64,000 nucleotides of DNA, taken from Limnohabitans sp. Rim8 (lineage in GTDB: Bacteria; Pseudomonadota; Gammaproteobacteria; Burkholderiales; Burkholderiaceae_C). The translations under genes were made by a program, and so were the position numbers. Below, in pieces: positions 1 to 64,000 of this stretch (within the stretch, counting starts at the first letter, position 1; each line of letters begins with the position of its first letter). The stretch spans positions 62,001 to 126,000 of the forward strand of contig CAMDFK010000007.1 of NCBI GenBank assembly GCA_945897465.1, given 5' to 3'. The notes below the pieces were generated by a model. The model searched no databases. It worked only from the letters and a program-made list of their open reading frames with translations, and was not told where the DNA came from.

Positions 1-81
1 CTGGAGGGCTTGTGCCCGGGCAGCCACTTCGGTGCGCAGTTGCTTGGACAGGGCGTTGCCGTCAATGAGTTGGGCGGTCAT
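1..81 (-). CDS. folD: FolD, N-terminal fragment (methylenetetrahydrofolate dehydrogenase/cyclohydrolase)
   Basis: Only the first 27 codons are inside the window; the gene continues off the left edge. The translation begins MTAQLIDGNALSKQLR, which matches the usual FolD amino terminus (a short strand followed by the DGxxLxxxLR helix). FolD interconverts 5,10-methylene-, methenyl- and 10-formyl-tetrahydrofolate in the cytoplasm for purine, thymidylate and formyl-Met synthesis. The ATG is on the complement of 79-81. It lies 76 bases downstream of the response-regulator gene on the same strand, with a strong hairpin terminator between them, so it is probably transcribed separately. The identification rests on a short stretch only. 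Confidence 0.72.
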   Translation of the reverse strand, partial: MTAQLIDGNALSKQLRTEVAARAQALQ

Positions 82-114
82 GGGTGAAAACTCAAAAAAT
101 CGGTTGGAAAATGC

Positions 115-141
115 AAAACGCCCGGCTGGAGCGGGCGTTTT
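115..141 (-). terminator. Rho-independent terminator between the response-regulator gene and folD
   Basis: A perfect 10-bp stem (AAAACGCCCG at 115-124 pairing with 132-141) has a 7-base loop, an A-tract on one side and a T-tract on the other, so it could stop transcription in both directions. It lies just after the stop codon of the FixJ-type regulator and ahead of folD, both on the minus strand. Confidence 0.8.
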
Positions 142-156
142 GGGGAGGCAGGAGGA

Positions 157-783
157 TCACGCCTTGGGCGCGTTTTGCCCGAGTGCGATCTTGAGCAGAT
201 CGGCTACGGTGTTGGCGTTGAGCTTTTCCATGATGTTGGCGCGGTGCGCCTCCACCGTTTTGATGCTGATGCCCAGGTCGTCGGCGATCTGTTTGTTCAG
301 GCGTCCCGCCACGATGCGTTCCAGCACCTGGGCTTCGCGCCCGGTGAGCTTGGACAGCAAAGCGTCTCGACTAGCCGCTTGTTGGTAATCGGAGAACGAG
401 TCACGGGCTTCATCCAGCATGCGCTCGACCAAACTCAAAAGTTCTTCTTCCTTGAAGGGCTTTTGGATGAAATCCATGGCGCCTTTTTTCATGGTGTTCA
501 CAGCCATGGGCACGTCGCCATGACCGGTGATGAACACGATAGGCAGGGGAGATTTGCGCTCAATCAGGCGGTCTTGCAACTCCAAGCCGGTCATGCCGCC
601 CATGCGGATGTCGGCAATGAGGCAGGCCACTTCCCGCGGGTCGTAGCGGCTGATGAAAGATTCGGCGCTGTCAAAACAGCGCACTCGGTAGTCTTTGCCC
701 TCGAGCAACCACTGCAAGGAATCGCGCACGGCTTCGTCGTCATCGACCACATAAACCGTGCCTTTTTTTGGTATCAAACTCAT
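157..783 (-). CDS. FixJ/NarL-type response regulator, LuxR-family DNA-binding domain
   Basis: 208 aa. Residues 8-125 form a receiver domain with the acidic pocket VVDDDE (14-17), the predicted phospho-acceptor Asp58 in ADIRM, Thr86 in FITGHGD and Lys108 in the QKPF motif. Residues about 140-205 form a LuxR-type helix-turn-helix (LTGREAQVLERIVAG, then NKQIADDLGISIKTVEAHR). This is the FixJ subclass, which usually activates transcription when phosphorylated by a PAS-containing kinase. The kinase gene lies immediately upstream on the same strand, 28 bases away, so the two form one operon. The pair diverges from aceE, which makes PDH control plausible, but nothing in the sequence proves the target. 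Confidence 0.9.
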   Translation of the reverse strand: MSLIPKKGTVYVVDDDEAVRDSLQWLLEGKDYRVRCFDSAESFISRYDPREVACLIADIRMGGMTGLELQDRLIERKSPLPIVFITGHGDVPMAVNTMKKGAMDFIQKPFKEEELLSLVERMLDEARDSFSDYQQAASRDALLSKLTGREAQVLERIVAGRLNKQIADDLGISIKTVEAHRANIMEKLNANTVADLLKIALGQNAPKA

Positions 784-811
784 TCATTTACCCCAGTGGG
801 TTGTGGTGTGG

Positions 812-3331
812 TCAATGGCTTTCGACCGGTATCCAAAAGGAGAATCGACAACCTGTGACCTCCGACGAATTGTAGAGGTTCTCGGAAGTGATCCTGCCAT
901 GGTGGGATTCGATGATGCTGCGGCACAAGTTCAGGCCAATGCCCATGCCCTCCACCTTCGTTGAGAAAAAGGCTTCGAAGACCCGTTCGGTGTCCTGCTC
1001 GGCTAAACCTTGCCCAGTATCGGACACCGAAAACTCGACCACGGCTTGTTGGTCAATTTGCTTGGGCACGATGCGCAACTCGACCTGCCGCTGCCCAGCC
1101 GGGCGCTGGGCGTTGTCGATCGATTCGGCGGCGTTTTTCATCAGGTTGATCAGCACCTGCTCGATCAGGATCGGGTCCACCATCAACTGGGGAAGTCGAG
1201 CGGCCACATGGTGGGTCAGTCGTACGTTGCGTCTGCGCATTTCGATCTCGGCCAATTCCAATGACTCACTGACCATGGCCGAGACGTCTGACAACGTGCG
1301 GTTGGGCTCGCTGCGTTTGACGAAGCTGCGGATGCGCAAAATGATTTGCCCCGCCCGCTGGGCTTGGCGGGCGGTTTTGTCCAGCGCAGACAGCAGGTCC
1401 TCTTCATTGACCTGTTTGGACTGGATGCGAGAAATCATGCCGCTGCAGTAATTGCTGATGGCGGTCAAAGGTTGGTTGAGTTCATGAGCCACGCTCGAGG
1501 CCATTTCTCCCATGGTGATCAAGCGGCTGGCGGTCTGTGCGCGTTCAGCTTGCTGAGCCGCTAATTCTTCTGCTTGGCGGCGCGGAGTGATGTCGCTGGC
1601 AATCACCATTTGCGCCAGACGCCCGTCAGCCCAATTGATATAGCGTGAGCGCACTTCCAACCATTTGTTCAGTTCAGGGACAAAAATTTCTGCGTTTTTC
1701 GAGATGGACACCGTCAAGCTCTCGGTCGGCAAGCCAGCCATGTCGTCAACATCATCAGAGATTTTTTCACCGCTGTAGGCGCCGGCTTGCTGTACCAGTC
1801 GCAAATGACCCTCGGTATTTTGGCCAAACCACAAGCGGTAGAGTTTGTTGGCAAACAGCAGTTCATGGCTGCCCAGAGGGGCCACCGAAACCGAGGCGTC
1901 CAGGGCTTCCAGCACGATGGTGAAGCGTTCGTGGGCGTTGGCCAATTGCTGTCGGATTCTGTTGGGCTCAGTGATGTCGGTCATCGAGGTCATCCAACCC
2001 GTTTGTTTGCCTGAGGCATCGATCAAGGGGGAGACATACATGCGGGCATCAAACAGTTGCCCGCTTTTGCGTTTGACCCGCACCTGGAAACCACCCGCTG
2101 AGTGTTGGCCGCTGATTTCTTCTTCCAGGCGTTTCATGAGCAGCTCGCGGTCCTGGTCGGGCCAATAGGGGAAAGGGGCCACCGCACCCACAAGGTCTGT
2201 TTCGCTCCATCCTGTCATTTGGCAAAACGCCGGATTGACGTAGGTGATGCGGCCGCGCAAGTCCAGGGCCCGCATGCCGGTGAGCATGGAATTTTCCATG
2301 GCGCGGCGGAAATTGGTTTCGGCCACCAAAGCTTTTTGAGCCTGAAGCCGTCTGCGCGTGTGACGCCAATTGCCGATCAGCATCCAGGCGGTCATGGCAC
2401 TGAGCACGCTGACCAGCCAGAACAGACCACTGCCCACCAGGCCCTGTGAAGTGCGCCAAGCTTGTGCACGCAACACCAGGTCGTTGCCCACGGGTGAGAC
2501 GGGTACTTCGTAATCGTTGTTGCGCCGGTCACTGCCCGGCAAAAGCCACCAAAGTGCGATCCGCTCGGGGATCACTTGGCCAGCCAGCAAACGGCTATTG
2601 CCGTTTTGTAAGGCCACGGCGTACTTGGCCAGAACCTCGGTCGGGATGCCGTAACGAAGCAAACCCTCCATGCTGTATTCGGCCAGGATCACGCCGCTGA
2701 AACGCCCTTGGTCGTTGGTCAGGGGGGTGTGCAGCTGCAGCACAGACATTTGGGTGTCTCGGTCGGCCTCGGCATCGAGCTGACCGTAAATGGGTTGCAT
2801 CAGGTCACGTGCCAAGCTGAAGTGGCTCTCTGTTTCCCCGATTTTCAGGACGGTGCCTGCCCGCAGTTGCTGGCTGGGCGAGATGCTGGAAATGCTCTGG
2901 TTGGCGAGGATACGGCGGCGATCATCGATCCAAGTCAGGGACAAAAATTCCGGGTATTGCTGAACCAATGCCTCAGCGCGAGACAAAAACTGGTCTGTTC
3001 GGATTTCTTTGTTGGACACGTCCCTTGCCAAACGCATGACTTGCTCTTGGCGCTCGAGCAAACGCAGCCGAAGGCGTTGCTGTGCGTATTCCACATCGCG
3101 CTTGATCGCCTCTTGCTCGCGCTCGATCTCTTCGACCCGCAGATACCAGAAAGCGCTGGCAATGGCTGCCAAAAACAGCACCACCGCAGCCACCGGAGTC
3201 AGGTTGGCGAAACGGTCCTGTCGGTTAGGAGACTGCCTGCGCCACCATGTCCGCCACCAGGCCCACGGACCAACTTTGGTCACCACGGATGCTGCTTTGT
3301 TCAATTCCATGCCAAGGAGTTTAGGGGACAA
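812..3331 (-). CDS. Membrane-bound PAS-domain sensor histidine kinase
   Basis: 839 aa from a TTG at 3331; the internal ATG at 3310 (MELNKAASVV) is an equally possible start and neither has a clear ribosome-binding site. Two membrane helices (about 43-65 and 303-323) flank a roughly 240-residue extracytoplasmic sensing region. A first PAS domain (about 343-455, with YVNPAFCQMTGW), a second PAS-like region (about 470-580), a HisKA dimerisation domain with the phospho-His box VAHELNQPLTAISNY (about 615) and a HATPase domain (N box NLMKNAAESI, G boxes DTGQGL and GMGIGLNL) follow. HELNQPLxAI is typical of the FixL/DctB class. Its partner is the FixJ-type regulator downstream. The extracytoplasmic region suggests sensing of an external or periplasmic ligand; the ligand cannot be read from sequence. 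Confidence 0.9.
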   Translation of the reverse strand: MSPKLLGMELNKAASVVTKVGPWAWWRTWWRRQSPNRQDRFANLTPVAAVVLFLAAIASAFWYLRVEEIEREQEAIKRDVEYAQQRLRLRLLERQEQVMRLARDVSNKEIRTDQFLSRAEALVQQYPEFLSLTWIDDRRRILANQSISSISPSQQLRAGTVLKIGETESHFSLARDLMQPIYGQLDAEADRDTQMSVLQLHTPLTNDQGRFSGVILAEYSMEGLLRYGIPTEVLAKYAVALQNGNSRLLAGQVIPERIALWWLLPGSDRRNNDYEVPVSPVGNDLVLRAQAWRTSQGLVGSGLFWLVSVLSAMTAWMLIGNWRHTRRRLQAQKALVAETNFRRAMENSMLTGMRALDLRGRITYVNPAFCQMTGWSETDLVGAVAPFPYWPDQDRELLMKRLEEEISGQHSAGGFQVRVKRKSGQLFDARMYVSPLIDASGKQTGWMTSMTDITEPNRIRQQLANAHERFTIVLEALDASVSVAPLGSHELLFANKLYRLWFGQNTEGHLRLVQQAGAYSGEKISDDVDDMAGLPTESLTVSISKNAEIFVPELNKWLEVRSRYINWADGRLAQMVIASDITPRRQAEELAAQQAERAQTASRLITMGEMASSVAHELNQPLTAISNYCSGMISRIQSKQVNEEDLLSALDKTARQAQRAGQIILRIRSFVKRSEPNRTLSDVSAMVSESLELAEIEMRRRNVRLTHHVAARLPQLMVDPILIEQVLINLMKNAAESIDNAQRPAGQRQVELRIVPKQIDQQAVVEFSVSDTGQGLAEQDTERVFEAFFSTKVEGMGIGLNLCRSIIESHHGRITSENLYNSSEVTGCRFSFWIPVESH

Positions 3332-3400
3332 GCCTAAATGTCTTGATGACCAAGAAATTCAAGACTGAATTTTTCATAATACAAAATCATTGCGCACTAT

Positions 3401-3429
3401 TTGAAATTTGGGTCAATTCATGGGAAAAT
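3401..3429 (+). promoter_or_regulatory. Possible sigma70 promoter for the aceE operon
   Basis: TTGAAA (3401-3406) and GAAAAT (3424-3429) are separated by 17 bases in the 140-base gap between the divergent kinase gene and aceE. The -10 is weak, so this is only a candidate. A good ribosome-binding site, AGGAGA at 3461-3466, precedes the aceE ATG. Confidence 0.3.
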
Positions 3430-3471
3430 TCAGGCATCATTGGCTCACAACATCCAACTTAGGAGACAAGC

Positions 3472-6192
3472 ATGACCGCGGCGACAACACAACAACCGGG
3501 CCGTGACCTGGACAGTCAGGAAACCCGTGAATGGATGGACGCGCTGTCCGCCGTGATCGAAAAAGCGGGGCCAGAGCGTGCCCACTTTTTGTTGGAAGAG
3601 CTGCTCGAGGAAGCCCGCCAGCACAGCATTGATTTGCCGTTTTCGGCCACCACCGGCTATGTGAACAGCATCGAGCCCAACGAAGAGGCCCGTTGCCCCG
3701 GTAACATCGAGATTGAAGAACGCCTGCGCGCCTACATGCGCTGGAACGCCATGGCCATGGTCGTCAAAGCCAATCGCCACAACCCCGCTGATGGGGGTGA
3801 TTTGGGTGGCCACATTGGCTCGTTTGCCTCGCTGGCCCACATGTTTGGTGCCGGTTTTAACCATTTCTGGCACGCCGAGAACGAAAACCACGGCGGTGAC
3901 TGCCTCTATATCCAGGGTCACGTCTCGCCCGGCGTCTATGCCCGCGCCTATTTGGAAGGCCGCCTGACCGAAGAGCAGTTGCTCAACTTCCGCCAAGAAG
4001 TGGACGGCAATGGCCTGTCGAGCTACCCACACCCCAAACTCATGCCCGAGTTCTGGCAGTTCCCCACGGTATCGATGGGTTTGGGCCCGCTGATGGCGAT
4101 CTACCAAGCCCGCTTTTTGAAATACCTGCACGCCCGTGGCATTGCCAACACCGAAAACCGCAAGGTCTGGGTATTCTGCGGTGACGGTGAGATGGACGAA
4201 GTCGAATCCTTGGGTGCGATCGGTCTGGCCGCCCGCGAGAACTTGGACAACCTGATTTTTGTTGTCAACTGCAACTTGCAGCGCCTCGATGGCCCGGTGC
4301 GCGGCAACGGCAAGATCGTGCAAGAACTCGAAGGCGAGTTCCGTGGCTCAGGCTGGAACGTGATCAAGCTGCTGTGGGGCAGCGAGTGGGACAGTCTGCT
4401 GGCCCGCGACAAGGACGGCGCCCTGCGCAAACTGATGATGGACACGCTGGACGGCGACTACCAGGCGTTCAAAGCCAACGACGGCGCATATGTGCGCAAG
4501 CATTTCTTTGGCCGCGACCCCCGCACACTGGAGATGGTGTCGCACCTGTCGGACAACGACATTTGGAACCTCAAGCGGGGCGGCCATGACCCACAAAAAG
4601 TGTATGCCGCATACCACAAGGCGGTGAACCACAAAGGCCAGCCCACGGTGCTGCTCATCAAGACCGTCAAAGGTTTTGGCATGGGCAAAGCCGGTGAGGG
4701 CAAAAACACCGTCCACCAGACCAAAAAGTTGACGGACGACGACATCAAGTACATGCGCGACCGCTTCAACATCCCGATCCCGGACAGCGAGTTGGCCAAG
4801 ATCCCGTTTTACAAACCGGCCGATGACACGCCCGAGATGCGTTACCTGCACGAGCGTCGCCAAGCACTGGGCGGCTATCTGCCCAAGCGCCGCGCCAAGG
4901 CCGAAGAGAGCTTCACCGTGCCCTCGCTGGAGACCTTCAAGGCCGTGATGGAGCCCACCGCCGAAGGCCGTGAAATCTCCACCACCCAAGCCTACGTGCG
5001 CTTTTTGACGCAACTGCTGCGTGACCAAGCCTTGGGCCCACGCGTGGTGCCCATTTTGGTGGACGAAGCCCGCACTTTCGGTATGGAAGGCCTGTTCCGC
5101 CAAATCGGCATCTACAACCCCGCTGGCCAGCAGTACACCCCGGTCGACAAAGACCAGGTCATGTATTACAAGGAAGACGTCGCCGGTCAGATCCTCCAAG
5201 AAGGCATCAACGAAGCCGGTGGCATGTCGAGCTGGATCGCTGCGGCCACCAGCTACAGCACCAGCAACCGCATCATGGTGCCGTTCTACGTGTACTACTC
5301 CATGTTTGGCTTCCAGCGCATTGGCGACTTGGCTTGGGCTGCGGGCGACATGCAAGCACGCGGCTTTTTGCTCGGCGGTACATCGGGCCGCACCACTTTG
5401 AACGGCGAAGGCTTGCAGCACGAAGACGGTCACAGCCACATCATGGCCAACACCATCCCCAACTGCGTGTCTTATGACCCCACCTTCGCCCACGAAGTCG
5501 GTGTCATCCTGCACCACGGTTTGAAGCGCATGGTCGAAAAGCAAGACAACGTGTTTTATTACATCACCCTGCTCAACGAAAACTACGCCATGCCTGGCCT
5601 GACGCCCGGCACCGAAGAGCAGATCATCAAGGGCATGTATTTGTGCAAGCCAGGCGCCGTGCTACCGAAGGGCACCTCCGATGCCGGTGACAAACGCGTT
5701 CAACTGCTGGGATCGGGCACCATCTTGCGCGAATCCATTGCGGCGCAAACCCTGCTGGCGACCGACTGGGGCATTCAGGCCGACGTGTGGAGCTGCCCCA
5801 GCTTCAACGAACTGACCCGCGACGGCCAAGACGCCGAGCGCCACAACATGCTGCACCCCATGGAAACACCTCGCGTGTCATTCGTGGACCAACAACTGGC
5901 CAAGCACAGTGGCCCCGTGGTGGCATCGACCGACTACATGAAGGCTTATGCCGAGCAGATCCGTCCTTTCATTCCGAAGGGCCGTATTTACAAAGTGTTG
6001 GGCACCGACGGTTTTGGCCGTTCCGACTTCCGAAGCAAGCTGCGCGAACACTTCGAGGTCAACCGCCACTACATCGTGGTCGCCGCCCTCAAGGCGCTGA
6101 GCGAGGAGGGCAAAGTGCCTGTCGCCCAAGTGGCCGAAGCCATCCGAAAGTACGGGATCAAAACCGACAAGATCAACCCCTTGTACGCATAA
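3472..6192 (+). CDS. aceE: Pyruvate dehydrogenase E1 component (homodimeric type)
   Basis: 906 aa, the usual length of the single-chain E1 of Gram-negative bacteria. It decarboxylates pyruvate with thiamine diphosphate and acetylates the lipoyl groups of E2 (AceF) in the cytoplasmic PDH complex. The ThDP/Mg motif is clear: GDGEMDE at about 236-242 followed about 25-30 residues later by the conserved NCNLQRLDGPVRGN. The N-terminal region (ETREWMDAL, FSATTGYVNSI) and C-terminal region (VLGTDGFGRSD) are also typical of AceE. The start is supported by AGGAGA 6 bases upstream. aceF follows after 15 bases, so the genes are co-transcribed. No pdhR-type GntR regulator is adjacent; instead a two-component system diverges from the operon. 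Confidence 0.98.
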   Translation: MTAATTQQPGRDLDSQETREWMDALSAVIEKAGPERAHFLLEELLEEARQHSIDLPFSATTGYVNSIEPNEEARCPGNIEIEERLRAYMRWNAMAMVVKANRHNPADGGDLGGHIGSFASLAHMFGAGFNHFWHAENENHGGDCLYIQGHVSPGVYARAYLEGRLTEEQLLNFRQEVDGNGLSSYPHPKLMPEFWQFPTVSMGLGPLMAIYQARFLKYLHARGIANTENRKVWVFCGDGEMDEVESLGAIGLAARENLDNLIFVVNCNLQRLDGPVRGNGKIVQELEGEFRGSGWNVIKLLWGSEWDSLLARDKDGALRKLMMDTLDGDYQAFKANDGAYVRKHFFGRDPRTLEMVSHLSDNDIWNLKRGGHDPQKVYAAYHKAVNHKGQPTVLLIKTVKGFGMGKAGEGKNTVHQTKKLTDDDIKYMRDRFNIPIPDSELAKIPFYKPADDTPEMRYLHERRQALGGYLPKRRAKAEESFTVPSLETFKAVMEPTAEGREISTTQAYVRFLTQLLRDQALGPRVVPILVDEARTFGMEGLFRQIGIYNPAGQQYTPVDKDQVMYYKEDVAGQILQEGINEAGGMSSWIAAATSYSTSNRIMVPFYVYYSMFGFQRIGDLAWAAGDMQARGFLLGGTSGRTTLNGEGLQHEDGHSHIMANTIPNCVSYDPTFAHEVGVILHHGLKRMVEKQDNVFYYITLLNENYAMPGLTPGTEEQIIKGMYLCKPGAVLPKGTSDAGDKRVQLLGSGTILRESIAAQTLLATDWGIQADVWSCPSFNELTRDGQDAERHNMLHPMETPRVSFVDQQLAKHSGPVVASTDYMKAYAEQIRPFIPKGRIYKVLGTDGFGRSDFRSKLREHFEVNRHYIVVAALKALSEEGKVPVAQVAEAIRKYGIKTDKINPLYA

Positions 6193-6207
6193 AAGCTGGA
6201 GACGAAC

Positions 6208-7893
6208 ATGGCATTGGTAGAAGTTCAAGTCCCGGACATCGGGGATTTCGATGAAGTGAACGTCATTGAGTTGATGGTCAAAGTGGGCGACACCGTGAAA
6301 GCCGAGCAATCGCTGATCACCGTGGAGTCCGACAAAGCCTCGATGGAAATCCCGTCGAGCACGGCGGGCGTCGTCAAGGAGATGCGCGTGGCGCTGGGTG
6401 ACAAGGTCAAGCAAGGCTCGGTCGTTCTGGTGGTGGAAGCCGCGGGTGCTGCCGCTGCCGCACCCGCAGCATTGAGCACAGTCCCAAGCACTGCAAGCCC
6501 ATCCCCCGTCATTGCGAGCGAAGCGCGGCAATCCAATGCAGCGGCCGCTGCACCTGCTGTTGCGCCAGTTGCAGCGGCTTCTGGCCCCGTGCAGGTGTTT
6601 GTGCCCGACATTGGAGACTTCAAAGACGTGGTCGTCATCGAAGTCATGGTCAAGCCCGGCTACACCATCAAGGTCGAGCAATCACTCATCACCGTCGAGT
6701 CCGACAAAGCCTCGATGGAGATCCCGTCCTCTCATGCGGGCGTTCTCCAAGAGCTCAAAGTTAAGGTGGGCGACAAGGTCAACATTGGCGACCTGCTGGC
6801 TGTGCTGGTTGGAACGGCCTCTGCAGCAGCCCCAGTTGCGGCCGCCGTGGCAGCGCCTGTGGCTGTGGCTTCGGCTCCGGCTGCTGCGCCAACACCTGTG
6901 GCGGCGGCCGTTGCTGCGGTCGCTGCGCCTGCCCACGCCCCCGGCGGCACCACCGTGGGCTTGCCCCACGCGTCACCGTCAGTGCGCAAGTTCGCCCGCG
7001 AGCTGGGCGTGCCGCTTGAGGAAGTCAAAGGCTCCGGCCTCAAGGGCCGCATCACGGCGGATGATATTCAAGCCTTCACCAAGGCCGTCATGTCGGGTGC
7101 TGCGCAAACCAAGGCACAAGCGGCCAAAGCCCCTGCAGCTTCGGGTGGCGATGGTGCTGGCTTGGGCTTGATTCCATGGCCCAAGGTCGACTTTGCCAAG
7201 TTTGGACCCATCGAGCGAAAAGAGATGGGCCGCATCAAGAAGATCAGCGGTGCCAACTTGCTGCGCAACGCCATCATGATCCCGGCCGTCACCAACCACG
7301 ACGATGCCGACATCACCGACCTCGAAGCCTTCCGCGTCTCCACCAACAAAGAGAACGAGAAGAGCGGCGTGAAGGTCACGATGCTGGCGTTCTTGATCAA
7401 GGCTTGTGTGGCCGCGCTCAAAAAATACCCCGAGTTCAACAGCTCGCTGGACGGCGATGCGCTGGTCTACAAAAACTACTGGCACATCGGCTTTGCCGCT
7501 GACACGCCCAATGGTTTGATGGTGCCCGTCATCCGCGATTGCGACAAAAAAGGCGTGCTGCAAATCAGCCAAGAAATGGGTGAATTGGCCAAGAAGGCGA
7601 GAGAAGGCAAACTCAGCCCCGCAGAAATGAGCGGCGCCACTTTCACCATCTCCAGCCTTGGCGGCATTGGTGGCAAGTACTTCACGCCCATCATCAACGC
7701 GCCCGAAGTGGCCATCCTCGGTGTGTGCAAGAGCACCATGGAACCCGTCTGGGACGGCAAGCAGTTTGTGCCGCGCCTGATGCTACCCCTGTCTTTGACA
7801 TGGGACCACCGCGTCATCGACGGCGCCGCAGCGGCACGCTTCAACGCGTTTCTGGGTCAAATCCTCAGCGACTTCCGTCGGGTATTACTCTAA
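6208..7893 (+). CDS. aceF: Pyruvate dehydrogenase E2, dihydrolipoyllysine acetyltransferase
   Basis: 561 aa. Domains in order: lipoyl domain 1 (1-80, lipoyl Lys43 in [10 protein letters not shown]), an Ala/Pro linker (81-127), lipoyl domain 2 (128-205, Lys167), a second Ala/Pro linker, the E1/E3-binding domain (about 252-288, ASPSVRKFARELGV), another linker, and the catalytic acetyltransferase domain (about 330-561) ending with the active-site HRVIDG (His534, Asp538). It transfers acetyl from lipoyl to CoA and forms the core of the PDH complex. Odd feature: the first linker contains the peptide [10 protein letters not shown] (100-109), encoded by a 30-base copy of a REP-like repeat that recurs in lpdA. 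The third gene of the operon starts 57 bases after the stop. Confidence 0.97.
   Translation: MALVEVQVPDIGDFDEVNVIELMVKVGDTVKAEQSLITVESDKASMEIPSSTAGVVKEMRVALGDKVKQGSVVLVVEAAGAAAAAPAALSTVPSTASPSPVIASEARQSNAAAAAPAVAPVAAASGPVQVFVPDIGDFKDVVVIEVMVKPGYTIKVEQSLITVESDKASMEIPSSHAGVLQELKVKVGDKVNIGDLLAVLVGTASAAAPVAAAVAAPVAVASAPAAAPTPVAAAVAAVAAPAHAPGGTTVGLPHASPSVRKFARELGVPLEEVKGSGLKGRITADDIQAFTKAVMSGAAQTKAQAAKAPAASGGDGAGLGLIPWPKVDFAKFGPIERKEMGRIKKISGANLLRNAIMIPAVTNHDDADITDLEAFRVSTNKENEKSGVKVTMLAFLIKACVAALKKYPEFNSSLDGDALVYKNYWHIGFAADTPNGLMVPVIRDCDKKGVLQISQEMGELAKKAREGKLSPAEMSGATFTISSLGGIGGKYFTPIINAPEVAILGVCKSTMEPVWDGKQFVPRLMLPLSLTWDHRVIDGAAAARFNAFLGQILSDFRRVLL
6505..6534 (+). repeat. REP-like repeat half-unit inserted in frame in the AceF linker
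   Basis: A 30-base segment starting CCCGTCATTGCGAGCGAAGC is identical to 8236-8265 in lpdA and differs by one base from 8197-8226. It reads as [10 protein letters not shown] between two Ala/Pro-rich linker segments, just after the first lipoyl domain. The motif resembles the dispersed palindromic repeat (CGTCATTGCGAG...CTCGCGATGACG) known from many bacterial genomes; here only the left arm is present. Confidence 0.85.
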
Positions 7894-7950
7894 TCCTTGG
7901 GGGCGGACCAAAGCGCAGCTTTGCTCGGCCCGCAACCTCTTGAGAAGAAC

Positions 7951-9849
7951 ATGGCACTCATAAATATTCAAGTCCCCGACATCGGCGACTTCGACGAAGT
8001 CACCGTGATCGAGCTGATGGTCAAGGTGGGCGACAACGTCAAATCTGACCAAAGCCTGATCACTGTGGAGAGCGACAAGGCCTCCATGGAAATTCCTTGC
8101 AGCCACGGCGGCGTGGTCAAAGAACTCAAGGTCAAGCTCGGCGACAAGGTCAAACAAGGCTCGGTGGTGTTGGTGTTGGAAGGCGAGGGCGCGTTGCCCG
8201 TCATTGCGAGCGAAGCGCTGCAATCCAGTCCCTCTCCCGTCATTGCGAGCGAAGCGCGGCAATCCATGGATCGCTTCGTCCCTCGCGATGACGGTCCTGT
8301 GCCCACTGCTGCCAGCTTCGGCGGCTCAGCCGACATCGAGTGCGACGTGCTCGTTTTGGGCGGTGGCCCCGGCGGTTACTCGGCTGCATTCCGTGCGGCC
8401 GACCTCAGCTTGAACGTGGTCATCGTCGAGCGCTACGCCACCTTGGGTGGCGTGTGTTTGAACGTGGGTTGCATCCCGTCCAAAGCGCTGTTGCACGTCG
8501 CGGCCGTCATGGACGAAGTCAGCCACATGGCCGACCTCGGCGTGGACTTCGGCAAGCCGGTGGTCAACATCGACAAGCTGCGCGGCCACAAAGAAAAAGT
8601 CATCGGCAAACTCACCGGCGGCTTGGCGGCCATGGCCAAGATGCGAAAGGTCACCACCGTGCGCGGTTTGGGCCAATTCTTGGATGCCAACCATCTTGAA
8701 GTGTCGGAGACCACCGGCACCGCGCAAGAGCAAAACGGCAGCAAAAAAGTGATTGCCTTCAAGAAGGCCATCATCGCTGCAGGCTCGCAAGCCGTGCGTT
8801 TGCCCTTCATGCTGAAGGATGGGCTAGATAAGGACCCCCGCGTGGTCGACAGCACCGGCGCTTTGGAACTCCGGAGTGTTCCTAAGCGCATGCTGATTCT
8901 GGGCGGCGGCATCATCGGCCTGGAAATGGGCACGGTTTACAGCACGCTGGGCGCACGCCTCGATGTGGTGGAAATGATGGACGGCCTCATGCAAGGCGCT
9001 GACCGCGACTTGGTCAAAGTCTGGCAAAAGATGAACGCCAAGCGCTTTGACAACATCATGCTCAAGACCAAGACCGTGTCCGCACGCGCCTTGCCCGAGG
9101 GCATTGAAGTCACGTTCGAGAGTGCTGAACCGGGCGGCACAGCCCCCGCACCGCAGGTGTACGACCTGGTCTTGCAAGCCGTGGGCCGCACGCCCAATGG
9201 CAAAAAACTCGCCGCTGAAAAAGCAGGCGTGTCTGTGACCGACCGAGGCTTCATCAACGTCGACATCCAAATGCGCACCAACGTGCCGCACATCTTTGCC
9301 ATTGGCGACATCGTGGGCCAGCCCATGTTGGCGCACAAAGCGGTGCACGAGGCGCACGTGGCGGCCGAAGTGATCGCGGGCGAACTGATGCAAGGCAACG
9401 AAGAGTTGGCCCAAAAACTCAGGTCCTCGGCGTTCAACGCACGCGTCATCCCCAGCGTGGCCTACACCGACCCCGAAGTGGCCTGGGTGGGCTTGACCGA
9501 AGACCAAGCCAAAGCCCAAGGTATCAAGGTCAAAAAAGGCTTGTTTCCTTGGACGGCGTCTGGCCGCGCCATTGCCAATGGCCGCGACGAAGGCGTGACC
9601 AAACTGCTGTTTGAAGATTCACCCGAGGTGCACGCGAATGGGGGCCACGGCAAGATCTTGGGTGGCGGCATGGTGGGCACGCACGCGGGCGACATGATTG
9701 GCGAGATCGCTCTGGCGATTGAGATGGGCGCAGACGCAGTGGACATCGGCAAAACCATCCACCCACACCCCACGCTGGGCGAAAGCATCGGCATGGCGGC
9801 GGAGGTGGCGCATGGCTCTTGCACAGATGTACCTCCAGCGAGGAAGTAA
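7951..9849 (+). CDS. lpdA: Dihydrolipoyl dehydrogenase (E3 of PDH) with N-terminal lipoyl domain
   Basis: 632 aa from the ATG at 7951, chosen because it gives the lipoyl-domain start [17 protein letters not shown] and has GAGAAG just upstream; a longer frame from 7897 is unlikely. Residues 1-78 are a lipoyl domain (Lys43 in [10 protein letters not shown]). A linker follows, then an FAD-dependent disulfide oxidoreductase: FAD-binding GGGPGGYSA, redox-active Cys169 and Cys174 in [16 protein letters not shown]-binding [13 protein letters not shown] motif IFAIGDI, and the catalytic His-Pro near the C-terminus ([10 protein letters not shown]). It reoxidises dihydrolipoamide of PDH using NAD+. E3 with a fused lipoyl domain is known from several betaproteobacteria. 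Odd feature: the linker (about 83-115) is largely encoded by REP-like repeat DNA. Confidence 0.96.
8197..8294 (+). repeat. Compound REP-like palindromic element inside lpdA
   Basis: Two left-arm units in direct orientation (8197-8226 and 8236-8265, one mismatch in 30) are followed by a right arm (about 8271-8294). Left arm CCGTCATTGCGAG (8237-8249) pairs with CTCGCGATGACGG (8282-8294) with one mismatch, making a hairpin of about 58 bases. Everything is in frame: [20 protein letters not shown], then [10 protein letters not shown]. It lies in the interdomain linker, where an insertion would be tolerated. Confidence 0.85.
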
Positions 9850-9856
9850 AACCTGA

Positions 9857-9887
9857 AGCAGCTGAATTGGCAAAAAATTCAGCTGCT
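9857..9887. terminator. 12-bp hairpin downstream of lpdA
   Basis: A perfect 12-bp inverted repeat (AGCAGCTGAATT at 9857-9868 with 9876-9887) has the 7-base loop GGCAAAA, 8 bases after the lpdA stop. There is no U-tract after it on the plus strand, so it may be a transcript-protecting 3' hairpin rather than a classic terminator. The convergent MGMT-like gene ends 60 bases further on, so it could serve both. Confidence 0.5.
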
Positions 9888-9947
9888 CAGCTTGAAAGCG
9901 TCCTGACCTTCATCGAGCGTAGACTTGGAATTCTTAATTCCGATCGC

Positions 9948-10373
9948 TTATGTATTCGTGAAGTCTTTCTCCAAATTCCGTTGTAAGTCGATCCAAGCGG
10001 GGTCGAAACTGAGTTTTTTTGACAATGGTGAGCCAGGGTCCACCACTCGCCAAAAGGGTGGCAAATCGGCCAGCGGGGCGCCTCTCTCGTTGTATTCCTC
10101 CCAAGCGTATTCCGCCACAATTCGCAAGAATATAGAGGTCGACACGGGACACGTGGCATCACAGGCTTGTGTTTGGGCAATTTTTTGTCGTAATTGCTGC
10201 AGGGATACCGTTTTACCCGACCGAATTTTTCGCAGCTCATCCGCAATCTCCTGTGGACTGGAGATGTGCAGTTTCGAGCCGCTTTTCACGCCCGCGAAGT
10301 CTTTTTCAAGCACGACATGGTGAGGCGGCTTGGTCACCATTTTCTCTTTCCAAGTTTTCTTGGCTTTTGGCAT
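9948..10373 (-). CDS. MGMT-family (alkyltransferase-like) small protein
   Basis: 141 aa from the ATG at 10373, chosen because the protein then begins MPKAKKTWKEKM, the typical basic start of this family; the open frame extends further upstream without recognisable homology. The middle contains DELRKIRSGKTVSLQQLRQKIA, the winged-helix part of the O6-alkylguanine transferase fold, then CDATCPVSTSIFLRIVAE and a C-terminal PFWRVV. I recognise the CPxTTGIFxxIAAE and YWRTL pattern of a conserved MGMT-related family of unclear function. The PCHR alkyl-acceptor motif of true methyltransferases is not present, so it may act as an alkyltransferase-like DNA-binding protein or do something else. It is convergent with lpdA and has no obvious partners. 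Confidence 0.6.
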   Translation of the reverse strand: MPKAKKTWKEKMVTKPPHHVVLEKDFAGVKSGSKLHISSPQEIADELRKIRSGKTVSLQQLRQKIAQTQACDATCPVSTSIFLRIVAEYAWEEYNERGAPLADLPPFWRVVDPGSPLSKKLSFDPAWIDLQRNLEKDFTNT

Positions 10374-10458
10374 GGTCAGCTCATGTGAATGGGAGATGAT
10401 TATTTTTCTCCACAGTCCTGAAGAGTGCAAAAAATTCAAAGCTAAGCCCTTGATGCAT

Positions 10459-10535
10459 TTGGAAAATTCTGGACTTTCCAAGCGGACTTGGTTGCACCTA
10501 AGCCCCGGACGGGAAACTGTTCGGGGCTCTTTTTT
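10459..10535 (+). terminator. Strong orphan terminator with preceding hairpin (possible small-RNA 3' end)
   Basis: A 10-bp stem (10501-10510 with 10519-10528, core AGCCCCG/CGGGGCT) is followed by a T-run at 10530-10535, a textbook plus-strand terminator. A second hairpin (TTGGAAA 10459-10465 with TTTCCAA 10475-10481) lies just upstream. The nearest upstream plus-strand gene is lpdA, 650 bases back, with a gene on the opposite strand in between. The terminator therefore has no coding gene in front of it, which fits a small RNA starting somewhere in 10380-10450. Confidence 0.6.
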
Positions 10536-10586
10536 GCCGAAAGCAAGGCCTCGTGGTTCGCGATAGCCTTGCATTCATTCCTGATA

Positions 10587-10632
10587 TTTCAGTTATTTCT
10601 GAAAATTCAAAAGATTTGGCTAGAATCTCGTC
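10587..10632 (+). promoter_or_regulatory. Candidate promoter and operator of the GbsR-like gene (leaderless)
   Basis: TAGAAT at 10621-10626 is a good -10 and lies only 6 bases before the ATG at 10633, so transcription would start at about the A of the start codon. CTGAAA (10599-10604), 16 bases further upstream, is a fair -35. It is also the right half of a perfect inverted repeat, TTTCAG-N6-CTGAAA (10587-10604). A repressor bound there would cover the -35. No Shine-Dalgarno sequence is visible. Confidence 0.5.
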
Positions 10633-11220
10633 ATGACCATTTCAGACCAAATTCCATCCCTCAAACGCGAGTTCATCGCCCATTTCGGTGAAATGGGCAG
10701 CAAGTGGGGCATCAACCGCACCGTGGGTCAAATTTATGCGCTCATTTATGTGTCACCGCAGGCATTGAACGCAGATGAGATTGCAGAGGCGCTGGAATTC
10801 TCTCGCTCTAATGTGAGCATGGGCCTCAAGGAGTTGCAGGCCTGGCGGCTGGTGCGTTTGCGCCATCAAGCGGGTGACCGGCGCGAATACTTTGAGGCAC
10901 CCGCTGACGTTTGGGAAATCTTTCGAGTCTTGGCCGAAGAGCGTCGCCGTCGCGAAATCGAGCCCACCTTGTCCATGCTGAGAAGCGCCTTGCTCGAAAC
11001 CCCCAGCACCGACGCAGAGCGCCATGCCCAGCAGCGGATGCGCGAAATGCATGACCTGATTGACCGGCTCATGACTTGGTTTGACGACGTGCAAAAGCTC
11101 GCACCCGAAACCGCCATGCAGCTCATGGGCATGGGCGCCACCGTGACCAAAGTGCTCGAATTCAAAGACCGTTTGACCGGTCGATCATCCAAAGCAGCGG
11201 GCCTTGGCCCCAAAAGTTAA
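10633..11220 (+). CDS. GbsR/MarR-type transcriptional regulator
   Basis: 195 aa. Residues about 20-105 form a winged helix: GQIYALIYVSPQALNADEIAEALEFSRSNVSMGLKEL resembles the GbsR subgroup of MarR-like proteins, followed by the wing RLRHQAGDRREYFEA. The rest is helical (EERRRREIEPTLSMLRSAL and a C-terminal dimerisation part). It is 27 bases upstream of cydA on the same strand, so it is probably co-transcribed with, and may control, the bd oxidase genes (inference). An inverted repeat upstream of its own -10 suggests autoregulation. Its mRNA looks leaderless. The ligand is unknown. Confidence 0.8.
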   Translation: MTISDQIPSLKREFIAHFGEMGSKWGINRTVGQIYALIYVSPQALNADEIAEALEFSRSNVSMGLKELQAWRLVRLRHQAGDRREYFEAPADVWEIFRVLAEERRRREIEPTLSMLRSALLETPSTDAERHAQQRMREMHDLIDRLMTWFDDVQKLAPETAMQLMGMGATVTKVLEFKDRLTGRSSKAAGLGPKS

Positions 11221-11247
11221 GTCTCGTGAATTCATCAGAAAGCCACC

Positions 11248-12612
11248 ATGGACATCGACGCACTCATCCTCTCTCGCATCCAGTTTGCTGCGAACATCAG
11301 CTTCCACATCCTGTTTCCCACCATCACTATCGCGCTGTGTTGGTTTTTGTTGTTCTTCCGTTGGCGCTTTGTCCGCACAAGGGATGTGGCTTGGGAGGAG
11401 GCCTACTATTTCTGGACCAAAGTGTTCGCGCTCACCTTTGCGCTGGGTGTGGTGTCGGGCATTGTGATGAGCTTCCAGTTCGGGACCAATTGGCCGGGAT
11501 TCATGGAGCGCACGGGCAATATTTCAGGGCCGCTGCTCGGTTATGAGGTGCTGACAGCGTTTTTTCTGGAGGCCAGCTTTCTGGGCATCATGCTGTTTGG
11601 GCGCGGCCGGGTGAGTGAGCGGGTTCACCTGACAGCCACTTTTCTAGTGGCGATTGGTACCACCATGTCGGCCTTCTGGATCCTGAGCCTGAACTCCTGG
11701 ATGCACACCCCAGCAGGTTTTCAGATCGTTAATGGCCAGTTCATTCCTACCGATTGGCTGGCGGTGGTTTTTAACCCTTCTTTGCCCTATCGATTCACCC
11801 ATAAATTGCTCGCTTCTGCGCTGACCGCTTCGTTCTTGATTGCGGGACTGTGCGCTTGGCAACTGATCAAGGGCAGCGCCACGCGTGGCACCCACAAAGC
11901 CATGCGGGCGGCCGTCTTCACGGCGGCCTTTGTGATGCCGCTGCAGTTCATCGTGGGGGACATGCACGGCCTCAACACATTGGAGCACCAGCCGGCCAAG
12001 GTCGCCGCCATGGAGGGCATCTGGGAAACCGAGCGCGGCGCACCGCTGACGCTGTTTGGCATTCCAGACCAAGAAGCACGCACCACCCACTTCGCGGTGA
12101 AGATTCCCAAAATGGCCAGCCTGATTTTGACCCACGAGTTGGACGGTGAAGTCAAGGGTATCAATGAGTTTGAAGGTGTGCATCCCCCCGTCGCGCCCGT
12201 GTTTTACGCCTTCCGCGTGATGGTGGGTGTGGGTTCGCTGATGCTGCTGGTGGCGGGCTTTACCGCCTGGCGCTTGTGGCTTCAACGCAAGCAGCCAGAA
12301 GTGACACTGCCCAAGCCCCTGCTGTGGGTGCTGTCGGGCATGGCTTTTTCCGGTTGGGTCGCCACGCTGGCGGGCTGGTACGTGACCGAGATCGGTCGCC
12401 AGCCCTTTCTGGTGCATGGCTTCATGCGCACCAGCGAAGCCGCAACCACCTTGCCACCGCCCTATATTGCGCTCACTTTAACGGCTTACCTGGTGGTTTA
12501 TGGCCTGCTGTTGGTCACTTACGTCGGCGTGTTGAAGTACATGGCAGAGAACCCCAAAGAACACAAACAAGAAGCGCCCACGGGTGCCATGTTGGGCAAA
12601 GCAGGTGTGTGA
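11248..12612 (+). CDS. cydA: Cytochrome bd-type quinol oxidase subunit I
   Basis: 454 aa, multi-spanning. The N-terminal SRIQFAANISFHILFPT carries the conserved His20 expected to bind a b-type or d-type haem, and the GRQP motif (EIGRQPFLVHG) lies in the C-terminal half. It oxidises ubiquinol and passes electrons to O2 in the cytoplasmic membrane without pumping protons. The short periplasmic quinol-binding loop and total length fit the cyanide-insensitive (CioA) subgroup better than the longer E. coli CydA. It follows the GbsR-like gene by 27 bases and precedes cydB by 50 bases. No cydDC assembly genes are nearby. Confidence 0.95.
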   Translation: MDIDALILSRIQFAANISFHILFPTITIALCWFLLFFRWRFVRTRDVAWEEAYYFWTKVFALTFALGVVSGIVMSFQFGTNWPGFMERTGNISGPLLGYEVLTAFFLEASFLGIMLFGRGRVSERVHLTATFLVAIGTTMSAFWILSLNSWMHTPAGFQIVNGQFIPTDWLAVVFNPSLPYRFTHKLLASALTASFLIAGLCAWQLIKGSATRGTHKAMRAAVFTAAFVMPLQFIVGDMHGLNTLEHQPAKVAAMEGIWETERGAPLTLFGIPDQEARTTHFAVKIPKMASLILTHELDGEVKGINEFEGVHPPVAPVFYAFRVMVGVGSLMLLVAGFTAWRLWLQRKQPEVTLPKPLLWVLSGMAFSGWVATLAGWYVTEIGRQPFLVHGFMRTSEAATTLPPPYIALTLTAYLVVYGLLLVTYVGVLKYMAENPKEHKQEAPTGAMLGKAGV

Positions 12613-12662
12613 TGCACCGCTCCCAGCTGTTCTGTATTTGAAAATGAATTTGAAAGGCGACC

Positions 12663-13661
12663 ATGACTTGGGCTGAATTTCTGCCATTGTTTTTCTTGGC
12701 CGTGATGGGGCTAGCCCTGCTGGCTTATGTGGTTTTGGATGGTTACGACCTGGGCGTTGGCTTGCTGCTCTTGCAGGCGACCGATTCAGAGAAGGACACC
12801 ATGATCGCCAGCATTGGCCCTTTCTGGGACGCCAATGAAACTTGGCTGGTGTTGGGCGTGGGTGTGTTGTTGATCGCCTTTCCGATGGCCCATGGTCTGG
12901 TTCTGCAGGCCTTGTACCTGCCCGTGGCGATGATGCTGATTGGCTTGATCTTGCGAGGTGTGGCGTTTGACTTTCGCGTGAAAGCGCCGCTGAGCTACAA
13001 GCCGTTCTGGAACCGCGCGTTTTTTGCCGGTTCGCTGATGGCCAGTGCATCGCAGGGCTGGATGCTGGGCAGCTACATCACCGGCTTTGCCAGCGGAGCT
13101 ATGGGCTGGGCATTTAGCTTGGGTATCGCTGTCACTTTGCCGGCTGCTTATGTGCTGCTGGGTTCGGGCTGGTTGATCATGAAAACCGAAGGCGACTTGC
13201 AGCAAAAGGCCGTGCGCTGGGCGCGGCTTGTACTGTGGCCCATGGCGGGCGCTTTGTTGGCCATATCGGCCGCAACACCGCTGGTGAAAGCAGGCGTGCT
13301 GGAGAAATGGTTTGGTGTGCCGCAGGTGTTTGCCTTGCTGCCAGTGCCCCTCATGTGCGTCTTGGCATTTTTTGCCATGCGCTGGGTTCTTACACGGCCC
13401 TACTTGATCAACGCGGGATATGGTTGGTTGGTGTTTGCCAATACGGTGTTGATTTTTGTGCTCGCCTTTTTTGGCTTGGCCTACAGCATCTTTCCTGACA
13501 TCGTGATTGGCCGGATGACCGTGTGGGAGGCGGCCATCAGCACCGCGTCACTGAATGTGATTTTTGTCGGCGTGGCGATCACGTTGCCGGTGATCATCGC
13601 TTACACGGTGTTCATGTACCGCGTGTTTTGGGGCAAGGCAACCGCACTGAAGTACGGCTGA
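12663..13661 (+). CDS. cydB: Cytochrome bd-type quinol oxidase subunit II
   Basis: 332 aa with about eight to nine hydrophobic helices. The start, MTWAEFLPLFFLAVMGLALLAYVVLDGYDLGVGLLL, is the signature of CydB, and GPFWDANETWLVLGVGVLLIAFP (residues about 52-75) is the most conserved family block. It forms the oxidase heterodimer with CydA; subunit II stabilises the haem-bearing subunit. It is 50 bases downstream of cydA, in the same operon. I looked for a CydX-like small membrane ORF in the 47 bases after the stop and saw none; an unrelated gene converges there. Confidence 0.95.
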   Translation: MTWAEFLPLFFLAVMGLALLAYVVLDGYDLGVGLLLLQATDSEKDTMIASIGPFWDANETWLVLGVGVLLIAFPMAHGLVLQALYLPVAMMLIGLILRGVAFDFRVKAPLSYKPFWNRAFFAGSLMASASQGWMLGSYITGFASGAMGWAFSLGIAVTLPAAYVLLGSGWLIMKTEGDLQQKAVRWARLVLWPMAGALLAISAATPLVKAGVLEKWFGVPQVFALLPVPLMCVLAFFAMRWVLTRPYLINAGYGWLVFANTVLIFVLAFFGLAYSIFPDIVIGRMTVWEAAISTASLNVIFVGVAITLPVIIAYTVFMYRVFWGKATALKYG

Positions 13662-13708
13662 AATTCGCCGCAATTCATGTGGTCATGGGGCGGTGTCATC
13701 ACCGCAAC

Positions 13709-14608
13709 TCAATGCGCCCCGAGGTAACACCCCTCAGCGCCTTCGGCTTCATCACCTTCTTCGCTGCACAGCGCCGCAATCAAGGCTTGGTCCACCACCT
13801 GACCGGGTAATGGCAACTCTTCGTTGGTCCAGCGCTTGACCAAGTGGCCATTGGCCACGCCGCCGGTGTGGGGCGCTTGGTAGGCTCGGCGGTGTTGCAG
13901 GGTCGCGTTGCTGTTGGCGTTGGCGATGAAGCGGCTCTCGCCCAAGGCCCAAGGTTCAAAGTAGGCGTTGGCGGCGGCATCGACTTGGCGAAAATAACTG
14001 CGGGCGCCTTCGGCGTTGAGCTTTTTCCGCACGGTGCGTGTGATGAGGCCTTGCAAGTGGTCCAGCGCGGCACCGTCCATGTGGTGGATGGTTTCTGGGC
14101 TCATGTCTTGTGTGGCCAGAGCGGCTGTGGCGGCCAACTCTGCGGGCAGCACCTGCACCATGGCTTTGACCACGTCGCGGTGTGGCGCCACTGCGGTGGC
14201 CACGCCGCGGGTTTGTGGCTGAATGGGGCAGCGAATTTCTACAAAGCGCGGCTTCACAGGCCCGGTGCAGCCGTCGTGGTGATAGTACTCGCTTTGGCTC
14301 AGGCGCCCTTTGCTGGAGCGCCCGCGCACGTCTCGGTAGCTGGGGTGCTGGGTGTGTACGTTCAGGCACACCACCAAGCCCGTTGCATCGACCAGCTGGT
14401 AAAAAGCCTCGCGCCATTCGGGCAACAAGAGTTTGTCGTGCAGGTAGTCGCAAGGCGGAGCGGCCTCTTGGTCGTCAAAGTCTTTTACTTCGCCCTCGAT
14501 CACCAACACAAAGGGCTTGGGTCTGCGCACCCGCCACAGGGCGTTGGCCAAGTGCAAAGTCGAATGCGTGGAGTCAGGGTGTATTGGGGCGTTTGTGCGG
14601 GGGACCAT
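13709..14608 (-). CDS. Unrecognised protein, possibly a 2-oxoglutarate/Fe(II)-oxygenase relative
   Basis: 299 aa, no signal peptide or membrane helix. I do not recognise a named family. The segment SEYYHHDGCTGPVKPRFVEIRC has an H-x-D arrangement like the metal site of TauD-like oxygenases. Near the C-terminus NATLQHRRAYQAPHTG, followed by LVKRW, resembles the distal His/Arg region of that fold (compare the HGRxxF...RxLxR pattern). This assignment is inference from short motifs. The protein begins with an odd low-complexity stretch (VPRTNAPIHPDSTHSTLH) and ends with an acidic tail. It converges with cydB and is isolated, divergent from the transporter gene that starts 165 bases away. Confidence 0.4.
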   Translation of the reverse strand: MVPRTNAPIHPDSTHSTLHLANALWRVRRPKPFVLVIEGEVKDFDDQEAAPPCDYLHDKLLLPEWREAFYQLVDATGLVVCLNVHTQHPSYRDVRGRSSKGRLSQSEYYHHDGCTGPVKPRFVEIRCPIQPQTRGVATAVAPHRDVVKAMVQVLPAELAATAALATQDMSPETIHHMDGAALDHLQGLITRTVRKKLNAEGARSYFRQVDAAANAYFEPWALGESRFIANANSNATLQHRRAYQAPHTGGVANGHLVKRWTNEELPLPGQVVDQALIAALCSEEGDEAEGAEGCYLGAH

Positions 14609-14772
14609 GGGGCAATTTTAGGGGGTCGGTGGCAGCATGTTGGCTTGCTGCGGCCGTGGACCCACGGGTGACTCACTGCACGCGACGGATGCTGTAGATT
14701 AACCAGAGTTCCGCGTTGATCTCTATTCGTGGCACGGTTTGGCCCACTTTGCGGCCCTTTTTGTCTTGAACC

Positions 14773-15678
14773 ATGACGCTCCCCATTGCTTCCTCCGTGC
14801 GGATCGATCACCCGCTTCAAGGCATTGCCTGGATGGTGGCAGGGGTGTTTTTGCTGTCGGTCATGGATGCGTTGTCCAAGCATGCGGTGTCCCAGATGTC
14901 GATTCCTGTGTTGATTGCAGCGCGATCGGTGGTGGTGCTGGTTTTGCTGTTGCCCTGGGTGCTTCGCAGCGGGGGCTGGTCGGCATTGCGCACGCGCCGT
15001 CCTGGGGCCCATTTGTTGCGTGGTTTGCTGTCGGTGTGTTCCATGTTGGCTTTTTTTGAAAGCTTGCGATTGTTGCCCCTGGCCACAGTGATCGCCATTT
15101 GTTTTGCCGCGCCGCTTTTCATGACACTGTTGTCCGTGCCCTTGATCAAAGAGCGTGTCGGGGCGCACCGTTGGGGCGCTTTGTTGGCTGGCTTTGTGGG
15201 TGTGAGCCTGATCATCGGGCCACAGGCCATGGATGGCGAGCTGGGCCTGGGGGCTTGGCTCGCTTTGGCGGCTGCATTTTTTTATGCCGCCTCAATGACG
15301 TGTGTGCGATGGCTTTCGCCCACCGAGAGCGACCTGTCCATGTTGGTCTGGCAGAACCTGACCATGGGCCTGGCGGGTACGGTGGGGCTGCTTTTTGTGC
15401 CCTGGGACATGGCGCCAGGCATGTGGCCCATCATCGCTTTGATGGCCATTTTGGTATTGCTGGGCCAGCGCTGCACCTTTCGGGCTTTTCGGCTAGCACC
15501 GGTGGGTGTGGTGGCGCCATACCATTACAGCGAGCTGCTGTGGTCAGCCTTATTTGGTTGGTTGTTTTGGCAGGAGTGGCCTGGGGCAAATGTTTGGTGG
15601 GGCGCGTTGTTTGTGGTCGGGGCGGGTCTGTACACCTTGTGGCGCGAGCGCGCACGCACGGTGGTCAGCGGTTCATGA
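14773..15678 (+). CDS. EamA/DMT-family membrane transporter
   Basis: 301 aa with ten predicted membrane helices arranged as two EamA repeats (about 15-145 and 160-290). The end of the first repeat carries the typical sequence PLIKERVGAHRWGALLAGFVGVSLIIGP, and the second ends PVGVVAPYHYSELLWSALFGWLFWQEWPG. Such proteins usually export amino acids or other small metabolites across the inner membrane; the substrate cannot be told. The ATG at 14773 gives the usual short cytoplasmic start. It stands alone, divergent from the oxygenase-like gene and convergent with the aldolase-like gene. Confidence 0.88.
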   Translation: MTLPIASSVRIDHPLQGIAWMVAGVFLLSVMDALSKHAVSQMSIPVLIAARSVVVLVLLLPWVLRSGGWSALRTRRPGAHLLRGLLSVCSMLAFFESLRLLPLATVIAICFAAPLFMTLLSVPLIKERVGAHRWGALLAGFVGVSLIIGPQAMDGELGLGAWLALAAAFFYAASMTCVRWLSPTESDLSMLVWQNLTMGLAGTVGLLFVPWDMAPGMWPIIALMAILVLLGQRCTFRAFRLAPVGVVAPYHYSELLWSALFGWLFWQEWPGANVWWGALFVVGAGLYTLWRERARTVVSGS

Positions 15679-15710
15679 GACCCCCTTGATTTCACAAGCG
15701 GTGGAAAAAC

Positions 15711-16493
15711 TCAATCGGCATACCCCGGGTTCACCCGGTCGACCACGCGCATCATGGCCTCAAAAAACAGGCGCTCCCGTTCGCTGCGGGGGTGGCGGTC
15801 CAAGGGGCTGGGGTTTTTGATGCGCTGTATCACGGATTCGGTTAGCACATTCAGGGGCTGACCTGTGCCCATGGCCAGCACTTGGGTGCGGCAGGCTTTT
15901 TCGAGTTTGTAGAGCCTGCGGTAGGCCTGTGCCACGGTGTCGCCCACCGTCATCACACCATGGTTCTTCATGAACAGGACGGTTTTGCCACCGCTCATGA
16001 GTTGTGACAGGCGCTCTCCCTCCGACAGCTCGGCCGCCAACCCGGTGTAATGGTCGTCGTAGGCGATGACGCCGTCAAAAAATGCGGCGGTTTGGGTGGC
16101 GGGCAGCAAGCGGTTGGCTTTGAGCATGTTCAAGGCCGTGGCCCATGGCTGGTGGGTGTGCAACACCACTTTGGCGCCCGTGAGGCGGTGCACCGGGGCG
16201 TGGATAGATTGCGCGGACAATTCCACCACACCTTCGCCCTCCAGGGTTTCGCCCGCTTCATTAAAAACCATCATGGTGCTGGCACGGGCCTCGGACCAGT
16301 GCACGCCAAAGGGCGAGATCAGGTATTGGTCTTCCCGCCCTGGCACGGCCACGGTGAAGTGGTTGTCGATGCCCTCGTCAAAGTCGTGCAGCACCGCCAA
16401 ACGCAATGCAGCGGCCAAGTGCACTTTGGCCTGCCAGACAGGGTCGTTGGCGTTGTAGGTTGCCCCTGGTGCGGCGGCTGCTGAGGTCGGCAT
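15711..16493 (-). CDS. Class II aldolase/adducin-family protein
   Basis: 260 aa from the ATG at 16493 (MPTSAAAAPG), preferred over an upstream ATG at 16544 because GAAAGA lies just ahead of it. The fold is shown by GNHFTVAVPG-like DNHFTVAVPG, SPFGVHWSEA, the metal-binding LHTHQPWATAL (HxH) and MKNHGVMTVGDTVAQAYRRLYKLEKAC. Members bind a divalent metal and act as aldolases, epimerases or decarboxylases on phosphorylated or free hydroxy-acids; this single-gene member without a sugar-kinase neighbour cannot be assigned a substrate. It converges with the EamA transporter. Confidence 0.85.
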   Translation of the reverse strand: MPTSAAAAPGATYNANDPVWQAKVHLAAALRLAVLHDFDEGIDNHFTVAVPGREDQYLISPFGVHWSEARASTMMVFNEAGETLEGEGVVELSAQSIHAPVHRLTGAKVVLHTHQPWATALNMLKANRLLPATQTAAFFDGVIAYDDHYTGLAAELSEGERLSQLMSGGKTVLFMKNHGVMTVGDTVAQAYRRLYKLEKACRTQVLAMGTGQPLNVLTESVIQRIKNPSPLDRHPRSERERLFFEAMMRVVDRVNPGYAD

Positions 16494-16553
16494 GTGCAAT
16501 CTTTCAAACGGTGAATGAACCCTGACTCTATGCATCCTCCGCAAAGACGCCTG

Positions 16554-17174
16554 TCACTTTGGCAGCAATTCCATCATCCGATCGAAAGCTTGCACGGCCA
16601 AATGCCCCACCGACAGGCCATAAGCCACACCCACCAAGCCGACGGCGGTGGACAGTAACAGGGCCAGGCCATCACGAAACATCCAGCCCAGGCTCAGCAG
16701 AACCAGACTCAGGCTGGGCAGCACATTGCCCAGCGGCAGCGGCACAAAGATCACCAAGGCCATCAGCGCAATCCAGAACCCCCACCAAGCGCGTGTTCCC
16801 GCATGTGAGAGCCAGCTCCAGCGGGGGCGCATCAAACGCTGGCTGCTCTCGTACAACCAGGCCAGCCCATGCAGGCAACGGCCACTCCAGCGTTCATTGA
16901 GCGACAAGCTGCCCAGCCGCTGCGGCAAGCTCAGTGATTCACGCTCGCGCACCCAGGACCAGGCGATGGCCCACATGCCAAAGCTCATGAGGGTGCCCGC
17001 ACCGGCGACGGGCAGCACACTCACCACGGCCAGCAGCATCAGGAGCACAGCCAGCGAGGATTCGCCGTGCAGACGAACCAAATCTTGCAGGCTCAGTGTC
17101 AGATCGTCTCCTGCGTTGCCAGCGCGGTGTTGGTCAGCGGCTTGGCGCAGACGTTCAGACAGATTTGATTTCAT
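16554..17174 (-). CDS. ExoD-like membrane protein
   Basis: 206 aa. After a soluble start (NLSERLRQAADQ, LTLSLQDLVRLHGESSLAVLLMLLAVVSVLPVAG) it has about four to five hydrophobic helices, with the conserved block FVPLPLGNVLPSLSLVLLSLGWMFRDG in the C-terminal half. This is the ExoD family, named for a Rhizobium gene affecting exopolysaccharide synthesis and alkali tolerance; the molecular role is not known. It lies downstream of the aldolase-like gene's start and the OmpR-type regulator gene on the same strand, with 41 bases between it and the regulator, so it may be read through from the two-component operon. Confidence 0.8.
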   Translation of the reverse strand: MKSNLSERLRQAADQHRAGNAGDDLTLSLQDLVRLHGESSLAVLLMLLAVVSVLPVAGAGTLMSFGMWAIAWSWVRERESLSLPQRLGSLSLNERWSGRCLHGLAWLYESSQRLMRPRWSWLSHAGTRAWWGFWIALMALVIFVPLPLGNVLPSLSLVLLSLGWMFRDGLALLLSTAVGLVGVAYGLSVGHLAVQAFDRMMELLPK

Positions 17175-17215
17175 GGTTCGGCTTTGCTGGAGGGAGGATG
17201 TGCGTTTGATCAGGC

Positions 17216-17938
17216 CTACTGGGGCTCACCCGAGTCAGCCGGTGCTTCCATCCTGTAGCCCAATCCGCGCATGGTCTGGATCAGCGGACTGGCTCGGCCT
17301 TCGTCGATCTTGCTGCGCAAGCGCCGGATGTAGACATCCACCACATTGGTCAATGGGTCTTCGTTCAGGCCCCAGACACTGGACAAAATCCGCTCGCGGC
17401 TGAACAGCCTGCCGGGTGCGCTCATCAACAGCTCCAGCAAAGCCAACTCACGCGCGGTCAAGTTCAGGGCCTCACCTGCACGACTGGCCCGCATGCTGTC
17501 TCGGTCGAGCACGATGTCGGCCACTTGCAACTGGCTGGGGCGAGTCGTCATGCCTTGTGCACGACGGCACAAGGCCTCCAGGCGTGCCAAGAGTTCTTCG
17601 AATTCAAAGGGCTTGCACAGGTAATCGTCAGCGCCCATGCGCAAACCCGCCACCCGATCCTCCAGGGCGCTCAAGGCCGTGAGCATCAGGATGGGAAAGG
17701 GTACGCCTTGGGCCCTCAGGGTTTGACAGATGTCCATCCCGTTCATGCCCGGCAGCATCAGGTCCAGCACCACCATCGTGGGGGTATGGCCGGGTACGGT
17801 TTGCCGAGCAGCGTCTTGCACCAAGGCCAGTCCTTCGGGTCCAGTGGCTGCGCGTTGAACTTGCAGGCCCTCGGCCTTAAGGCCGCGTTGCAAAAAATCG
17901 GCAATTCGCGGGTCATCTTCGATCAGGATGATGTTCAT
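17216..17938 (-). CDS. OmpR/PhoB-type response regulator
   Basis: 240 aa. The receiver domain (1-120) has EDD (7-9), predicted phospho-acceptor Asp59 in VVLDLMLPGMNG, Thr88-region MLTALSA and Lys109 in CKPFEFEELL. The C-terminal winged helix (about 140-232) shows LTARELALLELLMSAPGRLFSRERILSSVWG, VVDVYIRRLRSKID and IQTMRGLGYRME. It is the partner of the histidine kinase gene just upstream (59 bases). The presence of a basic GlcN-type signal cannot be deduced; this looks like the QseB/PmrA-like subgroup only in general shape. Confidence 0.93.
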   Translation of the reverse strand: MNIILIEDDPRIADFLQRGLKAEGLQVQRAATGPEGLALVQDAARQTVPGHTPTMVVLDLMLPGMNGMDICQTLRAQGVPFPILMLTALSALEDRVAGLRMGADDYLCKPFEFEELLARLEALCRRAQGMTTRPSQLQVADIVLDRDSMRASRAGEALNLTARELALLELLMSAPGRLFSRERILSSVWGLNEDPLTNVVDVYIRRLRSKIDEGRASPLIQTMRGLGYRMEAPADSGEPQ

Positions 17939-17997
17939 GATGAGATCAAGGGGTAATGGCGATCAAAGGTGAGGGCACAGTAGGGTACAAGCAGGCA

Positions 17998-19710
17998 TCA
18001 GCTGACCATGGGGTTGGAAACCGTCGCTGTGGTTTGACCATGCAGCAAAGGCAGGCAAAGCTGGACACGGGTGCCTGTGCCTGTGGCCTCGTCTGCTGGG
18101 CTCTCCAGGGTCAAGGAGCCGCCGTGGGCCTGAGCCAAAGCCTTGGCAATGGGCAAGCCAAGGCCGCTGCCGGCGGCGCGGTGCAAGCGGGCCATGCGGC
18201 CCCTGAAATGCCGATCAAACACCTGGTGCAGCTCTTCTGCCGGAATGCCAATCCCTTGGTCGACCACCTCCAGCACCATCGAGGGGCTTGCCTCGTCGCT
18301 GCACCACCAACGCAGACTCACGCAGCCAGTGGGGTGGGAATAGCGCACCGCGTTGTCCAGCATCAAAAGCATCAGCTGAGACAAGCGCTGCGCATCACCC
18401 GTGACGATCACGGTACTTGGGGGCATGGCTTGTGCGTTGATCTGGATGTGTCGCTCACCCGCCAGGGCTTGGGCTTGGGCCAGTGCGTCGCCCAAGGGTT
18501 CAGACATGTCGACACGCTGGTGCACCATGCTCAGGGACTCCATGTCGCTGCGGGCCATGGCCAGCAAGTCGTCGATCACCGAGCCCAGCTGTCTGGAGGT
18601 GGCCACGATGCGTTGCAGCGCTTCACGGTATTGCGCAGCTGAGCGCTCGCCGCCGCGCAAGGTGATTTCGGCTTCACCTCGGATGGCAGTGGTGGGGGTG
18701 CGAAGTTCATGGCTGATGTCGGCCAACAACGTGCGTCGACGCGTGTCGGTTTGTTGCAGCGACTGGTTGGCCTCGTGCAAGGCGCTGGTGCGTTCGCGCA
18801 CCTCGGTCTCCAGCCGCTGGCGGTGCTCGGTTTCCTGTTGTTGGTGTTTTTCGAGCGCGGCCGCCATGGCATTCATGCTGCGGGCCACATCAGAAAATTC
18901 GTCTTGGTCATTCAGCGGTACCCGATGTTTCAGCAAGCCTTGGCCCAGCATGTGCGCCCCTTGCACCAGTTCATCCATGGGGCGGCGAAGTGCCCGTGCA
19001 AAGTAGAGCGTGGCCCCCAAAGCCAGCAAGGCCAAGGTCAAGGCCATGCCGATCCAGAGCCAGCGAATCCGATCCAGCGTGGCGTCGGCCGCCAAACGTT
19101 CGCGCTGCATTGCGGCACTTTCGCGGGTGATGCTTTGGGCGATCAGTTCACGCAAGTCGCGGCCTTCAGATTTGTCAAAGACCTCTGTGAGGGTGTCCCA
19201 GCCCAGCCGGGCGGGCATGTCGGCGGGCAAGGTTTTGAGTTGCATCAGGGCTTGACCCAACTCGTGAACATTGTGGCCCAGTACCTGCAAAGCGTCCGTG
19301 CGGGCGGTGTGTTCTTCGCTGTTGCGGCCGTCCAAACCCAGTGCTGCGGCTTTTTGAGCCAGCAGCGCCAACTCGCCCAAGCCCTGCTGCATTTGTTGCA
19401 GTAAGTCGTCGCGTTCCTCGGCATGGCCCCCGGCGCCAATCTTGTGTTGTGTCACCCAAGATCTCAGCCGCTGTTTGGTGGCCAACAACTGCAAAAAGCC
19501 CTGGTGGATGTCGCTGGCCACGCGACCACGCACCACTTGGCGCTCAGCTTCGCGAAGTGCAAACACGGCACCAACGCCTTGCAACACGATGCAAGCGGCC
19601 AAAATGAGCAATACCCCACTGAGTTGTTTTCGGAACATTTGTCTATTGTCACCGCCGTCGTCAGGGTTCGCACGGGTGTCATCTCTCGTTAATGCCGTGT
19701 TCAGTGCCAC
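17998..19710 (-). CDS. Membrane sensor histidine kinase (HAMP, HisKA, HATPase)
   Basis: 570 aa from a GTG at 19710 with GGGGAAAG about 12 bases upstream; an ATG at 19638 (MFRKQLSGVLL) is the alternative. One membrane helix (27-50), a long helical periplasmic region (about 51-215), a second helix (217-240), a HAMP linker (240-290), a coiled-coil, the phospho-His box ISHELRTPTTAIRGEAE (about 347), and a HATPase domain with DNAVRYSHP, DQGIGIP and GSGLGLPIAKAL. The periplasmic part is rich in Leu/Gln/Ala heptads like four-helix-bundle sensors. It pairs with the OmpR-type regulator downstream. The signal is not evident. Confidence 0.92.
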   Translation of the reverse strand: MALNTALTRDDTRANPDDGGDNRQMFRKQLSGVLLILAACIVLQGVGAVFALREAERQVVRGRVASDIHQGFLQLLATKQRLRSWVTQHKIGAGGHAEERDDLLQQMQQGLGELALLAQKAAALGLDGRNSEEHTARTDALQVLGHNVHELGQALMQLKTLPADMPARLGWDTLTEVFDKSEGRDLRELIAQSITRESAAMQRERLAADATLDRIRWLWIGMALTLALLALGATLYFARALRRPMDELVQGAHMLGQGLLKHRVPLNDQDEFSDVARSMNAMAAALEKHQQQETEHRQRLETEVRERTSALHEANQSLQQTDTRRRTLLADISHELRTPTTAIRGEAEITLRGGERSAAQYREALQRIVATSRQLGSVIDDLLAMARSDMESLSMVHQRVDMSEPLGDALAQAQALAGERHIQINAQAMPPSTVIVTGDAQRLSQLMLLMLDNAVRYSHPTGCVSLRWWCSDEASPSMVLEVVDQGIGIPAEELHQVFDRHFRGRMARLHRAAGSGLGLPIAKALAQAHGGSLTLESPADEATGTGTRVQLCLPLLHGQTTATVSNPMVS

Positions 19711-19852
19711 GTCATGCGGTCTTTCCCCGTTTCGCTTTCAATTGGGTGGCTGAACAGCGCTGCCCAAGCCACCAAAGGCGTCAACCAAGGCATCACTAAG
19801 ACCGAAGTGCGCAGTGCTTCAGCCGCCAGGTGCTGGCGCATTCAAGGCCGAT

Positions 19853-20446
19853 TCAAAGTTCCAGTGCCTGCCAGACGCGAATGGCCGCGTAAGCGTCGTT
19901 GGCGGCGTAAACCAGCTGGGCCTCGCTCAGGCGGGCGTTGGCCCAATTGCTGGTAGCGGCCTTTTTGGACTTGATGAAGCGTTGGTTGAACAGCACCGCC
20001 ACCGCACCTTTGACACCCATGTCCTTGCGGTAGCCACGTTGGTGGAACACGGTGTTGAGCTCCAAGATGCCTTGGGGCTCAATGCCCAGTTTGTGCACGA
20101 TGCGCTTGCGGTCATCGCCCAGGCCAAACCCGGCTTTGGCAATGCCGCTTTGCGCTAACAACTCGGCCGCCACGGTGCGGCAGTCTGGTTCGTGCAACTG
20201 AAACACCCAGGCCCGCTCGAGGGTGGACAGTTGCAGGACATGCGGGCCGTCTGAGGTTTCGCCCACCTTGAAGGTGGGTTTGGATTCGGTGTCAAAGCCC
20301 CAGGCGCTGGCCCGAGCGAGTTGGTCTTGCGCTTGGCGGGCCTGCGCTGCGGTGCACACCAAGGTGATGCGATCAAGCCCCAGCCTCTCAAAGGGTGGGA
20401 GCAAGGCGATGGCGTCTTTGTCGGGTGTGGCGTGGCAGGTGCTCAT
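19853..20446 (-). CDS. 3'-5' exonuclease, RNase D/WRN type (DEDDy)
   Basis: 197 aa. The three exonuclease motifs are visible: Exo I GFDTESKPTF (D-x-E), Exo II in the KAGFGLGDDRKRIVHKLGI segment, and Exo III YAANDAYAAIRVW, which carries the Tyr and Asp of the DEDDy class. It should remove nucleotides from DNA or RNA 3' ends using two metal ions. No HRDC or helicase domain is attached, unlike RNase D or WRN. Its ATG overlaps the stop of the flavin monooxygenase gene by 4 bases, so translation is probably coupled, although the functions look unrelated. Confidence 0.85.
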   Translation of the reverse strand: MSTCHATPDKDAIALLPPFERLGLDRITLVCTAAQARQAQDQLARASAWGFDTESKPTFKVGETSDGPHVLQLSTLERAWVFQLHEPDCRTVAAELLAQSGIAKAGFGLGDDRKRIVHKLGIEPQGILELNTVFHQRGYRKDMGVKGAVAVLFNQRFIKSKKAATSNWANARLSEAQLVYAANDAYAAIRVWQALEL

Positions 20447-22143
20447 GCGGGCAGATCAGGGTCCGAGGTGTGACCATGAACTGTATCGCCTGACCCCATG
20501 ACCTTGGCCACGACGGGTTGGGCTGGCTCGCCACCGTGTCCTCGCCAAGCCACGATTTGGTCTGGGCGAATCAAGACCAAAGGGGCTTGGTACAGGTCTA
20601 GGATCTCGGGGCTGGTGTGGAGCACGGCTTTTAAATCCATGCCCAAGGTGGTGGCTGCGTATTCAAAGGCGGTGGTGTCGACTGGCTCTGGACCCAACAC
20701 CAGCAAGGTCCATTCGGTGTGGAAAGTATCAAACAGCGAACGGCCATCGCTGAGCCAGGCATGGGGCGGCCTGCCGCCCGGTGTGGCGCAGGGGGTGTAG
20801 CTGTTGGCAGCATCGGGTGGGGCCGTGGTGCCGTCTTTCACAATGATGGGACTGCCGTCGTAGCGCCCACCAAAGGTGACACCTGGGATGTTGAATTCGC
20901 GCCGCGCATGGCCGTTGAGGTAGTCCGATGCGAGGGCGCGGGCGGATTCGCCCTGCGGGCTGTTGTCTTCGAGTTCGGGCACGGCTTCAAAGAGGCCGAT
21001 CGAGTCGGCAAATTGGCGGGCATAGCCGGTGTTGCGCTCGGCCAGCGCGTGCCGTTCTTGGTGGTAGCTGTCCAGCAAGGCGGCTGGGGCTTGGCCTTTG
21101 AGCACGCTGGCCAACTTCCAGCTGAGGTTGACGGCATCTTCGACCGCTGTGTTGTAACCCAGGCCCCCGGTGGGGGTGAAAAGGTGCGCCGCATCACCAC
21201 CCAGAAAGACGCGGCCTTTCTGGAAGGACTCAGCGACCAGGGCATGGCCGGCCATCCAAGTCGCCATGGAGAGGATTTCGATGTATATGGTTTGCCCGAA
21301 GGCCTGCACAAACAAGCGCCGCGCATCGGCTTCGGTCAGCGCTTCGGTGGCCGCGTCGTCGGCCATTTGGATGTGAAAAGCAAATTCACTCACGCCGTCG
21401 ACCGACATGATGAAGGCACGCAGTTCGGGGTTGACCACCACGTACATCCATGAGCGGTCGTTGGGGTTGCGGGCATAGAAGTCCGGGGCCTTGAGGTAGA
21501 CCGCCAGCATCTTGCCGCCCATGAACTTGCGCTTGAAACCTGTGGCCCCGCCCAAAGCGATGCCCAGCTGATGTCGCACCATGCTGCGGGCCCCGTCTGC
21601 GCCCACCAGATATGCAGCTTGGACGAGCAGTTGCTCTTCACCCTTGACCGATTGCACCAAGGCGGTGATACCGCATCCGGTGTCCTTGAACGATGCGAGT
21701 TGCCAGCCGTAGCGTATCTCGACGCTGGCTTGTTGCTGCGCGTGGCGGTGCAGACAGACCTCGACGTATTTCTGCGAGACCCGGTGCGGTAGCTCTGCGG
21801 CACTCCAGGAGCCCGACATGTTTTTGATGGCCTGTGGCGCGGCAGCGGCGGTGGGCAGCCGCAAGCGGGCCAGCTCAATGCCGGCAAAGCGGGTGAGGTA
21901 GGCGATGTCGGTGGGGTGATCGGGTGGCAATCCCATGCTGCGGATTTCATGCGCAAAGCCCAAACGCCGAAAATGCTCCATGGTACGCGCTTGGGTGGCG
22001 TTGGCCTGTGGGTTGAAAGCGGTGCTGGGCTTGGCATCGACCAGCAGGCAACGGATGCCGCGCCTGCCCAGCTCGATAGCCAGCATCAGTCCGCAAGGGC
22101 CACCGCCTGCGATGAGGACATCGACGCTGAGTGTTGAAGCCAT
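20443..22143 (-). CDS. FAD-dependent aromatic monooxygenase (PheA/MhpA-like)
   Basis: 566 aa. The N-terminal Rossmann fold has VLIAGGGPCGLMLAIELGRRGI with Glu/Asp partner LLVDAKP, the middle has VGADGARSMVRHQLGI (DG motif), and GDAAHLFTPTGGLGYNTAVEDAVNLSWKLA is the FAD-ribityl GD motif. The C-terminal 150 residues form the thioredoxin-like extension common in phenol-type hydroxylases. It should hydroxylate a phenolic substrate using NAD(P)H and O2. The intradiol dioxygenase and FAH-family genes upstream on the same strand indicate a role in aromatic ring degradation, making a (hydroxy)phenol to catechol/hydroxyquinol step likely (inference). Confidence 0.88.
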   Translation of the reverse strand: MASTLSVDVLIAGGGPCGLMLAIELGRRGIRCLLVDAKPSTAFNPQANATQARTMEHFRRLGFAHEIRSMGLPPDHPTDIAYLTRFAGIELARLRLPTAAAAPQAIKNMSGSWSAAELPHRVSQKYVEVCLHRHAQQQASVEIRYGWQLASFKDTGCGITALVQSVKGEEQLLVQAAYLVGADGARSMVRHQLGIALGGATGFKRKFMGGKMLAVYLKAPDFYARNPNDRSWMYVVVNPELRAFIMSVDGVSEFAFHIQMADDAATEALTEADARRLFVQAFGQTIYIEILSMATWMAGHALVAESFQKGRVFLGGDAAHLFTPTGGLGYNTAVEDAVNLSWKLASVLKGQAPAALLDSYHQERHALAERNTGYARQFADSIGLFEAVPELEDNSPQGESARALASDYLNGHARREFNIPGVTFGGRYDGSPIIVKDGTTAPPDAANSYTPCATPGGRPPHAWLSDGRSLFDTFHTEWTLLVLGPEPVDTTAFEYAATTLGMDLKAVLHTSPEILDLYQAPLVLIRPDQIVAWRGHGGEPAQPVVAKVMGSGDTVHGHTSDPDLPA

Positions 22144-22181
22144 GGGTGTGTTGTGCGGGTGATGGAACCGTGAACTTTGCC

Positions 22182-23039
22182 TCAGTCTTCACGGGCCAGA
22201 CGTATAGGCAGCTCAATCGCCAAATACTGCGTGGGCAGCCCCAGACGTGCGGTGGTGGCCGGGTCAGACTCGCTTTTGAAGTCGCAGACCAGCGAGGCAC
22301 GCACCCCAAAAACAGCGTCTTTGTCGAGCCAGGGATCTGCTGCGTCAAACACTTCGGTGATCAGGCTTCGGTAACCTGGCGCCTCCACGATGACGTGGTA
22401 ATGGGCCGGGCGCCAGGCATCGCGGTGCGACAAGCGCAGCAACTCGCCAACTGGGCCGTCGGTGGGTACCAGATAGGGGCGAGGGCGGATGGTGACCAGC
22501 TCAAAACAGCCGTCGGCTTGCACCTTGATCTGGCAGCGCAGGTTGTCTTGAGGTTGGCTGTCGTCCATTTGCCAATACATGCCGTTGTCGGCGTTTTGCC
22601 AAAAGTCGATGGTGGCTTGTGGCAGCGCGAGGCCGTTGATATCGGTCACGCGGCCACGGATCAGCACCGCTTCACCGGGGTTGTCGCGGATCAGGTTGGC
22701 GCCGTTGTCCATCCAGGCAGAGCCCCGGGTGTGAAAGGGGCCGAGCACGCTGCCTTCGCTGGCACCGGGCCTGGCGGACAGCAAATCCACCAGAGAAGAC
22801 AGTCCCAAAACATCTGACAGTAAGGTGAACTCGCTGCGCGAGGGGCTGCTGATTTCGGCCGCGCGGTGCAAAAAACCAATGCCCTCGCGCCATTCATCGT
22901 GGCTCAGTTGGGTCTCGCTGGCAAATGCGTGCAGGTGGTGCGCCAAGCGGTTGACCAGGTGCCTCAGGCGTTCATCGTCGATGTTCGAAAAGCTGCTTTT
23001 GACGGTGTCGGTCAGGTTGTCTCGGGTGATATTTTTCAT
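22182..23039 (-). CDS. Intradiol ring-cleavage dioxygenase (catechol/hydroxyquinol 1,2-dioxygenase type)
   Basis: 285 aa. The non-haem Fe(III) ligands of the family can be placed: Tyr155 (NGMYW), Tyr189 (RPRPYLVPTDGPVG), His213 and His215 (RPAHYHVIVEAPGY). The N-terminal helical domain (about 1-95, with the dimer/lipid-binding region) and GSVLGPFHT are typical of catechol and hydroxyquinol dioxygenases rather than protocatechuate dioxygenase. It cleaves the ring between two adjacent hydroxyls, giving a muconate or maleylacetate. The monooxygenase upstream in the pathway is the next gene (38 bases away). Hydroxyquinol is my preferred substrate because of length and the flavin partner, but the sequence does not decide. 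Confidence 0.9.
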   Translation of the reverse strand: MKNITRDNLTDTVKSSFSNIDDERLRHLVNRLAHHLHAFASETQLSHDEWREGIGFLHRAAEISSPSRSEFTLLSDVLGLSSLVDLLSARPGASEGSVLGPFHTRGSAWMDNGANLIRDNPGEAVLIRGRVTDINGLALPQATIDFWQNADNGMYWQMDDSQPQDNLRCQIKVQADGCFELVTIRPRPYLVPTDGPVGELLRLSHRDAWRPAHYHVIVEAPGYRSLITEVFDAADPWLDKDAVFGVRASLVCDFKSESDPATTARLGLPTQYLAIELPIRLARED

Positions 23040-23051
23040 GGCAGGACTGCT

Positions 23052-23921
23052 TCAGCTGGCCAACAGGCCGATTTGGTTTCGCAAAACGCCGATGCCTTCG
23101 ATGTCGATCTCGATGGTGTCGCCCGGTTGCATCCACACGGGAGGCTTGCGTGCGTAGCCCACACCTGCGGGGGTGCCCATCACGATCACGTCACCGGGCT
23201 CGAGCGTCATGCAGGCCGACATCTTGGCAATCGTGGGGGCCACATGGAACACCATGTCGGTGGTGCTGGCGCTTTGCATCACTTGCCCATTCAGGCGCGA
23301 CTCGATGTGCAGGCCCACACAACCAGGTGGCAACTCGTCGGCCGTGACCAGGTGGGGGCCAAAACCGCCGGTTTGGTCAAAGTTCTTGCCCACGGTCCAT
23401 TGGGTGGTTTTGCGCTGGTAGTCGCGGAAGGTGGCGTCGTTGAAGCAGGCATAGGCAAACACCGAGTCAAGCGCATCAGTCTCGCTGACATTGCGGGTGG
23501 TCTTGCCGATCACCAAGGCCAGTTCGGCCTCGTAGTCAAGCGATGTGGAAATCGGTGGAATCGAGATGATGCCGCCATGCGCCAGCAAAGAGGATGGGCC
23601 ACGGAAAAAGATGGTCGGGTAGTCTGCCACCTTGTTGCCGCCTTCGGCTGCATGGTCGTGGTAATTGACGCCCAAGCAAATGATTTTGCTGGGGCGGGGC
23701 ACACACGGCAGCAGACTGACTTGGTCGAGCGGTGTGGGCGCAGCGTTGGCTGCATGTTCGGCAATGCTGGTCATCAGCGCAGGATTACCGCTGGCTTGGG
23801 CAAAAAATTCGTTGATGCAGTTGGGCGCCTTGTCCATGCAGTGGCGCATGTCGACCACGGCTTGGCCGACCAGGACACCGTAGCGTGTCGCGTTGTCATG
23901 CGCGTAGCTGATGAGTTTCAT
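23052..23921 (-). CDS. Fumarylacetoacetate hydrolase (FAH)-family protein
   Basis: 289 aa. The catalytic half (about 75-285) has KIICLGVNYHDHAAEGG, the metal-binding acidic residues in DYEAELALVIG, and the FAH signature MGTPAGVG near the end, with VGKNFDQTGGFGPHLVTADE in between. Members hydrolyse or isomerise/decarboxylate acylpyruvate-like products of ring cleavage (for example fumarylpyruvate, HHDD isomerase). It is the first gene of the minus-strand unit, 12 bases ahead of the dioxygenase gene. FAH hydrolases act on extradiol or gentisate-type products, so pairing with an intradiol enzyme is unusual. Confidence 0.88.
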   Translation of the reverse strand: MKLISYAHDNATRYGVLVGQAVVDMRHCMDKAPNCINEFFAQASGNPALMTSIAEHAANAAPTPLDQVSLLPCVPRPSKIICLGVNYHDHAAEGGNKVADYPTIFFRGPSSLLAHGGIISIPPISTSLDYEAELALVIGKTTRNVSETDALDSVFAYACFNDATFRDYQRKTTQWTVGKNFDQTGGFGPHLVTADELPPGCVGLHIESRLNGQVMQSASTTDMVFHVAPTIAKMSACMTLEPGDVIVMGTPAGVGYARKPPVWMQPGDTIEIDIEGIGVLRNQIGLLAS

Positions 23922-24086
23922 GCGAATATTCTTTTGATGCGTTTTATCTGGGGAGGCTCCAGGCCAGCTGAATCTGGCGTGTGGTGGTCAGCTTACCACT
24001 GCTTGGCCAGTTTATACGCTATGCCGAAGCTGTGGGACCAGTTGATGCAAGGGTCTCTCCTCGGGCGCAAGGCTTGTCCCATTCGA

Positions 24087-25022
24087 TCAAGCGGCAGGCG
24101 GGCGCCCTGCTTTCTTGGCTTGGGCCAAGCCTGCTTTGCGCACCGCCCGCTCGGCATCGGCTTTTTTGCCCTCGGTCAGCCAAGCGGCAAATTCCGCGGG
24201 GGTTTCCAAGGTGAGGCGCCCTAAAGCGGCCGATCGGAAATCGTGGATCACGATTTCGGCAGCCTTGGTGGTGTTGACACGACCGCCGCTCTGGATCGCG
24301 CCGCGTTGGCGGGCGATGGATTCGAGCAAGGTTTCGTCGGTGTGGTTGGCCACGTCTTTCACCTTGTAGCGATCGGTGATGGCCTGCGGGTAATTCGGGA
24401 TCAGGTAGTTGAGCAACTCCAGCGCCACCACCTCTTCGTCGAACGCGTTCACGCCAATTGCGCCACTGGCCGCCAGGTTGTAGCCGCTTTGCGCCACGAT
24501 GATGCGTGGCCACAGCACACCGGGCGTGTCGTACAGATAAAAATCATCGGCCAAGGTGATGCGCTGCTCCAGCTTGGTCACGCCCGCTTCGTCGCCCGTC
24601 TTGGCCGCACGCTTACCTTTGAGGGTGTTGATCAGGGTGGACTTGCCCACGTTGGGGATACCGCAAATCAGCACCCGCATGGGCTTGACCATACCGCCCC
24701 GGTTGGGCGCTAACTGGCGGCAAGCATCGATCAGTGCCTTGGCAGGCTGCGTCATGCTGGTGTCCAGGCTCAGGGCGCTGACACCCGGCATGGCGTTGTA
24801 GTGGGCCAGCCAAGCGGCGGTTTGCACCGGGTCGGCCAAGTCTTGCTTGCTCAGAATTTTGAGGCCTGGTTTGCCCCCGATCAGCTCGGCCAGCATGGGG
24901 TTGGCACTCGACCCGGGCAAACGCGCGTCCAGCATCTCAATGACCACGTCAATGTCTTTGATGCGCTCCCCAATCGCCTTGCGCGTGAGGTGCATGTGTC
25001 CGGGAAACCATTGAATCGCCAT
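24087..25022 (-). CDS. ylqF: Circularly permuted ribosome-biogenesis GTPase (YlqF/RbgA)
   Basis: 311 aa from the ATG at 25022, chosen because the family starts IQWFPGHMxKA, as here (MAIQWFPGHMHLTRKAI). The GTPase motifs are permuted: G4 LSKQDLAD (about 62) comes before G1 [14 protein letters not shown] (about 127) and G3 DTPGVLWP (about 172). It is followed by an all-helical C-terminal domain (about 185-311). In other bacteria RbgA/YlqF helps assemble the large ribosomal subunit at a late step. A longer reading frame back to 25094 adds an unconserved extension. The neighbours are unrelated. Confidence 0.92.
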   Translation of the reverse strand: MAIQWFPGHMHLTRKAIGERIKDIDVVIEMLDARLPGSSANPMLAELIGGKPGLKILSKQDLADPVQTAAWLAHYNAMPGVSALSLDTSMTQPAKALIDACRQLAPNRGGMVKPMRVLICGIPNVGKSTLINTLKGKRAAKTGDEAGVTKLEQRITLADDFYLYDTPGVLWPRIIVAQSGYNLAASGAIGVNAFDEEVVALELLNYLIPNYPQAITDRYKVKDVANHTDETLLESIARQRGAIQSGGRVNTTKAAEIVIHDFRSAALGRLTLETPAEFAAWLTEGKKADAERAVRKAGLAQAKKAGRPPAA

Positions 25023-25184
25023 AAAAGAAGCCGCTGCTGACCGAAAGTGCCAAAGGGGTGATTGTCGGGCAGTTCGGACATGCTCATCTGCCATCGATCA
25101 GTGTGCGCCGTTCGGCCTGGTTGAAGCAGTCGTTTTCTCAAGCCGCAAGGCTTACTCTGGTGGAGCCCGTTCACTTTGTCAGCT

Positions 25185-25535
25185 TCATTGCCCCGTGAAG
25201 TTGGCCGCAATGAAGTTGCCTGGCAAGGTGAAGAACATGTATAGCGTTTCCTTGGCTTTGTCCTTGGCGTTGGGATCCTTGAAGCTCACTTTCCATTCCT
25301 TGCCCTTTTTGCCATCGATGGTTTCGATGGTGGTCGGCTTGATGGCAGTCCAGGCTGCATCAAGTTTGCCGGTTTTCACCAGGGTGTCTTTGCGTTGCAA
25401 GGCACAGCCGCTCACGGTGGCTTCTGGCGCCGGTTTTTTGCCATGAAAGTGGCAGCTGTTGCCCGGGTCGGCCAGGGCAATGGGTGCCCACAGAGCGGTG
25501 CTCAGGGTCAGGATGATGAGGGTGATTTGGGTCAT
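25185..25535 (-). CDS. Small secreted protein (HupE-associated, DUF6488-like)
   Basis: 116 aa from the ATG at 25535 (MTQITLIILTLSTALWAPIALADPG), five codons inside the longer frame starting at 25550. A clear signal peptide is followed by a mature part containing GNSCHFHGKKPAP, a possible Cys/His metal-binding motif, then ETIDGKKGKEWKVSFKDP and a C-terminal LYMFFTLPGNFIAANFTGQ. I associate this with a family of unknown function (DUF6488), but the family name is from memory. It lies 16 bases after the HupE-like gene on the same strand, so both are probably one operon; the function may relate to metals (inference). Confidence 0.6.
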   Translation of the reverse strand: MTQITLIILTLSTALWAPIALADPGNSCHFHGKKPAPEATVSGCALQRKDTLVKTGKLDAAWTAIKPTTIETIDGKKGKEWKVSFKDPNAKDKAKETLYMFFTLPGNFIAANFTGQ

Positions 25536-25566
25536 GGTGTTTCCAGTCAAGGGTTGAATGGCTTGA

Positions 25567-26355
25567 TTATTTCAAGGTGTTGCGGCTGTCGTCGGTGGTG
25601 TTTTGAATGTCCATGTCTTCGTGCGCGTGCTGGTGCTCTTGCGCCGGAAAGCGGAAGCTGTCGGGGTGGCTGTCGTGCTGGTAGCCATGCAGTTGCGTGA
25701 ACAGGAGGTAAAACCCGGCATAAATCAAACCCAGGTTGGCGAGGTGGCTGAAACGTGCAAAAGAAGGGCGGTTCCGCCATATCGCCAACACCGCCACCAT
25801 CACGCTCAAGGCGGCGATTTGCCCGACTTCCACACCCACATTGAAACTCAAGATGCGCCAGAGCATGGCCATCGGGTCGTCGCCCAAAGGCAGTTGCTGC
25901 AAGCGGGTGGACAGACCAAAGCCGTGCAGCAGGCCAAAAACAAAGACCGCCTTCAACAGGTTGGGGGAGGGCATGTTCAGGTGCTTTTGAAAGCCGCCGT
26001 TGTTGTCAAAGCCTTTGTAGATGACGCTCAGGGCGATGATGGCGTCGACCAAATAGAAGTTCCAGGTGATCTTGAAATAGGTTGCGAAGATGAGCGTGAT
26101 GCAGTGGCCGATGGTGAACACGGTGACGAATTTGGCCACGTCTTTGAACGTGGTCAAAAAGAAGACCACACCGAACAGAAAGAGCAGGTGGTCATAACCC
26201 GTGAGCATGTGGCTGGCCCCCAGGCCCACGTATTGCAGGTAACCGCCGTCGAGCATGCGCTGGCGGTCTTCGTCAGAAATGCCGTGGGCCCAGGCCAGGG
26301 CGGGCAAAGCGCACAACAGCAAGGCCAGCACTGGGCGTGACAGGAAATTTTTCAT
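25567..26355 (-). CDS. HupE/UreJ-family membrane protein
   Basis: 262 aa. A signal peptide (1-24, ending AWAHG) leads into about six membrane helices with GASHMLTGYDHLLFLFGVVFFLTTF, IGHCITLIFATYF, LLHGFGLSTRLQQLP and FNVGVEVGQIAAL, the conserved HupE/UreJ blocks (histidines in the membrane helices are typical of nickel/cobalt permeases). The C-terminus is His-rich (GYQHDSHPDSFRF, QEHQHAHEDMD). Known relatives move nickel or cobalt or sit near hydrogenase/urease genes, but neither is present here. It shares a transcription unit with the small secreted-protein gene. Confidence 0.85.
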   Translation of the reverse strand: MKNFLSRPVLALLLCALPALAWAHGISDEDRQRMLDGGYLQYVGLGASHMLTGYDHLLFLFGVVFFLTTFKDVAKFVTVFTIGHCITLIFATYFKITWNFYLVDAIIALSVIYKGFDNNGGFQKHLNMPSPNLLKAVFVFGLLHGFGLSTRLQQLPLGDDPMAMLWRILSFNVGVEVGQIAALSVMVAVLAIWRNRPSFARFSHLANLGLIYAGFYLLFTQLHGYQHDSHPDSFRFPAQEHQHAHEDMDIQNTTDDSRNTLK

Positions 26356-26499
26356 AGGTCAGGGAACGTGTATGCAGGTGAGGCAAGGATGGAACAGGGC
26401 CTGCGGGAGAGCTGTCATGGCCCTCCAAGGATTTCTCTTCAATTTTACGAACGCAACCGTGGTGAGCGCTCGGGTAAGGGCTTCACCTGCGCTTGAGGG

Positions 26500-27405
26500 T
26501 CAAGGCTTTGCAGGCCCGGCCAGTGTCAGTGGCACCTCATCGGCCAAAAAGTCAAACACCGCGCGCATCAGTGCACTGGTGCGCAACTCGCGGTGCACCG
26601 TCAGCCAGATGGGCAAAACGGGCAGCTCGATCATCGGCAAGATGGCCTCGACAGTGGGGTCTGAGTCAATCAGGTGCTCGCTCACGAAACCCACGCCCAG
26701 CCCAGCTTGCACGGCTGCCCAATGGGCGATCAGATCATCGGTACGCAGGCCGTGGAGCAGACTGTTGGCCGGAAAACCCAGTGCAGCGAATCCGTCTTCG
26801 ATCTCGGTGTTGCGGTCACCCGTGATCAGGTCGTGCGCCAGTAAGTCTGTGGGTAGCAGCGGCGTGCCCTTGCGCTGCAAATAGCTTTGGCTGGCGCAGG
26901 CGCGCAGGGCCATTTGGCCAATGTGTTTGGCCACCAAGCTGCCTTGTTCGGGTCGCACCATGCGCAGCGCCAGGTCGGCTTCGCGTAAGAGCAAGTTGCT
27001 CACCGAGTTGCTGACCACCAGTTCCACCACCACGTCGGGCAGGGCCTGGCGCATGCGGGCCAAGATGGGCGGCAACAAAAAGCAAGCAACGGGCTGGCTG
27101 GCCGACAGCCGCACCCGCCCTCGCACCGTTTGCCCCGACCCCGAAGCCATGCGCGAAAACTGCGCCGCCCCGTCCCGCATCGTGTTGGCGGCCTCGGCCA
27201 ATTCCAGCGCTTGCGCGGTGGGCTGCAGGCCGCGCCCGGTACGCTCGAACAGTATCACTTTCAGTTGGTCTTCCAGCTCTGCAATGTGCCGACCCAGTGT
27301 GGGCTGGCTCATCCCCGTGGCGCGGGCCGCGCCCATCAGGCTGCCGTGTTCGAGGGCTGCCAAAAAAGAGGGAATGAGCGCCCAGTTGAAGTTTGATGTA
27401 TTCAT
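26500..27405 (-). CDS. LysR-family transcriptional regulator
   Basis: 301 aa from the ATG at 27405 (MNTSNFNWALIPSFLAALEHGS), which sets the HTH at the usual place; the frame extends to 27459 without homology. The N-terminal winged helix has GSLMGAARATGMSQPTLGRHIAELEDQL. The C-terminal substrate-binding domain (about 95-295) is of the usual LysR length. It diverges from the nitroreductase-like lipoprotein gene with about 104 bases between the start codons, an arrangement typical for LysR regulators and the gene they control (inference). A possible operator lies between them. Confidence 0.88.
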   Translation of the reverse strand: MNTSNFNWALIPSFLAALEHGSLMGAARATGMSQPTLGRHIAELEDQLKVILFERTGRGLQPTAQALELAEAANTMRDGAAQFSRMASGSGQTVRGRVRLSASQPVACFLLPPILARMRQALPDVVVELVVSNSVSNLLLREADLALRMVRPEQGSLVAKHIGQMALRACASQSYLQRKGTPLLPTDLLAHDLITGDRNTEIEDGFAALGFPANSLLHGLRTDDLIAHWAAVQAGLGVGFVSEHLIDSDPTVEAILPMIELPVLPIWLTVHRELRTSALMRAVFDFLADEVPLTLAGPAKP

Positions 27406-27431
27406 TGATGAATGGCTAGTGTCCGGTTTTA

Positions 27432-27443
27432 TGCAATTGTGCA
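27432..27443. promoter_or_regulatory. Possible LysR-type operator between divergent genes
   Basis: TGCA-N4-TGCA (27432-27443) is a small dyad in the 104-base gap between the LysR start (27405) and the divergent lipoprotein gene (27510). LysR sites are often imperfect dyads of this kind (T-N11-A type), but a single 12-base candidate is weak evidence. Confidence 0.25.
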
Positions 27444-27509
27444 ATGGCTCTGGGGTCAAGACAATCCACCTCAGACCCTTTTCAACACGATTTAAACGAG
27501 AGCCACACC

Positions 27510-28670
27510 ATGAACAGAAGACAAATCTTGCGCATTGCCGGCGGCGGCTTCATCGCCGCAGCCACCGTGACCAGCTTGACCGGCTGCGACAGCAGCATGC
27601 CCGCCGAGGCCATCGCGGCCTGGCAGCCCCCGGCGGACAATCTGGACATCCGCCGCTGGGTGTTGTCGCATGCCTTGCTGGCCCCGCATGCGCACAACCT
27701 GCAATCGTGGCTGGTGGACCTGGACACACCCGACACCATCGTGCTGCGCATGGACATGAGCCGCCTGCTGCCCGAGACCGACCCGCTGTCGCGCCAACTG
27801 GTGATCAGCCAGGGCACCTTCATCGAAGTGCTGGACTTGGCGGCCCGCCAGCGCGGCTACCGCACCGAGGTCACGCCGTTTCCAGAAGGCGAGTTCAATG
27901 CCAAGGCCCCCGACACCCGACCCACCGCCCGCATTCTCTTGGTGCGCGATGCGTTGGTGCAGCCCGACCCGCTGTTTGCTCAGGTGTTAAAGCGCCACAC
28001 CCACAAGGGCGTGTACAAGGCACGCACGCCCGATGCCGCGGCCTTGCAGGCCGTGCGTGACAGCGTCAAGGGTTTGCCCGTCATGCTGGACCTGGTCACA
28101 CGGGGCCAAGACGCCGCCATGGCCCGCCACGCGCAGATTGCCATGGACGCCTGGCGCACCGAGCTGGTCACGCCGCGCACGCTGCTGGAGTCTTACCATG
28201 TGCTGCGCATTGGCCCGAAAGAAATCGCCCAACACCGCGACGGCATTTCGCTCAACTCACCCATGGTGCGCGCCCTGAACGCTCTGGGATTGTTTGACCG
28301 CACCAAGGCGTCAGCACCCGACAGCTCAGAGATCAAAGGCCAGCTGGAGCGCTTCAACGCCGCCATTGCCAGCACCCCGGCTTATTTCTGGATGAGCACC
28401 GAGCGCAACGACCGCATCACCCAGCTGCAAACCGGGCGGGCCTATGTGCGGGCTCAGTTGGCCGCCACGGCGCAGGGCTTGTCGATGCACCCCTTGTCGC
28501 AGGCTTTGCAGGAATATCCCGAGCAGGCTCCGCATTACAAGGCCGTGCACGAGTTGCTGGGCGCTGCGGAGCGTGGGCACACGGTGCAGATGTGGACTCG
28601 GCTGGGCTACGCCCCGGCCATCGGGCCTGCGCCGCGCCGTGGTTTGGAGGCGCATGTGCGTAAGGCGTGA
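27510..28670 (+). CDS. Tat-type lipoprotein of the Acg/nitroreductase-like family
   Basis: 386 aa from the ATG at 27510. The N-terminus MNRRQILRIAGGGFIAAATVTSLTGC has a twin-arginine-like start followed by a lipobox ending at Cys26, so it should be exported, probably folded, and lipid-anchored. The rest resembles the large Acg-type nitroreductase-like proteins: NLQSWLVDLDTPDTIVLRMDMSRLLPETDPLSRQLVISQG and a long helical middle, with a C-terminal LGYAP motif. Such proteins are flavoprotein-like but often lack a known activity. It diverges from a LysR regulator, probably its controller. Start chosen by RBS context and because upstream codons lack homology. Confidence 0.65.
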   Translation: MNRRQILRIAGGGFIAAATVTSLTGCDSSMPAEAIAAWQPPADNLDIRRWVLSHALLAPHAHNLQSWLVDLDTPDTIVLRMDMSRLLPETDPLSRQLVISQGTFIEVLDLAARQRGYRTEVTPFPEGEFNAKAPDTRPTARILLVRDALVQPDPLFAQVLKRHTHKGVYKARTPDAAALQAVRDSVKGLPVMLDLVTRGQDAAMARHAQIAMDAWRTELVTPRTLLESYHVLRIGPKEIAQHRDGISLNSPMVRALNALGLFDRTKASAPDSSEIKGQLERFNAAIASTPAYFWMSTERNDRITQLQTGRAYVRAQLAATAQGLSMHPLSQALQEYPEQAPHYKAVHELLGAAERGHTVQMWTRLGYAPAIGPAPRRGLEAHVRKA

Positions 28671-28751
28671 AGGGGTAGCCGTGGCCGGGGTTTTGGCCCC
28701 AAAATAGCTCTCCAAAACAAACGCCGCAATAGGCGACAGGGGAGCTTTTAA

Positions 28752-30833
28752 ATGACCACCACCGACAGGGTTGAGCGCGAATTTGCAGAGCAGCACATGC
28801 ACACCATCTTGGCCCGATTGGCCGGGCCGGGTGCGGTGCCCCGCGCCGATCAGGTGGACGCGGTGCACGCGGTGCTGCAACCGGCGTCGCGCGTGTTGGT
28901 TGTGCAGGCCACGGGATGGGGCAAGTCGGCGGTGTACTGGGCCGCCACACACGCCACGCGCAGCACGGGCGCTGGCCCAACATTGGTGGTTTCGCCCCTT
29001 CTGGCGCTGATGCGCGACCAGGTCAGCGCCGCCGAGCGGGCAGGCCTGAAGGCCGCCACCGTCAACTCCACCAACATCGACGACTGGGACGATGTGTTTC
29101 AGCGGCTGGATGCCGACACCATCGACGTGCTGCTGGTCTCGCCCGAGCGGCTGGGCAACCCGCGTTTTGCGGCGAGGCTGGGCGCTTTGTTGGCCCGGGT
29201 GGGCCTGATCGTGATCGACGAGGCGCATTGCATCAGCGATTGGGGGTTTGATTTCAGGCCCGACTACCAGCGGCTGGCGCGGGCGCTCTTGTCCACACCC
29301 ACGGCCAGCGTGCTGGCCACCACGGCCACGGCCAACGAGCGGGTCACGCTGGACATTGGCAAACAGTTGGGTGCGAACACGTTGACTTTTCGCGGCACGC
29401 TGGCCCGCACCTCGCTCACGCTGTCGGTGGTGCCTGGTTTGTCGCCTTTGCAGCGCTATGCCTGGATCGCCGATGCGCTTGAACAATTGCCCGGCTCGGG
29501 CATTGTGTATGTGCTCACGGTGGCCGAAGCCGAGCGGCTGACGGCGTTTTTGCGCAGCTGCGGCCACGCGGTGGACGCCTACAGCGGTCAAACCGATGCG
29601 GACACGCGCTTGCAAGTGGAAGAGCGTTTGCGCCACAACCAGGTCAAGGCGGTGGTGGCCACCTCGGCGCTGGGCATGGGTTACGACAAGCCAGATTTGG
29701 GTTTTTGTGTGCATGCGGGCTCGCCCTCCACCCCGGTGGCCTATTACCAGCAGGTCGGGCGGGCGGGCCGGGCGGTGGCACATGCCGAAGGGGTGTTGCT
29801 GCCGTCGGACGCGGATGAGCGCATTTGGGATTACTTCGCCACCGCGTCAATTCCAGATGCTGCGACAGCCGGCAAGGTGTTGCAAAGCTTGGGCAGTGAT
29901 GGGCGCAGTTTGCTCGAGATCGAAGCCGACACCGGCGTGCGCCGGGGGCGGCTGGAGGCTCTGCTCAAAATTCTGGCGGTGGAAGGCGTGGTGGACAAAG
30001 ATGGCAGCGCTTGGCGGGCCACGGGCGTGCCCTATTTGCACGACAGCGCCAAATGGACGGCGCTGGCCCAGGTGCGCCAGCAAGAGGCCGGCATCATGCG
30101 GCAGTACGCGCATGGCCAAGGCTGTTTGATGGCTTATTTGCAAACCGCGTTGGACGACCCATCGCCCGCGCCGTGCGGGCGATGCTCGGTGTGTACCGGT
30201 CATTTGCCGTTTCCAGGCCTTGAGCCCTCAAGCGAAAAACTGATCGCAGCCCGAGACTTCTTGCGCGGCATGGACGTGGACATCGAGCCGCGCAAACGCT
30301 GGCCCGGTGGGGTGGGGCGCAAGGGGAGCATTCGGGGCTTTGATGCGGGCCGCGCTGTGGCTTTTGCAGACGATCCCGGTTGGGTGACCGAGCTGCAGGC
30401 TTTGCGCCAGGCCACCAGTGGGGCAGGTCATGGCGATGTGCCGCCTGAACTGCTGGCCGGGGCTGTGGCCACGCTGGGCCGTTGGGCCAAAAACTGGCCT
30501 GCGCGGCCCGTGTGTGTGGTGCCACTGCCCACGCCCAACATGGCGGCCAACCGGCAATTGGCGGCGCACATTGCGCAAAAAGGCCGTTTGCCTTTGCACG
30601 ACGTGTTCAGCTGGCAGGGCGGCCCCGCGCCCGATGACAGCGCCTCCACGCCCGTGGTGGCGCACTTGGAGTCGGCCATCCGCCTGGCTGCAGATGTTTC
30701 GCTGCCGGCAGGTCCGGTGCTGCTGGTGTCCACCCAGGTGCGCACCCGCTGGGCGGCCACCGTGGCGGCCGCACTGCTGCGCGAACAAGGGGCCCTTCAG
30801 GTGCTGGTGCTGGCTTTGCATTTGCAGCCTTGA
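28752..30833 (+). CDS. RecQ-like ATP-dependent DNA helicase with C-terminal PRTase-like domain
   Basis: 693 aa. Helicase motifs: I ATGWGKSAVYW, II VIDEAHCISDWGFDFRPDY (DEAH), III ATTATANERV, V TSALGMGYDKPDLGF, VI YYQQVGRAGRA. A RecQ-type zinc-binding cluster follows: Cys-x16-Cys-x2-Cys-x2-Cys ending CGRCSVC (about 460). RecQ unwinds 3'-tailed DNA during recombination and repair. The family's HRDC domain is absent; instead the last 150 residues (PVCVVPLPTPNMAANRQLAAHIAQ and GPVLLVSTQVRTRWAATVAAALLREQGA) look like a phosphoribosyltransferase fold in which the PRPP-loop acidic pair (usually LVDD) is replaced by Ser-Thr. Such fusions occur in actinobacterial RecQ relatives. The RBS GGGGAG precedes the ATG at 28752. 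Confidence 0.85.
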   Translation: MTTTDRVEREFAEQHMHTILARLAGPGAVPRADQVDAVHAVLQPASRVLVVQATGWGKSAVYWAATHATRSTGAGPTLVVSPLLALMRDQVSAAERAGLKAATVNSTNIDDWDDVFQRLDADTIDVLLVSPERLGNPRFAARLGALLARVGLIVIDEAHCISDWGFDFRPDYQRLARALLSTPTASVLATTATANERVTLDIGKQLGANTLTFRGTLARTSLTLSVVPGLSPLQRYAWIADALEQLPGSGIVYVLTVAEAERLTAFLRSCGHAVDAYSGQTDADTRLQVEERLRHNQVKAVVATSALGMGYDKPDLGFCVHAGSPSTPVAYYQQVGRAGRAVAHAEGVLLPSDADERIWDYFATASIPDAATAGKVLQSLGSDGRSLLEIEADTGVRRGRLEALLKILAVEGVVDKDGSAWRATGVPYLHDSAKWTALAQVRQQEAGIMRQYAHGQGCLMAYLQTALDDPSPAPCGRCSVCTGHLPFPGLEPSSEKLIAARDFLRGMDVDIEPRKRWPGGVGRKGSIRGFDAGRAVAFADDPGWVTELQALRQATSGAGHGDVPPELLAGAVATLGRWAKNWPARPVCVVPLPTPNMAANRQLAAHIAQKGRLPLHDVFSWQGGPAPDDSASTPVVAHLESAIRLAADVSLPAGPVLLVSTQVRTRWAATVAAALLREQGALQVLVLALHLQP

Positions 30834-30868
30834 GGCATGATCGGCTCGAACTTTTGAACGATGAAACG

Positions 30869-31348
30869 ATGAACGACGACACACCCGACAGCCCCCTGCT
30901 TCAAGAAGCCCGCCTTTGGCAAGACGACAACTGGACCGCCCAGGTCATCAAAAACGAGGACGACGACGGCTGGGCAGTGGCCATGTTCAAGGCGGGTGAG
31001 TCCGAGCCCGCCTTGGTCGGGCCCTGGACCATGGGCCGCGACAAAAAGAACCCCAAGCCGCTGGACGGCTCGGCCTTCATCACTTTGGTGAAAATCGCCA
31101 GCGAATTTGTGCGCCGCAGCGAGCAGCAGCTGCACGCTCAGCTGAACCAAAGCGTGACGGTGAATGGCCAAGACAGCCCTGTCACGGTGCTGCTGCGCAT
31201 CGTGACCGACGACGACAACCCCTATGCCGTGCTGAGTGCGCAAAACGAGGGCGGCGATGCGCTGGCCGAAGTCAAGGTGGATGCGGGATTCAAGCTCAAC
31301 CGCCAGACCGCCCAGGCCTGGGTGGATGTCGACTTTGCCTACACTTGA
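30869..31348 (+). CDS. Conserved hypothetical protein, acidic
   Basis: 159 aa from the ATG at 30869 (MNDDTPDSPLLQEARLW). I do not recognise a family by name. It is acidic at the start, with GWAVAMFKAGESEPALVGPWTMGRDKKNPKPLDGSAFITLVKIASEFVRRSEQQ in the middle and LLRIVTDDDNPYAVLSA toward the end; no signal peptide or membrane helix. It lies 36 bases downstream of the RecQ-like gene and 4 bases upstream of the CoA-transferase gene on the same strand, so all three may be co-transcribed. The DNA composition does not differ from its neighbours. Confidence 0.6.
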   Translation: MNDDTPDSPLLQEARLWQDDNWTAQVIKNEDDDGWAVAMFKAGESEPALVGPWTMGRDKKNPKPLDGSAFITLVKIASEFVRRSEQQLHAQLNQSVTVNGQDSPVTVLLRIVTDDDNPYAVLSAQNEGGDALAEVKVDAGFKLNRQTAQAWVDVDFAYT

Positions 31349-31352
31349 GGCC

Positions 31353-32570
31353 ATGAACGCCAACCCAGCTTTTTCCCCCGCCACTGGCCCCTTGGCCGGT
31401 CTCAAAGTCCTTGAGTTGGGCCAGTTGATCGCAGGCCCTTTTGCGGCCAAAACCCTGGGCGATTTCGGCGCCGATGTGGTCAAGATCGAGCCGCCCGGCG
31501 CGGGCGATCCTTTGCGACAGTGGCGCCTGATGAAGGACGGCACCTCGGTCTGGTGGCAGGTGCAGTCGCGCAACAAACAGTCTTTGGCGCTGGACCTCAA
31601 GCAGCCCGCCGCGCAGGACATCGTGCGCCAGCTGGCCGCCGAGAGCGATGTGCTGATCGAAAACTTCCGCCCCGGCGCGATGGAAGGCTGGGGCTTGGGG
31701 CCTGACGATTTGCTGGCGCTGAACCCGCGCCTGATCATGCTGCGGGTGAGTGGCTACGGTCAGACCGGTCCTTACCGAGACCGCCCGGGTTTTGGCGTGG
31801 TGGGCGAGGCCATGGGCGGCATTCGCCACCTCACGGCCGAGCCGGGCCGGGTGCCGGTGCGTGTGGGCATCAGCCTGGGCGACACACTGGCGGCTTTGCA
31901 CGGCGTGATCGGCATCTTGATGGCCTTGCACGAGCGCAAGACCTCGGGCCGGGGCCAGGTGATCGACGTGGCTTTGTACGAGGCCATGTTCAACTGCATG
32001 GAAAGCCTCTTGCCCGAGTACAGCGCCTTTGGCGCGGTGCGTGGCCCAGCAGGCAGCGCTTTGCCTGGCATTGCCCCGAGCAACGCCTACCTGTGCAAGG
32101 ACGGGGGCTACGCCCTGATTGCGGGCAATGGCGACAGCATTTTCAAACGCCTGATGGCCGAAATTGGCCGCGACGACCTGGCACAAGACCCGGCCCTGAA
32201 AGACAACACAGGGCGTGTGGCCCGTGTGGCCGAAATCGATGGGGTGATTGGGCAGTGGACCGCGCAGCACACGGTGGACGAGGTGCTGGCGGCGCTGGAC
32301 CGCGCCAGTGTGCCGGCCGGGCGCATCTACACCGTGGCCGACATCGCACAGGACCCGCACTACCTGGCGCGAGACATGTTGCAAACCGTGCGCATGCCAG
32401 GCGGCTGCGATTTGATGGTGCCCGGCATCGTGCCCAAGCTTTCGCGTACCCCCGGCGGCCACCGCCGTAACGCACCAGGGGTGGGTCAGGACAGCGATGC
32501 CGTGCTCAGTGGCATGGGCCTGACTGCAGGGCAAATTCAGGCGCTGCGCGATCAGGGCATTGTGGCCTGA
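31353..32570 (+). CDS. CaiB/BaiF-family CoA-transferase
   Basis: 405 aa from the ATG at 31353 (MNANPAFSPATGPLAGLKVLELGQLIAGPFAAKTLGDFGADVVKIEPP); the frame extends upstream into the hypothetical gene but that part is unconserved. The family pattern is clear: LKVLELGQLIAGPFA, DFGADVVKIEPPGAGDPLR, RNKQSLALDLKQPAAQDIVRQLAAESDVLIENFRPGAMEGWGLG, RVSGYGQTGPYRDRPGF and the catalytic aspartate region SLGDTLAALH. It moves CoA between carboxylic acids as a class III CoA-transferase. The Bug-type binding protein gene converges from the other side. The natural acid cannot be told from sequence. Confidence 0.9.
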   Translation: MNANPAFSPATGPLAGLKVLELGQLIAGPFAAKTLGDFGADVVKIEPPGAGDPLRQWRLMKDGTSVWWQVQSRNKQSLALDLKQPAAQDIVRQLAAESDVLIENFRPGAMEGWGLGPDDLLALNPRLIMLRVSGYGQTGPYRDRPGFGVVGEAMGGIRHLTAEPGRVPVRVGISLGDTLAALHGVIGILMALHERKTSGRGQVIDVALYEAMFNCMESLLPEYSAFGAVRGPAGSALPGIAPSNAYLCKDGGYALIAGNGDSIFKRLMAEIGRDDLAQDPALKDNTGRVARVAEIDGVIGQWTAQHTVDEVLAALDRASVPAGRIYTVADIAQDPHYLARDMLQTVRMPGGCDLMVPGIVPKLSRTPGGHRRNAPGVGQDSDAVLSGMGLTAGQIQALRDQGIVA

Positions 32571-32592
32571 GCGCAGCGCCTGGCTAGCCCCA

Positions 32593-33618
32593 TCACTGCG
32601 CCTTGGCGCCGGAGTCCTTTACCACTTTGGCCCACTTGACGATCTCGTTGGCTTGGTAGCGGGCCAGCTCTGCGGGGCTGGACAGCACCGGGTCGAGGCC
32701 CAGGGTCTTCAGGCGCTCTTGCACTTCGGGCAGCTTGAACACACGCAACACTTCGGCATTGAGCTTGTCGATCACGGGGCGAGGCACATTGGCCGGGGCA
32801 AACATGGCAAACCAGGTGGTGGCCTCAAAGCCGGGGACCGATTCGCCCACGGTGGGAATGTCTGGTGCGGCCGGTGAGCGGGTGGCCGTGGTTTGGGCCA
32901 GTGCGCGGATCTTGCCTTCTTTGGCCATGGGCAATGCAGAGGGCATGTTGTCAAACATGAGCTGGATGCTGCCGCCAATCAGGTCGGGAATGGCAAATTG
33001 ACGGCCTTTGTAGGGCACATGCTCCATGGTGGTGCCGGTGAGCGACTTGAAGAGTTCGCCCGAGACGTGCACCGAGGTGCCAATGCCAGGGGAGCCGAAC
33101 GAGAGTTTGTTGGGGTTGGCCTTCATGTAAGCGATCAGCTCGGGCACGTTTTTGACGGGCAAGGCGTTGTTGACCACCAGCAGGTTGGGGGCCGAGGCGA
33201 TCAGTGAGATGGGGCTGAAGTCTTTGACCATGTCATAGGGCATTTTTTCGTACAGCGCCCCGTTGATGGAATGGGTGCCCACCGTGCCCATGACGATGGT
33301 GTGGCCGTCGCCGGGCGATTTGGCCACGTTGTCCGCGCCAATGTTGCCGCCCGCGCCGGGCCGGTTGTCCACCACCACCGGGAAGCCCAGCTGGGCTTTT
33401 TCACTGAACAAGCGTGCCAAGATGTCGGGCGCTCCGCCCGATGGAAAGGTGACCACCAGGCGCAAGGGCTTGGTGGGAAAGGCTTGGGCCACAGCGCTGG
33501 TGGCGCTGAAGGCTCCCAGGCTCAGCAGCAAGAGGCTGAGGCCAACTTGCCGTTTGATGGGCGAGGCCAGTTGAGCACGGGTCGAAGTGATGCGAGAGCG
33601 GAAGTGGTTGATGGGCAT
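32593..33618 (-). CDS. Bug-family tripartite tricarboxylate transporter substrate-binding protein
   Basis: 341 aa. A signal peptide (1-45, cleavage after SAVAQA) leads to the mature start FPTKPLRLVVTFPSGGAPDILARLF, the signature of the Bug (TctC) family. The carboxylate-binding loops include PGAGGNIGADNVAKSPGDGHTIVMGT and the conserved HVPYKGRQFAIPDLIGGSIQLMFDN. The start has AAGGAG 10 bases upstream. Such proteins deliver organic acids to TctAB permeases or act as periplasmic sensors; Burkholderiales have many copies and often no adjacent permease, as here. Its gene faces the CaiB-family CoA-transferase gene, which often shares acid substrates with Bug proteins (inference). Confidence 0.9.
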   Translation of the reverse strand: MPINHFRSRITSTRAQLASPIKRQVGLSLLLLSLGAFSATSAVAQAFPTKPLRLVVTFPSGGAPDILARLFSEKAQLGFPVVVDNRPGAGGNIGADNVAKSPGDGHTIVMGTVGTHSINGALYEKMPYDMVKDFSPISLIASAPNLLVVNNALPVKNVPELIAYMKANPNKLSFGSPGIGTSVHVSGELFKSLTGTTMEHVPYKGRQFAIPDLIGGSIQLMFDNMPSALPMAKEGKIRALAQTTATRSPAAPDIPTVGESVPGFEATTWFAMFAPANVPRPVIDKLNAEVLRVFKLPEVQERLKTLGLDPVLSSPAELARYQANEIVKWAKVVKDSGAKAQ

Positions 33619-33811
33619 GGTGTGTCTCCTTGGGAGTTTTACTTTAGGACGCGAGGCCCTCGATGTGGAGGGTGAAAACCCTTTGCACCAGGCCCCAGGC
33701 TGTCATCTGCGTGACGCGCCAAACGGGTGCAAGCGCCAGGGTGCCTGGCTGTGTGCTTCGAATCGGCGGTGCATCAGGCCACAATGGCATCCACTGACCG
33801 ACTCACCGCAC

Positions 33812-34987
33812 ATGCCCTCCACACCCATCACCCGTCCCCTGCAAGCCTGGCAAGTCATGCTGGGAGGCATTTGCGGCCTGGTGCTGACCATTGGTCTGGC
33901 CCGTTTTGCCTACACGCCCTTGTTGCCCGCCTTGCAGGCACAAACTGGTTTGAACGATGCCGCAGCCGGGGGCTTGGCCGCCATCAATTACGCAGGCTAC
34001 ATCGTCGGGGCTTTGGTCACGGCCTGGATGGACGATGTGCGCTGGCGTCACCGTTTTTACAGCGCAGGCCTGTGGATGGCCTTGCTCACCACGGCGGCCA
34101 TGGCTTTATCGAGCTGGTTGCCCGCCTGGGGGCTGTGGCGCTTTTTGGGCGGTTTGTGTGGCGCCACGGGCATGTTGCTGGGTTCGGGCCTGGTGTTGGG
34201 TTGGCTCATGCGCCAAGGGCGACGGCCGGAGCTGGGGGTGTTGTTCATTGGTCTCGGGCTGGGCATTGTGGTGTCGGCGCTGGGTGCTTGGGTCTTGTCC
34301 GATATCTGGACGTTGTGGTCTGACCAGTGGCTGGCCTTTGCCGCGCTGGGCCTGGTTTTTTTTGTGCCCGCCTGGCTGTGGCGGCCCCCCGTGCCACCCG
34401 TGCCCACCGCCGCAGTGAGCGCCCAGGCGCAGCCGCAGGTCTCGCGCCGATGGATGGCGACCATGGCCATGAGTTATTTTGCGGCGGGCTGGGGCTTTGT
34501 CATCAGCGCCACCTTCACCGTGGCCATTGTCGAGCGCGAACCGGCTTTGGCCGGGCAGGGCGCCTTGGCTTGGGCGCTGGTGGGGCTGGCGGCCATGCCC
34601 GCTGTGTTTTTGTGGGACCGTGTGGCCAGAAAGTTGGGCGACATCCCGGCTTTGCTGCTGGCGTTTGGACTGCAGACCATGTCCATCGTGCTGCCGGCCT
34701 TGTCGGGATCACTGACCGCAGCGCTGGTCGGTGCTGTGGGTTATGGCGCGACCTTCATCGGCATTGTGAGCTTGACCCTGGCTCTGGTGGGGCGGCGAGC
34801 ACCCCAAAACCCGGGCAAGGCCATGGCCCGTTTGACCCTGAGTTACGGTGCTGCGCAAATGATCGCGCCCGTGGTGGCCGGGGCCATGGCGCAGGCCACG
34901 GGCAGTTTTAAAGGTGCTTTGTGGCTCACGGCCGCCGTCATGTTGGTGGGCATGGCGTTGCTCTTGGCATTGCCCAAAGAGGATTAA
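33812..34987 (+). CDS. MFS transporter, YbfB/YjiJ family
   Basis: 391 aa from the ATG at 33812 (MPSTPITRPLQAWQVMLGGICGLVLTIGLARFAYTPLLP), the start that best fits the family; the frame extends upstream to 33587. It has 12 hydrophobic helices in two halves, with the family's RFAYTPLLPALQAQ motif in helix 1 and MSYFAAGWGFVISATFTVAIVE at the start of the second half. YbfB/YjiJ transporters belong to the major facilitator superfamily; no substrate is assigned. It starts 193 bases from the divergent Bug gene and overlaps the convergent VOC gene by 4 bases. Confidence 0.87.
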   Translation: MPSTPITRPLQAWQVMLGGICGLVLTIGLARFAYTPLLPALQAQTGLNDAAAGGLAAINYAGYIVGALVTAWMDDVRWRHRFYSAGLWMALLTTAAMALSSWLPAWGLWRFLGGLCGATGMLLGSGLVLGWLMRQGRRPELGVLFIGLGLGIVVSALGAWVLSDIWTLWSDQWLAFAALGLVFFVPAWLWRPPVPPVPTAAVSAQAQPQVSRRWMATMAMSYFAAGWGFVISATFTVAIVEREPALAGQGALAWALVGLAAMPAVFLWDRVARKLGDIPALLLAFGLQTMSIVLPALSGSLTAALVGAVGYGATFIGIVSLTLALVGRRAPQNPGKAMARLTLSYGAAQMIAPVVAGAMAQATGSFKGALWLTAAVMLVGMALLLALPKED

Positions 34988-35691
34988 ATACCCAGGCTTT
35001 GCAGCTGCACCAGCCCTTTGGGGGTTTGCAGACTGGCTACCAGATTGGCCGGTCCGGTCTCGATGGCGATGTGGGCTAAACCGATGGCATCAAAGGCTGC
35101 TTGCAGCTTGGCACCGCTGGGGTGACTCACGGTGAGGCTTTGCAGCGTCACGCCCGAGCGGGGCAGGCTGTTGCGCGGGTGCAGGCGCAGCGGCTCGGTG
35201 GCATCGGGCTTGGCCCACTGGATCAGGGTGGGCAAGCAACCATTGAACAGCCGCTCGCCGTCTTCGCGCACAGTGATTTGCCAGTTGAGGGTGCCTTTGC
35301 TCGATTGGCGGCTGGCGTGCACCACCTGACCGCGCTCAATACCTTGTGTGCGCAGCACATGGCGGGCGGCTTTGACGTCCTCGGTGCTGCTGACAAAGTG
35401 GACCAGTCGGGGTCCTTGCGCCACCGCTTTTTGTAAAGTGAGGTTGTCCATGTCGAACCAGCGCGTCACCTGGGCGCGTTTGGGGATCACCGCCAATGGG
35501 TTGATGGCGATGATTTCGAAATAGGCCAGAGGAAATTGCGGCGAAGCAATTTTGAAAAGTCGGTTGTGAGTGCCGTATTTTTCATGCTCACCACCGGGGC
35601 CGGGGGTGATGCCCATGGTGTCCTCGCACCATTGCACGCCATCGTCCAGCGAGGCGGCCATCACCACCAAGTGATCAATTTGAGTTTTCAT
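34984..35691 (-). CDS. VOC-superfamily glyoxalase-like protein
   Basis: 235 aa from the ATG at 35691 (MKTQIDHLVVMAASLDDGVQWCEDTMGITPGPGGEHEKYGTHNRLFKIA), which makes the family start exactly; the frame extends to 35751. The N-terminal block matches the Glyoxalase_3-type vicinal-oxygen-chelate domain (H at the first metal ligand, then YFEIIAINP). It may bind a divalent metal; the substrate is unknown. It overlaps the MFS gene stop on the other strand by 4 bases and its start overlaps the NlpC/P60 gene stop by 4 bases, so it may be translated with the latter. Confidence 0.8.
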   Translation of the reverse strand: MKTQIDHLVVMAASLDDGVQWCEDTMGITPGPGGEHEKYGTHNRLFKIASPQFPLAYFEIIAINPLAVIPKRAQVTRWFDMDNLTLQKAVAQGPRLVHFVSSTEDVKAARHVLRTQGIERGQVVHASRQSSKGTLNWQITVREDGERLFNGCLPTLIQWAKPDATEPLRLHPRNSLPRSGVTLQSLTVSHPSGAKLQAAFDAIGLAHIAIETGPANLVASLQTPKGLVQLQSLGI

Positions 35692-36239
35692 GGATTGGCA
35701 TTGTCGCTGTTCATGGGCACTCGGCGTGCACCATTGAAGCGTTTTTGCCAATAAGCGCTGCGCATATCGTCAATGTTGACGGCTTTGCCTGCGCGCGGGG
35801 CGTGGATGAATTTGCCATCACCCACATAGATGCCCACATGGCTGAAGGCCCGACGCATGGTGTTGAAAAACACCAGATCACCGGGTTTGAGTTCGTCGCG
35901 TTCAATGACCTCTGTGGCCCGGGCCTGGTCAACGGCACGGCGCGGCAAAATTTGCCCGACCGATTTTTCGTAAAGGTGACGCACAAAGCCACTGCAATCA
36001 AAACCGGTGTTCTCGCTGTTGCCACCCCGGCGGTAGGGCACGCCCAACAAACCCATGGCCTGCTCCACCATGCCAGCGGCGTGGTCACTGGCCTTGTCCT
36101 TGACCACACTCATTTGGGAGCCAATTTGGGAGACCAGGCCGCGGTCATTGGAAACCACGGTTGGCGAGTCTTCGCTTGGAGATGACCAGGCGGGCAGGTT
36201 CAGGGTCAACAACAACGGTAAAAAAAGAATAGAACGCAT
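35688..36239 (-). CDS. NlpC/P60-family cell-wall hydrolase (C40 peptidase), secreted
   Basis: 183 aa. A signal peptide (1-19, ending PAWSS) is followed by the C40 peptidase domain (about 55-175): YRRGGNSENTGFDCSGFVRHLYEKSVG has the catalytic Cys82, SHVGIYVGDGKFIHAPRAGK gives His134 and His146. These enzymes cut peptide bonds in peptidoglycan stems. The start has a typical signal with no lipobox, so it is periplasmic or secreted. It is coupled to the VOC gene downstream and diverges from the isochorismatase-like gene (145 bases). Confidence 0.9.
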   Translation of the reverse strand: MRSILFLPLLLTLNLPAWSSPSEDSPTVVSNDRGLVSQIGSQMSVVKDKASDHAAGMVEQAMGLLGVPYRRGGNSENTGFDCSGFVRHLYEKSVGQILPRRAVDQARATEVIERDELKPGDLVFFNTMRRAFSHVGIYVGDGKFIHAPRAGKAVNIDDMRSAYWQKRFNGARRVPMNSDNANP

Positions 36240-36385
36240 GCTTGGGCAGCATAACGGATATTTTTGGCCTCAATGTTAGGGCTTGTACCGTGTCAGGTGA
36301 ATTGGGCCCTTCCTTGCCTCGCCGTTGATTTTCAGCCAACTCGTGTGCTGCGACAATTCTGCTCCAGTAACTCACAGGACAAAAC

Positions 36386-36991
36386 ATGCTGATCGATGCA
36401 GATGAAAGCCAATTGGTGCTGGTGGATTTTCAGACCCGTCTGAAGCCCGCCATGCTGGACGCGGACGCCGTTTGGGCCAACGCAGCGCGTCTGGCCACTT
36501 TGGCCCAGGCCCTCGATGTGCCCACCTGGGGCACCGAGCAAAACCCCTCGCGCTTGGGTGAAATGCCGCCGGAAATCCGCAGCCACTGCCGCCAAGTGCT
36601 GGCCAAGATGCAGTTCAGCGCCGTGGAAGAAGGCTTGGGCGAATGGCTGCAGCCCGAGCCGGTGCAGGCCCCGCGCGGCAATGCCCGCAGCTTGCCCAGA
36701 CATTTGCAAAAGCCCCAGCCCGGGGCCGAACCCCGCAAGACCATTGTTTTGGCTGGGTGCGAGGCCCACATTTGCTTGATGCAAACCGCCCTGGATTTGC
36801 TGGAAGACGAGTTTGAGGTGTGGGTGGTGACCGATGCCTGCAGCTCGCGCACCGAGCGCAACCGCGATGCGGCCTATGACCGCCTGGCAGGAGCCGGTGC
36901 CGAGCTGGTGACCGCCGAGATGGTGGCGTTTGAGTGGATCCGCACGGCTGAGCACCCCGATTTCAAGCTCTTGCAAAGCCTGTTCAAGTGA
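36386..36991 (+). CDS. Isochorismatase-family hydrolase
   Basis: 201 aa. The catalytic triad of the family can be placed: Asp14 in VLVDFQTRL, Lys74 in AKMQFSA and Cys130 in GCEAHICLMQTALDLL. The fold is the cysteine hydrolase family (YcaC-like); substrates range from isochorismate to nicotinamide and carbamates. Its sequence is closest in form to the YcaC group (hydrolases of unknown substrate). The ATG has AGGAC upstream (CACAGGACAAAACATG). It stands alone ahead of prpE on the same strand, with 173 bases between. Confidence 0.88.
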   Translation: MLIDADESQLVLVDFQTRLKPAMLDADAVWANAARLATLAQALDVPTWGTEQNPSRLGEMPPEIRSHCRQVLAKMQFSAVEEGLGEWLQPEPVQAPRGNARSLPRHLQKPQPGAEPRKTIVLAGCEAHICLMQTALDLLEDEFEVWVVTDACSSRTERNRDAAYDRLAGAGAELVTAEMVAFEWIRTAEHPDFKLLQSLFK

Positions 36992-37164
36992 CCAGCCCCA
37001 GCGGGCATGTCGCTGACCGCCCGTGCTGATGGCCTTTGATGCTGTGGGTTGAGTCAGCTTCTTGCAAGTCCTTTAGCCATAATTATGAATTCAGAAGTGC
37101 AGGGCGGTGCGTGAGCATCGCTGCCTTCCTTGGTTTCAATTTGGTGGGTTTTCAGGAGACATCC

Positions 37165-39063
37165 ATGGGCAATTTCGCAGAATTTCACGCCAGGTCGATC
37201 AACGACCGTGACGCTTTTTGGGCCGAGCAGGCCAAACTGGTGGACTGGAAGGTTCAGCCGCAGCAAATCTGTGATTACAGCAACCCGCCTTTTGCCAAGT
37301 GGTTTGTGGGTGGCGAAACCAATCTGTGCCACAACGCGGTGGACCGGCACCTGGCCGAGCGTGCCGATCAGCCTGCTTTGATCTTTGTGTCCACCGAGAC
37401 CGATCAGGAAAAAAACTACACCTACCGTGAGCTGCACGCCGAAGTGCAGCGCATGGCCGCCATCTTGCAAGACCTGGGCGTGGTCAAAGGCGACCGCGTG
37501 CTGATTTACATGCCCATGGTCGCCGAGGCGGCTTTTGCGATGCTGGCTTGCGTGCGCTTGGGCGCGATCCACTCGGTGGTGTTTGGTGGTTTTGCCTCGC
37601 ATTCGCTGGCCACCCGCATTGAAGACGCCTCGCCCAAAGTCATCATCAGCGCCGACGCAGGCTCGCGCGGTGGTAAAGCCGTCTCCTACAAGCCGCTGCT
37701 CGACGAAGCCATCCAACTCTCGGCCCACAAACCGGCCAACGTGGTCATGGTGGACCGCCAACTGGTTGCTTTCACGCCTGTGGCCGGCCGCGACGTGGAC
37801 TACGCCACCGAGCGGGCCAAGCACATCGATGCGGTCGTGCCGTGCGTGTGGGTTGAGTCCACCCACCCCAGCTACACGCTCTACACCTCCGGCACCACCG
37901 GCAAACCCAAAGGTGTGCAGCGCGACACAGGCGGCTACACCGTGGCTTTGGCCGCCAGCATCCCCAACGTCTTTGAAGGCAAGCCGGGCGGTACCTTTTT
38001 CTGCACCAGCGACATCGGCTGGGTGGTGGGCCACAGCTACATCATCTACGGCCCGCTGATCGGCGGCATGGCCACCATCTTGTACGAAGGCCTGCCGATC
38101 CGCCCCGATGGTGGCATCTGGTGGAGCCTGGTCGAGAAGTACAAAGTCCAGGTCATGTTCAGCGCCCCCACGGCCATTCGGGTGCTCAAAAAGCAGGACC
38201 CTGCGCTGCTGACCAAGTACGACCTGTCGAGCCTGCAGGCCCTGTTCCTGGCCGGTGAGCCGCTGGATGAGCCGACTGCCAAGTGGATTTCAGAAGGCCT
38301 GAACGGCAAAGCCATCATCGACAACTACTGGCAGACCGAAACCGGCTGGCCGATCCTGAGCATTTGCAACGGCGTAGAAAAAGCGCCCAGTAAGTTTGGC
38401 TCGCCCGGCAAGGCGATTTATGGCTACAACGTCAAGCTGGTCGACGACCAGACCGGCGAAGAGTTGACCGGCGCCAACCAAAAGGGTGTGTTGACCATTG
38501 AAGGCCCACTGCCCCCCGGCAACCTACAAACCATCTGGGGCGATGACGAGCGCTTCGTCAAGACTTACTGGAAAACTGTTCCCAACAAGCTGGTGTACAG
38601 CACCTTCGACTGGGCGGTGCGCGACGAAGACGGTTACTACTTCATCTTGGGCCGCACCGACGACGTGATCAACGTGGCCGGTCACCGACTGGGCACCCGA
38701 GAGATCGAAGAAAGCATCTCCAGCCACCCCAATGTGGCCGAAGTGGCGGTGGTCGGCGTGGCGGACCAACTCAAAGGGCAGGTGGCCATGGCGTTTGCGA
38801 TTGCCAAAGACACCTCGGGCCTGACGGACGCGGCAGCGCGTCTGAAGCTTGAAGGCGAAGTCATGAAGGTGGTGGATTCGCAACTGGGTGCGGTAGCCCG
38901 GCCCGCTCGTGTGTTCTTTGTCTCGGCCTTGCCCAAGACGCGCAGCGGCAAGTTGCTGCGCAGGGCCATTCAGGCCGTGGCCGAAGGTCGTGATCCGGGC
39001 GATCTGACCACCATGGACGATCCGACGGCTTTGCAGCAGATCGTTGACCAGATCAAAGGCTGA
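37165..39063 (+). CDS. prpE: Propionate-CoA ligase
   Basis: 632 aa from the ATG at 37165, which has AGGAGA 7 bases upstream and gives the family start MGNFAEFHARSINDRDAFW; upstream in-frame codons are not conserved. Motifs: YTSGTTGKPKGVQRDTGG (AMP-binding), YWQTETGWP, YSTFDWAVRDEDGYYFILGRTDDVINVAGHRLGTREIEE and the acetylatable lysine in PKTRSGKLLRRAI. It activates propionate to propionyl-CoA, with the highest similarity in form to PrpE rather than acetyl-CoA synthetase. It is a lone gene here, without the methylcitrate genes prpBC. A terminator follows directly. Confidence 0.93.
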   Translation: MGNFAEFHARSINDRDAFWAEQAKLVDWKVQPQQICDYSNPPFAKWFVGGETNLCHNAVDRHLAERADQPALIFVSTETDQEKNYTYRELHAEVQRMAAILQDLGVVKGDRVLIYMPMVAEAAFAMLACVRLGAIHSVVFGGFASHSLATRIEDASPKVIISADAGSRGGKAVSYKPLLDEAIQLSAHKPANVVMVDRQLVAFTPVAGRDVDYATERAKHIDAVVPCVWVESTHPSYTLYTSGTTGKPKGVQRDTGGYTVALAASIPNVFEGKPGGTFFCTSDIGWVVGHSYIIYGPLIGGMATILYEGLPIRPDGGIWWSLVEKYKVQVMFSAPTAIRVLKKQDPALLTKYDLSSLQALFLAGEPLDEPTAKWISEGLNGKAIIDNYWQTETGWPILSICNGVEKAPSKFGSPGKAIYGYNVKLVDDQTGEELTGANQKGVLTIEGPLPPGNLQTIWGDDERFVKTYWKTVPNKLVYSTFDWAVRDEDGYYFILGRTDDVINVAGHRLGTREIEESISSHPNVAEVAVVGVADQLKGQVAMAFAIAKDTSGLTDAAARLKLEGEVMKVVDSQLGAVARPARVFFVSALPKTRSGKLLRRAIQAVAEGRDPGDLTTMDDPTALQQIVDQIKG

Positions 39064-39082
39064 TGCCTTGAGGCATCCCACA

Positions 39083-39108
39083 GACCCCGCTTCGCCGGGG
39101 TCTTTTTT
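39083..39108 (+). terminator. Rho-independent terminator after prpE
   Basis: A GC-rich stem (GACCCCG 39083-39089 with CGGGGTC 39096-39102), loop CTTCGC and a T6 run (39103-39108) follow the prpE stop by 19 bases. A smaller 6-bp hairpin (GATGCC/GGCATC around 39062-39077) overlaps the stop codon itself. Confidence 0.9.
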
Positions 39109-39151
39109 GGCCTACAACCTTGTGCACGCCCAATTGGTGACGAATGTAAGT

Positions 39152-39178
39152 TTGACATTGGCCAAGGCGTGGCACAAT
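39152..39178 (+). promoter_or_regulatory. Candidate promoter of the sucA operon
   Basis: TTGACA at 39152-39157 is a perfect -35. The best -10-like sequences are CACAAT (39173-39178, spacer 15) or CAATGC two bases on (spacer 17). It leaves a 5' leader of about 115 bases before sucA, with GGAGGT at 39285-39290 as ribosome-binding site and a small TTTCCC/GGGAAA hairpin just before it. Confidence 0.5.
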
Positions 39179-39299
39179 GCACGCTGTACTCAGGCCCTTC
39201 CTTTGCCACAGTCGCATCCGCCAACCGGTTCAGCCGTGTCGCGGAAGGTAATTCTCACCCAACTAATGTTTCCCACAGGGAAACGGAGGTCAGCGAAAT

Positions 39300-42167
39300 A
39301 TGAGCGAGACTAATTCCGTCTACGCTGCCTACCAAGGCAACACCTACTTGTTCGGCGGCAACGCTCCGTACGTTGAAGAGATGTACGAAAACTACCTGGC
39401 CAACCCCGGTAGCGTCCCAGATTCTTGGCGTGAGTATTTCGACGCCCTCCAGCACGTTCCCGCCGTCGACGGCACCAACGCCAAAGACGTCCCCCACCTG
39501 CCAGTCATCAACGCTTTTGCCGAACGCGCCAAGTCCGGCGGCACCAAAGTCGTCATGGCCAGCGCCGATGTCGAGATGGGCCGCAAGCGCACCGCCGTTC
39601 AGCAGTTGATCGCTGCCTACCGCAACGTGGGCCAACGCTGGGCCGATTTGGACCCCTTGAAGCGCACCGAGCGCCCCAACATTCCTGACCTCGACCCCGC
39701 TTTCTTTGGCTTTTCGGATGCCGACCAGGAAACCGTGTTCGACACCAGCAACACCTTCTTCGGCAAAAACCGCATGTCCCTGCGCGAGCTGCTCAATGCG
39801 CTGCGCGAGACCTATTGCGGCACGATCGGGGCCGAGTACATGTACACCACCGAGCAGGCTGAAAAGCGCTGGTGGCAGCAAAAGCTCGAGAGCATCCGCA
39901 GCAAGCCCAATTTCACGGCCGATAAGAAAAAGCAGATCCTCGACCGCCTGACGGCTGCCGAAGGCCTGGAGCGCTACCTGCACACCAAATACGTGGGCCA
40001 AAAGCGCTTCTCGCTCGAAGGCGGTGAGAGCTTCATCGCCGCTATGGATGAGCTGATCCAGTCGGCCGGTGCCCAAGGCGTGCAGGAAGTCGTGATCGGC
40101 ATGGCCCACCGTGGTCGCCTGAACGTGCTGGTCAACACCATGGGCAAATTGCCCGCAGACCTGTTCGCCGAGTTCGACCACACCGCCCCCGAAGATCTGC
40201 CCGCAGGTGACGTGAAGTACCACCAAGGCTTCAGCTCCGACGTGAGCACGGCCGGTGGTCCAGTCCACTTGTCACTGGCGTTCAACCCCTCGCACCTGGA
40301 AATCGTGAACCCCGTGGTCGAAGGCTCGGTGCGTGCCCGCATGGACCGCCGCGATGACCCACTGGGTAAGCAAGTGCTGCCTGTGCTGGTGCACGGCGAT
40401 GCCGCTTTTGGTGGCCAGGGTGTGAACCAGGAAACCTTTGCGCTGGCCCAAACCCGTGGTTATTCCACAGGCGGCACGGTGCACATCATCATCAACAACC
40501 AGATTGGTTTCACCACCTCTGACCCCCGCGACATGCGTTCGAGCGTGTTTTGCACCGACATCGTCAAAATGGTCGAGGCCCCAGTGCTCCACGTCAACGG
40601 TGACGATCCGGAAGCCGTGGTCATGGCCGCGCAGTTGGCCCTTGAATACCGCATGACCTTCCGCAAGGACGTGGTGCTGGACGTGGTGTGCTTCCGGAAA
40701 CTGGGCCATAACGAGCAGGACACCCCAGCTCTGACCCAGCCGCTGATGTACAAAAAGATTGCGGCCCACCCTGGCACACGCAAACTGTTTGCCGACAAAC
40801 TGGCCGCACAAGGCTTGGGCGATACATTGGGCGAGGACATGGCCAAGGCCTACCGCGCAGCCCTCGATGCCGGCAAGAACACGACCGACCCCGTGTTGAC
40901 CAACTTCAAGACCAAGTTCACCGTGGACTGGTCGCCCTTCTTGGGCAAGAAGTGGACCGATGCGGGCGACACCGCCATTCCATTGGCCGAGTGGAAGCGC
41001 TTGGCTGAAAAAATCACGACCATCCCTGAATCGGTCACGCCACACCAGTTGGTCAAAAAGGTCTACGATGACCGTGCAGCCATGGGTCGAGGCGAAATCG
41101 CGGTGGATTGGGGCATGGGCGAGCACATGGCTTTTGCCTCTTTGGTGGCCAGTGGTTACCCCGTGCGCCTGTCGGGCGAGGACTGCGGCCGTGGCACCTT
41201 CACTCACCGCCACGCCGTCATTCACGATCAAAAGCGCGAAAAGTGGGACACCGGCACCTATGTGGCGCTGCAAAACGTGACCGACAAACAAGCGCCCTTC
41301 ACGGTGATCGACTCGATCCTGTCCGAAGAAGCGGTGCTGGCTTTTGAATACGGTTATGCATCGAATGACCCCAACACCTTGGTGATTTGGGAAGCGCAGT
41401 TCGGCGACTTTGCCAACGGCGCACAGGTGGTGATCGACCAGTTCATCGCCTCGGGCGAGGTCAAGTGGGGTCGTGTCAACGGCATCACCCTGATGCTGCC
41501 CCACGGCTACGAAGGTCAAGGCCCAGAGCACAGCTCGGCCCGCGTCGAGCGCTTCATGCAGCTGGCCGCCGACACCAACATGCAACTGGTGCAGCCCACC
41601 ACGGCCAGCCAGATCTTCCATGTGCTGCGTCGCCAGATGGTGCGCAACCTGCGCAAGCCCTTGGTCATCTTCACGCCCAAGTCGCTGCTGCGCAACAAGG
41701 ACGCGACATCACCCGTGTCCGAGTTCACGCATGGCAGTTTCCAGACCGTGATCCCCGAGAACAAAACGCTCAAGGCCGACAAGGTCAAGCGCGTGGTGGC
41801 TTGCTCGGGCAAGGTGTACTACGACCTGGTCAAGCACCGCGAAGCCAAGGTTGCCGACGACGTGGCCATCATCCGTGTCGAGCAGCTTTATCCGTTCCCG
41901 CACAAAGCGTTTGCGGCCGAGCTGAAAAAGTACCCCAACGCCACCGACATCGTGTGGTGCCAGGACGAGCCACAGAATCAGGGTGCATGGTTCTTCATCC
42001 AGCACAACATCCACGAAAACATGCAAACTGGCCAAAAGCTCGGTTATGCCGGTCGTGCCGCCTCCGCTTCTCCAGCGGTGGGTTACTCGCACCTGCACCA
42101 GGACCAGCAAAAGGCGCTGATTGAGGCGGCATTTGCCAAACTCAAAGGCTTCGTGCTGACCAAGTGA
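39300..42167 (+). CDS. sucA: 2-oxoglutarate dehydrogenase E1 component
   Basis: 955 aa. E1 decarboxylates 2-oxoglutarate with thiamine diphosphate and succinylates the lipoyl group of SucB in the TCA cycle. Markers: the N-terminal SucB-binding segment (YAAYQGNTYLFGGNAPYVEEMYENYLANPGSVPDSWREYF), GMAHRGRLNVLVN, the ThDP-binding block GDAAFGGQGVNQETFALAQ, VVCFRKLGHNEQDTPALTQPLMYKKI, and near the end YPFPHKAF and WCQDEPQNQGAWFFI. GGAGGT precedes the start by 9 bases. sucB follows after 91 bases that contain a strong hairpin. Confidence 0.98.
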   Translation: MSETNSVYAAYQGNTYLFGGNAPYVEEMYENYLANPGSVPDSWREYFDALQHVPAVDGTNAKDVPHLPVINAFAERAKSGGTKVVMASADVEMGRKRTAVQQLIAAYRNVGQRWADLDPLKRTERPNIPDLDPAFFGFSDADQETVFDTSNTFFGKNRMSLRELLNALRETYCGTIGAEYMYTTEQAEKRWWQQKLESIRSKPNFTADKKKQILDRLTAAEGLERYLHTKYVGQKRFSLEGGESFIAAMDELIQSAGAQGVQEVVIGMAHRGRLNVLVNTMGKLPADLFAEFDHTAPEDLPAGDVKYHQGFSSDVSTAGGPVHLSLAFNPSHLEIVNPVVEGSVRARMDRRDDPLGKQVLPVLVHGDAAFGGQGVNQETFALAQTRGYSTGGTVHIIINNQIGFTTSDPRDMRSSVFCTDIVKMVEAPVLHVNGDDPEAVVMAAQLALEYRMTFRKDVVLDVVCFRKLGHNEQDTPALTQPLMYKKIAAHPGTRKLFADKLAAQGLGDTLGEDMAKAYRAALDAGKNTTDPVLTNFKTKFTVDWSPFLGKKWTDAGDTAIPLAEWKRLAEKITTIPESVTPHQLVKKVYDDRAAMGRGEIAVDWGMGEHMAFASLVASGYPVRLSGEDCGRGTFTHRHAVIHDQKREKWDTGTYVALQNVTDKQAPFTVIDSILSEEAVLAFEYGYASNDPNTLVIWEAQFGDFANGAQVVIDQFIASGEVKWGRVNGITLMLPHGYEGQGPEHSSARVERFMQLAADTNMQLVQPTTASQIFHVLRRQMVRNLRKPLVIFTPKSLLRNKDATSPVSEFTHGSFQTVIPENKTLKADKVKRVVACSGKVYYDLVKHREAKVADDVAIIRVEQLYPFPHKAFAAELKKYPNATDIVWCQDEPQNQGAWFFIQHNIHENMQTGQKLGYAGRAASASPAVGYSHLHQDQQKALIEAAFAKLKGFVLTK

Positions 42168-42174
42168 TGCGGCT

Positions 42175-42200
42175 TCTGGCGCTGAGTGTTCAGCGCCAGA
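42175..42200. other. Perfect hairpin between sucA and sucB
   Basis: An 11-bp perfect inverted repeat (TCTGGCGCTGA 42175-42185 with 42190-42200) and loop GTGT lie just after the sucA stop. No T-run follows, so it is not a standard terminator. It may stabilise the sucA 3' end or set a processing point, changing the ratio of E1 to E2. Confidence 0.7.
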
Positions 42201-42258
42201 CCCTTCACCCACATCCTCCCGTACACCTTCCTAACGTACAACGCATAACGGAAAAATC

Positions 42259-43530
42259 ATGGCAATCGTAGAAGTCAAAGTTCCCCAACTGTCCGAGTCC
42301 GTGGCCGAGGCCACCATGCTGCAGTGGAAAAAGAAAGTCGGCGACACCGTGGCCGCCGACGAGATCCTGATCGAGATCGAAACCGACAAGGTCGTCCTTG
42401 AAGTGCCCGCGCCTTCCGCTGGCGTGCTGTCTGAAATCATCCAAGGCGACGGTGCCACCGTGGCCGCCGAGCAACTGATCGCCCGCATCGACACCGATGG
42501 CAAAGTCGCCGCTGCGGCCCCGGCTGCCGCTGCTGCCCCAGCCGCCGCTGCACCAGCTGCCGCTGCACCAGCCCCTGCGACTGCTGCGCCAGCTGCCGCC
42601 ACAGGTGGCAACATGGCCGGTGTGGCCATGCCCGCCGCTGCCAAACTCATGGCCGACAACAGCCTGGCTGCAGGTTCTGTGGCAGGTTCTGGCAAAGACG
42701 GCCGCGTGACCAAGGGCGACGTGCTGGCCGCTGTGGCCGGTGGCGTGCAGACCACCGCCGCCGTGATCCCCACGGGTGTGCCCACCAAGGCCTTGCCGCA
42801 GGTGTCTGGCCCAGCCGTGGATTTGGGCGAGCGCCCAGAGCAGCGCGTGCCCATGACTCGCCTGCGCGCCCGCGTGGCCGAGCGTTTGCTGCAATCGCAG
42901 TCGACCAACGCCATCTTGACCACCTTCAACGAAATCAACATGGCCCCGGTCATGGAGATGCGCAAGCGCATGCAAGAGCGTTTCGAGAAGGAACACGGCT
43001 GCAAGCTGGGCTTCATGAGCTTCTTTGTCAAAGCCGCAGTGCACGCCCTGAAAAAATTCCCGGTCTTGAACGCCTCGGTCGACGGCAACGACATCGTCTA
43101 CCACGGCTATTTTGACATCGGTATCGCTGTGGGTTCGCCCCGTGGCCTGGTGGTGCCGATTTTGCGCAACGCCGACCAGATGAGCTTTGCCGACATCGAG
43201 AAAAAGATCGCCGAATTTGGCGTCAAGGCCCGTGACGGCAAGCTGGGCATGGAAGAGATGACCGGCGGCACTTTCTCGATCTCCAACGGTGGCACCTTCG
43301 GCTCCATGATGTCCACCCCGATCATCAACCCACCTCAGTCCGCGATTTTGGGCGTGCACGCGACCAAAGACCGCGCCATGGTGGAAAACGGCCAGGTGGT
43401 GGTTCGCCCTATGAACTATTTCGCTATGTCGTATGACCACCGCATCATCGACGGCCGCGAAGCCGTGCTGGGCCTGGTCGCCATGAAGGAAGCGCTGGAA
43501 GATCCAGCACGCTTGCTGTTCGACATCTAA
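42259..43530 (+). CDS. sucB: 2-oxoglutarate dehydrogenase E2, dihydrolipoyllysine succinyltransferase
   Basis: 423 aa. A single lipoyl domain (1-76, Lys44 in [12 protein letters not shown]), a very Ala/Pro-rich linker (about 80-120), the E1/E3-binding domain (about 125-160, [29 protein letters not shown]) and the catalytic domain (about 195-423) with the active-site [11 protein letters not shown] (His394). It transfers succinyl to CoA and forms the complex core. The N-terminal part is different from AceF, which has two lipoyl domains. It is in the sucA-sucB-lpd operon, 60 bases ahead of lpd. Confidence 0.98.
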
Positions 43531-43547
43531 ATCCCCTTGTTTTGAAT

Positions 43548-43571
43548 GCCCCCTTTCCAGGGGGCGTTTTT
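43548..43571 (+). terminator. Hairpin with U-tract between sucB and lpd
   Basis: A 7-bp stem (GCCCCCT 43548-43554 with AGGGGGC 43559-43565), loop TTCC and GTTTTT (43566-43571) form a terminator-like structure 19 bases ahead of the lpd start codon. It may act as a partial terminator that lowers lpd expression relative to sucAB; stem and T-run are moderate. Confidence 0.6.
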
Positions 43572-43590
43572 CATCCAGAAGACATTCACC

Positions 43591-45018
43591 ATGAGCAAAC
43601 AATTCGACGTCGTTGTCATCGGCGGTGGCCCCGGTGGCTACATTGCAGCCATTCGCGCTGCCCAACTCGGTTTCCAGGTCGCCTGTATCGACGAATGGAA
43701 AAATGCAGCCGGTGGCCCAGCCCCTGGCGGCACCTGCACCAACGTGGGTTGCATCCCCTCCAAGGCGTTGCTGCAGTCCAGCGAGCACTTTGACCACGCC
43801 AACCACCACTTCGCCGAGCACGGCATCAGCGCCACGGGCGTGAAGATGGACGTGGCCAAGATGATCGCCCGCAAAGACACCGTGGTGAAGCAAAACAACG
43901 ATGGCATCTTGTACCTGCTGAAAAAGAACAAGGTCACGTTCTTCCACGGCCGTGGCAGTTTTGCGAGCAAGACTGAAGGCGGCTACACCATCCATGTGGC
44001 AGGCAAGGTCGAAGAGTCGATCACCGGCAAAAACATCATCATCGCCACCGGCTCCAACGCCCGCGCCTTGCCTGGCACCCCGTTTGACGAACTCAATGTG
44101 TTGTCCAACGACGGCGCCTTGCGTTTGGGCGCTGTGCCCAAGAAGCTTGCCCTGATTGGTTCTGGCGTGATCGGTCTGGAAATGGGTTCGGTCTGGCGCC
44201 GTCTGGGCGCAGAAGTCACCATACTCGAAGGTCTGCCCACATTCTTGGGCGCCGTCGATGAGCAAATCGCCAAAGAAGCCAAGAAGGCCTTTGACAAGCA
44301 GGGTTTGAAGATTGAGCTGGGCGTGAAAGTCGGCGAGATCGTTAATGGCAAGAAGGGTGTCACGGTCAACTACACCAACGCCAAGGGCGAAGCCGTGAAG
44401 CTGGACGCAGACAAGCTGATCATTTCGATCGGTCGCGTGCCCAACACCATCGGCCTGAACACCGAAGCTGTGGGGCTGCTGCTCGACGAGCGCGGCGCGG
44501 TGGTGGTGGACGCCGACTGCAAAACCAACCTGCCCGGCGTGTGGGCGGTGGGTGACGTGGTGCGTGGCCCGATGCTGGCGCACAAAGCCGAAGAAGAGGG
44601 TGTGGCGGTGGCCGAGCGCATCGCGGGCCAACACGGTCACGTCAACTTCAACACCATCCCTTGGGTCATCTACACCAGCCCCGAAATCGCTTGGGTGGGC
44701 CGCAATGAGCAGCAGCTCAAAGCCGACGGCGTGACCTACAAGGCAGGCTCTTTCCCGTTCCTGGCCAACGGCCGTGCACGCGCCTTGGGTGACACCACCG
44801 GCATGGTGAAGATGCTGGCCGACGCCACCACCGATGAAATCCTGGGCGTGCACATCGTGGGCCCACAAGCGTCCGAGCTGATCGCCGAAGCCGTGGTGGC
44901 CATGGAATTCCGCGCCAGCGCAGAAGACATTGCCCGCATCTGCCACGCGCACCCGTCTTTGAGCGAGTCCACCAAAGAGGCCGCTTTGGCGGTGGACAAG
45001 CGCAGCTTGAACTTCTAA
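43591..45018 (+). CDS. lpd: Dihydrolipoyl dehydrogenase (E3 of 2-oxoglutarate dehydrogenase)
   Basis: 475 aa from the ATG at 43591 ([28 protein letters not shown]); an upstream ATG at 43546 would start inside the hairpin and is not preferred. FAD-binding GGGPGGY, redox-active Cys49 and Cys54 in [19 protein letters not shown]-binding [16 protein letters not shown] motif [21 protein letters not shown], and the C-terminal HAHPSLSE with the catalytic His. Unlike LpdA it has no lipoyl domain, which suits the 2-oxoglutarate complex. It has its own RBS region (AGAAGAC) downstream of the hairpin. Two E3 genes in one genome is common in this group. Confidence 0.97.
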
Positions 45019-45026
45019 GTCCTTGA

Positions 45027-45104
45027 CTCACCCGAAACTGCGGTTTTGGGTGAGTTGGGTTAAAGTGCCGCATCCCTGAAAACCCGGGCCTGGTCCCGGG
45101 TTTT
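45027..45104 (+). terminator. Two successive hairpins between lpd and zapE
   Basis: The first (CTCACCCGAAAC 45027-45038 with 45043-45054, one G-U pair) is a 12-bp stem directly after the lpd stop without a T-run. The second (AAAACCCGGG 45079-45088 with CCCGGGTTTT 45095-45104) is a 10-bp perfect palindrome with A and T tracts, a bidirectional terminator. It ends 27 bases before the zapE ATG. Confidence 0.7.
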
Positions 45105-45131
45105 GTGATTGAATTGAAGAGCAAGCCACCC

Positions 45132-46229
45132 ATGTCCGTTCGTGAAGTTTACGAAGAAGAACTCCTAAAACGGGGCTACCAAAGCGACCCCGCGCAACTG
45201 CGGGCCATCGAGGCACTGGATCGCTGCGCCAAGGAATGGGCCGCTTACAGTTTCAAGCGCTCAGGCCTGCTGGCCAAGTTCCTGAGCCGCCCGGAGATCC
45301 CCAAAGGCGTCTACATGTTTGGTGGGGTGGGGCGCGGCAAGAGTTTTTTGATGGACTGCTTTTTTGCGGCCGTGCCCATCGAGCGCAAAACCCGTCTGCA
45401 CTTTCACGAGTTCATGCGCGAGGTGCACCGCGAACTGGCCGTGATCCAAGGCACCGTCAACCCGCTCGACGAGCTGGGCAAACGCATGGCCAAGCGCTAC
45501 CAGCTCATTTGCTTCGATGAATTCCATGTGGCCGACATCACCGACGCCATGATCTTGCACCGCCTGCTGGTGGCGCTGTTTGACAACGGTGTGGGCTTTG
45601 TCACCACCTCCAACTTCGAGCCCGACGGCCTGTACCCCGACGGTCTGCACCGCGACCGTATATTGCCTGCCATCGCATTGTTGAACCAGCGCATGCGGGT
45701 GCTCAATGTGGACAACGGCACCGACTACCGCCGCCGCACGCTGGAGATGGTCAAGCTCTACCACTCGCCTTTGGGCGAGCTGGCCGATGCCGAGATGAAC
45801 GATGCCTTCAACCGCTTGGCCACTGGGCCGGACGAAGACCCGGTGCTGCACATCGAGGCGCGCGACATCACCGCCAAGCGCCGAGCGGGTGATGTGGTCT
45901 GGTTTGACTTTCGAGCCATTTGTGGTGGTCCTCGTTCGCAAAACGACTACCTTGAAATCGCCACGCAGTACCACACGGTGCTGCTGAGCAACGTGCCGCA
46001 CATGCCGGTGAGCATGGCGTCCGAGGCGCGGCGCTTCACCTGGTTGATCGACGTGCTGTACGACCGCCGGGTCAAGCTGATCATGTCGGCCGCGGTGCCA
46101 CCCGAAGGCTTGTACACCTCGGGCCCCATGTCACACGAGTTTCCGCGCACCGTCTCGCGCCTGCACGAGATGCAGTCGAGCGAGTTTCTGGCGCTGGCGC
46201 ACCGCACCGTGGACACGCAGCTCACATGA
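45132..46229 (+). CDS. zapE: ZapE, AFG1-like cell-division ATPase
   Basis: 365 aa from the ATG at 45132 (MSVREVYEEELLKRGYQSDPAQLRAI); a GTG at 45105 is in frame but inside the terminator stem's edge and less likely. Walker A GGVGRGKSFLMDCFF, Walker B ICFDEFHVADITDAMIL and sensor region VTTSNFEPDGLYPDGLHRDRILPAI identify the AFG1/ZapE P-loop family. ZapE is an FtsZ-interacting ATPase required for division under some conditions. It is first in a run of genes with 4-base overlaps (next gene starts at 46226), so the following genes are likely to be translationally coupled to it. Confidence 0.92.
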   Translation: MSVREVYEEELLKRGYQSDPAQLRAIEALDRCAKEWAAYSFKRSGLLAKFLSRPEIPKGVYMFGGVGRGKSFLMDCFFAAVPIERKTRLHFHEFMREVHRELAVIQGTVNPLDELGKRMAKRYQLICFDEFHVADITDAMILHRLLVALFDNGVGFVTTSNFEPDGLYPDGLHRDRILPAIALLNQRMRVLNVDNGTDYRRRTLEMVKLYHSPLGELADAEMNDAFNRLATGPDEDPVLHIEARDITAKRRAGDVVWFDFRAICGGPRSQNDYLEIATQYHTVLLSNVPHMPVSMASEARRFTWLIDVLYDRRVKLIMSAAVPPEGLYTSGPMSHEFPRTVSRLHEMQSSEFLALAHRTVDTQLT

Positions 46230-46714
46230 CACGCGGACATCTGCGCGGATTTTTGCACGGACCTGTGCGTGGGTCTTGCGGCTTGGTGCTGGGCCTGTTG
46301 ACGCTGTGGGCTGCCCAGGCGCAAACGGCGCAAGACCCGTCCAAGCTGCTTGCCCCGCCACCGGGTGTGCCGCTCACCGCGCCAACCTCTGCCGAAACAC
46401 CCCAAGCCTTGCAAAGCGGCGCGCAGGCAGCGCCCAAGACGGATGAGTTGCCCGAGGCCATCGCCCGTCAGCGGCAGGTGCTGGCAGCGCAACGCAGTGC
46501 CATAGGCCAGGCAGAAGCGCAGCAGCAGGCCGGGTGCTGGCAAAAGTTTGCCGTCAATGCTTGTTTGAATGAGGCGCGCCGCGTCCGAAGGCAGGCGCTG
46601 GAGCCGTTGCGCCAGCAAGAGCTGGCCCTGAACGCCCAAGAGCGTTTGTGGCGCACCGAGCAGCGCGAGCGGCGACTGCAGGGCAAACAAACCGAAGGCC
46701 GGGACACACCATGA
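46226..46714 (+). CDS. Hypothetical exported protein with coiled coil
   Basis: 162 aa. I do not recognise a family. The N-terminus (about 12-32, GPVRGSCGLVLGLLTLWAAQAQT) looks like a signal peptide ending at AQA, followed by a Pro/Ala-rich stretch (LLAPPPGVPLTAPTSAETPQ), then a Gln/Arg/Glu-rich helical part with a CWQKFAVNACLNEARRVRRQALEPLRQQE segment (two Cys that may form a disulfide). The ATG overlaps the zapE stop by 4 bases and its stop overlaps the next gene by 4 bases, so it is translated in the zapE run. Similar short exported proteins sit next to zapE in related genomes (recollection). Confidence 0.55.
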   Translation: MTRGHLRGFLHGPVRGSCGLVLGLLTLWAAQAQTAQDPSKLLAPPPGVPLTAPTSAETPQALQSGAQAAPKTDELPEAIARQRQVLAAQRSAIGQAEAQQQAGCWQKFAVNACLNEARRVRRQALEPLRQQELALNAQERLWRTEQRERRLQGKQTEGRDTP

Positions 46715-46953
46715 GCGTGGACAAACCCAGCGATGCCAAGCCCAGCGCTGCGATGGATTTGCGCTCCCCGCAGCGCCAGCTGATCGAGTGGCAAATCGAG
46801 CATGCCGACCTGGACGCACTGATCGACCAAGCCGCAGCAGCGCCAGGGCACTTGGATGATTTGCGCCTGCGCCGGATGAAAAAGCGTCGCTTGGCCTTGC
46901 GTGACCAGATGGTCAGCCTGCAAGCGCAGCTGACCCCCAAGGAGCCCGCTTGA
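46711..46953 (+). CDS. YdcH/DUF465-like small protein
   Basis: 80 aa from the ATG at 46711, overlapping the preceding stop by 4 bases. Residues about 20-75 (RQLIEWQIEHADLDALIDQ, then DDLRLRRMKKRRLALRDQMVSLQAQL) have the Leu/His/Lys pattern of the DUF465/YdcH family, a short helical hairpin. Function unknown. Its last codons overlap the TTG start of the DinG-type gene (46950), so all four genes from zapE are coupled. Confidence 0.65.
   Translation: MSVDKPSDAKPSAAMDLRSPQRQLIEWQIEHADLDALIDQAAAAPGHLDDLRLRRMKKRRLALRDQMVSLQAQLTPKEPA
46939..46952 (+). promoter_or_regulatory. Ribosome-binding site deciding a TTG start for the DinG-family gene
   Basis: AAGGAG (46939-46944) lies 5 bases ahead of the TTG at 46950-46952, which overlaps the stop of the upstream small gene (TTGA). 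No ATG fits the conserved N-terminus, so a TTG start is the best reading. Confidence 0.65.
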
Positions 46954-49088
46954 ACAGGCTGGACCAGCAGGTTGCCGATGTCCTGTCCACCCATGGGGTG
47001 CTGGCGCAAAAAGTGCCCGGTTTTCAGCCCCGGCAGGGCCAGTCCGACATGGCCATGGCCGTCAGCCGCACGGTGCAGGATGGCGGACAACTCGTGGTGG
47101 AGGCGGGCACAGGCACAGGCAAAACCTATGCTTACCTGGTGCCAGTTTTGCTCAGCGGTCAGCGGGCGCTGGTGTCCACCGCCACCAAGGCACTGCAAGA
47201 CCAATTGTTTTCACGCGACATCCCGCGCCTGGTGGAGGTACTGGGTTTGCCCGTTCGTGTGGCCTTGCTCAAAGGGCGATCCAACTACCTGTGCCTGCAC
47301 CGCATGGAGCAAGCCCGGCACAGCCCCGAGTCAGCCCAGCCCGGTGCGCAAAAAGCCTTGGCCAAGATCGAGATTTGGGCGCAGTCCACCCGCACGGGCG
47401 ACATGGCCGAGCTGACGGGCCTGGACGAGCGCTCCTCCTTGTGGCCATTGGTCACCTCCACCCGCGACAACTGCCTGGGATCGAATTGCCCGCGCTACCG
47501 GGCTTGCCATGTGAACCTGGCCCGCAAAGAAGCCATGGCTTCGGATGTGGTGGTCATCAACCACCATTTGTTTTTTGCCGACTTGTCGGTGCGTGAATCG
47601 GGCGTGGCCGAGTTGCTGCCCACGGTGCGTGTGACGGTGTTCGACGAAGCCCATCAGCTCAATGAGATCGGGGTCAACTTTCTGGGCAAGCAACTGTCGA
47701 CGGTGCAATTGCACGAGTTGGTGCGCGACGTCTTGGCCACAGGTTTGCAATTGGCGCGAGGTCTCGTCGATTGGCAGGCCCTGAGCGCAGGCCTTGAAAA
47801 AGCCGCACGCGATTGGCGACTGGCCGCGGGCATGCACCGCGGCTCGGTGCGCTTGCGCTGGAGCGACCAACACCCCGAGGGTGTGGAGCCCAGCGAATGG
47901 GACGCGGCTTTTCAGGCGGTGACGCAGGCGTTGGCCCATCTGCAAAATGGTCTGGACATGGTCAGTGAGCTGGCCCCGGATTTTCAGCGACTGGGCGACC
48001 GCACCCGGGAGCTGTTGCAGCGAGCGGCCTTGTTTGCCGACACGCCCAACCCCGAAGGCGTGCGCTGGGCCGAGGTCAGTACGCAGTTGCGCCTGATGGA
48101 ATCGCCCTTGGACATTGCACAGGCTTTTTCTGCCCTGACCCGTCCAGTGTCACTTGCGCCGCCCAGAGATGCTGACTCTGGCACTGCCCTGGGGCCTGAT
48201 GTCGATCACGATTCGCTGGAGGCCTTGATGGCCGCAGACCCTCGACACGCGGGTGGCGAAGCCATGGCAGGGCCTGCGGATGGCGTGGGTCAGCGGGCCT
48301 GGATTTTCACCTCGGCCACTTTGGGGGACGAGCCGAGCTTGCGCTGGTTCACCGAGCCTTGTGGCCTGAGTTCGGCCGAGGTCATGCAGGTGGACAGCCC
48401 TTTTGACTATGCCCAGCAAGCGGCCTTGTATGTACCGCCCCACCTGCCGCGCCCGGGTGACCCGGCTCACGCCCGCCAAGTGGCCGCTTTGGTGCTGGAG
48501 GCCTTGGCCATTTTGGGTGGCCGAACGCTGGTGCTCACCACCACCTTGAACACCATGCGCAGCATTGGCGAGCAACTGCAAGCGCAGTGCCAGGGGAGTG
48601 TGGAAGTGCTGGTGCAAGGCCAAAGCCCCAAGCGCCGTTTGATGGAACGCTTTCGCGAAGGTGGCGGTTTGGGTGATGCGCAGGGCCGCACGGGTTGTGT
48701 GCTGGTGGCCTCTGCTTCGTTTTGGGAAGGCTTTGATGTGCCCGGTGACGCGCTGCAGCTGGTGGTCATCGACAAGCTGCCGTTTCCGCCGCCGGGTGAC
48801 CCGCTGTTTGAGGCCCGCAGCCAGCGCATCACGCAGCAGGGCAAAAGCGCTTTTGCCGACCATGCCTTGCCCGAGGCCGCGGTGTCACTCAAACAGGGGG
48901 CAGGGCGCTTGATCCGCAGCGAATCAGATCGCGGCATTTTGGTGGTCTGTGACAACCGGCTCAGCACCATGTCCTATGGTCGCCGCCTGGTGCGGGGTTT
49001 GCCCGCCATGCGTCGCTTGGAAGACCATGCGGCTTTTCTGGACGCGCTGCGTCAACTCACCACAACCGCCAACCCCCCGAGCGCTTGA
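46950..49088 (+). CDS. DinG/YoaA-family ATP-dependent DNA helicase
   Basis: 712 aa from the TTG at 46950 (see the ribosome-binding site entry). Motif I EAGTGTGKTYAYLVPVLLSG, motif Ia/II region with Cys cluster (SNYLCLHRM, then CLGSNCPRYRACHVNLARKE) that would hold an iron-sulfur cluster, DEAH-like VFDEAHQLNEIG, and motifs V/VI (SFWEGFDVPGD, QGAGRLIRSESDRG). The family unwinds DNA structures including R-loops and G-quadruplexes. It is YoaA/DinG subgroup by the cysteine spacing. It ends by overlapping the convergent bamD gene by 32 bases. Confidence 0.9.
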   Translation: MNRLDQQVADVLSTHGVLAQKVPGFQPRQGQSDMAMAVSRTVQDGGQLVVEAGTGTGKTYAYLVPVLLSGQRALVSTATKALQDQLFSRDIPRLVEVLGLPVRVALLKGRSNYLCLHRMEQARHSPESAQPGAQKALAKIEIWAQSTRTGDMAELTGLDERSSLWPLVTSTRDNCLGSNCPRYRACHVNLARKEAMASDVVVINHHLFFADLSVRESGVAELLPTVRVTVFDEAHQLNEIGVNFLGKQLSTVQLHELVRDVLATGLQLARGLVDWQALSAGLEKAARDWRLAAGMHRGSVRLRWSDQHPEGVEPSEWDAAFQAVTQALAHLQNGLDMVSELAPDFQRLGDRTRELLQRAALFADTPNPEGVRWAEVSTQLRLMESPLDIAQAFSALTRPVSLAPPRDADSGTALGPDVDHDSLEALMAADPRHAGGEAMAGPADGVGQRAWIFTSATLGDEPSLRWFTEPCGLSSAEVMQVDSPFDYAQQAALYVPPHLPRPGDPAHARQVAALVLEALAILGGRTLVLTTTLNTMRSIGEQLQAQCQGSVEVLVQGQSPKRRLMERFREGGGLGDAQGRTGCVLVASASFWEGFDVPGDALQLVVIDKLPFPPPGDPLFEARSQRITQQGKSAFADHALPEAAVSLKQGAGRLIRSESDRGILVVCDNRLSTMSYGRRLVRGLPAMRRLEDHAAFLDALRQLTTTANPPSA

Positions 49089-49866
49089 CCTCGGCCCCAT
49101 CGGTGAGCAAAAAGGCCGACTTGGGGAAGTTGGTCTGCAGCACGCGCCGGGCGTCGTTGCTCAGTGCCATCATGCCCATGGCCTTGTAGGAGTTGACCAA
49201 AATCGCCAGTGCTTCTTCAAGGGCAGGCACACCCTGGTAATCGGCAATGGCTTGCTGCGCCCGGTTGATGGCGGCCACGTGCGCCCCTCGGCTGGCGTAG
49301 TAGCGGGCCACATGCACCTCATAAGCGGCCAGTGAGTTGACGATGTGCGTCATGCGCTGGCGTGCATCGGCGCTGTATTTGGAGTCAGGAAAGCGTGTGC
49401 TCAATTCGCGAAACGCTTCAAACGAATCTTTGGCGGCCTTTTGATCGCGCTCCGACAGGTCCTGCCGTGTGATGAACGAGAACATGCCCAGGTTGTCGTT
49501 GAAGTTGACCAGACCTTTGAGGTAGAGGGCGTAATCAATGGCCGGGCTGGTCGGGTGCAGTCGGATGAAGCGGTCCAGGGTGGCCACGGCCTGGATTTTG
49601 TCGCCGGTTTTGTACTGGGCAAAGGCCTTGTCAATCTGGGCTTGCTGGGCCAGCGCAGTGCCAGCTGCGCGGCCTTCCAGTTTTTCGTAGTAGCCAATGG
49701 CCTTGTCCCAAGCGCCAGCGTTCACCTCGTCACGGGCTTCGCTGTAGATTTTTTCAGGGGTCCAACCCGCTGTGGGATCCTTGGGGTTGTTCGCGCAGCC
49801 GCTCAGAAAGAGTCCTGTGGCCAAAACCAGGCCGACTGGAACCATCGATAATCTGAAGCTTTGCAT
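49057..49866 (-). CDS. bamD: Outer-membrane assembly lipoprotein BamD
   Basis: 269 aa from the ATG at 49866 (MQSFRLSMVPVG; the ATG at 49875 is a close alternative). A lipoprotein signal ends in FLSGC with Cys24 as lipidation site. The mature part has five TPR-like repeats, with GWTPEKIYSEARDEVNAGAWDKAIGYYEKLEGR in the first. BamD is the essential partner of BamA in folding outer-membrane proteins. It shares its 50-base start region with the divergent rluD gene. Its 3' end overlaps the 3' end of the DinG-family gene on the other strand by 32 bases. Confidence 0.94.
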   Translation of the reverse strand: MQSFRLSMVPVGLVLATGLFLSGCANNPKDPTAGWTPEKIYSEARDEVNAGAWDKAIGYYEKLEGRAAGTALAQQAQIDKAFAQYKTGDKIQAVATLDRFIRLHPTSPAIDYALYLKGLVNFNDNLGMFSFITRQDLSERDQKAAKDSFEAFRELSTRFPDSKYSADARQRMTHIVNSLAAYEVHVARYYASRGAHVAAINRAQQAIADYQGVPALEEALAILVNSYKAMGMMALSNDARRVLQTNFPKSAFLLTDGAEVKRSGGWRLW

Positions 49867-49895
49867 CTGTGGCACCTTGATTGTTGAACCCTTTG

Positions 49896-49901
49896 ATTAT
49901 A
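49896..49901 (-). promoter_or_regulatory. -10 element for bamD (overlapping the rluD promoter region)
   Basis: On the minus strand, positions 49901-49896 read TATAAT, a perfect -10; the -35 region is poor. The transcript would begin about 20 bases ahead of the bamD ATG (49866). The same GATTATATC sequence also contains a plausible plus-strand -10 (TATATC 49898-49903) for rluD, so the two promoters overlap. Confidence 0.4.
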
Positions 49902-49916
49902 TCGACCGACCCCGAA

Positions 49917-50909
49917 ATGAATGACCCTGGCGAGCTGCCGGAAGAGGTCGAGCCCTTGCTGGAATCTTCGCAAGAAGAGGTGCGTGTGGCGGCAGTTCCG
50001 GTGGCTTTGCATGGTCAGCGTCTGGATCGCGTGTTGGCGCAGTTGGTGCCGGAGTTTTCACGCAGTTATTTGCAGCAACTCATTGAGCAAGGCGAAGCGC
50101 TCATCGATGGCCGCTTCACCACCAAGGTCTCGGCCAAGGTCAGGCTGGGGCACCAGCTGCAAATCACCTTGCGGGCCACGCCGCAGTCACAGGCTTTTGT
50201 GCCCGAAGCGATGCCGATTGAGGTGGTGTACGAAGACGAGCACCTGCGGGTGATCCACAAACCGGCGGGTCTGGTGGTGCATCCCGCCCCGGGCAACTGG
50301 CGCGGCACCTTGCTCAATGGTTTGTTGGCGATCGACCCCAAAGCCTTTGAGGTGCCCCGCGCTGGCATCGTGCACCGGCTGGACAAGGACACCAGCGGCT
50401 TGATGGTGGTGGCCCGCACGCGCCAGGCCATGGACGCGCTGGTCTCGCAAATTGCGGCGCGTGAAGTGCACCGCCAGTACCTGGCCTTGGCGCACAAAAA
50501 CTGGACGGGCCCCTCGCCGCGCACGCTCGAAGCGGCCATTGGCCGTGACCCGGCCAACCGCCTGCGCATGGCCGTGGTGGACCTGAGCCATCAGTCGGGC
50601 AAAACGGCGGCCACGACCTTCGACCTGCTGGACCAAGGCGAACGCTGCTGCCTGGTCCAATGCACTTTGCACACCGGGCGCACGCACCAGATCCGGGTGC
50701 ACATGGCGCACCTGGGGCACCCACTGCTGGGCGACGCGGTGTATGGCGGTATGCCTTTGGGCGGCATGAGTCGCCAAGCCTTGCATGCCTGGAGACTGGC
50801 TTTTGAGCACCCCATCACCGGGGAGCGCATCGACCTGACATCGGATTGGCCCGAGGACATGGCCCAGGCCCTGCAAAATTTGGGCCTCAGTTACAATCAA
50901 TCCCCATGA
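49917..50909 (+). CDS. rluD: 23S rRNA pseudouridine synthase RluD
   Basis: 330 aa from the ATG at 49917 (MNDPGELPEEVEPLL); a TTG frame start at 49881 lies in the shared promoter and is unlikely. An S4-like domain (about 33-95, RLDRVLAQLVPEFSRSYLQQLIEQGEALIDG) precedes the catalytic domain with HRLDKDTSGLMVVARTRQAM (catalytic Asp in the HRLD motif) and LHTGRTHQIRVHMAHLGHPLLGD. It makes pseudouridines 1911/1915/1917 in helix 69 of 23S rRNA. It diverges from bamD and is followed by two mini-terminators before scpB. Confidence 0.93.
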   Translation: MNDPGELPEEVEPLLESSQEEVRVAAVPVALHGQRLDRVLAQLVPEFSRSYLQQLIEQGEALIDGRFTTKVSAKVRLGHQLQITLRATPQSQAFVPEAMPIEVVYEDEHLRVIHKPAGLVVHPAPGNWRGTLLNGLLAIDPKAFEVPRAGIVHRLDKDTSGLMVVARTRQAMDALVSQIAAREVHRQYLALAHKNWTGPSPRTLEAAIGRDPANRLRMAVVDLSHQSGKTAATTFDLLDQGERCCLVQCTLHTGRTHQIRVHMAHLGHPLLGDAVYGGMPLGGMSRQALHAWRLAFEHPITGERIDLTSDWPEDMAQALQNLGLSYNQSP

Positions 50910-50979
50910 AGCGACGCTGAAGCCCTTTGGGCTGAGCCCAGTTCTGGGGTTCTTTTTCAGTGAACAGTTTCATTTCGAC

Positions 50980-51022
50980 ACGCCGTGAGGCGTTTTGCCA
51001 CCACGCCGTGAGGCGTTTTTTT
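50980..51022 (+). terminator. Duplicated mini-terminator before scpB
   Basis: The same 17-base sequence, ACGCCGTGAGGCGTTTT, occurs twice (50980-50996 and 51003-51019) six bases apart. Each copy has a stem ACGCC/GGCGT with a short loop and a T-run; the second is followed by more T (to 51022). The scpB ATG is 17 bases further on. A tandem duplication of a terminator is uncommon. Confidence 0.65.
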
Positions 51023-51038
51023 CCGAAAGACCGACACC

Positions 51039-51698
51039 ATGAATACGGCGCAAGCCAAGCGTGTCCTGGAAACGGCCCTGCTCACAGCGGGCCAGCCATT
51101 GTCATTGCGCGACATGCGTGTGCTGTTTGACGATGCGCTCGGGGCTGACACCCTGCGGCTGATGCTGCAAGAACTCGAATTAGAATGGGCGGGCAAAGGC
51201 CTGGAGCTGACCCACGTGGCCAGCGGTTGGCGCTTTCAGAGCCGCCCAGAGCTGCGGATGTATCTGGACCGCCTGCACCCCGAAAAACCCCCCAAATACA
51301 CCCGCGCCGTGCTGGAAACCCTGGCCATCATCGCCTACCGCCAACCGGTCACCCGGGGCGACATGGAAGACATCCGTGGCGTGACCATCGGCTCGCAAAT
51401 CATCAAACAGCTTGAAGACCGTGGTTGGGTCGAGGTCATTGGCCACCGCGAAACCGTGGGCCGCCCCAGCTTGTTTGCCACCACACGCCAGTTTTTGGAC
51501 GATCTGGGCCTGTCCTCGCTGGACCAATTGCCTTTGCTTTCTCAAGTGGATTCATCCATGTCGGCCCTGGCGGGCATGCTGGAAGAGTCTCCGGCGCAAG
51601 CCAGCCTGTCACTTGAAGAGGCCTTGGCCGAAACGGCCAATCTGGCCGATGCGGACCCTGCCAATACCGGCCTTGGCCAAGAAAACACCCCCACATGA
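51039..51698 (+). CDS. scpB: Segregation and condensation protein B
   Basis: 219 aa. Two winged helices are indicated by [23 protein letters not shown] (first) and [28 protein letters not shown] (second), the ScpB signature. ScpB forms the bacterial condensin complex with Smc and ScpA, organising the chromosome. The partner scpA is not next to it, unlike the common scpA-scpB order. It starts 17 bases after the duplicated mini-terminator and overlaps the rluB start by 4 bases, so the two are co-translated. Confidence 0.93.
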
Positions 51699-52909
51699 AC
51701 GATTCCTCCTCCAATGCACAGGGCCAGCGCCCTGGCGTGTACGCTGCCCGCAAGTCGGGCGCGGCCGCTGTGCCCCAAACGCCTGCGACGCCTTACAAGG
51801 CGATTGACCTGGCCGATGTGGTCTCTGGCCAGTTCGACGACGAGGAGGCGGCCGAAGAGGTGGCGCAGGGCCTCGGCAAGCGCGTGCTCGCGCCGCAGAC
51901 CGACTCGCCCAAATTGCACAAGGTGCTGGCCCAGGCCGGTATGGGTTCTCGCCTGGAGATGGAAAAACTCATCACCGAAGGCCGGATCGCTGTGAACAAC
52001 GAGCCCGCCCATGTGGGCCAGCGCGTGCAATACGGTGACCAAATCAAGGTTGACGGCAAGCCGATCCGCATTCGCATCGACCCGCCGCCCGCCCGCGTGA
52101 TCGCTTACCACAAGCCCGCAGGCGAGATCGTCAGCCACGACGATCCGCAAAACCGCCCCTCAGTCTTTCGCAAGCTGCCGCGCCTGCAAAACGGCAAATG
52201 GCAGTCGGTGGGCCGCCTGGACCTGAACACCGAAGGCCTGCTGCTGTTCACCAGCTCGGGCGAGTTGGCCAACCAACTCATGCACCCGCGTTTTGGTCTG
52301 GAGCGCGAGTACGCCGTGCGCGTGCTGGGGGCTTTGAGCAAGGATGAAAAGCAAAAATTGCTGGATGGTGTGATGCTCGACGACGGCCCGGCCCAGTTCG
52401 GCTCGATCGAAGACGGCGGCGGTGAAGGCTCCAACTGCTGGTACCGCGTCACCATCTCTGAAGGCCGCAACCGTGAGGTGCGCCGCATGATGGAAGCCGT
52501 GGGCCATGCGGTCAGCCGCCTGATCCGCATCCGCTACGGGGCCATGGTGCTGCCGCACGGCCTGCGTCGCGGTGCTTGGCTGGAGCTGGACGAGTCAGAC
52601 ATCCGCTCCTTGATGCGTGCGGCGGGCACCATCGAGCGTCCCCGCCCGGTGTCCGAACACCCTGTGCGAACCAACCGCAATGACCGCCGTCCGCGCACGG
52701 GCGGGCAGGGCAGGGCGGGCAGCGCCGTGCCACGCGCCAAACCCGCAGCCAAACCCAACCAGGCGCCTGGAGGCTCTGGATTGCACGCCAAATCGGATGC
52801 ACCGAAGAAAGAGACCCAGTACATTGGGGCAGAAAGTTTCAACCGTCTCAAAAATACGCCGGGCGGTCCTGGCCGGGGCGGACGTGGCGGCAGCGGCCGA
52901 AGCCGTTGA
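51695..52909 (+). CDS. rluB: 23S rRNA pseudouridine synthase RluB
   Basis: 404 aa. N-terminal extension (about 1-70, acidic), S4 domain (about 72-125, [31 protein letters not shown]), catalytic domain with [34 protein letters not shown] (Asp of GRLD) and [30 protein letters not shown]. It makes pseudouridine 2605 in 23S rRNA. The C-terminal 90 residues are basic and low-complexity ([16 protein letters not shown], ending [12 protein letters not shown]), probably an RNA-binding tail. It is translated from an ATG overlapping scpB by 4 bases. Confidence 0.92.
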
Positions 52910-53035
52910 ACCCAGGGGTCTAAAGCACCTTGACTCTGCAGAACAGCTGCCTTTTTTCATACCTGCTCAGGTTAGAATGGGTGGCTTTGTCGTAGGACAA
53001 AATTGCAATCCCAATTTTTCATAATAGGAAATCAA

Positions 53036-53461
53036 ATGGCCATCGAACGCACTCTCTCCATCATCAAGCCCGACGCTGTCGCCAAGAACGTCATCGGCCA
53101 GATCTACGCCCGTTTCGAAGCCGCTGGCCTCAAAGTGGTCGCAGCCAAGATGGTTCACCTCTCGCGCGGCGAAGCCGAGCAGTTTTATGGCGTGCACAAA
53201 GAGCGTCCTTTCTTCAAGGACTTGGTCGACTTCATGGTCTCCGGTCCCGTCATGATCCAGGCCTTGGAAGGCGAGAACGCCATCGCCAAGAACCGCGATC
53301 TGATGGGCGCCACCGATCCCAAGAAAGCCGCTGCAGGCACCATCCGCGCTGACTTCGCTGACAGCATTGACGCCAATGCCGTGCACGGCTCCGACGCCCC
53401 TGAAACCGCTGCCGCTGAAGTTGCTTTCTTCTTCCCCGGCATGAACGTGTACGCACGCTGA
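53036..53461 (+). CDS. ndk: Nucleoside diphosphate kinase
   Basis: 141 aa from the ATG at 53036 with AGGAAA 6 bases upstream; the usual length of the family. [21 protein letters not shown] is the canonical start, [44 protein letters not shown] follows, and [20 protein letters not shown] contains the catalytic phospho-His (His of NAVHGSD). It equilibrates nucleoside triphosphate pools using ATP. The rlmN gene follows after 52 bases. Confidence 0.97.
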
Positions 53462-53513
53462 TCGCGTCGCGGACCGCACGCGCCCTTTAGCGCCCCGAAC
53501 CCGCCCCGACCCC

Positions 53514-54680
53514 ATGACGGCCAACCTTCTCGAATTCGATCTGGAAGGTTTGGCCGTTTTTTGCGAGGGTTTGGGTGAAAAGCGCTTTCGGGCCACCCAG
53601 TTGTTCCGCTGGATTCACCAGCGGGGCGCTTCTGATTTCGATCAGATGAGCGATTTGGCCAAGTCCTTACGCCAAAAGCTCCATTCTCACGCGAACGTTT
53701 CGCCGCTGCCCTTGATCAGCCAGCACATCTCCGCCGACGGCACCATCAAGTGGCTGTTCGATGTGGGCGATGGCAATGCCATCGAGTCGGTGTTCATTCC
53801 GGAAGATGACCGGGGCACCTTGTGCATTTCATCCCAGGCCGGATGCGCCGTGGGCTGCCGTTTTTGCTCCACCGGCCACCAAGGCTTCAGCCGCAATCTG
53901 ACCACCGGCGAAATCCTGGCCCAGTTGTGGTTTGCAGAACATTTTCTGCGCCAACACCTCCATACCGACGAGCGCGTCATCTCCAACGTGGTGATGATGG
54001 GCATGGGTGAGCCGCTGCAAAACTATTCGGCCCTGCTGCCCGCTTTGCGTGCCATGCTGGACGACCACGCTTATGGCCTCTCGCGCCGCCGCGTCACGGT
54101 GTCCACTTCGGGTGTGGTGCCCATGATCGAGCGCTTGTCAGGTGATTGCCCGGTGGCTTTGGCAGTGTCCCTGCATGCGCCTTTTGATACGCTGCGCGAC
54201 AACCTGGTGCCGCTCAACCGCAAATACCCGCTCGACGAGCTCATGCAAGCCTGCATTGGCTACCTGGCCCATGCGCCGCGTGACTTCATCACCTTTGAAT
54301 ACTGCATGCTCGACGGCGTCAACGACCAGCCCGAACATGCCAGCGCCTTGATCGATCTGGTGCAAAAGCACGCGCGTCAAGGCCTGCGTTGCAAGTTCAA
54401 CCTGATTCCTTTTAACCCGTTTCCAGCCTCCGGCTTGTTGCGTTCCCCACATGCGCGTGTGCAAGCCTTTGCCAAACAATTGCAAGACGCGGGTTTGGTG
54501 ACCACGGTGCGCAAAACCCGCGGTGACGACATCGACGCCGCATGTGGCCAATTGGCCGGTGATGTCAAAGACCGTACTCATGTCCAATCGCGCATGGCCG
54601 AGCAACGCACTATCTCTTGGGTGCCACTGACTGCTGTGACTTTTTCGGAGCACCAACATGACACCAAGCTTCAAAACTGA
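53514..54680 (+). CDS. rlmN: RlmN, 23S rRNA/tRNA adenine-C2 methyltransferase
   Basis: 388 aa. Radical-SAM cluster [62 protein letters not shown] and the C-terminal [17 protein letters not shown] with the second catalytic Cys. It methylates A2503 of 23S rRNA and A37 of some tRNAs, linked to decoding accuracy. The carboxy-terminal region from about 53 codons before the end reads into the next gene: the rodZ-like ATG at 54658 overlaps the rlmN stop by 23 bases, unusually long. It follows ndk by 52 bases. Confidence 0.95.
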
Positions 54681-55578
54681 GTCGGCTTCAGAACCCAGCC
54701 CTGCCGAGCCTAAAACACCGGCGGCGACAGCTGGGCAGTTGTTGCGTGAGGCTCGGCAGAAGGCCGGCATCCACCTGGCCGTTTTGTCGGTGACCTTGAA
54801 GGTGCCCGTGCGTCAACTGGAGGCGTTGGAGGCCGATGAGCTCGATCCGGACAAAGGCCCCGTCTTTTACCGGGGACTGGCATCGAGCATTTGCCGTCAC
54901 CTGCAAACCGATCCCGGGTCCATTTTGGCCCTCCTGCCGCAACCAAGCGGCCAACTCCAACCACTTCGAATCAAGAACCAGCCATTTGAATCGGAGGCTT
55001 CATTGGGCATCGGCAGTTTGGACTTGGAACGCATGTTCACTTCAGGCGTGTTTTGGGGGGCTGCCCTCATGGTGCTGTTGACGGTTGCATTTCTTTGGTT
55101 GCCCGCCCCTTCGCATTGGTCCTGGTTGAACGATGTCAAGTCCTTGATGGCCCATGAGGTGTTGTCTCAAGAGGTCAATGAGCCCGTGGCGACCACCCCT
55201 GCGCCAGTGCTTGTCACGCCAGCGCCCCAGGCAACTAATGAGCTTGCCCCGGCATTGGCAGCGGCTTCGTCAACCCCGGTTCAGGCCATCGCAGCTGCGA
55301 AACCTGCTTCAAGTGATCTGGCAGCCCCTTTTGGCCCCGGCCCCGAATGGGTATTTTCTGCTTCGGGCGAGAGTTGGCTCGAGGTGCGCAATGCGCAAAA
55401 AGCCATCGTTTGGAGTGGTTTGCTCAAAGCCGGTGAATCCATCCGAATTCAAAGTCCCTTGCCTGTCAGTGTGGTGGTGGGTCGTGCCCTGGGTGTCAGA
55501 GCCACCTTGCGCGGCCAGCCTTTTGACCTCAAGCCCCACACCCAGGTGACGGTGGCGCGTTTCGAAGTGAAGGAGTAA
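54658..55578 (+). CDS. rodZ: RodZ-like protein (HTH, membrane helix, DUF4115)
   Basis: 306 aa. The N-terminal helix-turn-helix (about 25-90, [39 protein letters not shown], then [13 protein letters not shown]), a single membrane helix (about 129-151), a Pro/Ala-rich periplasmic linker, and a C-terminal DUF4115 domain (about 225-306, [34 protein letters not shown]). RodZ anchors MreB filaments to the membrane and controls rod shape. Its start overlaps rlmN by 23 bases, and 2 bases separate it from ispG. The pilF/pilW gene often found between rlmN and this gene in relatives is missing. Confidence 0.88.
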
Positions 55579-55580
55579 AC

Positions 55581-56866
<1,286 letters not shown>

Positions 56867-56870
<4 letters not shown>

Positions 56871-58195
56871 GCGAGTCGCTGAAAGAAAACAACCCCAAAA
56901 TAGCCAAAGCCCAAAAGTTGGTGGGCGTCAAGGGCATGAACGACATCCTGCCGCCCGACTCGGCGCGTTGGGAGTGGCTGGAGGGCCAGGTGCGCGCTTT
57001 GATGGCCCGCTACGCTTACCGCAATGTGCGCCTGCCCATCGTTGAACCCACTGCTTTGTTTGTGCGCGGCTTGGGTGAAGTGACCGACATTGTTGAAAAG
57101 GAGATGTACTCCTTTGAAGACCGCTTGAACGGCGAGCAACTGACCCTGCGCCCTGAAGGCACGGCCGGTTTGGTGCGCTCGGTGGTTGAGCACAACCTCC
57201 TGTACGAAGGCGGTAAGCGCCTGTACTACATGGGCCCCATGTTCCGCCATGAGCGTCCGCAGCGCGGCCGTTATCGCCAGTTCCACCAAATTGGTGCTGA
57301 GGTGCTGGGTTTTGGCGGGGCAGAGGTCGATGCCGAATTGATTTTGTTGGCCAATGACCTGTGGCGGGTGTTGGGCCTGAAAGACGTGCGCCTGGAAATC
57401 AATAGCCTGGGCCAACCGGTCGAGCGCCAGGCCCACCGCGCCGCGCTGATTGCCCACCTTGAGAAACACAGCGATGTGCTCGATGAAGAGGCCAAGCGCC
57501 GCCTGCACAGCAACCCGCTGCGCATTTTGGACACCAAGAACCCGGCCATGCAAAGTGTGGTCGAGTCGGCGCCCCGCTTGCTGGACTTTTTGGGTGAGGC
57601 CTCATTGGCCCACTTCAACGCGGTCAAGGCCATTTTGGACGCGAACGGCGTGACCTATAGCATCAACCCGCGCTTGGTGCGCGGCATGGACTACTACAAC
57701 CTCACGGTGTTCGAGTTCATCACCACCAGCTTGGGCTCGCAAGGCACCATCTGCGGCGGTGGTCGGTACGACTACCTGATTGAGCAAGTCGGCGGCAAGC
57801 CCGCACCTGCGGTGGGCTGGGCTTTGGGCGTCGAGCGCGTGCTCGAACTCATCAAGGAGCAGGGAGAGCCTTTGCCCGATCTGACCCCCGATGTGTACGC
57901 CATCATTCCCGAGACCGCTGCCTTGCCGGTGGCCATGCTGGTGCTGCAAACTCTGCGCGCCTGTGGCGTTTCGGCGCAAATGCACGCGGGCAGTGGTGAA
58001 GGCATGGGCAGCATGAAGTCCCAATTCAAAAAAGCCGATGTCTCGGGTGCCCGTTTTGCCCTGGTTTTTGGGGCCCAAGAGTTGGCCCAAGGCCATGTGG
58101 CGGTCAAATCACTGCGTGACGGCGAAGGTGCCCAGCGCAACGAGCCCCTGAACACGGTGGCCGCTTGGGCCCACAGCCTACAATCCGCGTTTTGA
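56867..58195 (+). CDS. hisS: Histidyl-tRNA synthetase
   Basis: 442 aa. Class II motifs: [19 protein letters not shown] at the start, motif 2 region [18 protein letters not shown], then [25 protein letters not shown], the histidine-binding [15 protein letters not shown] and motif 3 [15 protein letters not shown]. The C-terminal anticodon-binding domain spans about 345-442. It charges tRNA-His. It overlaps ispG by 4 bases and is followed by yfgM after 24 bases. Confidence 0.97.
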
Positions 58196-58219
58196 TGCGC
58201 ACATTCACTGATTCACACC

Positions 58220-58900
58220 ATGGCCAAAGCCCTCGACCTTGAAGAACAAGAACAACTTGACCAGATCAAGCATTTTTGGAAGCAATACGGCAACCTGATT
58301 TCCTGGGTGCTGATCGTCATTTTGGGCGGCTATGCCGCTTGGAACGGCTACCAATACTGGCAACGTGACCAAGCCGCCAAGGCGGCGGTGCTGTTTGACG
58401 AGGTCGAGCGCGCTGCCTCTGCCGGGGACTTGGCCCGTGTCGAGCGCAGCCTGGCTGACATGAAGGACAAGTTCGGTGGCACGCATTACGCCCACCAGGC
58501 CGCTATGCTGGCCGCCAAGGCCCTGCAGTCCAAAGACAAGGCCGATGCGGCCCGCACGGCTTTGAAGTGGGTGGTGGACGGCGCCCCCGATCCAGCGTAC
58601 CGCGACATTGCCCGTTTGCGCTTGTCGGCCCTCCTGATGGACGCGGGTTCCCTCGACGAAGCCTTGACTCAGCTGAGCGCACCATTCACCCCGGCCATGG
58701 CCGGTCTGGCCGCTGACCTGCGCGGCGATGTTTTGCAAGCCAAAGGCCAAAAAGCCGAAGCCCTCAGTGCCTACCAAATGGCCTGGCAGCAACTGAGCGA
58801 CAGCCCGGATTACCGCCGTTTGGTTCAAGCCAAGCTCAATGCCTTGGGCGTCGACCCCCAGGCCAACACCACGGCCAATGCCTCAGGAAATACCAAGTGA
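58220..58900 (+). CDS. yfgM: YfgM-like membrane-anchored TPR protein
   Basis: 226 aa. A membrane helix near the N-terminus (about 24-46, LISWVLIVILGGYAAWNGYQYW) is preceded by MAKALDLEEQEQLDQIKHFWKQYGN, the typical YfgM start, and followed by TPR-like helical repeats (AAVLFDEVERAASAGDLARVERSLADMKD, YRDIARLRLSALLMDAGSLDEALTQL). YfgM associates with the SecYEG translocon and periplasmic chaperones. It overlaps bamB by 4 bases, so the two are translated together, as in other proteobacteria. Confidence 0.9.
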   Translation: MAKALDLEEQEQLDQIKHFWKQYGNLISWVLIVILGGYAAWNGYQYWQRDQAAKAAVLFDEVERAASAGDLARVERSLADMKDKFGGTHYAHQAAMLAAKALQSKDKADAARTALKWVVDGAPDPAYRDIARLRLSALLMDAGSLDEALTQLSAPFTPAMAGLAADLRGDVLQAKGQKAEALSAYQMAWQQLSDSPDYRRLVQAKLNALGVDPQANTTANASGNTK

Positions 58901-60030
58901 CCACTTCGTTGACCTCTGCCTGCAATCGTTGGCTGGCTTGGGCCAGTTTGGCCTTGTTGTCGGCTTGCTCCAGTGCGCCTGACAAACCCCAGCCATCTCC
59001 ATTGCCTGCGGTCAGTGGCACATTCAAGCTGCAAAAAGCCTGGACCAACCAGATCGGCGAGGTCAGCACACCGCTCATGGCTTCGGTGTCTGGTCAGCAG
59101 GTGGCCGTGGCCTCCACCTTGGGCCAGTTGGCGCTGATCGATGCGGGCACGGGTCGAGACGTGTGGCGTCTGAACTTGGGCTCGCCCATTCAGGCCGGCG
59201 TGGGGGGGGATGGTCAGCGTTTTGCCGTGGTCACGCGCAACAACGAACTCGTGACCGTGGAGTCCGGTCGGGTCTTGTGGCGTCAGCCTTTGCCAGCTTT
59301 GTCTTACACCCCGCCCTTGGTGGCAGGTGCCCGTGTTTTTGTGTTGACGGGCGACCGCGCCGTGAGTGCTTTTGATGGTGCCACGGGCCAAAAACTCTGG
59401 ACGCAACAGCGCCCGGGAGACCCCCTGGTGCTGCGCCAGGCCGGTTTGCTGATGCCAGTGGGCGACCAGTTGCTGGTGGGCTGGGGCGGACGTCTGGTCT
59501 CACTGAACCCAAGCACAGGCGGTGTGCGCTGGGAATCCTTGGTGGGCAGCACCCGCGGCACCAACGAAGTCGAACGACTGGTTGACTTGGTGGCCGGCCC
59601 CAGCCGTTTGGGCAATTCGGTGTGTGTGCGAGCCTTTCAGACCTCGGTGGCCTGTGTGGATGGCAGCAATGGCCGCATGGCTTGGAGCCGCCCCGCCAAT
59701 GGACACCAAGGCTTGGACGGTGATGCACAAACCTTGTGGGGCGTCGAGTCCGACGGCAAGGTGTTGGCCTGGCAACGCAGCTCGGGCACGCCACTCTGGA
59801 CTCAAGAAGCCTTGCGTTTTCGGGGCTTGAGTTTGCCATTGGCTTGGGGCCCAGCGCTGGTGGTGGGGGATCAGGACGGCTGGGTGCATGCCTTGTCGCC
59901 TCAAGGTGGTCAGCCCTTGCAGCGCATGGCCACCGATGGCAGCGCCATCACCGGCCGACCTGTGGCCGTGGGTCAGACTTTGGTGGTGGTGACACGCACC
60001 GGGGGGGTCTTCGGATTTCGCCCTGAATGA
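58897..60030 (+). CDS. bamB: Outer-membrane assembly lipoprotein BamB
   Basis: 377 aa. A lipoprotein signal ends in LLSAC (about residue 24) and the rest is a WD40-like/PQQ-type beta-propeller with repeated GxxxWR-type blades (AGTGRDVWRLNLGSPIQAGVGGDGQRFAVVT, FDGATGQKLWTQQRPGDPLVL, LNPSTGGVRWESLVGS). BamB is the non-essential scaffold of the BAM complex. It follows yfgM with a 4-base overlap and precedes der by 19 bases. The start ATG overlaps yfgM's stop. Confidence 0.92.
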   Translation: MTTSLTSACNRWLAWASLALLSACSSAPDKPQPSPLPAVSGTFKLQKAWTNQIGEVSTPLMASVSGQQVAVASTLGQLALIDAGTGRDVWRLNLGSPIQAGVGGDGQRFAVVTRNNELVTVESGRVLWRQPLPALSYTPPLVAGARVFVLTGDRAVSAFDGATGQKLWTQQRPGDPLVLRQAGLLMPVGDQLLVGWGGRLVSLNPSTGGVRWESLVGSTRGTNEVERLVDLVAGPSRLGNSVCVRAFQTSVACVDGSNGRMAWSRPANGHQGLDGDAQTLWGVESDGKVLAWQRSSGTPLWTQEALRFRGLSLPLAWGPALVVGDQDGWVHALSPQGGQPLQRMATDGSAITGRPVAVGQTLVVVTRTGGVFGFRPE

Positions 60031-60049
60031 TGGATCGGAAAATTTTTAA

Positions 60050-61390
60050 GTGAAACCTGTAATGGCCCTTGTGGGTCGCCCCAACGTGGGCAAATCCACG
60101 CTGTTCAACCGCCTCACCAAAAGCCGAGACGCCATCGTGGCCGATTTCGCGGGCTTGACCCGAGACCGCCATTACGGCAACGGCAAGCAAGGTCGTCAGG
60201 AATTCATCGTCATTGACACAGGTGGTTTTGAACCCGATGCCAGTTCCGGCATCTACAAAGAAATGGCGAAACAGACCCAGCAGGCTGTGGCCGAGGCGGA
60301 CATCGTCATTTTTGTGGTGGACGCGCGGGGTGGCTTGTCAGCTCAAGACCACGACATTGCCAAATACCTGCGCAAGATCGGCAAGCCCTGCTTGCTGGTG
60401 GCCAACAAGGCCGAGGGCATGCTCGAGGGCATCCAGCTGACCGAGTTTTATGAGTTGGGTCTGGGCGAGGTGATCGCCATCTCGGCCGCGCACGGACAGG
60501 GAACGCGTGGCCTGGTTGAGTTGGCTTTTGAGTCGCTGAACCTGCCCGATGAACCCGAAGAAAGCGAAGAAGACCCCTCGGTCATCAAACTGGCTGTGGC
60601 CGGTCGCCCCAATGTGGGCAAGTCCACCCTGATCAACACCTGGCTGGGCGAAGAGCGATTGGTGGCTTTTGACATGCCGGGCACCACGCGTGACGCGATC
60701 AGCGTGCCCTTTGAGCGCCAAGGCCAGAAATTCGAGCTGATTGACACGGCCGGTTTGCGCCGCAAAGGCAAAGTGTTTGAAGCCATCGAGAAGTTTTCGG
60801 TGGTCAAAACGCTTCAAGCGATTGAGTCGGCCAATGTGGTCTTGCTTTTGCTCGACGCCGAGCAGGGTGTGACCGACCAAGATGCCCACATCGCCGGTTA
60901 TGCGCTGGAAAGCGGCCGCGCCATGGTGCTGGCGGTGAACAAATGGGATGCGATCGACGAATACCAGCGCCAACTGGTGCAGCGTTCCATTGAAAACCGT
61001 TTGCCCTTTTTGAGCTTTGCCAACATGCACTTCATTTCGGCCAAGAAGCGCCAAGGTTTGGGGCCGGTCTGGAACTCGATTGTGCAAGCCCACAAATCGG
61101 CCATGTGCAAAATGAGCACGCCCATCCTGACGCGCCTGCTGCTCGAAGCGGTGCAGTTCCAAAGCCCCCAGCGCGGCGGCATGTTCCGCCCCAAAATGCG
61201 TTACGCCCACCAAGGCGGCATGAACCCGCCCGTCATCGTGATCCACGGCAACTCGCTGGAACACGTGACCGACACCTACAAGCGCTTTTTGGAAGGGCGC
61301 TTTCGCAAGGCCTTCAACCTCTCGGGTACGCCCTTGCGAATTGAAATGAAAACATCGACCAATCCATTTGCAGACAAAGAGCCCGGCTGA
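60050..61390 (+). CDS. der: Ribosome-associated GTPase Der
   Basis: 446 aa from a GTG at 60050 (start [22 protein letters not shown]); an ATG at 60062 would shorten it by four residues, against family convention. Two GTPase domains: G1 [12 protein letters not shown] (about 10) and [12 protein letters not shown] (about 185), with NKWD and NKAEG-type G4 motifs. A C-terminal KH-like domain (about 355-446). Der helps late assembly of the 50S subunit. It follows bamB by 19 bases; hfq begins 87 bases later. Confidence 0.95.
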
Positions 61391-61477
61391 TGTTTGTGGA
61401 ATTCACTTTTCCGAGAGAGTTCCCCCTGGCCCTGTGGTAAGGTCAAGACCTCAAAACTTCTGAACACGGAGAATATC

Positions 61478-61723
61478 GTGAACAACAAAGGTCAACTTTT
61501 GCAAGACCCCTTCTTGAACGCACTGCGCCGCGAGCATGTGCCGGTTTCTATCTATCTCGTCAACGGCATCAAATTGCAAGGACAGATCGAGTCCTTCGAC
61601 CAGTACGTGGTCCTCCTGCGCAACACCGTCACCCAAATGGTTTACAAACACGCCATTTCGACCATCGTTCCCGGTCGTTCCGTCACCCTCAGCACCCCCG
61701 AAACGGGTGAAATCACCGCTTGA
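61478..61723 (+). CDS. hfq: RNA chaperone Hfq
   Basis: 81 aa from a GTG at 61478 with ACGGAGAA just upstream. [48 protein letters not shown] is the Sm1 motif and [19 protein letters not shown] the Sm2 motif, almost identical to other betaproteobacterial Hfq. It pairs small RNAs with mRNAs. The C-terminal tail is short (TPETGEITA). GTG rather than ATG may lower translation. It lies between der and hflX, as usual. Confidence 0.95.
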
Positions 61724-61759
61724 TGCGGTTTTTGCTCGCCTGGCGGCATGACGCCGCCG

Positions 61760-61778
61760 CCGGAGGTGGCTGACATTG
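61760..61778 (+). promoter_or_regulatory. Ribosome-binding site and TTG start of hflX
   Basis: CCGGAGG (61760-61766) lies 9 bases ahead of the TTG at 61776-61778, the only codon giving the conserved start (SETYSKPAAPTLLVGVDFG). No ATG is nearby in frame. Confidence 0.65.
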
Positions 61779-62963
61779 TCTGAAACATATTCCAAACCAG
61801 CCGCGCCGACCTTGCTGGTCGGCGTTGACTTTGGCTTGCCGCATTTTGATGGTGAACTGCAAGAACTCGGACTTTTGGCCGAGACTGGTGGTTTGAAGCC
61901 GGTGGCTCGCCTGACCTGCAAACGCAAAGCCCCTGACCCGGCCCTCTTTGTCGGCAGCGGCAAGGCCGATGAGATCAAAGAGTTGGCTCTCATGCACGGT
62001 GCAGTGGAGGTCTTGTTTGACCAGTCCCTGAGCCCGGCGCAGCAGCGCAATCTGGAGCGGCATATAGGCTTGCCGGTGAATGATCGTACTTTGCTGATCT
62101 TGGAGATCTTTGGCCAGCGTGCCCGCAGCCATGAGGGCAAACTGCAGGTGGAACTGGCCCGGCAACAGTACTTGAGCACCCGCTTGGTTCGCCGTTGGTC
62201 CCACCTAGAGCGCCAAAGCGGCGGTATCGGTATGCGCGGTGGCCCGGGCGAGACACAGATTGAGCTCGATCGACGCATGATCAATGACTCGATCAAGCGC
62301 ATCAAGGAACGGCTGATCAAAGTCAAAAAGCAGCGCAACACCCAGCGCCGCCAGCGCGAACGGCGTGACACCTTCAATATTTCCTTGGTCGGCTACACCA
62401 ACGCGGGCAAGTCCACCTTGTTTAATGCGCTGGTCAAGGCCCGTGCCTACGCGGCCGACCAGTTGTTTGCCACGCTGGACACCACCACCCGCCATCTGTA
62501 TTTGGGCGAGGCGGGCCGATCGGTGTCATTGTCTGACACGGTGGGTTTCATCCGTGATCTGCCGCATGGTCTGGTTGAAGCTTTTCAGGCCACACTGCAA
62601 GAGGCCACCGAAGCCGATTTGTTGGTGCATGTGGTCGATGCGGCCAACCCGGATTTTCCGGAGCAAATGGCCGAAGTGCAAAAAGTACTGGCCGAGATCG
62701 GCGCCAATCAAGTGCCACAGCTGCTGGTTTTCAACAAGCTCGATGCCCTCGCTGTTGAGCGTTTACCCTTGCAGATGCAAGACCTCTACGAACTCGATGG
62801 CGAGCCCGTGCCGCGTGTGTTTTTGAGCGCTCGAAGCGGCGAGGGTTTGCCCCTTTTGCGCTCGGCCCTCGCGGACATCGTCCAGGCAGCGTTGCCTCTG
62901 GCCGAGTTGACGGTGCCCGATCCCCGTGAGTTGAACCGGGAATATCCCCGTGCCGCGCCTTGA
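61776..62963 (+). CDS. hflX: GTPase HflX
   Basis: 395 aa from the TTG at 61776. The N-terminal HflX-specific domain (about 1-195) has VGSGKADEIKELA, LFDQSLSPAQQRNLERHIGLPVNDRT and the linker GGPGETQIELDRRMI; the GTPase domain (about 200-365) has G1 GYTNAGKSTLFNAL, G3 DTVGFIRDLPHGLVEAF and G4 NKLD. HflX releases stalled ribosomes under stress. It lies between hfq (53 bases) and hflK (56 bases), the usual order. Confidence 0.95.
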   Translation: MSETYSKPAAPTLLVGVDFGLPHFDGELQELGLLAETGGLKPVARLTCKRKAPDPALFVGSGKADEIKELALMHGAVEVLFDQSLSPAQQRNLERHIGLPVNDRTLLILEIFGQRARSHEGKLQVELARQQYLSTRLVRRWSHLERQSGGIGMRGGPGETQIELDRRMINDSIKRIKERLIKVKKQRNTQRRQRERRDTFNISLVGYTNAGKSTLFNALVKARAYAADQLFATLDTTTRHLYLGEAGRSVSLSDTVGFIRDLPHGLVEAFQATLQEATEADLLVHVVDAANPDFPEQMAEVQKVLAEIGANQVPQLLVFNKLDALAVERLPLQMQDLYELDGEPVPRVFLSARSGEGLPLLRSALADIVQAALPLAELTVPDPRELNREYPRAAP

Positions 62964-63019
62964 GTGGCCCTTAAATTCGGCACAATGCTGTTTCGTCCTC
63001 CTGACAAAGTCAAAGAACC

Positions 63020-64000
63020 ATGAATTTTCAACTGCCAGCCCTGCGATGGTCCTTGTTGCCCGCAAAGATCCGAGGCATGTTCAACCTGAACGACCCCCGC
63101 TGGGGACGTGACGATGACAAATCTTCCGGTGATACGGGCAACAAGCCAACGGGCGATGTGCCACCGCCCGGGCCCAAGCCGGATTCTTGGCAGCCCCCCC
63201 CCGGCCGGAGCCCACAACAACAGCAAAGCGGACCGCCTGATTTGGACGAACTGTGGCGCGACTTCAACCGCAAGCTGGGTCAGATTTTTGGCGGCAAAGG
63301 CGGTGGCCAGCGCCCCCAAGGTCCTGGCGGCTCCGGTGGTGGTTCGGGCGGACCTGAAATCCCGGCCTTCATCAAGAACCTGGGCATTGGGGTCATCTTG
63401 GGCGGTGCCGTGCTGGTCTGGTTGGCCACAGGCTTTTTCATCGTGCAAGAAGGTCAGCAGGCCGTCATCACCCAGTTTGGCAAATACCACGCCACGGTGG
63501 GTGCGGGTTTCAACTGGCGCGTGCCCTACCCCGTTCAACGACATGAGTTGGTGTTCGTGACCCAGATCCGATCGGTCGACATTGGCCGTGACAACATCGT
63601 CAAGGCGACTGGCCTGCGTGAGTCAGCCATGTTGACCGAAGACGAGAACATTGTGGAGATCAAGTTCGCCGTGCAATACCGTTTGAACGATGCCCGCGCT
63701 TATTTGTTCGAAAGCCGTGATCCCACCATGGCCGTGGTGCAGGCGGCTGAAACCTCAGTTCGCGAGGTGGTGGGCAAAATGAAGATGGACTCGGCGCTGG
63801 CCGAAGAGCGCGACCAGATCGCGCCCCGCGTGCGTGAAAAGATGCAAGTCATCCTCGACCGCTACAAAGTGGGTATCGAGGTGGTTGGCATCAACTTGCA
63901 GCAAGGTGGTGTGCGTCCTCCCGAGCAGGTGCAGGCCGCTTTTGACGATGTGCTCAAAGCAGGTCAGGAGCGCGAACGCGCCAAGAACGAAGCGCAAGCG
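63020..64000 (+). CDS. hflK: HflK, modulator of FtsH protease, cut by the window edge
   Basis: 327 codons are present; the gene continues off the right end. A cytoplasmic Gly/Pro-rich N-terminus (MFNLNDPRWGRDDDK at about 20-34, then GPPDLDELWRDFNRKLGQIFGGKGGGQ), a membrane helix (about 120-142, NLGIGVILGGAVLVWLATGFFIVQ) and a prohibitin/SPFH domain start (EGQQAVITQFGKYHATVGAGFNWRVPYPVQRHE). HflK and HflC form the membrane complex that restrains FtsH. An ATG at 63077 (MFNLNDPRW) is an alternative start; I prefer 63020 but cannot decide. hflC should follow outside the window. Confidence 0.9.
   Translation, partial: MNFQLPALRWSLLPAKIRGMFNLNDPRWGRDDDKSSGDTGNKPTGDVPPPGPKPDSWQPPPGRSPQQQQSGPPDLDELWRDFNRKLGQIFGGKGGGQRPQGPGGSGGGSGGPEIPAFIKNLGIGVILGGAVLVWLATGFFIVQEGQQAVITQFGKYHATVGAGFNWRVPYPVQRHELVFVTQIRSVDIGRDNIVKATGLRESAMLTEDENIVEIKFAVQYRLNDARAYLFESRDPTMAVVQAAETSVREVVGKMKMDSALAEERDQIAPRVREKMQVILDRYKVGIEVVGINLQQGGVRPPEQVQAAFDDVLKAGQERERAKNEAQA

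Follow-up and report, generated by a model that had tools for sequence, protein, structure and literature searches.

CGTC-tagged REP units as coding sequence in the lipoyl-FAD linker of LpdA, and repeat-bearing linkers of pyruvate dehydrogenase in the same genus

The pyruvate dehydrogenase gene cluster and its repeat units

The window, a stretch of 64,000 nucleotides from the freshwater bacterium Limnohabitans sp. Rim8 (genome G000, 3.02 Mb, 48 contigs), contains a gene cluster for pyruvate dehydrogenase with the following genes and repeat features.

3472..6192, plus strand: aceE, E1 of pyruvate dehydrogenase, the first gene of the cluster (open reading frame; named from sequence and position)
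6208..7893, plus strand: aceF, E2 of pyruvate dehydrogenase, 561 amino acids, two lipoyl domains (open reading frame; named by motif)
6507..6535, plus strand: CGTC-REP unit located in linker 1 of aceF, encoding VIASEARQS (genome searches; predicted fold)
7951..9849, plus strand: lpdA, lipoyl-domain E3 of pyruvate dehydrogenase, 632 amino acids (phmmer; start from relatives)
8179..8334, plus strand: linker between the lipoyl and FAD domains of LpdA, 52 residues (linker extraction from 70 genomes; coordinates counted from the sequence)
8199..8227, plus strand: CGTC-REP unit 1, encoding VIASEALQS (direct repeat; predicted fold)
8238..8266, plus strand: CGTC-REP unit 2, encoding VIASEARQS (direct repeat; probe; predicted fold)
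about 8264..8292, minus strand: CGTC-REP unit 3, reversed, the plus strand reading MDRFVPRDD (sequence; predicted fold)

Residues 1-632 of LpdA match the solved lipoyl-domain E3 5u25_A (phmmer, E 1.4e-230), and the closest relatives are records from Limnohabitans and other Comamonadaceae. The start codon at 7951 was chosen from relatives, and the open reading frame list begins at an upstream TTG at 7897. In the solved homologs 1ojt and 1bhy (P64K) the chain starts past the linker, with a match from residue 125 onward.

An earlier note on this DNA had described a dispersed palindromic repeat at 8197-8294, composed of two direct units and a complementary right arm, as an in-frame part of the LpdA linker that joins the lipoyl and FAD domains. 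Genome searches, which yielded 57 matches, confirm this description, and the two direct repeats (8197-8227 and 8236-8266, 31 bases each) are 97% identical and in frame. The right arm is also present, but it is actually a third, shorter REP unit in reverse orientation. Together with unit 2 it constitutes a dimer (8238-8292), in which the two CGTC heads lie at the outside and which has a predicted folding energy of -27.2 kcal/mol. A unit has 29 bp and a dimer 55 bp, and the segment comprises one single unit and one dimer, three CGTC-REP units in all, which encode about 33 of the 52 linker residues. The copy in aceF at 6507-6535 had been overlooked. A 34-base probe of unit 2 matched once in the window and not at all in 100 shuffles, and a search for head-like sequences with up to two mismatches gave five matches in the window, four in the E2 and E3 genes and the fifth, with two mismatches, at 39551.

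The hairpin, which according to the earlier note might affect the operon mRNA between E2 and E3, is located about 250 bases inside lpdA rather than between the two genes. A conserved, imperfect palindrome with one copy in the window was observed between aceF and lpdA (7899-7934), and its 19-base core, with at most one mismatch, is found in 13 of 70 genomes of the genus. This palindrome is a better candidate than the REP for an intergenic mRNA structure between E2 and E3.

Class of the repeat and comparison with known elements

The predicted folds of units 1 and 2 have an unpaired CGTC head, a hairpin stem and an unpaired CCA tail, and the units at 6507, 8199 and 8238 all start with CGTC and leave this head unpaired. 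The stem begins with AT. The predicted stem of unit 1 has nine pairs, one bulge and a loop of three bases; that of unit 2 has eight pairs with an internal loop and also a loop of three, while unit 3 folds more weakly. According to Di Nocera, De Gregorio and Rocco (2013, PMC3733652), CGTC-tagged REPs have a CGTC, TGTC or CCTC head, mostly a CCA tail, and a stem of 8-9 bp that starts from A-T pairs, with a loop of 4-5 bases and other loops in some families; they occur as dispersed families of many copies, among which dimers with outside heads predominate. The window repeat has in common with them, as far as described there, the unpaired CGTC head, the A-T first pairs, the CCA tail and the dimers with heads outside, and likewise its dispersal, the lack of an own transposase and the location of some copies within open reading frames. 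In contrast, its stems are interrupted and the predicted loops have three rather than 4-5 bases (PMC3733652). In its head and tail, in the A-T pairs that open the stem and in the arrangement of its dimers the window repeat is a CGTC-tagged REP, with an imperfect fit of stem and loop.

That paper already reports CGTC-tagged REPs inside genes, many of them repair genes, and suggests that intragenic copies occupy flexible linkers or loops (PMC3733652). The hosts named there for other species include uvrA, uvrD and recBCD, and uvrA, uvrD and recC were observed as hosts here. Pyruvate dehydrogenase is not mentioned in the available text, which also contains nothing on a single linker filled by unrelated repeat families or on frame statistics (PMC3733652), and no passage on a CGTC repeat in lpdA or aceF was found in searches of the main text of open-access papers. 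The system of GTAG-tagged REPs and RAYTs is unlike the present one, because the tag here is CGTC and the RAYT-like genes are not flanked by the repeat.

Rickettsia palindromic elements (RPE) are reported to be located in frame within conserved proteins (Ogata 2000; Claverie and Ogata 2003). They resemble the present case in being palindromic repeats in frame in conserved proteins that keep their function, but they are Rickettsia-specific and have 105-146 bp (PMC2229807), in contrast to the unit and dimer lengths found here. RPE-4 and RPE-6 are described as CGTC repeats themselves (PMC3733652). The enterobacterial RU/ERIC-like elements described by Delihas (2007, PMC2759123) are also mobile repeats of small size that have become joined to genes in frame, but they have another sequence and 103-168 bp. 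An intragenic CGTC REP is a known kind of element; less expected is that unrelated repeats recurrently replaced the same linkers.

Dispersal in the genome and in-frame host genes

The segment 8197-8294 has 57 matches at E <= 0.001 in the whole genome, and the 14-base REP head with at most one mismatch was found at 70 sites, compared to none for the reversed control pattern, so that the other genomic copies on which the earlier note's reading depended do exist. Pooling of both searches reduced the 127 hits to 66 clusters. Dimers were seen, but not counted, at many of these sites. The genome contains two Y1_Tnp (RAYT-like) genes (L119, L120), beside which only one weak head match with two mismatches was found, in L119; no transposase was tied to the CGTC repeat by this check of the two genes. 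Rfam gave two sub-threshold matches, none of them on the repeat.

Open reading frames were read over the 66 clusters and scored for coding potential, and the 20 best besides aceF and lpdA were analyzed with Pfam. Matches were obtained for 16 of the 20, two of which are overlapping uvrA pieces, leaving 15 further genes with an in-frame REP. Therefore, the REP is not peculiar to LpdA, as it is also present in E2 and these 15 Pfam-supported genes. In 12 of the 15 it lies within or between Pfam-matched domains, namely in the genes for SelO, PurL, a circularly permuted ATP-grasp/Alpha-E protein, an acetyl-CoA-synthetase-like enzyme, DUF1365, a VTT/pyridine-nucleotide oxidoreductase, a YgiQ-like radical SAM protein, UvrA, RecC, UvrD, an alpha/beta hydrolase and a RmlB/GMD-like epimerase. 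In the other three (NuoE/F-like, PaaD, Fe-ADH; also by Pfam) the REP has a terminal position and may be outside the true gene or domain. Four long REP-bearing open reading frames without a Pfam match (L131, L183, L170, L180) were excluded from the gene count, and L130 was rejected as a chance resemblance within an open reading frame taken by eye as an ordinary gene. At least four REP sites were observed in a long uvrA open reading frame (L157/L158) on contig 14 of G000.

The reading frame was counted for 17 loci in 16 genes, with Fe-ADH left out and uvrA represented by two of the loci. Every one of the 22 forward units is in the single phase V[IT]ASEA[RKW]QS (20 of 20 without two uvrA double counts), and 19 of 21 reverse units are in one phase, mostly read as RDD or RND (16 of 18 without three duplicates). 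In most of the inserts, two or even three frames are open. Given the open frames, the probability of one named frame at 16 of 16 forward sites is about 1.4e-5, and 4e-5 for any frame, the aceF unit having been merged with another site of identical letters. The single-phase bias in spite of two or three open frames indicates that selection picks the peptide frame.

Linkers of related genomes

LpdA linkers could be read in 79 of 80 loci, and CGTC-REP peptides were present in four (L019, L020, L024, L085). In the genus, the linker was read in 70 of 90 genomes including the window, the other 20 having partial or unlisted matches. Seven of the 70 have a CGTC-REP in the LpdA linker (window, G027, G079, G033, G015, G055, G026), three have a second repeat of the GTTGAGCG type (G053, G012, G017), and 60 have neither family and mostly Ala/Pro. 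The first E2 linker, fully read in 51 genomes, contains the CGTC-REP in six and the second family in two; the second E2 linker, read in 65, contains them in one (G055) and three, respectively. G012 is a mosaic. The linker comparison gives no indication of an ancestral linker, as the relatives do not share the peptide, and together with the other genomic copies the 60 repeat-free relatives support the claim that repeat DNA has been turned into coding sequence.

The repeat had also been called an insert. Most relatives are indeed without it, but it is no plain addition, because the length is hardly changed: the window linker has 52 residues versus a repeat-free median of 47. REP-bearing linkers have 43-65 residues (n=7), second-family linkers 45-46 and repeat-free linkers 39-60 (n=60). 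These near-normal lengths indicate that the repeats replace Ala/Pro sequence rather than adding to it, and the Ala+Pro fraction of repeat-bearing linkers is 0.26-0.54 versus a median of 0.55. The LpdA linkers of G033, G026 and G015 contain a single CGTC-REP unit.

The second family is dispersed, with 27 matches in G008 and 15 in G009. A third family, of the TTCGGGCTGAGCCTGTCGAA type, is present in the LpdA linkers of L035 and L052 and in E2 of L052, and the L035 query found 54 and 55 places in the genomes of L035 and L052; the assignment of the L052 linkers was made by eye, and the second and third families were likewise judged palindromic by eye. The peptides of the three families are unlike each other. 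In the E2 or E3 linkers of L055, L059, L065 and L075, PPPQPSP..GEG peptides encoded by C-rich hairpin-like DNA were observed. They were not counted as a fourth family, because the L059 query found a single place per genome in four genomes, which does not support dispersal.

Within the genus, a linker REP is present in 8 of 12 genomes with at least three exact heads outside the locus versus 1 of 58 others (p 4.4e-7, a rough value, since the genomes are not independent). With other cut-offs the counts are 8 of 18 versus 1 of 52 (at least one head) and 7 of 9 versus 2 of 61 (at least five). In a wider set of 50 genomes (of 67 loci), four have at least three heads, and the LpdA linker REP is found in 1 of these 4 versus 2 of 46; this set includes at least two members of the genus (L028, L029), both without REP, and E2 of L058 was unreadable. 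REP load as a general predictor of a linker REP was therefore rejected, as it holds in the genus and fails in the wider set. In the draft MAG G101 the single exact head of the genome is located in lpdA. An analogous statement for G015, that it is without other REPs, was dropped after seven further weak matches.

Exchange between linkers and between species

In G055, 58 bases are identical between the E2 linker and the E3 linker (approximately 1549-1606 and 3298-3355 of L085). They form a compound repeat that reads VIATATPASGLAVTEARQS, and a related form is present in LpdA of G079. In G015, the 16 bases preceding the E3 unit agree at 15 of 16 positions with the bases that precede the E2 unit of the window, compared to at most 11 for the other own-genome head sites (list of 70). 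Judged from these sequences, some REP units appear to have been copied from one of the two linkers to the other.

Several linker alleles have identical boundaries in different genomes: the window and G027 have GCGTTGCCC in common before unit 1, the right-hand end of the dimer is common to four genomes, the layout of the second family to three, and G026 and G033 have the same single-unit allele. Separate REP insertions in the individual genomes, without any exchange among linkers or species, would agree with the tree of the E3 catalytic domain, on which the maximum of 10 changes is required for the 10 repeat-bearing genomes; this tree is weakly resolved, as 27 of its 66 inner branches are open and the bootstrap is unsettled. 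However, the exact allele boundaries recur among genomes, and separate insertions would hardly have hit one and the same base several times; we regard independent insertion as an improbable alternative, albeit the least improbable one. On the E3 catalytic-domain tree, a constraint that unites the genomes of one linker type in a clade was rejected (AU p 0.012, 0.002, 0.017). No recent transfer tract stands out in the identity profiles, so that movement between species is read from the tree conflict alone. Lateral exchange of linker alleles between species is the favored reading of the sequence comparisons, and repeated loss is possible.

Discussion

The observations are very probably best explained by the entry of a CGTC-REP cluster into a permissive LpdA linker, its toleration in one frame, and its reshuffling by recombination. 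Three units would have entered the flexible lipoyl-FAD linker and displaced Ala/Pro sequence, and they would persist because this linker may be permissive for sequence as long as its length and openness are kept. Within genes, presumably no insertions survive except those read as V[IT]ASEARQS (for reversed units mostly as RDD/RND). Through the homology of the REPs, units could be copied from the linker of E2 to that of E3 or vice versa, and alleles of the linkers can probably pass between species.

It is also conceivable that the REP in lpdA is kept for a function at the RNA or DNA level, e.g., a mRNA hairpin that tunes E3 or a site of the gyrase/IHF type, with the peptide as a by-product. The segment 8197-8294 (98 bases) has a predicted folding energy of -42.2 kcal/mol, while shuffles gave -29.4 (sd 3.2), equivalent to z -3.97; the dimer described above is likewise predicted to fold as a strong hairpin, and synonymous changes in the REP are few. 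The window is identical to G079 over 18 REP codons, while 150 catalytic codons have 4 nonsynonymous and 33 synonymous changes; versus G027, 30 REP codons have 5 nonsynonymous and no synonymous changes, compared to 10 and 39 in 150 catalytic codons (p 0.0009). Synonymous changes are too few here for a purely neutral linker, and therefore other causes may play a part: constraint at the DNA level, homogenization by other copies or recent arrival could each contribute to the low synonymous change in this small sample. Nevertheless, the E3 REP is missing in 60 of 70 genomes of the genus and is thus dispensable, one unit suffices in G033, G026 and G015, dimers of the same genome are internal in 12 unrelated genes, which argues against a specific role in lpdA, and translating ribosomes are expected to melt the hairpin. 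A function of the RNA or DNA is thus unlikely, slightly more so than independent insertion.

Less probable still is an adaptive linker peptide, which as a charged and less Ala/Pro-rich sequence would alter the reach or assembly of the lipoyl arm of E3. The occurrence of two unrelated families in the genus and of a third one elsewhere in the same linkers, together with the lowered Ala+Pro fraction, would fit with this view. However, the three families yield unlike peptides, and the exact REP peptide is unguarded, because all five changes between the window and G027 are nonsynonymous. A chance resemblance of a normal Ala/Ser-rich linker to a REP, or an error of the assembly, has nothing in its favor and can practically be dismissed in view of zero matches in 100 shuffles, 57 genomic matches and a boundary common to three other genomes of the genus.

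Under the preferred explanation, i.e., the tolerated and reshuffled CGTC-REP cluster, we infer from the sequence comparisons that the REP linker would be neutral for the enzyme and that recombination would be its mode of spread. A more far-reaching view, which is tentative and rather doubtful at present, is that the pyruvate dehydrogenase linkers of E2 and E3 in the genus might be a coding refuge for small palindromic repeats. Unrelated families would repeatedly take the place of Ala/Pro sequence with hardly any change in length, would be exchanged between the two linkers as well as among species, and would preserve their DNA sequence better than synonymous sites nearby, so that an intact REP could persist in a gene as the sole copy found in a genome (the draft MAG G101).

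The linkers represent a natural series: different selfish repeats have rewritten one linker of a central metabolic enzyme, and sisters that are free of repeats serve as controls. The cost of a repeat within a gene and the movement of REPs without transposase are testable through this series. The case is also a warning that V[IT]... and similar peptides in databases derive from repeat DNA.
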